DNA of 24,376 nucleotides. Origin: a virus. Location of the stretch: positions 1 through 24,376 of IMG/VR virus record IMGVR_UViG_3300017741_000052; one strand, given 5' to 3'. Below are positions 1 through 24,376 of this stretch, piece after piece; the first letter of the stretch is position 1, and every line of letters begins with the position of its first letter. The translations under genes and the position numbers were made by a program. The notes below the pieces were generated by a model. That model searched no databases, was not told the DNA's origin, and saw nothing but the letters and a program-made list of their open reading frames with translations.

Positions 1-2
1 AC

Positions 3-113
3 ATCTTGAAGTATGTCATGCGGGCCAATCACCACCGCCAGCCTACCGTCGAGCACTTGCGCAAGGCTCGCGATTACTTGAACTGGTGGATAGATGAAGA
101 GGTGCAGCCGTGA
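3..113 (+). CDS. C-terminal end of a DUF3310-like phage protein (partial)
   Basis: An open frame enters from the left edge and ends at TGA 111-113, giving 36 residues that begin ILKYVMRANHH and end DYLNWWIDEEVQP. The pattern 'IKYV.RA....(P)T.E.L.KAR.YLN' is the conserved C-terminal signature of the DUF3310 family, small phage proteins from early or replication modules whose biochemical role is not settled. The stop overlaps the GTG start of the next gene (GTGA), so the two are probably co-translated. The family call rests on recalled motif similarity over a short piece; the 5' part lies outside the window. Confidence 0.6.
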   Translation: MLKYVMRANHHRQPTVEHLRKARDYLNWWIDEEVQP

Positions 114-313
114 GTGCAGGTTTTTTAAGTTACAAAGCGGTAGCTGACATGACGTCTTTAAGCACTCGCACGATACGACGTAAGGTTGAGAGCGGCGAGT
201 TTCCAGAACCAATACAATATGGTGCTCGCACTCTGTTCGTTCGCGCGGAAGTCGCTGAATGGTGCGACAATTTAGTCACGAAGTTGCGAGAAAATCCGCA
301 TAACGCTGCATGA
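110..313 (+). CDS. AlpA/MerR-type small DNA-binding protein, probable excisionase
   Basis: This 67-residue protein starts at GTG, overlapping the stop of the upstream gene. Residues about 6-30 (LSYKAVADMTSLSTRTIRRK) read as a winged helix-turn-helix. They are followed by ESGEFPEPIQYGARTLFV, the wing typical of AlpA-family regulators and phage excisionases, and then a helix containing AEVAEW. AlpA/Xis proteins bind DNA near attP and steer the integrase towards excision; some also activate int. The gene lies beside the integrase and converges on it, overlapping its last 38 bp, which supports an Xis role. It could instead be a transcription regulator of lysogeny. The fold is fairly sure, the excision role is inferred. 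Confidence 0.7.
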   Translation: MSAGFLSYKAVADMTSLSTRTIRRKVESGEFPEPIQYGARTLFVRAEVAEWCDNLVTKLRENPHNAA

Positions 314-1505
314 GTTTCGCGCGTCTAGGTAAAAGTTTGTCCCTGGCGTAAGCCGACCGCACTTGCGATCGCGACGCATGGCTTAGCTGAATCTCTGACA
401 CTTCGTCATCTTCCGCATTTGTCACGCGGCACCAATCCTTAAACGTCGTGCGAAAGCCGTGCATCGTTATTGCCTTACCTTCGTGATCTTCGAAACCGTG
501 CAGGCTTAGCTCTTTGCGCATCGCTGCCTCGCTGATGTGCTTGTTCGTTCCGCTGCTGAAAACGTAAAGCGGCATGTCACTGTAATTAAATAGGGCCGTT
601 TTTTTTGCGGTGATTAGCTCTCGCAATTGTGCTGGCAGCGGAATCTCCAAACGATATTCAGTCTGTTTGCTGCTTAGCTTTGCAATCGGCGCGTGCCATA
701 CGTTGCCATCGAAGTCTGACCACCGCGCTGAGCGCACGTCGATCTGTCGCTGCGCCGTCATCATCACCATTTGCAATGCTCTGGCGCTTTCGTTGTTTCG
801 CGATTGCAGCTGCCTATACAGAACCGGCGCTTGCGCGTGATGCAGTGCCGCTTGGTGCTGAACGGTGCCAGTGTATTTTGGTAGAAGGCGCTGTATGCGC
901 GGGTTAGCCGGGTTTGCGACGTTTATATAGTCACAGTCGATGGCGTACTCGAAGACTTCTTCTATATACATGCGAACGCGCATTGCTGTTTCGTGCTTTT
1001 CTAGCCAGATAGGCGACAGAATTCTTTGAATATCGGCCTTGCTGATGTCTGCCAAGGCTTTGCTGCCAATCACGCCGTAGGCATGCGTAACTAGGCGATT
1101 TTTCCACGTTTGCGAGCTCTTTAGCGGGCTCTTCCACCCTGGCACTTTAACTCGACTAATGAACTCGTCGGCCACGTCGGAAAATGTCATCGCAGCGTTG
1201 GTAGCTCTGCGCGAGCTAGCTTTCTTTTCTTGCCTCGCTTTTTGTAGTTGCTCGGCTGGTACTCCCTCGCCTGCAACCATGCTGGCCATAAGCTCTTGCG
1301 CTTTTTCGCGGGCCTGCTTGAGAGTTATTTTGCTGGTGCTGCCGAGCGATCTGTCTAATCGCTTTCCGTCCACCATGTACCGTAGTCTGTACGATTTATA
1401 AACTTTACCGTTTTTCTGATCTGCTTTTACATAAAGGTTGTCATCGACTCGATGCATCCCTGGTTTATTAATCGCTTCAACTTGACGCGCTGAAAACTGC
1501 TTCAT
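276..1505 (-). CDS. int: P4-type tyrosine recombinase (phage integrase)
   Basis: This 409-aa site-specific recombinase would insert and excise the phage chromosome. The N-terminus (about 1-75: KSYRLRYMVDGKRLDRSLGS) is the arm-binding DUF4102-like domain, followed by a SAM-like core-binding domain (about 105-210) and the catalytic domain (about 225-409). Visible catalytic residues, numbered from the ATG: R253 (in TAQRQIDVR), a Lys near 276-280, H349 and R352 (HGFR), H376 (LSHAS) and the nucleophile Y386 (RSAYARDKLL). The set is complete, so the enzyme looks active. I chose ATG at 1505. A TTG 24 bases upstream would add WAKVWAK-type residues, but these are simply the translated TTTCGCCCACA repeats and would leave almost no leader after the candidate promoter. 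The gene faces away from attP and converges with the putative xis. Confidence 0.93.
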   Translation of the reverse strand: MKQFSARQVEAINKPGMHRVDDNLYVKADQKNGKVYKSYRLRYMVDGKRLDRSLGSTSKITLKQAREKAQELMASMVAGEGVPAEQLQKARQEKKASSRRATNAAMTFSDVADEFISRVKVPGWKSPLKSSQTWKNRLVTHAYGVIGSKALADISKADIQRILSPIWLEKHETAMRVRMYIEEVFEYAIDCDYINVANPANPRIQRLLPKYTGTVQHQAALHHAQAPVLYRQLQSRNNESARALQMVMMTAQRQIDVRSARWSDFDGNVWHAPIAKLSSKQTEYRLEIPLPAQLRELITAKKTALFNYSDMPLYVFSSGTNKHISEAAMRKELSLHGFEDHEGKAITMHGFRTTFKDWCRVTNAEDDEVSEIQLSHASRSQVRSAYARDKLLPRRAKLMQRYADFLATS

Positions 1506-1532
1506 TTTCGCCCACACTTTCGCCCACAATGT
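1505..1532. repeat. Left pair of TTTCGCCCACA direct repeats (candidate Int arm sites)
   Basis: TTTTCGCCCACA (1505-1516) is followed by TTTCGCCCACAATGT (1518-1532). The same pair in the same orientation recurs at 1687-1714. Four copies placed symmetrically about the presumed core fit arm-type integrase binding sites. This copy abuts the integrase start codon and the presumed transcription start, so bound integrase could repress its own gene. Confidence 0.65.
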
Positions 1533-1539
1533 GTCGCCG

Positions 1540-1569
1540 AATATGGCACTTTATGTCACTTGCAGTCAA
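1540..1569 (-). promoter_or_regulatory. Candidate integrase promoter
   Basis: On the minus strand a -35-like TTGACT (1569-1564) is separated by 18 bases from a -10-like CATATT (1545-1540). Transcription would start near 1533, inside the repeat pair, leaving about 28 bases of leader before the ATG at 1505. The -10 matches the consensus only partly, so this is a suggestion from pattern alone. Confidence 0.35.
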
Positions 1570-1603
1570 TTGTGCTATTGTAAGTCATTGATTTTGTTAA
1601 CGT

Positions 1604-1621
1604 ATGTCAAACCATGTCAAA
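1604..1621. repeat. Tandem ATGTCAAA repeat with 10-bp period
   Basis: ATGTCAAA occurs at 1604-1611 and 1614-1621, exactly one helical turn apart and just before the tRNA-like core. A related ATGTCA lies at 1553-1558. Tandem sites one turn apart are the usual arrangement for cooperative binding by small winged-helix proteins such as Xis. The ligand is inferred. Confidence 0.45.
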
Positions 1622-1647
1622 TGGTTCGATGTCGGCTCCGGGCACCA
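1622..1647. other. tRNA 3'-end-like sequence, candidate att core
   Basis: The stretch contains GGTTCGA, resembling a T-loop, and ends CTCCGGGCACCA. TCCGGGC plus A-CCA is the 3' acceptor strand of bacterial tRNA-Leu genes that begin GCCCGGA. The part corresponding to the T stem does not pair properly, so this is not a tRNA gene. It looks like the tRNA-matching core that phages carry to rebuild the host gene after integration. The tRNA-Leu assignment is inferred from the acceptor strand only. Confidence 0.5.
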
Positions 1648-1686
1648 ACTACCTATATAAATCAATGACTTAGGGATACTTAGGAA

Positions 1687-1714
1687 TTTTCGCCCACATT
1701 TTCGCCCACAATGT
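1687..1714. repeat. Right pair of TTTCGCCCACA direct repeats (candidate Int arm sites)
   Basis: TTTTCGCCCACA (1687-1698) and TTTTCGCCCACAATGT (1699-1714) copy the pair next to the integrase start in the same orientation. They end three bases before the stop codon of the last late gene. The shared tail ATGT shows that the duplicated unit is about 27 bases, not just the 11-base core. Confidence 0.65.
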
Positions 1715-1716
1715 AA

Positions 1717-1923
1717 TCAGACGAGCAAATTCAGCGTAGAAGACGACGTCAGCTGCTGCACTTCTATGCGCCCGTCTTTGGCCGTATAGAAGGTAGGCTG
1801 GATCGTTTCAACGGCTTCTCGAACGAGCTCGCCTTCACCGCCAGTTCGCAGCACTTCTTGGCGCTGCACGGCGACCGACTTCCAAGTGACCGGCGCAGGC
1901 GCGCTTGTCATCGAGACGTCCAT
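1717..1923 (-). CDS. Small protein of unknown function, last gene of the late operon
   Basis: This 68-residue protein was not recognised. It starts at ATG within a TAATG overlap with the stop of the 695-aa gene, so it is probably translated by coupling. It is mixed polar with a short beta-like stretch (PTFYTAKDGRIEVQQL) and has no membrane segment or cysteine. Position suggests a minor virion or tail-associated role, but nothing in the sequence proves it. Its stop lies three bases from the right-hand integrase-type repeats, so the transcript of the late operon may run into the attP region. Confidence 0.6.
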   Translation of the reverse strand: MDVSMTSAPAPVTWKSVAVQRQEVLRTGGEGELVREAVETIQPTFYTAKDGRIEVQQLTSSSTLNLLV

Positions 1924-4010
1924 TACTGGGAAAGCACTGCTTGCGAGGCATTTAACCCACGGTCCACTGCGCCGCTGCTGTTGCCTTCCAGATAGGCAGG
2001 TGCTGATCCTGTTAGATTGCCGATTGCCATAGGGCTCGTTGCTCTCGAGAAAACGGCTGAAACGACGTTCTGCGGCAAGAATAAAGACAAGGTTTCTTTC
2101 ATCGATCTACCGCCGGCCAATTCCGCGCCAATCTTGCGCACTGCATCTGGGTCAGTCTCAGTCAGCATTCGCGCGAGCTCGTCGGCTGTTGCTTTTAACT
2201 GACGGTCTTGTAAGTCCAGACCTTCCTGGCGCAGCGACGTCTGCAGTAGCTCTTGCAGGCTAGAAGGCAATCCGCCGACAGATGCCTGCTCACGCAAACC
2301 TCTAATCACTTCCGCACGCTGCGCGGTAGCTGAATTCATGCCGGCCTGCTCAACCCTCGCCATGTTGGCCTCGCGTGACAAGTTGCCCATAAACTCAGTA
2401 AACCTGTCGTCTGCATCTGGCCCGTCGAACGTAAGCCTAAGCAACGACTTGCGACGCGGGCTCTTGAGCATGTTTTGCGCTACGTTCGCCGTTTCTGGCG
2501 ATCGCTCCATTTGATCTTGCAGCGCGTGCATTGCGCCAAGTCTAAAGGCTTCGCGCTCTGACTTGCTGTACGCAGCGATCTCTGCTGCGAGCTCGTCAGG
2601 GTCAGCGTTCAACATTTCACGGCCACGCTTGAGGCTGTCCATCATGCGACTATCGCCTGCGTATAGATTGCGAGCTCTCGCATACATTGGGTTTGCTGCG
2701 TCTATCTCATCTATAAATGCGTTGCGAACAGAGCGCACTGATGCGACTTCTGCAGCGCCAGCACCCGTTTGGTTCGTGATGTTTGGGAACGCCAAATCAT
2801 CGATGCCCATTTTCATAAAGTGCAAAAAGCGCGTGTTGATTGCGTCAACTTTCTGGCCGTCAGGGCCGAGAATGTCGCCAGACTCAGCAATAACGAACCT
2901 GTCCATATTGCTCTTTGGGTCTTCGTTTCGCGCGATCCTGATCGCTCTTTGGTAGGCGTTTTGTGCTGCGTCCGTCTGAAAAAATTGGCGCAGCCCATCG
3001 TTCATTGGCACGTCTTTTTTGTACGCTTGGCCGTATAGCGTATTCGCTGACTTGCCGCGTGCTGATTTTAGAGCCATAAAGTCATCGTAAAAACGACTCT
3101 GTGCGCCAAAAGCGCTCTGCAGTATGCCGGTCAATCTCGCAGGTCGTCCGGCCTGCCGTTCAGACAAGTAACGAGAAGCTCGCGACTTTGCTGGCCCAGG
3201 GAGCGTTGCAAGCGCGTCGATGAGCACGCGAGTGTTTTCGCCAATATCAGCTAAACTTACGTCTTGCCCCATACGATTGGCAACGTATGTGATTGCCTCT
3301 TCAGGCGTTGTTAGATCGGCTTCGATTGCGTCACGCATCAAGCGCCTGGCTTGATCACGGCCCTCTCTTGCTGTCTTTGCGTTTGATCTCGCGGCTGTAG
3401 CTAAATTTCGAACAGGCGTTGACAGCATGTCCGTGACTCGCTGTAGGCCATAACCCGTCACCCCGCCAAAGCCTGCGTTTATCAAACGATCTTCTGTGTT
3501 CTCACCGCTACCAAAACCAGCCACCGTTCCCGCTACCAGCGCTTGTTTGCCTCGTGATAAAGAAGGCGCAGACCGCAGCGCGTTACCTAGTCGCGTTGCG
3601 TTCACGAGAGTGCCCGCGCCACCAGTTATTGCTGACGCGCCAATAGCGCCGGCGGTTTCGTAGCCCATTGCTTTCAATGGGTTGTCTTGGCGGTATTGGT
3701 TTATAGGTTCTCGAATCTGCGACAGATTTATGTCGTAACCACTGACCGGCTCTTCGCCTCTTTCCGCACGCGCCTTGCTTAGCATTTCAGCTGCGTAGTC
3801 AAAGTCGCCTTGGCCAAACATTGCGCCAATTTCGTCGCTATAGTTCAGCGACGCGCCTTGCAGTATAAGCGCAACCTCTTCGGGCAACCGACCTTGGTCT
3901 AACGCTTCAAGTGTTTGTAGACCTTTTGCGTTACCTTGCTCACGCATCTTTTTTTCATTAGCGCGTAAGATCGCTTTGAGCTCCGCTACTTCTTTTGCCA
4001 GATCACTCAT
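1923..4010 (-). CDS. Large internal virion / DNA-ejection-type protein
   Basis: This 695-residue protein is largely helical. After a charged N-terminal helix (1-35), residues about 45-131 carry a pattern I recognise from phage injection or internal virion proteins: LILQGASLNYSDEIGAMFG, then YDINLSQIREPINQYRQDNP and a Gly/Ala-rich hydrophobic stretch (AGAIGASAITGGAGTL) that could insert in a membrane. The rest is alpha-helical, rich in Arg, Ala and Glu, without an obvious enzymatic motif. It overlaps the 416-aa gene by 8 bases and closes a run of four similar-looking genes. Inferred role: packaged in the head or tail and released with DNA into the cell envelope. No lytic transglycosylase motif was found. 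Confidence 0.65.
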   Translation of the reverse strand: MSDLAKEVAELKAILRANEKKMREQGNAKGLQTLEALDQGRLPEEVALILQGASLNYSDEIGAMFGQGDFDYAAEMLSKARAERGEEPVSGYDINLSQIREPINQYRQDNPLKAMGYETAGAIGASAITGGAGTLVNATRLGNALRSAPSLSRGKQALVAGTVAGFGSGENTEDRLINAGFGGVTGYGLQRVTDMLSTPVRNLATAARSNAKTAREGRDQARRLMRDAIEADLTTPEEAITYVANRMGQDVSLADIGENTRVLIDALATLPGPAKSRASRYLSERQAGRPARLTGILQSAFGAQSRFYDDFMALKSARGKSANTLYGQAYKKDVPMNDGLRQFFQTDAAQNAYQRAIRIARNEDPKSNMDRFVIAESGDILGPDGQKVDAINTRFLHFMKMGIDDLAFPNITNQTGAGAAEVASVRSVRNAFIDEIDAANPMYARARNLYAGDSRMMDSLKRGREMLNADPDELAAEIAAYSKSEREAFRLGAMHALQDQMERSPETANVAQNMLKSPRRKSLLRLTFDGPDADDRFTEFMGNLSREANMARVEQAGMNSATAQRAEVIRGLREQASVGGLPSSLQELLQTSLRQEGLDLQDRQLKATADELARMLTETDPDAVRKIGAELAGGRSMKETLSLFLPQNVVSAVFSRATSPMAIGNLTGSAPAYLEGNSSGAVDRGLNASQAVLSQ

Positions 4011-5253
4011 CAGGATTTACCTCTATGTTGCCTAGTATTGCATCGGCAGCTAATGAGCCTGTCCCTGGCTCAGCAAAGTTTGGCCCTTTTTCAAGTAAGT
4101 TGAATTGACGCCTCAGCTTTAGCGTCTTTTGTGCGAAGGCTGGCGAGCGCCTAGCTTGATTCATATGCTGCTCAAACCTGACCTTGTACAGCGCTGGGTT
4201 GCTAATTTGTAAATCAGCGTTTTCAGATTGGAAATCGAGCGAAGCCTCATACAACGCTTTGTTTCTGTCGTTAGAGAATTGCAGCGTTTGTAAAAGTAGC
4301 CTGTTGCCTGCTTCGCTTTTGCCAAGGCTTGCGGTCGCTTCAATAATAAACTGCAAGTCTTTGTCTGTCGGGTTAACACCCAGCTGCTTAACAAGCGGAA
4401 TAACAATCTGCGCCGATAAAGCGGCAAACAATTCGCCAGGGGCAGTCTCACCAGCATCAAAGCCTAACGTGTTTGCAATGCGTCTCGCTTGCAGTATTGC
4501 TTCTTGCCCTGCACCGGTCTTTAGCGCGCCGCTACCAAGCAATTCTTGCATCAAACCGACTTGCGTGTCGCTTGAGTAAGCGAGATTGCTTGCTTCGCGA
4601 TATTCGCTAGCTTGCTTGTTAAACGCTTCAACGCTTGCTCTAGCTGCAGGGTTTGTAGCTGTGTTTATGTTGGTCTGCGCTCTGCGTCTATCGAGATACT
4701 CAAAGTAATTCTCTGGATTATCTAACCCTTGAGCAAACTGATAGCTGTCTGTTTCAGAATTTTTGAACCGCTGGTCGTAGTCACGCAATAGCTTAAAAGC
4801 GTCTGCAGGCGACTGTTGTGCAACGGAAATATAGGCTCGCTGGATTTGCGCTGGATACTTTTTGAGATCGACACCCATTGCTATTTGGTCGCCTAACGAT
4901 CGACGCTGCCTTTCCTCTAACGTATTGACGTAGTCCAAGCGCGCCACGTTGCCCTGCAATCGCCGTAGCGTGTCGGCTGCGCTTTCTCTTATGCCAAGCG
5001 ATTCTTGCAGCGGTCTGACCAACACGTTTTGGAAAGCGTTAGTCACGCCTTCTCTGAAAGAGCCTGGCTCCTGGAACTCACGCGGCGCTGCATATTGCTG
5101 CAGTAGTTGCTGCGCAGTTGTCATTTGCGGCTGCTGTTGCTGAGCCGCCATCTGCCTAATTTCTGGCGAAATTTCAGGCACAGAGACAGGATTGTTGATT
5201 GGCAAGCCTTGCATCAATAGACGCTGCTGCTCTTCGGTTAATGCTTCTTGCAT
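4003..5253 (-). CDS. Internal virion / ejection-type protein, Gln-rich N-terminus
   Basis: This 416-residue helical protein has a Gln-rich segment at about 36-53. Residues about 239-320 hold a conserved block: SGALKTGAGQEAIL, RRIANTLGFDAG, PGELFAALS, then NPTDKDLQFI and LGKSEAGNRLLL. I associate this block ('KTG.G...A...AN.LG', 'SDKD..F', 'LGK...GN') with proteins encoded next to ejection proteins in short-tailed marine phages. It starts at ATG in a TAATG overlap with the 147-aa gene. The location between the 648/147-aa and 695-aa genes supports a virion-internal role. No catalytic residues are evident. Confidence 0.6.
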   Translation of the reverse strand: MQEALTEEQQRLLMQGLPINNPVSVPEISPEIRQMAAQQQQPQMTTAQQLLQQYAAPREFQEPGSFREGVTNAFQNVLVRPLQESLGIRESAADTLRRLQGNVARLDYVNTLEERQRRSLGDQIAMGVDLKKYPAQIQRAYISVAQQSPADAFKLLRDYDQRFKNSETDSYQFAQGLDNPENYFEYLDRRRAQTNINTATNPAARASVEAFNKQASEYREASNLAYSSDTQVGLMQELLGSGALKTGAGQEAILQARRIANTLGFDAGETAPGELFAALSAQIVIPLVKQLGVNPTDKDLQFIIEATASLGKSEAGNRLLLQTLQFSNDRNKALYEASLDFQSENADLQISNPALYKVRFEQHMNQARRSPAFAQKTLKLRRQFNLLEKGPNFAEPGTGSLAADAILGNIEVNPDE

Positions 5254-5696
5254 TACATCAGCCCTCTTTGCGCTGTATTAAAATAGCCGGTTGGTAGTTG
5301 AACTGCTTGCTCTGCGGAGCCGTAGTCAGACAGTCCTTTATCCATAAACGCTTGCATTCGCGCATTACGTCTTGCGAACTCGGATTCACTGGGATCGAGC
5401 TCTCCATTCATAGCCATTCGGATGCGTTGCTCTGCGTAAACTGCCGGATCTTGAACAAGCCCTCTGACCGCCTCGATGCTTGGCTGCACTGTCTGCATCG
5501 CGTAAGCGCCAGGATTGCTAAACGCCTCGCCAACCTTGTCAAAGCCTGCGCGCGTGCCTTTAAAACTGTCGCCTAGCAACTCGCGCATGGTTTTGTCGTC
5601 TGGCGTCAGTAGCTCTTCCATCTCGCCTTCGCTACTTAACAATGCGTTTGGAAGACCTGCCGCCGTCGAGGCTGCTGACATAAGTTTGTTGAACAT
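5253..5696 (-). CDS. Small protein of the internal-virion cassette
   Basis: This 147-residue protein was not recognised. It starts MFNKLMSAASTAAGLPNALL, a short amphipathic Ala/Leu stretch, and then is acidic and helical with several conserved-looking Pro-Gly turns (NPGAYAMQTVQPS). It is coupled to the next gene by TAATG and follows the 648-aa gene by one base. Its company suggests a minor virion or assembly component; the sequence does not show its activity. Confidence 0.6.
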   Translation of the reverse strand: MFNKLMSAASTAAGLPNALLSSEGEMEELLTPDDKTMRELLGDSFKGTRAGFDKVGEAFSNPGAYAMQTVQPSIEAVRGLVQDPAVYAEQRIRMAMNGELDPSESEFARRNARMQAFMDKGLSDYGSAEQAVQLPTGYFNTAQRGLM

Positions 5697-5697
5697 T

Positions 5698-7644
5698 TTA
5701 GCTCGCTGGTAGTCCGATGTTTGTGCCGGTGCCTCTGCTAGTGCTCGTCAGCGGGTTAGGCAGCAAGCCAGCACCACTGCGAAGCACGTCAAACATGCGG
5801 AATGGATACTCTCTAGCCTCTGCAAATCTGCGGTAACGATCATCAAGCAGCTGCTGCGCCGCGGCTTGCTGCTGACCGCCAACTCCTTGTAGCGCCGCCG
5901 CGTCCGCAAACTGCGTGCCGCGTAAGTCGCCGCCAAGATTCGCCAGCTGGGCAGCTGCGCCCTGGCGCATGCCAGACGCCTGCATGCCGGCTCGCTGGTT
6001 CGCGAGCGCCGCCTGCAACCCTGCGTCGGCGTTAAAACGCTGAGCATCGAAACCAAGTTGCTGGTTGCGCAGCGCCGCGTTTTGATTAGCCAAAGCCGCA
6101 CGCATCTGTGCGTCTTGGTTCGCCAGCTGTCCGCGCTGATCAAATTGCGCCGCTTGGATGTTGCCTTGCTGCGTTGCTTGTTGCGCTGCCAGGTTGTTGG
6201 CCGCGTTTAGCTGTCCGGCGCGCATAAAGTTTGAAGCTGATGTGGTGTCGGCTGCTAAGCCTGCTTGCTGGTTGGCCAGTGCTGCACGCATGTTGGCGTC
6301 CTGCGAGGCTAAACCGCTTTGCAATCCCATCTGAGCCATCTGCTGGCTTGCTTGTTGAGCTCTGCCTGCCGTGTCTTGCGCAGCTGTCAAAGACGCCCGC
6401 TGATTTGCTTGCTGGCGCGCCAAGTCTGCCTGCAGATTCTGGCCGCCAGCTGTTAAGCCGGCTTGCTGATTCGCGAGAGCTCTTTGTGTGTTTTGTTGCT
6501 GCGAAGCTAAACCGCTTTGCAACCCAAGGCGCGTTTGGTCTGCGCTTGCTTGTTGATTTGCTAAGGCGCGTTGCGTGTTTTGTTGTTGAGCAGCCAAGCC
6601 TGACTGCAACGCTTGTCGGCCCGTCTCCGTCTGGCCTTGCAAGCCAAATTGTCCGCTGGTGGTTGCTGCCTGCAAATTTGCTTGTTGGTTAGCCAAATTT
6701 GCTTGTTGGCCAAATTGCGCCGACTGAGCGCCAGCTTGTTGCGCACGATTTAGATCCGCTTGCGCCATTTGTTGTGCGTTCTGGAAGCCTTGTTGGCGTA
6801 AGTTGACTGCCGTGCGCGCTGCTTGATCTGCGAAGTTTCTGTTTGTTTCGGCTTCAACAAGGGCCTGCCGATCACCGCCAAACGCACCAGCTGATACTGC
6901 GCTTGCTGCGTTTTGGTTCTGCGTCATTTGCCGAGCGCGGTTTAAGTCGCCAAGCGCCGCGTCAATAACTCCGGTTGTATATTGACTTTGGTACGGGCTC
7001 AAATTTGTACCAGCCAATTGCTGAGCCTGCACAGTCTGGCCTTGCACCTGCTGTGCAGATATCGGGTCTACGCCGATTTGATTCGTTTGCACCGCTCCCG
7101 TCTGACCAACGCGATCTATTCCATCAACGCCAACAGCACTTGTCTGGCCGACCTGCGGAGCATTCAAAGCAGATAACGGCCCAATTTGTTGGGCGTTAAT
7201 GCCTTGGCTTTGGATGTTACCGACACCCACTGGCCCTGTTGGGCCTACTTGCTGAGCATTAACGCCCTGTGCCTGCACCTGCTGATTACGAATAGGATCA
7301 AAGCCAAAGCCGGTTTGCACGTTCGATGCGCCTACATTACCAACCTGCCCTGGCGCAGTAATCGACCCGGCAGTTACTTGCGATGGCTGGAAACCTGTTT
7401 CTGCCCGCGTCGTCGCAATCGCATCGTTGATCTCGCCTTGACCTACGCCGGCCCGTGCGGTGTTTGCGGCCATGTTCATGCCTTCAAGTTGCGCAGGGGC
7501 TAATGGCGCAACCGTTGCGAAGTCGTAAGGCGTGTAAGGGGTTGCTGCGACACGCTGCCCTTGGCGAAACGTGTCAGTCAGAAGCCCTTTTAGCTCTGGG
7601 TCAAATGTTTGCTTAGAACTTGATTTGTTTTTTCCTAAACTCAT
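5698..7644 (-). CDS. Gln/Ala-rich repeat protein, probable virion (tail or ejection) protein
   Basis: This 648-residue protein has three zones. Residues 1-95 include ATPYTPYDFATVAPLAPAQ, a short motif I know from phage proteins in this position. Residues about 98-212 are low-complexity with recurring QQVQAQ, GVNAQQVGP and GINAQQIGP units. Residues 213-600 begin with SPYQSQYTTGVIDAALGDL and AGAFGGDRQALVEAETNRNF, then become a long Gln/Ala helix carrying repeats of LQSGLA-Q-RALANQQA at 346-365, 376-395 and 441-460. The C-terminus (600-648) is globular (YRRFAEAREYPFRMFDVL). It is almost cysteine-free. The context is the ejection/tail cassette. Role inferred: an elongated structural protein. The ATGA start junction couples it to the 203-aa gene. 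Confidence 0.65.
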   Translation of the reverse strand: MSLGKNKSSSKQTFDPELKGLLTDTFRQGQRVAATPYTPYDFATVAPLAPAQLEGMNMAANTARAGVGQGEINDAIATTRAETGFQPSQVTAGSITAPGQVGNVGASNVQTGFGFDPIRNQQVQAQGVNAQQVGPTGPVGVGNIQSQGINAQQIGPLSALNAPQVGQTSAVGVDGIDRVGQTGAVQTNQIGVDPISAQQVQGQTVQAQQLAGTNLSPYQSQYTTGVIDAALGDLNRARQMTQNQNAASAVSAGAFGGDRQALVEAETNRNFADQAARTAVNLRQQGFQNAQQMAQADLNRAQQAGAQSAQFGQQANLANQQANLQAATTSGQFGLQGQTETGRQALQSGLAAQQQNTQRALANQQASADQTRLGLQSGLASQQQNTQRALANQQAGLTAGGQNLQADLARQQANQRASLTAAQDTAGRAQQASQQMAQMGLQSGLASQDANMRAALANQQAGLAADTTSASNFMRAGQLNAANNLAAQQATQQGNIQAAQFDQRGQLANQDAQMRAALANQNAALRNQQLGFDAQRFNADAGLQAALANQRAGMQASGMRQGAAAQLANLGGDLRGTQFADAAALQGVGGQQQAAAQQLLDDRYRRFAEAREYPFRMFDVLRSGAGLLPNPLTSTSRGTGTNIGLPAS

Positions 7645-8252
7645 AGTCTATATCTTCCAAAGTCAAAGTTGCGGAAATCAGGTTGCATGCCAGACATCAC
7701 TGGCCGTGCTTGCGGTGCAGGCTCTGGAGTAAACGGCCCTGCTGTTGGCATTACAGCTGGTCGATATTGGTCACTGGCCATATCAAGAATAGGCATTGGT
7801 GGCGTTGGTGCCCGCGAGTCGTTGATCATTTCTTGCTGGGCTACGGGCTCTATACTTCTGGCGTATTGCTGGCCTGCAATTTCCAATTCATTTTGTAACC
7901 CGGCTGGCATTCCTCGACTGTCGTAACTTTGGCCTTGGCCTCCTATAAAGAAATCAAGAATAGGGATGTTTGGCGCAGTGCGTGCAGGCACGGGCGTCGG
8001 TGCAGGCACTTCGGCTTGCACTGGCTCACTGCCAGGTAGCGGAAAGCTTTGGTAATAAGCCATGTCTGGCTGCGTGATCTCAGTGCCAGAACCATAAAAG
8101 TCTTGGGGCAACATGGGAGGAGGAGCCATTGCCTGCTCAATGGGCGAAGGCCCAGCCCCTTGCTGTAGTTGGCCCATCAAGTCTGGGTTAATTCGTAACA
8201 ATTGTTGAAGGCCGACGTTTGCGCCGCCGCCTGCACTGCCGTCTTTACTCAT
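7641..8252 (-). CDS. Proline-rich protein of unknown function in the tail module
   Basis: This 203-residue protein was not recognised. It is rich in Pro, Gln and Gly (for example VPAPTPVPARTAPNIPIL), with few long helices, and looks mostly disordered. The motif PNIPILDFF is echoed later as PMPILDMA, a weak internal repeat. No signal peptide or membrane segment is visible. It overlaps its neighbours by four bases on each side. A linker-like virion or assembly protein is a reasonable guess; nothing more can be supported. Confidence 0.55.
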   Translation of the reverse strand: MSKDGSAGGGANVGLQQLLRINPDLMGQLQQGAGPSPIEQAMAPPPMLPQDFYGSGTEITQPDMAYYQSFPLPGSEPVQAEVPAPTPVPARTAPNIPILDFFIGGQGQSYDSRGMPAGLQNELEIAGQQYARSIEPVAQQEMINDSRAPTPPMPILDMASDQYRPAVMPTAGPFTPEPAPQARPVMSGMQPDFRNFDFGRYRL

Positions 8253-8632
8253 AGCTCTTTCACCAGTGTTATGTGGGCTTCTTGCCAGTTCATGTCTCTA
8301 AGCGCTTTTGTCCAGCCCTTGCGCCCGCTCATGCTCAGAGCCGAGCACTTCAAACTCTTTGCGAACGCGATCAAACTCGACTCCATATCTTTAATTTCTT
8401 CCAGGTCGCCAGCTGCTAAGAAAACGTGCAACGCGCGCTTGCGCGGGTACTGCACGATCTCAGTGACCATGCAGCTTTTGCTGGCCGGCCAAAAAAACAT
8501 ATCGCCGACGCTAATGAGCTCCAGCACGTCTTGGTATGTATGCGTGCCGCCTGCGCGCGCCAAAGCCATTTCTAAAAGCTCACGATATGGTCCGACTATG
8601 TCCTCTGCTGTATGTACGACTGCCTCGCTCAT
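8249..8632 (-). CDS. GNAT-like phage protein, function unknown
   Basis: This 127-residue protein contains FFWPASKSCMVTEIVQYPRK, then ALHVFLAAGDLEEI, a helix, a central 'C.AL...GR.GW..AL' (residues about 102-117) and a final beta strand ending HITLVKEL. This order matches a widespread family of small phage proteins with a predicted acyltransferase (GNAT) fold. The classical acetyl-CoA loop R/Q-x-x-G-x-G/A is not visible, so catalysis is doubtful. It sits among tail and ejection genes and overlaps both neighbours by four bases (ATGA). It may modify a virion or host protein or be a structural cofactor. Confidence 0.55.
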   Translation of the reverse strand: MSEAVVHTAEDIVGPYRELLEMALARAGGTHTYQDVLELISVGDMFFWPASKSCMVTEIVQYPRKRALHVFLAAGDLEEIKDMESSLIAFAKSLKCSALSMSGRKGWTKALRDMNWQEAHITLVKEL

Positions 8633-8835
8633 AGCGACGTCGCCGATATGGTGCCGTTGTTAGCAACCGTAATACTGAACCGAGTGCCGTCCGGGCTCTG
8701 CAGGATCAAACGCTCATTACGCAACTCAACGTCCTGATTCTTTTTGCGATTCAAGTTGTCAGCCTGCTCGATGAGGTTGTTGCGCTGGTTTTCTTGCACA
8801 AAATCATAGGCACGCTGCGCTTCTGGCAAAATCAT
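8629..8835 (-). CDS. Small coiled-coil protein in the tail module
   Basis: This 68-residue protein was not recognised. The first 40 residues form a charged helix (RAYDFVQENQRNNLIEQADN) with coiled-coil character; the rest is a short beta region (RLILQSPDGTRFSITVANNG). ATGA overlaps join it to the genes before and after. It may be a small trimerising or connector component, but this is only a guess from composition. Confidence 0.55.
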   Translation of the reverse strand: MILPEAQRAYDFVQENQRNNLIEQADNLNRKKNQDVELRNERLILQSPDGTRFSITVANNGTISATSL

Positions 8836-10310
8836 CGTTTGCTGCCCTCGCGCACATCGAGCCGCATGGTGCCGACGCGCCAGCTGCTAGGCGTGTTGCC
8901 GGTGACAGTCATCTGCACCTGGCGTCCCTGAAAGCGCACGCTAGTTGGGTTTGCCATGTCGAACGGGCCAAACGTGCTCTCATCTGCATTAGGGTAAAAG
9001 CGCGTCTTAAATGTGGCAGTCACGTCGCCCTGCGTTTTCTCGTCAGGTATCAACGAGGTCGCGACCATCATGCGGTCGCCGTTACCCAGCTGCAGCGGGC
9101 CAGTTTGCGCAAAGACCGCGCTGCCAGAATCATAGGCATAGCCGACTTCGTGCTCGTAGATGTAGCCGTCTGGGCTGGCGTAGTTAGGGAAAACAAACGC
9201 GCCAACATCGACGCCAGCCGTGCGAGCCAGAGTGCCAATCTGCCAATGGTTCTCCATATAGTTGTAGGAGACGTAGCTGTCGTTTTCGCTTGACCCGCTG
9301 CTGGGATAAAACCAAATGATCTCGCTGAAATTGCTGTTCTGTACGGCGTAAACCTTTGACCGCTCGGTGACGTTAAGGTTCTCAAAGATGAAGTCGCCGA
9401 CGCTGCTACGCAGCGGCTGCACGCTGCCGTTGTAGACAAAGAAGCCGTTGTTGCTCATCCAATAGGCCGCGCCGCCGGCTGTCGCGCATGCATTGGCGCT
9501 TATGACGCCGCACGCCGTGCCGACTTGCTGGAAGCCGTATATGAATGGCGGGCCTTGGTATCTGGCCGTATGTGCGTCTGTATCTGTAAGCAGCAACGTC
9601 TCGCCGCGCATGCGCTTGCCGGCCATAAGATTGCCGTCTGTCGCCAGGGTGAAACTGCCTGCCTGATTTGTAGCTGCGGGCGTCCAGACGTTGCTCTGTT
9701 CTTGATCAGAGAACGCAACCTTATTGCCAACGCCACCAGCCCCTAGCGCGAACACGAAACGCTCAGAGCTCACGACAATTGCGTTGTTGCCGGTAGGCGC
9801 GTTACTCAGTAACGCGGCTGCAGACGCCGGGCTGTTGGCCCACTGGTAAATCTTGCCGTCGCTCGTTGCTGACGCAATGACATACTCGCCAAATGTGTCT
9901 AGCGACCAGGTCGTTGCCGGCGTGTACGCGCCGCTGTCGGGTCTTGGCGTATTCCAAGTGCTAGCGCCCCATGTCAGTCCGCCATAGCCAAGGTTCTGTA
10001 CTGCGTCGGCGTTGCCTGTTGTGAAGCCAGTGGGCGTGATGTCTGTGACTGTGTTGTCTTCGCCAATGAAGTACAGGTTCGTGTGCGTGCCTGCGACTGT
10101 GCGCCGGTTGCGGCTGTTATCAAGGTATGCGATCAACGCACGGCAAACGCCGCTCATGGCCGACGTCGTGCGAGCTCGCCAACCGCCTACAGGCTGCAGT
10201 GAACCTTCGTACCAACGCACAAGGTTTGCGTCAGACCATGTGTTGGCCTGCTGCAAATCGGTGCCGTTTTTAACGACGCCGGGTGGCGGCGCGATGTTAT
10301 GCAAAGACAC
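8832..10310 (-). CDS. Probable tail / packaged-DNA-stabilisation-like protein
   Basis: This protein of about 492 residues is rich in beta strands, Gly, Asn and Trp. It opens with SLHNIAPPPGVVKNGTDLQQ and then WSDANLVRWYEGSLQPVGGW. The pattern 'PPGV..NGT..Q....W.DANLVRW.EG...PVGGW' marks a family common in short-tailed phages. Repeated GxxxYW/W blade-like strands suggest a beta-propeller, as in P22 gp10-like tail accessory factors. The frame is open up to a TTG at 10328, but GTG at 10310 is preceded by AGGTGA at a good distance, so I chose it; the gene then overlaps the lysozyme end by 14 bases. The gp10 relation is inferred from length, composition and position. Confidence 0.6.
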   Translation of the reverse strand: MSLHNIAPPPGVVKNGTDLQQANTWSDANLVRWYEGSLQPVGGWRARTTSAMSGVCRALIAYLDNSRNRRTVAGTHTNLYFIGEDNTVTDITPTGFTTGNADAVQNLGYGGLTWGASTWNTPRPDSGAYTPATTWSLDTFGEYVIASATSDGKIYQWANSPASAAALLSNAPTGNNAIVVSSERFVFALGAGGVGNKVAFSDQEQSNVWTPAATNQAGSFTLATDGNLMAGKRMRGETLLLTDTDAHTARYQGPPFIYGFQQVGTACGVISANACATAGGAAYWMSNNGFFVYNGSVQPLRSSVGDFIFENLNVTERSKVYAVQNSNFSEIIWFYPSSGSSENDSYVSYNYMENHWQIGTLARTAGVDVGAFVFPNYASPDGYIYEHEVGYAYDSGSAVFAQTGPLQLGNGDRMMVATSLIPDEKTQGDVTATFKTRFYPNADESTFGPFDMANPTSVRFQGRQVQMTVTGNTPSSWRVGTMRLDVREGSKR

Positions 10311-10731
10311 GGTATTCACCTGTTTCAATCATGTCGCATAGCTCTTCTGCCCTATAGCCGACCTGCTCTGCCCACTTGCTTGCATTAAATTCGGTGCTGG
10401 CCCAGAAGTAATCGCCTGACTCCATAGCTGCCAGTGCTTTCTTGAAGCCAAGCAATTTAGTCAGACCAAGGTTAAATGCGATGTCGATCATGGCCTCTCG
10501 TCGGACACTGTCGAGTTTGCTGTACCAAGTAAATCGGTCTTTTAGCTCTTGATCGACGCGAGCAATGTCGTTGGCGAGCAGCATGTCGATCTCCGAGTCT
10601 GTGAGGCCAATGCCGCCGTTCTCGTCGATGTTGCGACCAACGCCTACCGTTATCTTGCCGGCACTGCACTTGTAAGCATGGCTCTTCACGCCTTCGTGCC
10701 GCTTGAGCATTTTGATTAGTCGCTCGCTCAT
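10297..10731 (-). CDS. GH24 lysozyme (endolysin) with Glu-Cys-Thr active site
   Basis: This 144-residue T4-type lysozyme would cut the MurNAc-GlcNAc bond of peptidoglycan at the end of infection. E13 (KRHEGVKSHAYK), C22 (KCSAGK) and T28 (ITVGVG) have the E-8aa-D/C-5aa-T spacing of the GH24 active site. The second residue is Cys where T4 has Asp20, a variation accepted in the family. GIGLTDSEIDMLLANDI and FNLGLTKLLGFK match the C-terminal lobe. No signal peptide or signal-anchor is present, so it needs the holin to leave the cytoplasm. It starts at ATG overlapping the holin stop (ATGA), giving a holin-lysozyme pair. Confidence 0.88.
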   Translation of the reverse strand: MSERLIKMLKRHEGVKSHAYKCSAGKITVGVGRNIDENGGIGLTDSEIDMLLANDIARVDQELKDRFTWYSKLDSVRREAMIDIAFNLGLTKLLGFKKALAAMESGDYFWASTEFNASKWAEQVGYRAEELCDMIETGEYRVFA

Positions 10732-11207
10732 TTTTCGCTCGCCTTATGAGACGCGCCAAAATAAAAAGCGCTGATGGTGGACAGCACTCCGAAGAGGTTG
10801 CCCAACACCAGCGAAACTATGGTGTCGCTGTTAGCGTCTGGTGGCTGAACTGTGACCATCGTTATGTAGCCGCCGACAAACAGCACCATCAAAATCGCAA
10901 TGATTTTTGGCGTCCAATCCCCTGCGAAACTTTTGCGCGCGTGCTGCGTGTCTGCCGTCTGTAAGGCGAACACGTCAACGTCCAGCTTTTTCATTTGCAC
11001 GGCAAAGTCATTGTCTGCCCGCTTAATTTCTGCCAGCTGCTCTGGCGTTGCGTTTTGCACTGCCTGCTGCAAAGCCTTGGGCTCTGGCTCGCAATTGAGC
11101 ACTTTTGCAATTGCTGACGCTGCAGTGCCTGCCAACGGGCCACCGAGCGCCTGTGCGACGGTAGGTGCCAAGCTGCCAATGATTCCTTTGATTGCGTCAA
11201 ACTTCAT
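10728..11207 (-). CDS. Holin of the GTA_holin_3TM type
   Basis: This 159-residue protein would form inner-membrane lesions that release the lysozyme. The N-terminal 1-37 is a Gly/Ala-rich hydrophobic segment. It is followed by a charged linker with DTQHARKSFAGDWTPK, the family's signature before the second membrane helix. Clear membrane helices lie at about 101-120 (IIAILMVLFVGGYITMVTV) and 128-151 (ending FGASH). Adjacent lysozyme with ATGA overlap supports the call. The start ATG at 11207 is only three bases downstream of the stop of the 70-aa gene. Confidence 0.82.
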   Translation of the reverse strand: MKFDAIKGIIGSLAPTVAQALGGPLAGTAASAIAKVLNCEPEPKALQQAVQNATPEQLAEIKRADNDFAVQMKKLDVDVFALQTADTQHARKSFAGDWTPKIIAILMVLFVGGYITMVTVQPPDANSDTIVSLVLGNLFGVLSTISAFYFGASHKASEK

Positions 11208-11210
11208 TCG

Positions 11211-11423
11211 TTAGTCCCATGTTTTTGTATTTTTGGGCATTCGTTTCGGGATGCAGTAGGCCGTTATGTTTTCCTGTTTTTGCACTCGGCGGTCTTTTAC
11301 TAAATCCACCTTCCCGCTTTCTATGTACCTTGCGAACGTGTTGCATCTAGTGATGTCACGATAAAAAAACCTGTCTGCTATTGGCTCGCCATTCACAACC
11401 ACTACCAGCAAAAACAGCATCAT
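11211..11423 (-). CDS. Small exported or membrane-anchored protein beside the holin
   Basis: This 70-residue protein begins MMLFLLVVVVNGEPIADRFF, a short hydrophobic core with almost no N-terminal charge. A polar domain follows with two cysteines (ITRCNTF and TAYCIPKR) that could pair in the periplasm. I recall similar 'NG..I..RFF.RDI..C' proteins in aquatic phages, function unknown. No lipobox is visible, so it is not an obvious o-spanin. It begins in an ATGA overlap with the 155-aa gene; a start one codon later (second Met) is equally possible. Position beside holin and lysozyme suggests a lysis or envelope role, which is inference. Confidence 0.55.
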   Translation of the reverse strand: MMLFLLVVVVNGEPIADRFFYRDITRCNTFARYIESGKVDLVKDRRVQKQENITAYCIPKRMPKNTKTWD

Positions 11424-11887
11424 TGTCCGTAAACTTTAATAACAACCATTAAACCCATGCCGATAATTACCGATCCCACCAATAATGTTGTGCCGCCAAC
11501 AAGGATCTGGTTTATCAGATGCTGTCTGGCCTTTTTCTTGCGTGCAATCATCTTTAAGTGCGCTTGCCTGTCGTGCTCCTGTTGCACTTTTGCGGCCTTG
11601 AAATCATCTAACAGTTTAGGATCGGCGACTAACAAAAGATCATGTACGCTCTGCCAATGCCGGTCATATTGACGCTTTATCATTTGCAACTTTAAGATCT
11701 CATTTTGCGATAACGGTTTGAATGTACTTTGTCTTCGCTGAGCCTCGAAGTTTGTTATGCCCTCGCCAAAATCACTAATCATGCCCATCACTTGATGGAC
11801 GCCTTGCCCTGTCTCGTTGACTTGAGAGATCAAGCCGTTAATGGCGCTCAGAGTGGCTGAAGCTGCCGCTATCGACTCAATAACCAT
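11420..11887 (-). CDS. Tail-anchored membrane protein in the lysis-proximal cluster
   Basis: This 155-residue protein has an Ala/Ile-rich amphipathic N-terminal region (MVIESIAAASATLSAINGL), a long charged helical centre (about 48-122, rich in Gln, Lys, Arg) and one C-terminal membrane helix at about 127-151 (LVGGTTLLVGSVIIGMGLMV). Basic residues just before it (ARKKKARQH) favour a cytoplasmic body with a tail anchor. That topology is the opposite of a classic i-spanin. It is not clearly assigned to a named family. It abuts the 69-aa and 70-aa membrane-protein genes, so it may tune holin timing or alter the envelope during infection. Confidence 0.55.
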   Translation of the reverse strand: MVIESIAAASATLSAINGLISQVNETGQGVHQVMGMISDFGEGITNFEAQRRQSTFKPLSQNEILKLQMIKRQYDRHWQSVHDLLLVADPKLLDDFKAAKVQQEHDRQAHLKMIARKKKARQHLINQILVGGTTLLVGSVIIGMGLMVVIKVYGQ

Positions 11888-11890
11888 GCT

Positions 11891-12100
11891 CTAGCCCATA
11901 GACAATAAAAACGGCACCAAAACCGAGCCGAGCATCAAGGCATACAAGCCAAAAATCATTCGCTCAAGTTTCTCAAAATTCTTTGCGCCGCTATCTAGGC
12001 GGCGCTCTATATTGCTGAACCGCTCAAGGCACAACGCCTCATGCGACTCAATCCGAGCCAGCGCTGCTTGCGCCAATTCTTTTTGCGTAAGCCCAGCCAC
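11891..12100 (-). CDS. Small coiled-coil plus one membrane helix protein (XhlA-like architecture)
   Basis: This 69-residue protein starts at GTG in a TAGTG overlap with the preceding gene. Residues 5-47 form a charged helix (ARIESHEALCLERFSNIERR) with heptad-like spacing; residues 49-67 are a membrane helix (FGLYALMLGSVLVPFLLSM). A soluble helix followed by a single C-terminal helix is the layout of XhlA-type holin accessory proteins and of small proteins next to lysis genes. Similarity to XhlA is architectural only. The gene is five codons or fewer from the next membrane-protein gene. Confidence 0.55.
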   Translation of the reverse strand: MAGLTQKELAQAALARIESHEALCLERFSNIERRLDSGAKNFEKLERMIFGLYALMLGSVLVPFLLSMG

Positions 12101-12318
12101 TAGGCTGACTCTTCCTCAGTCTCTTCAACGGCATGCACTAAATTATGCAAATCTTCTGACCAGCTTCTTATGCTGCGTTCACCCTCAATCATCTGGATCT
12201 GCAGATTCTGTTGCTGATCGCGAAGCATGCGAACGCGCTGCACAATAATCTGCGCTTCTGGCTCCAGTTCGCTGAAGTTAAATTCGGTGTCACCAATTGT
12301 AATTACTGCGTCTTCCAT
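12100..12318 (-). CDS. Small helical protein, DUF6447-like pattern
   Basis: This 72-residue protein begins MEDAVITIGDTEFNFSELEP, then AQIIVQRVRMLRDQQQNLQI, a coiled-coil stretch, and an acidic tail. 'ITI.GTEY.F..L.PEAQ......L..Q...L' resembles the DUF6447-like small proteins found after tail fibres in aquatic phages. I chose ATG 12318 because AAGGA lies eight bases upstream; a GTG ten codons earlier lacks a ribosome site. The role is unknown; its position just after the fibre gene and before membrane proteins is typical. Confidence 0.5.
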   Translation of the reverse strand: MEDAVITIGDTEFNFSELEPEAQIIVQRVRMLRDQQQNLQIQMIEGERSIRSWSEDLHNLVHAVEETEEESA

Positions 12319-12328
12319 TTGTTTTTCC

Positions 12329-12661
12329 TTATGCTGCCCAAGGCACACCTGAAGCTTCAGTAGGGTTCTTCTGAGCGTCTATGTTCGCCTGCAAGGCTGT
12401 TTCTGTGGCATCTTTGTCCACACCATTGGCCCAAATCCAGCCTTCCACATCGGCTTGTGTGACGCTGTCATAAGCCACAAAGTCCGATGCAGATGCGTCG
12501 TAAGTAAGGCCACAAGTGCCATACGAAGATGCGGTGTAGGTTACAGCGTCATCGCCAGTGCCTACGGTTTCCTCTGCGCTGCAGTGCCAGTGCGCTACGT
12601 TAATACCTCCGTCAGCGATAACATGTTCGCAGGTGGGGATTGTCCAAGTGAAAGTTGCCAT
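12329..12661 (-). CDS. Small 'MATFTWTIP' virion-associated protein of aquatic phages
   Basis: This 110-residue protein begins MATFTWTIPTCEHVIADGGI, continues VAHWHCSAEE, SSYGTCGLTYDAS and DFVAYDSVTQADVEGWIWA, and ends with IDAQKNPTEASGVPWA. This whole pattern is well known from cyanophages and other aquatic phages (a DUF7936-type family). It usually lies next to fibres or other tail genes; the function is not established. Two cysteines sit in small beta turns. The start is ATG 12661, preceded by GGAGAG; the frame is open eight codons further but without a ribosome site. It begins one base after the fibre stop. Confidence 0.6.
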   Translation of the reverse strand: MATFTWTIPTCEHVIADGGINVAHWHCSAEETVGTGDDAVTYTASSYGTCGLTYDASASDFVAYDSVTQADVEGWIWANGVDKDATETALQANIDAQKNPTEASGVPWAA

Positions 12662-12662
12662 T

Positions 12663-14837
12663 TTAGCTCTCCAGTTGTGCAACACGGTTGCGTAATGATT
12701 GTATTTCTTTAACGAGCATTGGGACTAGCTTTGAGTAGTCCACGCCCATCATTTCGTCTGAGTCAGGGTCACCACCTACAGCTTCTGGTGCAACAGTCTG
12801 TAATTCCTGTGCAATCATGCCGTAACGCTGATGTTCACCGTCAGCAATCCAATCAAACTGACGTACTTGGATAGCGTCGATTAGTTCGCCAGCGTCCTCT
12901 GCTGCGTTTGCGATGTTGGATTTAAGGCGTTGGTCTGATGAAACTTGATAAAGAACTTGTGACGTTCCGTTCTGACTAATTTTGCCTATTTCCGATGTAT
13001 TGTAGATAAATGACGCATAAACAGCGCCAGAAGAAGTTCCGTTTGCGTGTCGAATGTAAATATCAGAGCTACTGGCACCACCTGCAATAGCAACGCCAGA
13101 TTGAGCGCCCGACCCAGTGGTAGTAGTACCCACCAGCAAGTTAGTGCCTATATTAGCAATGCCTGCTAGGTGAAGGTCTTTGAAGCGGTTATCCGATCCG
13201 CCAAGGTCTATAGCGGCATCTCTAGCGGCACCAGCAGAAGTAGCTGGGCGAACACCGTCAGAACCAAATGACAAGAAAGCATCGTTACCTTCTGTACAAC
13301 CTATATACAAAAAGCCACTGTTACTACCAATACTACCTACGGCTGCTCCTGCTTGTCGAAATTGTATAATGTCTCCATCATCAGTCATGCGGTTAAAATA
13401 ACCAGAAATACCGCCGCTGCGTGCAATACTTAAATAACCAGAGGCACCAATGGCTGTACCTGAAGTTCCTGAATTATCGTGTGGGAATGTATCAGTACCC
13501 CCCACCAGCAAGTTGCCACCAGAGATGCGCATGGCTTCTGTGCCACCAGTCTTAAACTGTATAGACTCAGTGCCAAACTCAGCACCACTATCAGCCGTTA
13601 AAACTAAAGAGCCACTTAAGCCTTGTATCGTTGCGTCATAATTGTTGTCAGTGTCGGTAAACTTGAGAGTTGGTACAGCATCGCTTAGCGTAATGTTGCC
13701 AGTAACGTCTATGCCTGTGGAGGTGGCTGTAAGGACTGAAGTTCCAGATGGTTTTAGAAAAATACTGCCAGAAGCGCTTGATATAGATAAGTCGCCTGTC
13801 GGCTGGTAAATCGTATTGCCTGTATCAGCCCCTCCGACTCTTAGCCCATTTAGGTAAGAGTTTGCGTTAGTAGTTACGCCGCCAGTAACGTCGATGCCTG
13901 TGGAGGTGGTGTTTAATTTTTCAGCGCCGTTGTAATAAAGCTGTACTTCACCGTCATTCTGGCCCAAGAACATTTTGTTCCCGTCACCATCGGTAATCCT
14001 AACGTTAGCTTCGCCTTGAATATATAAATCGCCAGTGCCTTGATCTTTGATGTAGCTATTAGACCCATCGTGATACAAAGCAAGGTCTGAGCCAGCACCG
14101 AAGATAGCCTTACCGTTGTCAGCAAAGCTAGCGTTACCTGTTACGGCGATGCCTGTGGAGGTTGTGGCTAGTTTTGCTGAACCGTTATGAAAGAATGTGT
14201 TGGCACCACCAGAAGTCAAATTAATTAAATTTTGTGAACCTGCGGCGTTATAAATGTTTACATTATCACCAAAAATTTGAAGGTCGCCTGCTCCACTTTC
14301 TTTGATATTGCTGTGCGTACCATCATGATAAATCTGTAGGTCAGATCCAGCACCAAAGATGGCCTTGTCGTTGTCGCCAAAGGATATGTCGCCAGTGGTC
14401 GTTAGATCCGAAACATTCGCAGACAACCCACTTAACGCATCAACCACAGCAGCACCAGAGCCAGCACCGTCTGTGACAATGACTTTTACAGCACCAGCAG
14501 TAATAGCAACATTAGCACCAGAGCCTTGACTGAAAGTGAGGGTAGCGGAGGTCTCATTGCTGATGATCCAGACTTTTGAGATCGTGTTTGGCGCAAGCGT
14601 CACGGTGCAAGCTTGACCACCACCAGTGCATTTGAGGTACATGCTGCGCGCCTCATCAGCAACTCCATCTGCCAATGTAATAGTGTGCGTCGATGCATTA
14701 GGGATCGTCTCACTACCCTGGCCAAACGCAGACGCAATGTTGCGGATGGTGGTGTTGAGGAGTGAGCCCCAAGTTCCCGCATTGGACCCCGACTCCTGTT
14801 CGCGCACGCGAAGCGAATTGGAAAAGACGTCAGCCAT
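12663..14837 (-). CDS. Tail fibre with C-terminal S74 intramolecular chaperone
   Basis: This 724-residue fibre would bind the host surface. Residues 1-140 form the virion-attachment part (starting MADVFSNSLRVREQESGSN). Residues about 145-630 are repeated beta modules with FGAGSDLQIYHDG, SNIKESGAGDLQI and the linker TSTGIDVTG, typical of trimeric fibres in aquatic phages. Residues 633-724 are a peptidase-S74 chaperone: SDQRLKSNI with catalytic S634 and K639, RYGMIAQELQTVAPEAV, then the trimerising end EIQSLRNRVAQLES. In this family the chaperone cuts itself off before the Ser, which would release about 91 residues. The start ATG has GAGGA seven bases upstream. Confidence 0.88.
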   Translation of the reverse strand: MADVFSNSLRVREQESGSNAGTWGSLLNTTIRNIASAFGQGSETIPNASTHTITLADGVADEARSMYLKCTGGGQACTVTLAPNTISKVWIISNETSATLTFSQGSGANVAITAGAVKVIVTDGAGSGAAVVDALSGLSANVSDLTTTGDISFGDNDKAIFGAGSDLQIYHDGTHSNIKESGAGDLQIFGDNVNIYNAAGSQNLINLTSGGANTFFHNGSAKLATTSTGIAVTGNASFADNGKAIFGAGSDLALYHDGSNSYIKDQGTGDLYIQGEANVRITDGDGNKMFLGQNDGEVQLYYNGAEKLNTTSTGIDVTGGVTTNANSYLNGLRVGGADTGNTIYQPTGDLSISSASGSIFLKPSGTSVLTATSTGIDVTGNITLSDAVPTLKFTDTDNNYDATIQGLSGSLVLTADSGAEFGTESIQFKTGGTEAMRISGGNLLVGGTDTFPHDNSGTSGTAIGASGYLSIARSGGISGYFNRMTDDGDIIQFRQAGAAVGSIGSNSGFLYIGCTEGNDAFLSFGSDGVRPATSAGAARDAAIDLGGSDNRFKDLHLAGIANIGTNLLVGTTTTGSGAQSGVAIAGGASSSDIYIRHANGTSSGAVYASFIYNTSEIGKISQNGTSQVLYQVSSDQRLKSNIANAAEDAGELIDAIQVRQFDWIADGEHQRYGMIAQELQTVAPEAVGGDPDSDEMMGVDYSKLVPMLVKEIQSLRNRVAQLES
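13700..14166. repeat. Three near-identical DNA repeats in the fibre gene
   Basis: The plus-strand text ATGCCTGTGGAGGT recurs at about 13711, 13894 and 14149, each inside a longer 25-28-base near-match that encodes the linker TSTGI-VTG. A second pair, about 40 bases long and less exact, lies at roughly 14082-14127 and 14340-14380 (the AIFGAGSDL module). Such repeats could let modules recombine. Only short repeats are seen; no transposon or diversity-generating template is implied. Confidence 0.6.
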
Positions 14838-14847
14838 TATTTAATCC

Positions 14848-15435
14848 TCAAGCTGCCCGCTGCCATGATGTGCTGGCGCTAGGCTGTTGTATGTAGGTCG
14901 TGCTTGCGCTGGATTCATTTGACCAGCTGGTTGCGGCACCCGGTTCGGTTTGCCATTTAATTTCGCCAGCAGCCGTGACTGTGCTTTGAGCACTGATCGC
15001 TGCAGCGCCAAAACGGATTTGACCGCCACTTGCCGTAAACGTAGAAGCAGCCGCGATGTTAGCTCTGCCGTTGAGAATGGTGCTGGACGACGCAGTGACT
15101 GAGCTCGTTGCGCTAATCGAAGCAACTGCGCTGACAACCACGTTTGCATTCGCGCTAACGCTAGACGAAGCCGCAATGACCGCAGCCGCGTGCCTAAACC
15201 GCTGGCCGCTTGCTGTAACCGTTGAAGAGGCTGAGACTGTCGCGCCTGCCTCCCTAACGCGCCCAGCATTGGCAGTAACCAAAGCGCTAGAACTGATAGC
15301 TGCCGCAGCGTTTGCCACCACCTGCGCAGCCGCTGTAACGCTCGCTGAAGCAACGACAGTCGCGCTAGCGTCGTAGTAGCTCCATTGACCATACCGACCA
15401 GCATTCCAACTACCGTTTCCATATCCCTGACTCAT
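14848..15435 (-). CDS. 20-residue tandem-repeat protein, likely beta-solenoid virion protein
   Basis: This 195-residue protein has an aromatic/Gly N-terminus (MSQGYGNGSWNAGRYGQWSY) and seven repeats of exactly 20 residues. Their anchors [AS][STL]VTA fall at 31, 51, 71, 91, 111, 131 and 151, followed by G/A-rich turns. A Trp/Ser C-terminus (SW at 170, 190) ends it. Small residues alternating at fixed spacing indicate a narrow beta-solenoid. I know similar A-x-V-x-A-x-SVTA repeats in short-tailed aquatic phages; the function is unproven, possibly a tail spike or decoration. The gene sits between the 127-aa protein and the fibre and starts right at the stop of its neighbour. Confidence 0.65.
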   Translation of the reverse strand: MSQGYGNGSWNAGRYGQWSYYDASATVVASASVTAAAQVVANAAAAISSSALVTANAGRVREAGATVSASSTVTASGQRFRHAAAVIAASSSVSANANVVVSAVASISATSSVTASSSTILNGRANIAAASTFTASGGQIRFGAAAISAQSTVTAAGEIKWQTEPGAATSWSNESSASTTYIQQPSASTSWQRAA

Positions 15436-15819
15436 TTAGTCTAACGTAACGTCTAAGTCGCCAGCGGGTATCCTAAAGACATCGCCGGTCTCAATCGTTC
15501 TGCTTGACGTCAGCGTTGACCACGCGAGCAGGTTACCCGACGTCGACGCATCAAAAATACCGACAGCGACAATCGTGCCCCAGTTGCCGGTCGCTGTAGG
15601 CCACTCAACCGCCGAGGTGTTTGTCGATGCCGAGCTCGTCGTCGTAAAGGCGCAGCTTTGTCTTGCGTACGCGCTGCCGCTTAATTCTGTACCGCCGCCC
15701 GCGTCTGTTGGAGCCACGGTATACAGTGCCAGGTACTTGGTGCCGGGCTGCGAGAAAGACCCGCCGCTCAGCACATAATCGAGCACTTTGTTTTCTAGGT
15801 AGTCGCTAAAGCCCGCCAT
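15436..15819 (-). CDS. Conserved small virion protein ('LENKVLDYVL' family)
   Basis: This 127-residue protein begins MAGFSDYLENKVLDYVLSGG, then TKYLALYTVAPTDAGGGTEL and SGSAYARQSCAF, and ends in beta strands (NWGTIVAVGIFD, SRTIETGDVFRIPAGDLDV). The pattern '.YLEN.LLD...G......P...Y.ALYT..P.D.G.GTE..G..YAR' is a widespread phage structural family, often labelled tail-fibre-like; its role is not settled. It lies between adaptor and fibre genes. AGGAAAAG precedes the ATG. Whether it decorates the capsid or is part of the tail cannot be told from sequence. Confidence 0.65.
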   Translation of the reverse strand: MAGFSDYLENKVLDYVLSGGSFSQPGTKYLALYTVAPTDAGGGTELSGSAYARQSCAFTTTSSASTNTSAVEWPTATGNWGTIVAVGIFDASTSGNLLAWSTLTSSRTIETGDVFRIPAGDLDVTLD

Positions 15820-15828
15820 AGTCTTTTC

Positions 15829-16455
15829 CTATTGGAGCGCAGCCGCTCTCATTTTGACGCTGGTCTGGCCAGCCGTTCGTTGGTTGCTCACTTCCAGGTC
15901 ATCAATCGCTCGCTGGTAAAGGCTCGCCCATACCGTGATGCGCTCGTCGTTCTGCAGGTAAGGTGCGCTCTGCATCAACGTGCCGTAGAGATAGATGTCT
16001 GGATTGTGCGTGAGCAGCCAGTTGCTTGTGTTCGTGTCAGACAAAGCCGCAATCTTTGCGTAGTAAACGAGCTCTGCCGTGTACCCGGTCGCCGTATTGT
16101 CTGGTGACGGAAAGACCTGTATCTCAGTGCCGACGTGGCTGTAGCGCGATGGCGTGCCAGTAGCACTGCTGCCAGACTTCAGCGTGTTAAGCGCCTCGTT
16201 CGTGACAAACTCCATCTGCGTTACTGGGTTAGTCTCTAAGATAAGACTGACCGTCTGTATCCAATCTGCCGGGGTTGCGCTGTACTCGCTGTCGATCGTC
16301 GCTTGGGATCGAGTGATCATGTAGCGATGGCGGATGCTGCGGTTAAACTGCGATTCCGCCAAAGCCACAAAGTCACCTATCGCACTCGTCAGATCCGTGC
16401 GGTTTAGCCAATCGGCTACGCTCGCCTGGAGCTCTGAGTACGTCGAGATCGCCAT
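15829..16455 (-). CDS. Head-tail adaptor, SU10-adaptor-like
   Basis: This 208-residue protein would bind below the portal ring and link the head to the tail. The N-terminus MAISTYSELQASVADWLNRT, then FVALAESQFNRSIR, and the later YTAELVYYAKIAALSDTNTS-NWLL with LYGTLMQSAPYL are strongly characteristic of the phage adaptor family typified by SU10 and related short-tailed phages. Length is normal. It overlaps the 108-aa gene by one base (ATGA) and lies four genes after the portal, as expected for head-completion proteins. Confidence 0.82.
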   Translation of the reverse strand: MAISTYSELQASVADWLNRTDLTSAIGDFVALAESQFNRSIRHRYMITRSQATIDSEYSATPADWIQTVSLILETNPVTQMEFVTNEALNTLKSGSSATGTPSRYSHVGTEIQVFPSPDNTATGYTAELVYYAKIAALSDTNTSNWLLTHNPDIYLYGTLMQSAPYLQNDERITVWASLYQRAIDDLEVSNQRTAGQTSVKMRAAALQ

Positions 16456-16781
16456 CAGATACGCGCGTCTCGCGTGCGGAACGCGCGGTTATCCGGGTCG
16501 TTTAGCCATGCCTTCATCTTTTTAGGATCGTCGGCAATGCCTCTCGCTTTCAGGTCGTACAAGACGCTCAAGGGAATAGACGCAACCTTCGACCACTCAC
16601 CATGCTTTTGGTGTCGATCTTTTTCGTTACGGGCTCGCTTGTTCGCCTCAACGATTGCAGTCACGTCTTGCGATGTCGCAATGGTGATTTTGTCGTCTTT
16701 TAGCGTCTCGCCGGCTTCGTAAACGAAGTCTGACTTGATGCCGGTTGTGGCATCGTTAGACAGGTTGCGTTTTATTTCCAT
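16455..16781 (-). CDS. Conserved small protein between capsid and adaptor genes
   Basis: This 108-residue, charged and helical protein contains HGEWSKVASIPLSVLYDLKA and ends KAWLNDPDNRAFRTRDARI. The 'W..VA.IP..V......GI......K..LNDP..R.FRT' pattern recurs in phages with this type of capsid protein, in the same position. The function is unknown; head completion or capsid assembly are the likely options. It starts at ATG nine bases after the capsid-gene stop and is coupled to the adaptor by ATGA. Confidence 0.62.
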   Translation of the reverse strand: MEIKRNLSNDATTGIKSDFVYEAGETLKDDKITIATSQDVTAIVEANKRARNEKDRHQKHGEWSKVASIPLSVLYDLKARGIADDPKKMKAWLNDPDNRAFRTRDARI

Positions 16782-16790
16782 TGATTAGTC

Positions 16791-17759
16791 CTAGCTCGTG
16801 GATAGGTCAGCCACAACGCCCAGACCAGCCTCTTGAGTGACGACCAAACCATACTCAGCCAAAGTGAGGAACTTGGTTGCGTCGCCAGTCTTCGCTAACT
16901 CCTCGGCCTGGATTGGGCGAAGCGTTGCAACCTCACACATATCTGGGTCGATGACGTAAGCGTCGCGTGCGCGGCTCTTGGTAGAAGGTACGATCTGAAC
17001 GCTACCAAAATCGCTAAGGTAGACGTCAGCCGCCCCAACAATTGTAGTAGGGCCGTCAGAAGGCGCCATGTAACGCTGAGCAGCAATGCCCGCAAAACTA
17101 GAGATCACTGTCTTAACGTGAGGCCCAACCATGACAAACTGAGGCGAGCCCCCGTTGGAAAAGATTCCTTGCAGGACTGTTTTTAGCATGCCCTCGGTCA
17201 TGGCGCGCTGGGTGCCATCAGTAGCCGCGCCATTTACGACACCACCAGAAACAGTTGGGTTAGCTCCGTTCGTGCCGCGAGATGTGTTGGTTCTGATGAA
17301 CGCAGCCAAAGGCGCAGTCTTACGAGCAGTCGTGCTGTTGCCAGCGACAGCTGCATGGTTCAAACCACAGAGGTTATGTTCCATATCGTTAGCAAGGCGC
17401 TTGCCCGCTAAGCTGATCTGGTATGCGACTTCTGCCCGTCGCCCCGCCAAATCCAGAGCGCTCATCGTGTCTGACACGATGAAGTCTTTGCGACTGATCT
17501 GCGTGTAGTTACCCAAACGAGTTGTTGGAGTCACTGCGGTGAACGCAGCCAAGTCGTCGCCTTCCAAATGATGGTTAGCTGCAGCTGCGCCAAGATCATC
17601 AGTCTGCCATTCAAAGAATGTGTTTGTGACTGAGCGACTCTTGGTCATGTTGCTCATAAAGGGCCGAGTTTCGGGAGAAATCATAGTGATAATGTTAGAG
17701 AGATCTTCCCGCACGCCTTTGGCGTCGTACTTTAGAAAAGTGTTAGCAATAATGGTCAT
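16791..17759 (-). CDS. Major capsid protein, DUF5309 / SU10-like
   Basis: This 322-residue protein would form the icosahedral shell with the HK97 fold. The N-terminus is diagnostic: YDAKGVREDLSNIITMISPE followed by TRPFMSNM and VTNTFFEWQTDDLG, the 'RE.L.D.I..I.P..TPF......NT.F.WQ.D.L' signature of DUF5309/SU10-type capsid proteins. FMVGPHVKTVISSF and DVYLSDFGSVQIVPSTKSRA correspond to the axial domain and the end of the fold. Length is typical and no long N-terminal delta-domain is visible, consistent with a separate scaffold protein encoded just upstream. Confidence 0.9.
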   Translation of the reverse strand: MTIIANTFLKYDAKGVREDLSNIITMISPETRPFMSNMTKSRSVTNTFFEWQTDDLGAAAANHHLEGDDLAAFTAVTPTTRLGNYTQISRKDFIVSDTMSALDLAGRRAEVAYQISLAGKRLANDMEHNLCGLNHAAVAGNSTTARKTAPLAAFIRTNTSRGTNGANPTVSGGVVNGAATDGTQRAMTEGMLKTVLQGIFSNGGSPQFVMVGPHVKTVISSFAGIAAQRYMAPSDGPTTIVGAADVYLSDFGSVQIVPSTKSRARDAYVIDPDMCEVATLRPIQAEELAKTGDATKFLTLAEYGLVVTQEAGLGVVADLSTS

Positions 17760-17771
17760 TAGTTAAAGCCT

Positions 17772-18788
17772 TCATAAAAGAGATTCAATCAATGAGGCTG
17801 CATTTTCTGCAGTGCCTCGCTCTTTGAGACGTTGATACGCGGCTTTAGTTTTGCGAGCGCTTGGCTTCACCTGCTGTTGACGAGATCCTGACCTGACTGT
17901 CTTGCCCGATTGACCAGCCTTGCGTGCTTTACGCACCCGGCTCTGGCCTTTGTCAAAGAGCATCGCCTTTCGCAAAACTGCGATATGGCTAGCGCGCACA
18001 AGTGCGCCAAGCTCCTCTTCCGCAACGCCGCTATCGAGCAAATAGCTCTTTAGCTCTTCGCGTTCTTTTGCGGCTACCTTCTCGTCTTTCCACTCTGGAA
18101 TGACGTCAGGCAGTCGGGCTGCTTCCTGAGTAATTAGCCCGCGCATTTGCTGCTCTTGCTCTTGGGCGTTAGCGTCATTCACACGCTGCTGCTCTATCGC
18201 AATGGCCTGCATTTTTTGCGCTCGCTGCTCAGTCCGCTGTCGGTACTGTCGCTCAAGGCGACTTGCCTCAATCGGATCTTCTTCGTACATGCGATCGAAG
18301 TCCGGGGCTGGCTCGTCAAAAGCCTGTAGCTGCTGCTGCAAAGCTCCCAGTAACTGGGAATACTGTGTCCGCTCAAGAAGAACCGCGTCTCGGTCTTGTT
18401 GGAAGCTCTTCCGCTCTTCCGCTAATGTTTGGCTCTTCTTTGTATAGTCGGCCTGGCGCGAGTAACCGTTCTGAAGCTCATCAAGGCTAACCTCTACGTT
18501 TTCACCGTTTATCTTTACGGTGAATGTGTCGGCTTGCTCTTGTTCGCCCTCGTCCTCGTCGTAGTCGTCATCCAGGTCTTCGGCATCTTCTTCGTCTGCG
18601 TCGGATTCCTCTTCGGATTCTTCAAACTCAGCGCCTTCCAGTGCCTCGCCCCCCTCAAGGGACTCGTCAACGTCGCTTGAATCTTCGGCTTGCCCTTCGG
18701 GTTCCATCAATTTAGCGATAGCAGCCTGGGCGTCGCCCAAGGTGCCCCCCATATATGGGGTTTGTTCTGTATCTATTTTATCACTCAT
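17772..18788 (-). CDS. Capsid scaffold protein
   Basis: This 338-residue protein would guide capsid assembly and then leave the head. Residues 30-88 are extremely acidic (for example ESEEESDADEEDAEDLDDD). Residues 89-125 hold TFTVKINGENVEVSLDEL and NGYSRQADYTKK, a signature I know from phage scaffolds. Residues about 115-230 form a Gln/Arg/Glu-rich coiled coil. The C-terminus (280-338) is basic with a terminal helix, the usual capsid-binding end. No protease domain is present. It lies directly before the capsid gene and overlaps the 76-aa gene by one base. A 14-base palindrome lies inside its codons 10-14. Confidence 0.85.
   Translation of the reverse strand: MSDKIDTEQTPYMGGTLGDAQAAIAKLMEPEGQAEDSSDVDESLEGGEALEGAEFEESEEESDADEEDAEDLDDDYDEDEGEQEQADTFTVKINGENVEVSLDELQNGYSRQADYTKKSQTLAEERKSFQQDRDAVLLERTQYSQLLGALQQQLQAFDEPAPDFDRMYEEDPIEASRLERQYRQRTEQRAQKMQAIAIEQQRVNDANAQEQEQQMRGLITQEAARLPDVIPEWKDEKVAAKEREELKSYLLDSGVAEEELGALVRASHIAVLRKAMLFDKGQSRVRKARKAGQSGKTVRSGSRQQQVKPSARKTKAAYQRLKERGTAENAASLIESLL
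18747..18760. repeat. Perfect palindrome CCCCATATATGGGG in the scaffold start region
   Basis: The 14-base palindrome starts about 28 bases into the scaffold coding region and encodes PYMG. It shares CCCCATA/TATGGGG arms with the hairpin at 23905-23931. It could be an operator, a methylation or restriction-related site, or chance in coding sequence. Confidence 0.4.
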
Positions 18789-19018
18789 CAGTTATTCCGC
18801 TGTTTTGCGAAAGCAATCTCGTCGGCTGCTGCGCGCATCCGCACAACAATGTCGTCAAGGGCTTCCTGTTTTTGATGTAAGCGCTCCCGTACTCCGGGGT
18901 CACGTTCCTTGCACCACAGCTCGAAGAAATCGAGCCTTAGCATCTTGATGAGCTCGGCGAAGTCTTCGTCGTCCGCCAAGCGCTGTATGTTGAGAAGCGA
19001 GTTATGCGACAGGGACAT
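18788..19018 (-). CDS. Small helical protein between portal and scaffold
   Basis: This 76-residue protein was not recognised. It is charged and helical (LADDEDFAELIKMLRLDFFE, then a coiled-coil stretch LHQKQEALDDIVVRMRAAAD). It overlaps the portal end by 17 bases and the scaffold start by one base, so it is expressed with head genes. Small helical proteins in this position are common in related phages. A role in head assembly is plausible but unproven. Confidence 0.6.
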   Translation of the reverse strand: MSLSHNSLLNIQRLADDEDFAELIKMLRLDFFELWCKERDPGVRERLHQKQEALDDIVVRMRAAADEIAFAKQRNN

Positions 19019-21086
19019 TCGGCACCTGTTGTTGCGCGGCCAGCTGCCTTACGAGCTCGCGGTCGCGATCGGCGTTAGCGCGTATCCCCGCCACATCGAC
19101 CTGCGCGCCATACCGGGCGTTCATCTCCGCTGCTTTGAGCACCAAGTTGGCCTCACTCTCGTCACGCCTGCGGTCGTCCTCTCGAATCATCTTTTCGCGT
19201 TCGAGCTCTAGCTCTGCCTTCTTCTTTTCTATATTTGCGTTGATCTCCGCCATCTGCACCTGGATCAGCTGCGCCTCGATAGGTGGTTCCTGTGGCGCTG
19301 GTGGTGTCGGCGGCTGCTGACTTGGATCTTTGAAGAACCGCTGAGGGTCTTTGAAGCCAGAGACTTCCAGAATCTGCACCAGCGTCTGGTAGTAGTTCTC
19401 GACGCTGACCAGTGGGTTCTCTGGGCCAAGTTGCTGCAATAGCTGCTCTTGTTTTTCGGCGACCTGCTGCAGCATCTGCATACGCTCAACGTCGCCGCCC
19501 TTGCCAAGCGCTACATTGCTGACAACGTCCATGTCGGCATTCCAGCGATCAGGACTCATGGGCACGAACGTGTTGCGCAGGCGAATCATGCGCGGCTTGT
19601 CCATGTGCTTGATGATCAGCTGCAGCAAGCCTTTGTATAGCCGCGTCATGCCGCCGTCGGCAAACAGCCTGGCAATCATCTCGGTGCGTTGCTGAGCAGC
19701 CCCTATCGTCTGCTGCACGGCCATAAGCGTGCTGCTCTGCAATGCGCTAGGATCGAGCCCGTCAGCCGCCTTAGAGACGCCGGTGCGGTTTTCGCGCATC
19801 TGGTCGAGGTAATCGAGCATCGGGAAGGCTTCTTTGCCAACAAAGGGCAAATTGAATGGCACAACCGCGCCAGGCTGACGCATACGAATGACGCCGCCGG
19901 CTTCGTTGTTCATCACGTCTTCTAGGCTCGCTTGGCCTTCTACAATGCCGACACGCGGGTGAGTGCTCATCGCTAGGCTGTCAAGGCTCGCTCGCAGCAC
20001 GGCGGTCTTGATGCGCTGGATGTCCATCGTCAAATCAGCGATAGACATGCCAAACATCGCGTGCGGTTCTGGGTCTGGACAGAAGAACGCAAACGGCACC
20101 ATGTCGGTCGGCTCATTGCGCAGGATTTCGTAGTTAGGGCCGGCGCAGCAAATGCGTCGCAGTTCCGCAACGCCATCGCCGTCCGTATCGATCTTGGCGT
20201 ATGCCTCAACGTACAGAACGCGGCGCACCATCTCTGAGTTTTCAAACGAGCTCTGCTGGTAGCGCTCGCGGGCTTCGACGTTAAAAAGCTCGAAGTCTGT
20301 GTCGCTGGTGGTGGCGTATTGCTCGATCTCGTCGGCGTCGTAACCGAGCTCGACCATGTCAGAGATTGTCAGGTACGCCCGGTGCGCGACTAGGTCAGCG
20401 TCTTCAAGGCCGCGGGCATTGCGGTTAATGACGATCTCTTCGGGGGGCACCGACTCAACTTTGATCTTGCCAATCTTCTTGCGGTGCGTGACGCGAACGG
20501 AGTGCATCGCCTCTGGGTTTTCGCTCGACGTCATGCTCTTGAGCATGTCGATCTCAACGTCCGGGTTGCTGTTGAGCGCCGCCAGGGCTTCGTCGTCTAG
20601 GTTTTCGAGCTCGTAGCTCTGCGTCTTCTCTGACTCGTCGTAGCAATACTTGATAAAGCCAGAGCCCTTCACCAGCGCGTCTTTCATCGTCGCGTAGATG
20701 ATCTCGATGTACGACTGATCCTGGTCTTGATTCAGTATGTAGTTAACGTAGTCGGTCGCCTGCTTGGCCATCTCGACGTCTTCTGGGCCAGTAGGCGCGT
20801 ATTCCACAACGTGATCAGAGCCACAGAAAATGCGCATAAGAGACGGCAGCATCGCCTGTACGGTATCGCGCACGTCCATCGTTTGAGCCGTGCTACGACC
20901 CTCTTCTTCGTTGCCCAGGGGCTCGCCGGCGTAGTATTCCGCTGCGACTGCTCGCTGGGGCGAGATGGTGTTATCGATAAAATCGACGGCATCTTCGATG
21001 GCGAGCGTGATAGCGGCTTGGATCTCTTCAGCGTCCATGCCCATGTCTTCTTCGATGAATTCTTCGTCGTCGTATAGTTCGGCCAT
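19002..21086 (-). CDS. Portal protein, P22/SU10-like
   Basis: This 694-residue protein would form the twelve-fold ring through which DNA enters and leaves. An acidic N-terminus is followed by VRDTVQAMLPSLMRIFCGSD, VEYAPTGPEDVEMAKQATDY and YATMKDALVKGSGFIKYCYD (about 72-150), the portal wing pattern. The central part has NRNARGLEDADLVAHRAYLT and FAFFCPDPEPHAMFGMSIAD, then SLDSLAMSTHPRVGIVEG, typical of large podovirus portals. A Pro-rich linker and a long coiled coil (about 600-690) form the C-terminal barrel-like part. TAATG couples it to the 895-aa gene. Confidence 0.9.
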   Translation of the reverse strand: MAELYDDEEFIEEDMGMDAEEIQAAITLAIEDAVDFIDNTISPQRAVAAEYYAGEPLGNEEEGRSTAQTMDVRDTVQAMLPSLMRIFCGSDHVVEYAPTGPEDVEMAKQATDYVNYILNQDQDQSYIEIIYATMKDALVKGSGFIKYCYDESEKTQSYELENLDDEALAALNSNPDVEIDMLKSMTSSENPEAMHSVRVTHRKKIGKIKVESVPPEEIVINRNARGLEDADLVAHRAYLTISDMVELGYDADEIEQYATTSDTDFELFNVEARERYQQSSFENSEMVRRVLYVEAYAKIDTDGDGVAELRRICCAGPNYEILRNEPTDMVPFAFFCPDPEPHAMFGMSIADLTMDIQRIKTAVLRASLDSLAMSTHPRVGIVEGQASLEDVMNNEAGGVIRMRQPGAVVPFNLPFVGKEAFPMLDYLDQMRENRTGVSKAADGLDPSALQSSTLMAVQQTIGAAQQRTEMIARLFADGGMTRLYKGLLQLIIKHMDKPRMIRLRNTFVPMSPDRWNADMDVVSNVALGKGGDVERMQMLQQVAEKQEQLLQQLGPENPLVSVENYYQTLVQILEVSGFKDPQRFFKDPSQQPPTPPAPQEPPIEAQLIQVQMAEINANIEKKKAELELEREKMIREDDRRRDESEANLVLKAAEMNARYGAQVDVAGIRANADRDRELVRQLAAQQQVPNVPVA

Positions 21087-23773
21087 TAGAAAATATCCAA
21101 TAGGGACTCACCGACTAATCTGGCGCGCTGCGGTAACTGGCGGGCCATATCGGCAATGGGTTCTAGGGGTTCAAGCAAGCTGCCAGCTGCAGACATGGGC
21201 GCAGCCAAAGCCCCGCCTATGGCGCGTTGTGCGCTCTCGCTGGCTTGTCGTCCAATGTCAGTTCGTGGCTGGTAGTCAAATGCAGATCGAGATTGCTGCT
21301 GCGTTTGCGCCATCTGAGGCGTTGTGACTGGCAACGGCGCTTGTTGCATGACCAGGCTGGAAGTCATAAGCGGCTCAACAAGTCCGCTTGCTGCGTTTGC
21401 TAGGAAGTCAGCGCCGCCAAGGACGCCTTGCTGAAAAAGCTCAGCTGATGATGGTTCAGAGAATTCTGGGAATGGGCCTAGCGCATTTGCATTCGCGCCA
21501 GCGCCTAAAAGACCGCCGGCAGTTAGCCCTTTTGCTGCTCTTTGATTTCTATCAGGGCTCGCTCGCAGTCCCTGATAATACGGTCTAGCCTCCCCACTAA
21601 ACTCCCTGAAACGGGTGGTAGCAGGCTTGAATCCGTAGAACTCTTGATGGAGCACGTCAGGGTCTCTTTCTGCACCCTGCAGTTGTGCAACATAGTCTTT
21701 AGTTTGTGCTCCCGACTTGACGTTAACGTCGAAGAACGAAGGCTGCGCCGCTTGTATCTGTGGGTACTTAGACTTGAGATTTCTGCTGACGACATCGAAT
21801 TGCCCTAAAGTTTGAGTCGCATGATTGCGGTACTCATCAGGAGACATTCTAGCGAATTTTTCAGCATCAACAAACTGCGGGATGTCTAAAAAGCGCAGCC
21901 CGACAACCCGTGTTGCATCCCGAGGATCAACGATCATCGTGTACGCGGGTATGCCCTGTGCATTCAAATCTTTTTGTATGTTTGAGATCAGCGGATCGTC
22001 TGCAGCAACACCGTCTTTGAAATACACCTCGCTGCCAGCGTTGAACATTTCTGGTGAGCTCAAACCAACCTGGTCATCGATTCTGCGGGCCACAAACCAA
22101 GAATCTTGCTTGTCCTCGACCGCTTGCTTCGCGGCTGCATCAAGTATGCTGGTCGGCAATGTGTCTTGCGTCGTTACAACGTCGATATCCATCGACGTTT
22201 CTGGGTCTTTCATGTAAGCGCCTAAAGTCGGAGCGCCTTTAACGGCTCGCACATCAGGATCTTGCTTGCCATATGAAACGATCTGCTGCGCCGTAACCTG
22301 GGATTGTGCAGGCGTCGGTACAAAATCATTTCCTTGGAATTTTTTGTTTTGCTCGCGGCTAAGGCCCAACATCATCGACTCGACGGGGTCAGCATCCATC
22401 ATTGTTTCAAACGAGCCGCCTTCGCCAGCGGTGCTCGTCCAACCGTTTCGAGTCCAATGGTCTTTCTCGGCGAACCACTGCAGAGCCTGCAAGTCGCGCG
22501 GCTCTAATGACATGCCAAGTTCGTTATTCAACCGCACCGTTGCATCGGCCAAAACGTCTTGGCCAAAGCCAAACTCTAAGCTGTTGCGAAAGTTTTCAGC
22601 GTCAACCACGTTGCCTGTCACAGTCGCTTCAGCAGAGCTTGGGACGGGCTTGCGGCCAGAATGGCGGCGCAAGTTTCGCGCAGCCCAAACATCTATCGTT
22701 GCCTGCTGGCTTCTGCCGCTAAGATTCCCCGAAAAGTTTTTTGCTTTTGGCGCGCTACCTTCTCTCACAACACGCCAGCGATCAGCCAAGGCAATCATCG
22801 AGTTGTAACTATTGAGGCCGTAGTTTTTCAGCTCCCCTGTTTTTTGGTCTCTGGCCTGCTGTTTTATAGTGTTCTCGTTTGCGCGCAGAGAACGCGATAT
22901 TGCTGCTGCCTCGTCCTCCATACGAACGTATTTCGGGTCTAACTTGGCAGCCTTCATTGTGCGGCCAGCTTTTTTCTGTGCTTGCAGATACGCAGCGGCT
23001 TGATCTTGTAGCGCATAGCGACGATCTAGCTGATCAGCGAAGCCATTCATCAGTTCATCAAAATCACCGCGCGTAGCACGCTGTAAAATGTCCTGGCTAA
23101 ACTTGAAGTTGGTGCCGACCGGCGTGTTGGGGCTTGTTGCTCCGAGTATGTCGCCCATCATTTGCGAGAATGTGCCGTACTCGGTTCGCAATCGGCGCTC
23201 GACGTTTTGATACCAGCCGGCGTTATCCATTACTCGCTGGGCGTCAAAATCACCAGCTTGAGCGCGTCTGGCTATGTCGCTAATTTCGCCAACAACATTA
23301 TCGACGATGCGATTGTATTGCGCTGAACCGCGCGCAACCTCTTTGCCGGTTTTGCGATCTTTGTTGTAGGCATAAGGCTGCGCTTGAAACTTTAACTTCA
23401 ACTCGCCTTTGTCGCCGACCTCCATTCCAGTAATGTTGGGCAACGACCAATCAGATGCTGGATGACGCTTTTTCCATTCGCGAGCGACGCTAAATGCTGC
23501 CTGCTCGTTTACTTTTTTGCCTTTTATAGATGCTCGTATGGCGTCTTTCTCGGCGCCAGAAAGCGTGACGCGCGTGGCCAGTTTTCTTTCGCCGCGATTG
23601 CCGCCACGCTCTTGCGACATGTCGCGCGTCGCAACATCTGCGTTGCGGCGAACGATACTAGCGCCAGTGTTGTATAAGCCCGCCTCCGCATCTTCCGGCG
23701 CAGCAAGCAGTCCAGCGCCAACAGCTGCTGGTACTGCAGACCGGCCTACATTGAGCAGCCCACCTACCGCCAA
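21086..23773 (-). CDS. Large multidomain phage protein between terL and portal
   Basis: This 895-residue protein was not assigned to one named family. The first 30 residues are hydrophobic (SAVPAAVGAGLLAAPEDAEA). Residues about 185-230 contain GDILGATSPNTPVGTNFKFS; about 250-310 is a helical insertion; 315-370 has GLNSYNSMIAL, KNFSGNL and ATIDVWAARNLRR; 425-445 has DLQALQWFAEKDHW. The order SPN..P...N, then K.FxxN, then (T/A)xDVW resembles DUF7178-type phage domains and faintly the HhH-GPD glycosylase fold. Residues 742-895 are Gly/Ala-rich and may touch membranes. It starts at TTG with AGAAGG upstream, directly after the stop of a 41-aa frame in the same phase. Likely virion-internal; the enzyme role is speculative. 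Confidence 0.6.
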   Translation of the reverse strand: MAVGGLLNVGRSAVPAAVGAGLLAAPEDAEAGLYNTGASIVRRNADVATRDMSQERGGNRGERKLATRVTLSGAEKDAIRASIKGKKVNEQAAFSVAREWKKRHPASDWSLPNITGMEVGDKGELKLKFQAQPYAYNKDRKTGKEVARGSAQYNRIVDNVVGEISDIARRAQAGDFDAQRVMDNAGWYQNVERRLRTEYGTFSQMMGDILGATSPNTPVGTNFKFSQDILQRATRGDFDELMNGFADQLDRRYALQDQAAAYLQAQKKAGRTMKAAKLDPKYVRMEDEAAAISRSLRANENTIKQQARDQKTGELKNYGLNSYNSMIALADRWRVVREGSAPKAKNFSGNLSGRSQQATIDVWAARNLRRHSGRKPVPSSAEATVTGNVVDAENFRNSLEFGFGQDVLADATVRLNNELGMSLEPRDLQALQWFAEKDHWTRNGWTSTAGEGGSFETMMDADPVESMMLGLSREQNKKFQGNDFVPTPAQSQVTAQQIVSYGKQDPDVRAVKGAPTLGAYMKDPETSMDIDVVTTQDTLPTSILDAAAKQAVEDKQDSWFVARRIDDQVGLSSPEMFNAGSEVYFKDGVAADDPLISNIQKDLNAQGIPAYTMIVDPRDATRVVGLRFLDIPQFVDAEKFARMSPDEYRNHATQTLGQFDVVSRNLKSKYPQIQAAQPSFFDVNVKSGAQTKDYVAQLQGAERDPDVLHQEFYGFKPATTRFREFSGEARPYYQGLRASPDRNQRAAKGLTAGGLLGAGANANALGPFPEFSEPSSAELFQQGVLGGADFLANAASGLVEPLMTSSLVMQQAPLPVTTPQMAQTQQQSRSAFDYQPRTDIGRQASESAQRAIGGALAAPMSAAGSLLEPLEPIADMARQLPQRARLVGESLLDIF

Positions 23774-23899
23774 TTACTTGGCCTTCTTGCTTGGCTTCTT
23801 CGTAGGGGCTCTTTTATTGAGCATCTTGGCGATGTCATTCGCGGCGTCTTGCACGCCACCTGGGCCGCGTCGATAGGTGTTTTTCTCTGTATGCGCCAC
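23774..23899 (-). CDS. 41-residue basic protein upstream of the 895-aa gene
   Basis: A short gene starting at GTG 23899 encodes a protein starting MAHTEKNTYRRGPGGVQDAA, then NDIAKMLNKR and a lysine-rich tail ending KKPSKKAK. GGGGG lies five bases upstream of the GTG as a possible ribosome site, within the 3' half of a hairpin. A stop codon precedes the GTG directly, so this is the only possible start region. The TAA stop is followed immediately by the TTG of the 895-aa gene in the same frame. Not recognised; the basic tail suggests nucleic-acid or membrane contact. It is real-looking from context, codon pattern and lack of gaps, but short. Confidence 0.5.
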   Translation of the reverse strand: MAHTEKNTYRRGPGGVQDAANDIAKMLNKRAPTKKPSKKAK

Positions 23900-23904
23900 T
23901 CAAG

Positions 23905-23931
23905 CCCCCATATGTACCGATTTTATGGGGG
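23905..23931 (-). promoter_or_regulatory. Hairpin between terL and the 41-aa gene
   Basis: CCCCCATA (23905-23912) and TATGGGGG (23924-23931) are perfectly complementary around an 11-base loop. Read on the minus strand, the second stem arm holds the GGGGG that would serve as ribosome site of the 41-aa gene, so the hairpin could hide it. On the plus strand an AT-rich run follows, but no U-tract follows on the transcribed strand, so it is a poor terminator for the operon. Confidence 0.45.
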
Positions 23932-23944
23932 TTAATTTTACCAG

Positions 23945-24376
23945 CTAGGTAATTGACAGCCCTCGCCTGAGCGGTTTCTGCCAGCTGCTAGCCACGCTCA
24001 TCGCGCCGCTGAGCGTCATTGCATCACTTGCAAACGTCAGGCACAACGAGTCGGCTAAGTCAGGCGAGCGCAGCCCGCGCTTACGCATTTGGTCTTTAGA
24101 TTCCAGCTGCATCTTGCCGCTTGATGTGAATTTGTACTTCGCGCTGACGAGCTCCGCGAGCAGGTCGTCGTCTTGCGGGATCGAGCAATCGCGGGCCTCT
24201 AGCCAGGCTTTCACCTTGAACCAGAGCTCAGCGCGCAGGTTTATGTAAGTCGCCTTGCTGCTTGGGCTCTCGCTGGTGTTGATGCCAACGGCCGGCAAGC
24301 CAAGTTCGCGCAGTCGGTCACATACACCGCCGCCAAGGCCAATCGAGTCCACGTTAATCTGCACCGGCTGCGTTCG
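23945..24376 (-). CDS. terL: Terminase large subunit, C-terminal nuclease part (partial)
   Basis: The frame runs to the right edge of the window, so only the last 143 residues are seen. QINVDSIGLGGGVCDRLREL contains the first acidic residue of the RNase H-like nuclease (VDSIGLG) and the family's 'G.GV.DRL.ELG...V.GIN.(S/G)E' run. SPDLADSLCLTFA near the end carries the last metal-binding Asp. The ATPase half lies outside. TerL cuts and pumps DNA into the prohead; its position ahead of the portal is standard. The protein ends TAG, followed by a gap of 45 bases that holds a hairpin. Confidence 0.9.
   Translation of the reverse strand, partial: RTQPVQINVDSIGLGGGVCDRLRELGLPAVGINTSESPSSKATYINLRAELWFKVKAWLEARDCSIPQDDDLLAELVSAKYKFTSSGKMQLESKDQMRKRGLRSPDLADSLCLTFASDAMTLSGAMSVASSWQKPLRRGLSIT

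Follow-up and report, generated by a model that had tools for sequence, protein, structure and literature searches.

Positions 1506 to 1710 of the window (the whole stretch of 24,376 bases analysed) very probably constitute the attP of a temperate phage, whose P4-type integrase would use a host tRNA-Leu(UAA) gene as its target with the assistance of IHF and an AlpA-like excisionase. A sequence-only reading had already taken this region for an attP, and the proposal is sustained by the adjacent tyrosine integrase with its arm-binding domain, the P4 layout, a core that stays constant amid varying flanks, and the co-variation of the arm sites with the integrase N-domain. At the level of sequence, the anatomy of the site, its match to a tRNA, the domain assignment of the integrase and this co-variation are established.

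Layout of the site and its integrase

The arm repeats, an inverted repeat and the core all lie within a 211-bp gap between a small ORF and the integrase gene (int). The features recognised in and around this gap are the following:

110-313, + strand: AlpA-like excisionase (recombination directionality factor), by Pfam Phage_AlpA and PHROG excisionase; overlaps the 3' end of int
276-1505, - strand: P4-type tyrosine integrase with arm-binding (about residues 1-80), core-binding and catalytic domains, by Pfam, PHROG, residues and structure model
1506-1516, - strand: putative arm site, first copy of the int-proximal pair, reading TGTGGGCGAAA on the - strand and lying directly 5' of the int ATG; exact repeat whose type co-changes in relatives
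1518-1528, - strand: putative arm site, int-proximal pair, copy 2; same evidence of repeat and co-change
1541-1570, - strand: candidate excisionase sites, namely three direct repeats of 10 bp that read ATTGACTGCA, AGTGACATAA and AGTGCCATAT on the - strand; overlap promoter-like sequence
1581-1593, - strand: candidate IHF site (AATCAATGACTTA; consensus WATCAANNNNTTR) on the int side of the core, matching the consensus; makes up one half of the inverted repeat
1603-1622, - strand: candidate excisionase sites, a direct repeat of 10 bp present twice (ATTTGACATG / GTTTGACATA on the - strand), by lag-10 self-match
1623-1647, + strand (tRNA sense): core, tRNA-Leu(UAA) 3' end GGTTCGATGTCGGCTCCGGGCACCA; matches complete tRNAs and is identical in seven relative contigs
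1633-1647, + strand: CGGCTCCGGGCACCA, agrees with tRNA-Leu(UAA) without a break; strand exchange is predicted here, given the mismatches immediately 5' of it
1660-1672, + strand: candidate IHF site, distal to the core and matching the consensus; makes up the second half of the inverted repeat
1688-1698, - strand: putative arm site, distal pair, copy 1; exact repeat, type co-changes in relatives
1700-1710, - strand: putative arm site, distal pair, copy 2; exact repeat, type co-changes in relatives
1717-1923, - strand: 68-aa ORF bounding the attP distally; open reading frame without Pfam match, whose end aligns in relatives

The window contains exactly four copies of TTTCGCCCACA, which share the + strand and have their first bases at 1506, 1518, 1688 and 1700; the spacing is 12 bp inside each pair and 182 bp from pair to pair. 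This sequence is the only 11-mer of the window with this copy number, and a single Markov shuffle out of 300 gave any 11-mer with four copies inside 250 bp. The number, the single orientation and the pairing described previously hold by exact count, while the edges given for the pairs were off by a base or a few; that the integrase start codon (1505) abuts the arm sites had not been remarked.

The presence of tandem direct arm repeats on either side of the core, adjoining int, makes this a standard P4-type attP, with an ordinary layout that is already known. Coliphage P4 (X51522), in which arms and core are annotated, likewise carries its 12-bp arm repeats as two tandem pairs that all point the same way, towards int, with a tRNA 3'-end core between them and a P4-type integrase adjoining. 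It differs in having its own arm sequence (TGGGGGCATAAT), a fifth, inverted arm repeat at the start of int, and a core reading towards int, whereas the core of the window reads away from it; therefore, int would be expected at the end of the prophage opposite the intact tRNA. The idea that the layout was unusually tidy was abandoned after this comparison, since P4 and the relatives examined show the same plan, a tRNA core enclosed by two tandem pairs of 12-bp arms. Four copies, with pairs about 182-197 bp apart, are found upstream of integrases in the relatives L177, L179, L180, L182, L183 and L184-L186. In L182, a distant relative, the four arm-like repeats (GGTACCCA, positions 2259-2463) look inverted relative to int, unlike those of the window.

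In the integrase, Pfam recognises Arm-DNA-bind_3, Phage_int_M and Phage_integrase, the latter through a marginal match (27.2 bits against a cut-off of 27.1), and PHROG assigns the protein to integrase; residues R253, H349, R352, H376 and Y386 are invariant across 21 integrase sequences. The modelled N-domain contains a predicted four-stranded sheet (strands 16-21, 24-31, 34-45 and 48-56) and resembles the arm-binding domain of the HPI integrase (3jtz / 3rmp, Z 11.9 / 11.6, rmsd 1.5-1.6 Å), and the title of entry 3rmp refers to attP recognition by P4-like integrases. With the HPI/HAI7 arm-binding domains (3jtz, 3rmp, 3ju0) it shares the same fold over residues 3-81 (rmsd 1.5-1.9 Å), whereas the sequences are only 18-19% identical; a PDB sequence search with the N-domain alone returned chance matches only. 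We infer that this N-terminal domain may be the one that binds the arm sites.

The tRNA-like core and the candidate accessory sites

The sequence ending in CTCCGGGCACCA, located at 1636-1647 by a search of the window, and the 14-bp inverted repeat are both placed where they had been claimed. A scan of viral contigs with a pattern for this kind of tRNA end gave at least 120 stretches (L011-L130) with a tRNA-Leu(UAA) 3' end, of which some may be attachment sites and others are complete tRNA genes. ARAGORN recognised 69 complete tRNAs in the listed stretches, 68 of them Leu(UAA) and one Phe(GAA), which narrows the tRNA-Leu previously proposed, correctly, to tRNA-Leu(UAA). Compared with the commonest tRNA-Leu(UAA) form, the 25-bp core is exact over its last 15 bp and agrees at 23 of 25 bp in all, the differences being at T-arm positions 60 and 61. 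Among the matches listed, every tRNA-Leu(UAA) seen has one or two mismatches to the core, and all complete tRNAs have C at position 61, where the attP has T. The exact TGT version of the core was not seen inside any tRNA; among the viral contigs, it is confined to attPs of this group. ARAGORN called no tRNA gene anywhere in the window, so the core represents the 3' end of a tRNA only.

Taking into account these mismatches at positions 60-61, and provided that the overlap tolerates none, strand exchange should fall in 1633-1647, and the host tRNA would retain its own T-arm. The 25-bp core is constant in relatives and its flanks are variable. In the window, phage sequence lies on both sides of the core, which means that the phage was not inserted here in the form sequenced. 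The search yielded no integrated copy, attL/attR or host; a scan of genome contigs for integrated relatives gave only two integrases, with 31-32% identity, in whose genomes there is no core within two mismatches. Thus, tRNA-Leu(UAA) would be the integration site as deduced from the core.

The inverted repeat is perfect (1581-1594/1659-1672), with halves 64 nt apart, and is best read as two IHF sites, an identity absent from the sequence-only reading. The consensus WATCAANNNNTTR matches only these two places on both strands of the 24-kb window (0.56 matches expected by chance), and both lie between arm and core sites, as would correspond to an IHF-assisted attP. On the int side, the consensus is kept in 12 of 12 attPs, with variation only in the N4 spacer (TGAC, TCAC, CAAC, TAAC); on the distal side, it is complete in 8 of 12, the first W being lost in the other four.

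The int side of the attP is filled with 10-bp repeats, a feature that had also escaped previous description, and when self-similarity between core and arms was analysed, lag 10 was the best in 9 of 9 attPs tested. Recombination directionality factors are described as binding to direct repeats spaced by one turn of the helix (PMC7498355). In the window, an AlpA-family gene is found beside int together with helically spaced direct repeats in the attP, the combination that would be expected, by sequence, for an AlpA-like excisionase. The repeat unit is TTTGACAT-like in the group of the window and TGTTTCAT-like in a second group (L147, L148, L177, L179), and the putative recognition helix of the AlpA-like protein is STRTIRRKVES in the former and SRQSIWRKFNA in the latter; helix and repeats change together between groups. 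The 10-bp repeats can be regarded as candidate AlpA-like excisionase sites.

Arm and core types among relatives

Relatives were gathered in three ways: by integrase, by core, and by arm motif alone; no DNA relative was found among 50,697 phage records. Four arm types (TGTGGGCGAAA, TGGGTACAAA, TGGGTGATAAA and TGGGTAATAAA) are distinguished, and the copies within one attP switch together. The first 54 or so residues of the integrase switch along with the arm type, and the core tracks the remaining domains. Thus, L044, L131, L007 and L008 have the core of the window and about 95% of the rest of its integrase, but TGGGTACAAA at 4/4 arm positions; the contig L103 reaches only one arm pair. Between the window and L044-type integrases, 22 of the 37 amino-acid differences fall in residues 2-51 (hypergeometric 2e-13), and most of the varying residues belong to the four strands of the sheet predicted for the N-domain.

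The reverse situation is found in L147 and L148, recovered by arm motif alone, which have TGTGGGCGAAA at three of the four positions and a shortened degenerate variant, TGGGGCGAAAA, at the fourth. Their integrases are 78% identical to that of the window over residues 1-55 and about 50% over the rest, and their core is a tRNA-Leu(UAG) end. Five tRNA genes contain the L148 core without a mismatch over 22 bp, and the L147 core has one T-loop change; in 398 sampled genomes, this second (UAG) core found tRNA-Leu genes at two mismatches and no host. L177/L178 and L179 also have the tRNA-Leu(UAG) core, with TGGGTGATAAA and TGGGTAATAAA, respectively, in 4/4 copies. More generally, integrases about 50% identical outside the N-domain are accompanied by a tRNA-Leu(UAG) core in place of UAA. 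The same 3' end of tRNA-Leu(UAG), close to repeats and an IHF-like site, appears in a virus without a match to this integrase (L162, positions 9559-9581), where it is probably another attP for that tRNA.

When pairs of distinct proteins were compared for the N-domain and for the rest, identity in the N-domain was 1.00 for the same arm and the same core. Pairs with the same core and another arm gave 0.63 in the N-domain and 0.92 in the rest, those with the same arm and another core gave 0.78 and 0.51, and those differing in both gave 0.63 in the N-domain. These values come from a close group with only four arm alleles and from contigs that are not all independent, L177 being equal to L178 over attP and integrase, and L002/L039 being equal to the window here.

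On balance, we favour the view that two modules evolve or recombine separately, one formed by the arm domain and the arm sites, and the other by the catalytic part and the tRNA core, together with the excisionase and its repeats. The arms would turn over faster than the target, perhaps against cross-talk between relatives sharing a tRNA, and an arm code is hinted at (e.g., residues 25, 40 and 44 versus arm positions 3 and 5), although residue-to-base assignments from four alleles are only suggestive. Recombination around the site is likely, since the flanks are mosaic (on the structural side, L044 is 63% identical to the window and L147 88%). Tandem TGGGTACAAA pairs also occur in viruses where no relative of this integrase is detectable (L140-L143, L145) or only a distant one is present (L144, L146), so the arm motif alone does not identify the system.

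The integrases of lambda and HK022 are also two-site enzymes with an N-terminal arm-binding domain, and the sites for IHF and Xis lie between those of arm and core type (PMC4880445). There, integrase specificity is known in outline to have changed naturally from one related phage to another (PMC8371274); in contrast, the group of the window shows the arm and core halves of specificity changed independently between close relatives. The literature searched, with partial coverage, contained no description of such a double exchange of arm and core. These viruses constitute a natural domain-swap series, with a shared core and different arms, or shared arms and a different core, each with the matching integrase domain, and provide ready-made pairs for learning how a β-sheet arm-binding domain reads DNA. 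They also pose a testable question, namely what makes four arm sites that lie apart change in concert.

Proposed mechanism, alternative readings and gene context

Protein binding, bending, crossover point, regulation and direction control can be proposed as follows. The N-terminal β-sheet domain of the integrase would bind the four arm sites, and the central and catalytic domains the core; IHF would bend the DNA at its two inverted sites flanking the core, allowing the arm pairs to reach it. Strands would be exchanged within the final 15 bp of the tRNA-like core, so that the phage is inserted at the 3' end of the host tRNA-Leu(UAA) gene and the tRNA stays intact, and binding of the AlpA-like protein to the 10-bp repeats between core and int would favour excision. 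A promoter-like sequence for int (1569-1540, - strand) spans the second 10-bp array, just upstream of the int-proximal arm pair. In the KplE1 prophage (IntS/TorI module), the integrase promoter overlaps the attachment region with its arm and excisionase sites, and negative autoregulation, Int and excisionase repressing int, has been demonstrated (PMC2951348); KplE1 differs in its core and its excisionase. By analogy, Int and the excisionase probably repress int in the phage of the window, because the 10-bp repeats and the int-proximal arms overlap its promoter region and 5' end.

The same facts could suggest that the repeats are just operators of a transcription regulator controlling int, the tRNA-like stretch being incidental: the int-proximal copies abut the start codon next to the promoter-like sequence, and the autoregulation reported in KplE1 (PMC2951348) involves sites overlapping the attachment region. 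This reading is hardly credible, taking into account that a tRNA 3' end is retained in all close relatives, that another tRNA-Leu 3' end is substituted where the catalytic domain differs, and that the distal pair occupies the place of P4's second arm pair; as KplE1 itself illustrates, a regulatory role can coexist with an attP.

Within the attP reading, the nature of the target and of the inverted repeat also admits other interpretations. A tRNA-Phe, or another tRNA sharing the TCCGGGCACCA end, might be used instead of tRNA-Leu(UAA), given the single Phe(GAA) among the 69 complete tRNAs of the matches listed and the lack of a host in the searches; the 68 Leu(UAA) of the same set and the sister group, whose core is also from a tRNA-Leu (UAG), make this very unlikely. 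It is improbable, to a lesser degree, that the inverted repeat forms a hairpin with a structural role or provides two integrase sites of the core type, as its perfection and its position flanking the core might indicate. Both halves fit the IHF consensus exactly and nowhere else in 24 kb is it matched, the changes in relatives fall mostly in the N4 spacer or the first W, with loss of perfect pairing, and both sites are retained around a different core.

Elsewhere in the window, the proteins of SU10 type encoded at 15829-21086 (major capsid, portal and adaptor) accompany the integrase and excisionase, and a lysozyme is also encoded; by its gene content, this is a temperate phage with SU10-like head genes. 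The record (24,376 bases) is a fragment, since the terminase is cut by the window end. The - strand also encodes a large protein with a C-terminal Peptidase_S74 chaperone domain (12663-14837), likely a tail fibre or spike, and a 648-aa Gln/Ala-rich protein with many near-repeats and no Pfam match (5698-7644). Two long overlapping frames of 193 and 195 aa at 14841-15435 (- strand), one of them alanine-rich, are probably a compositional effect.
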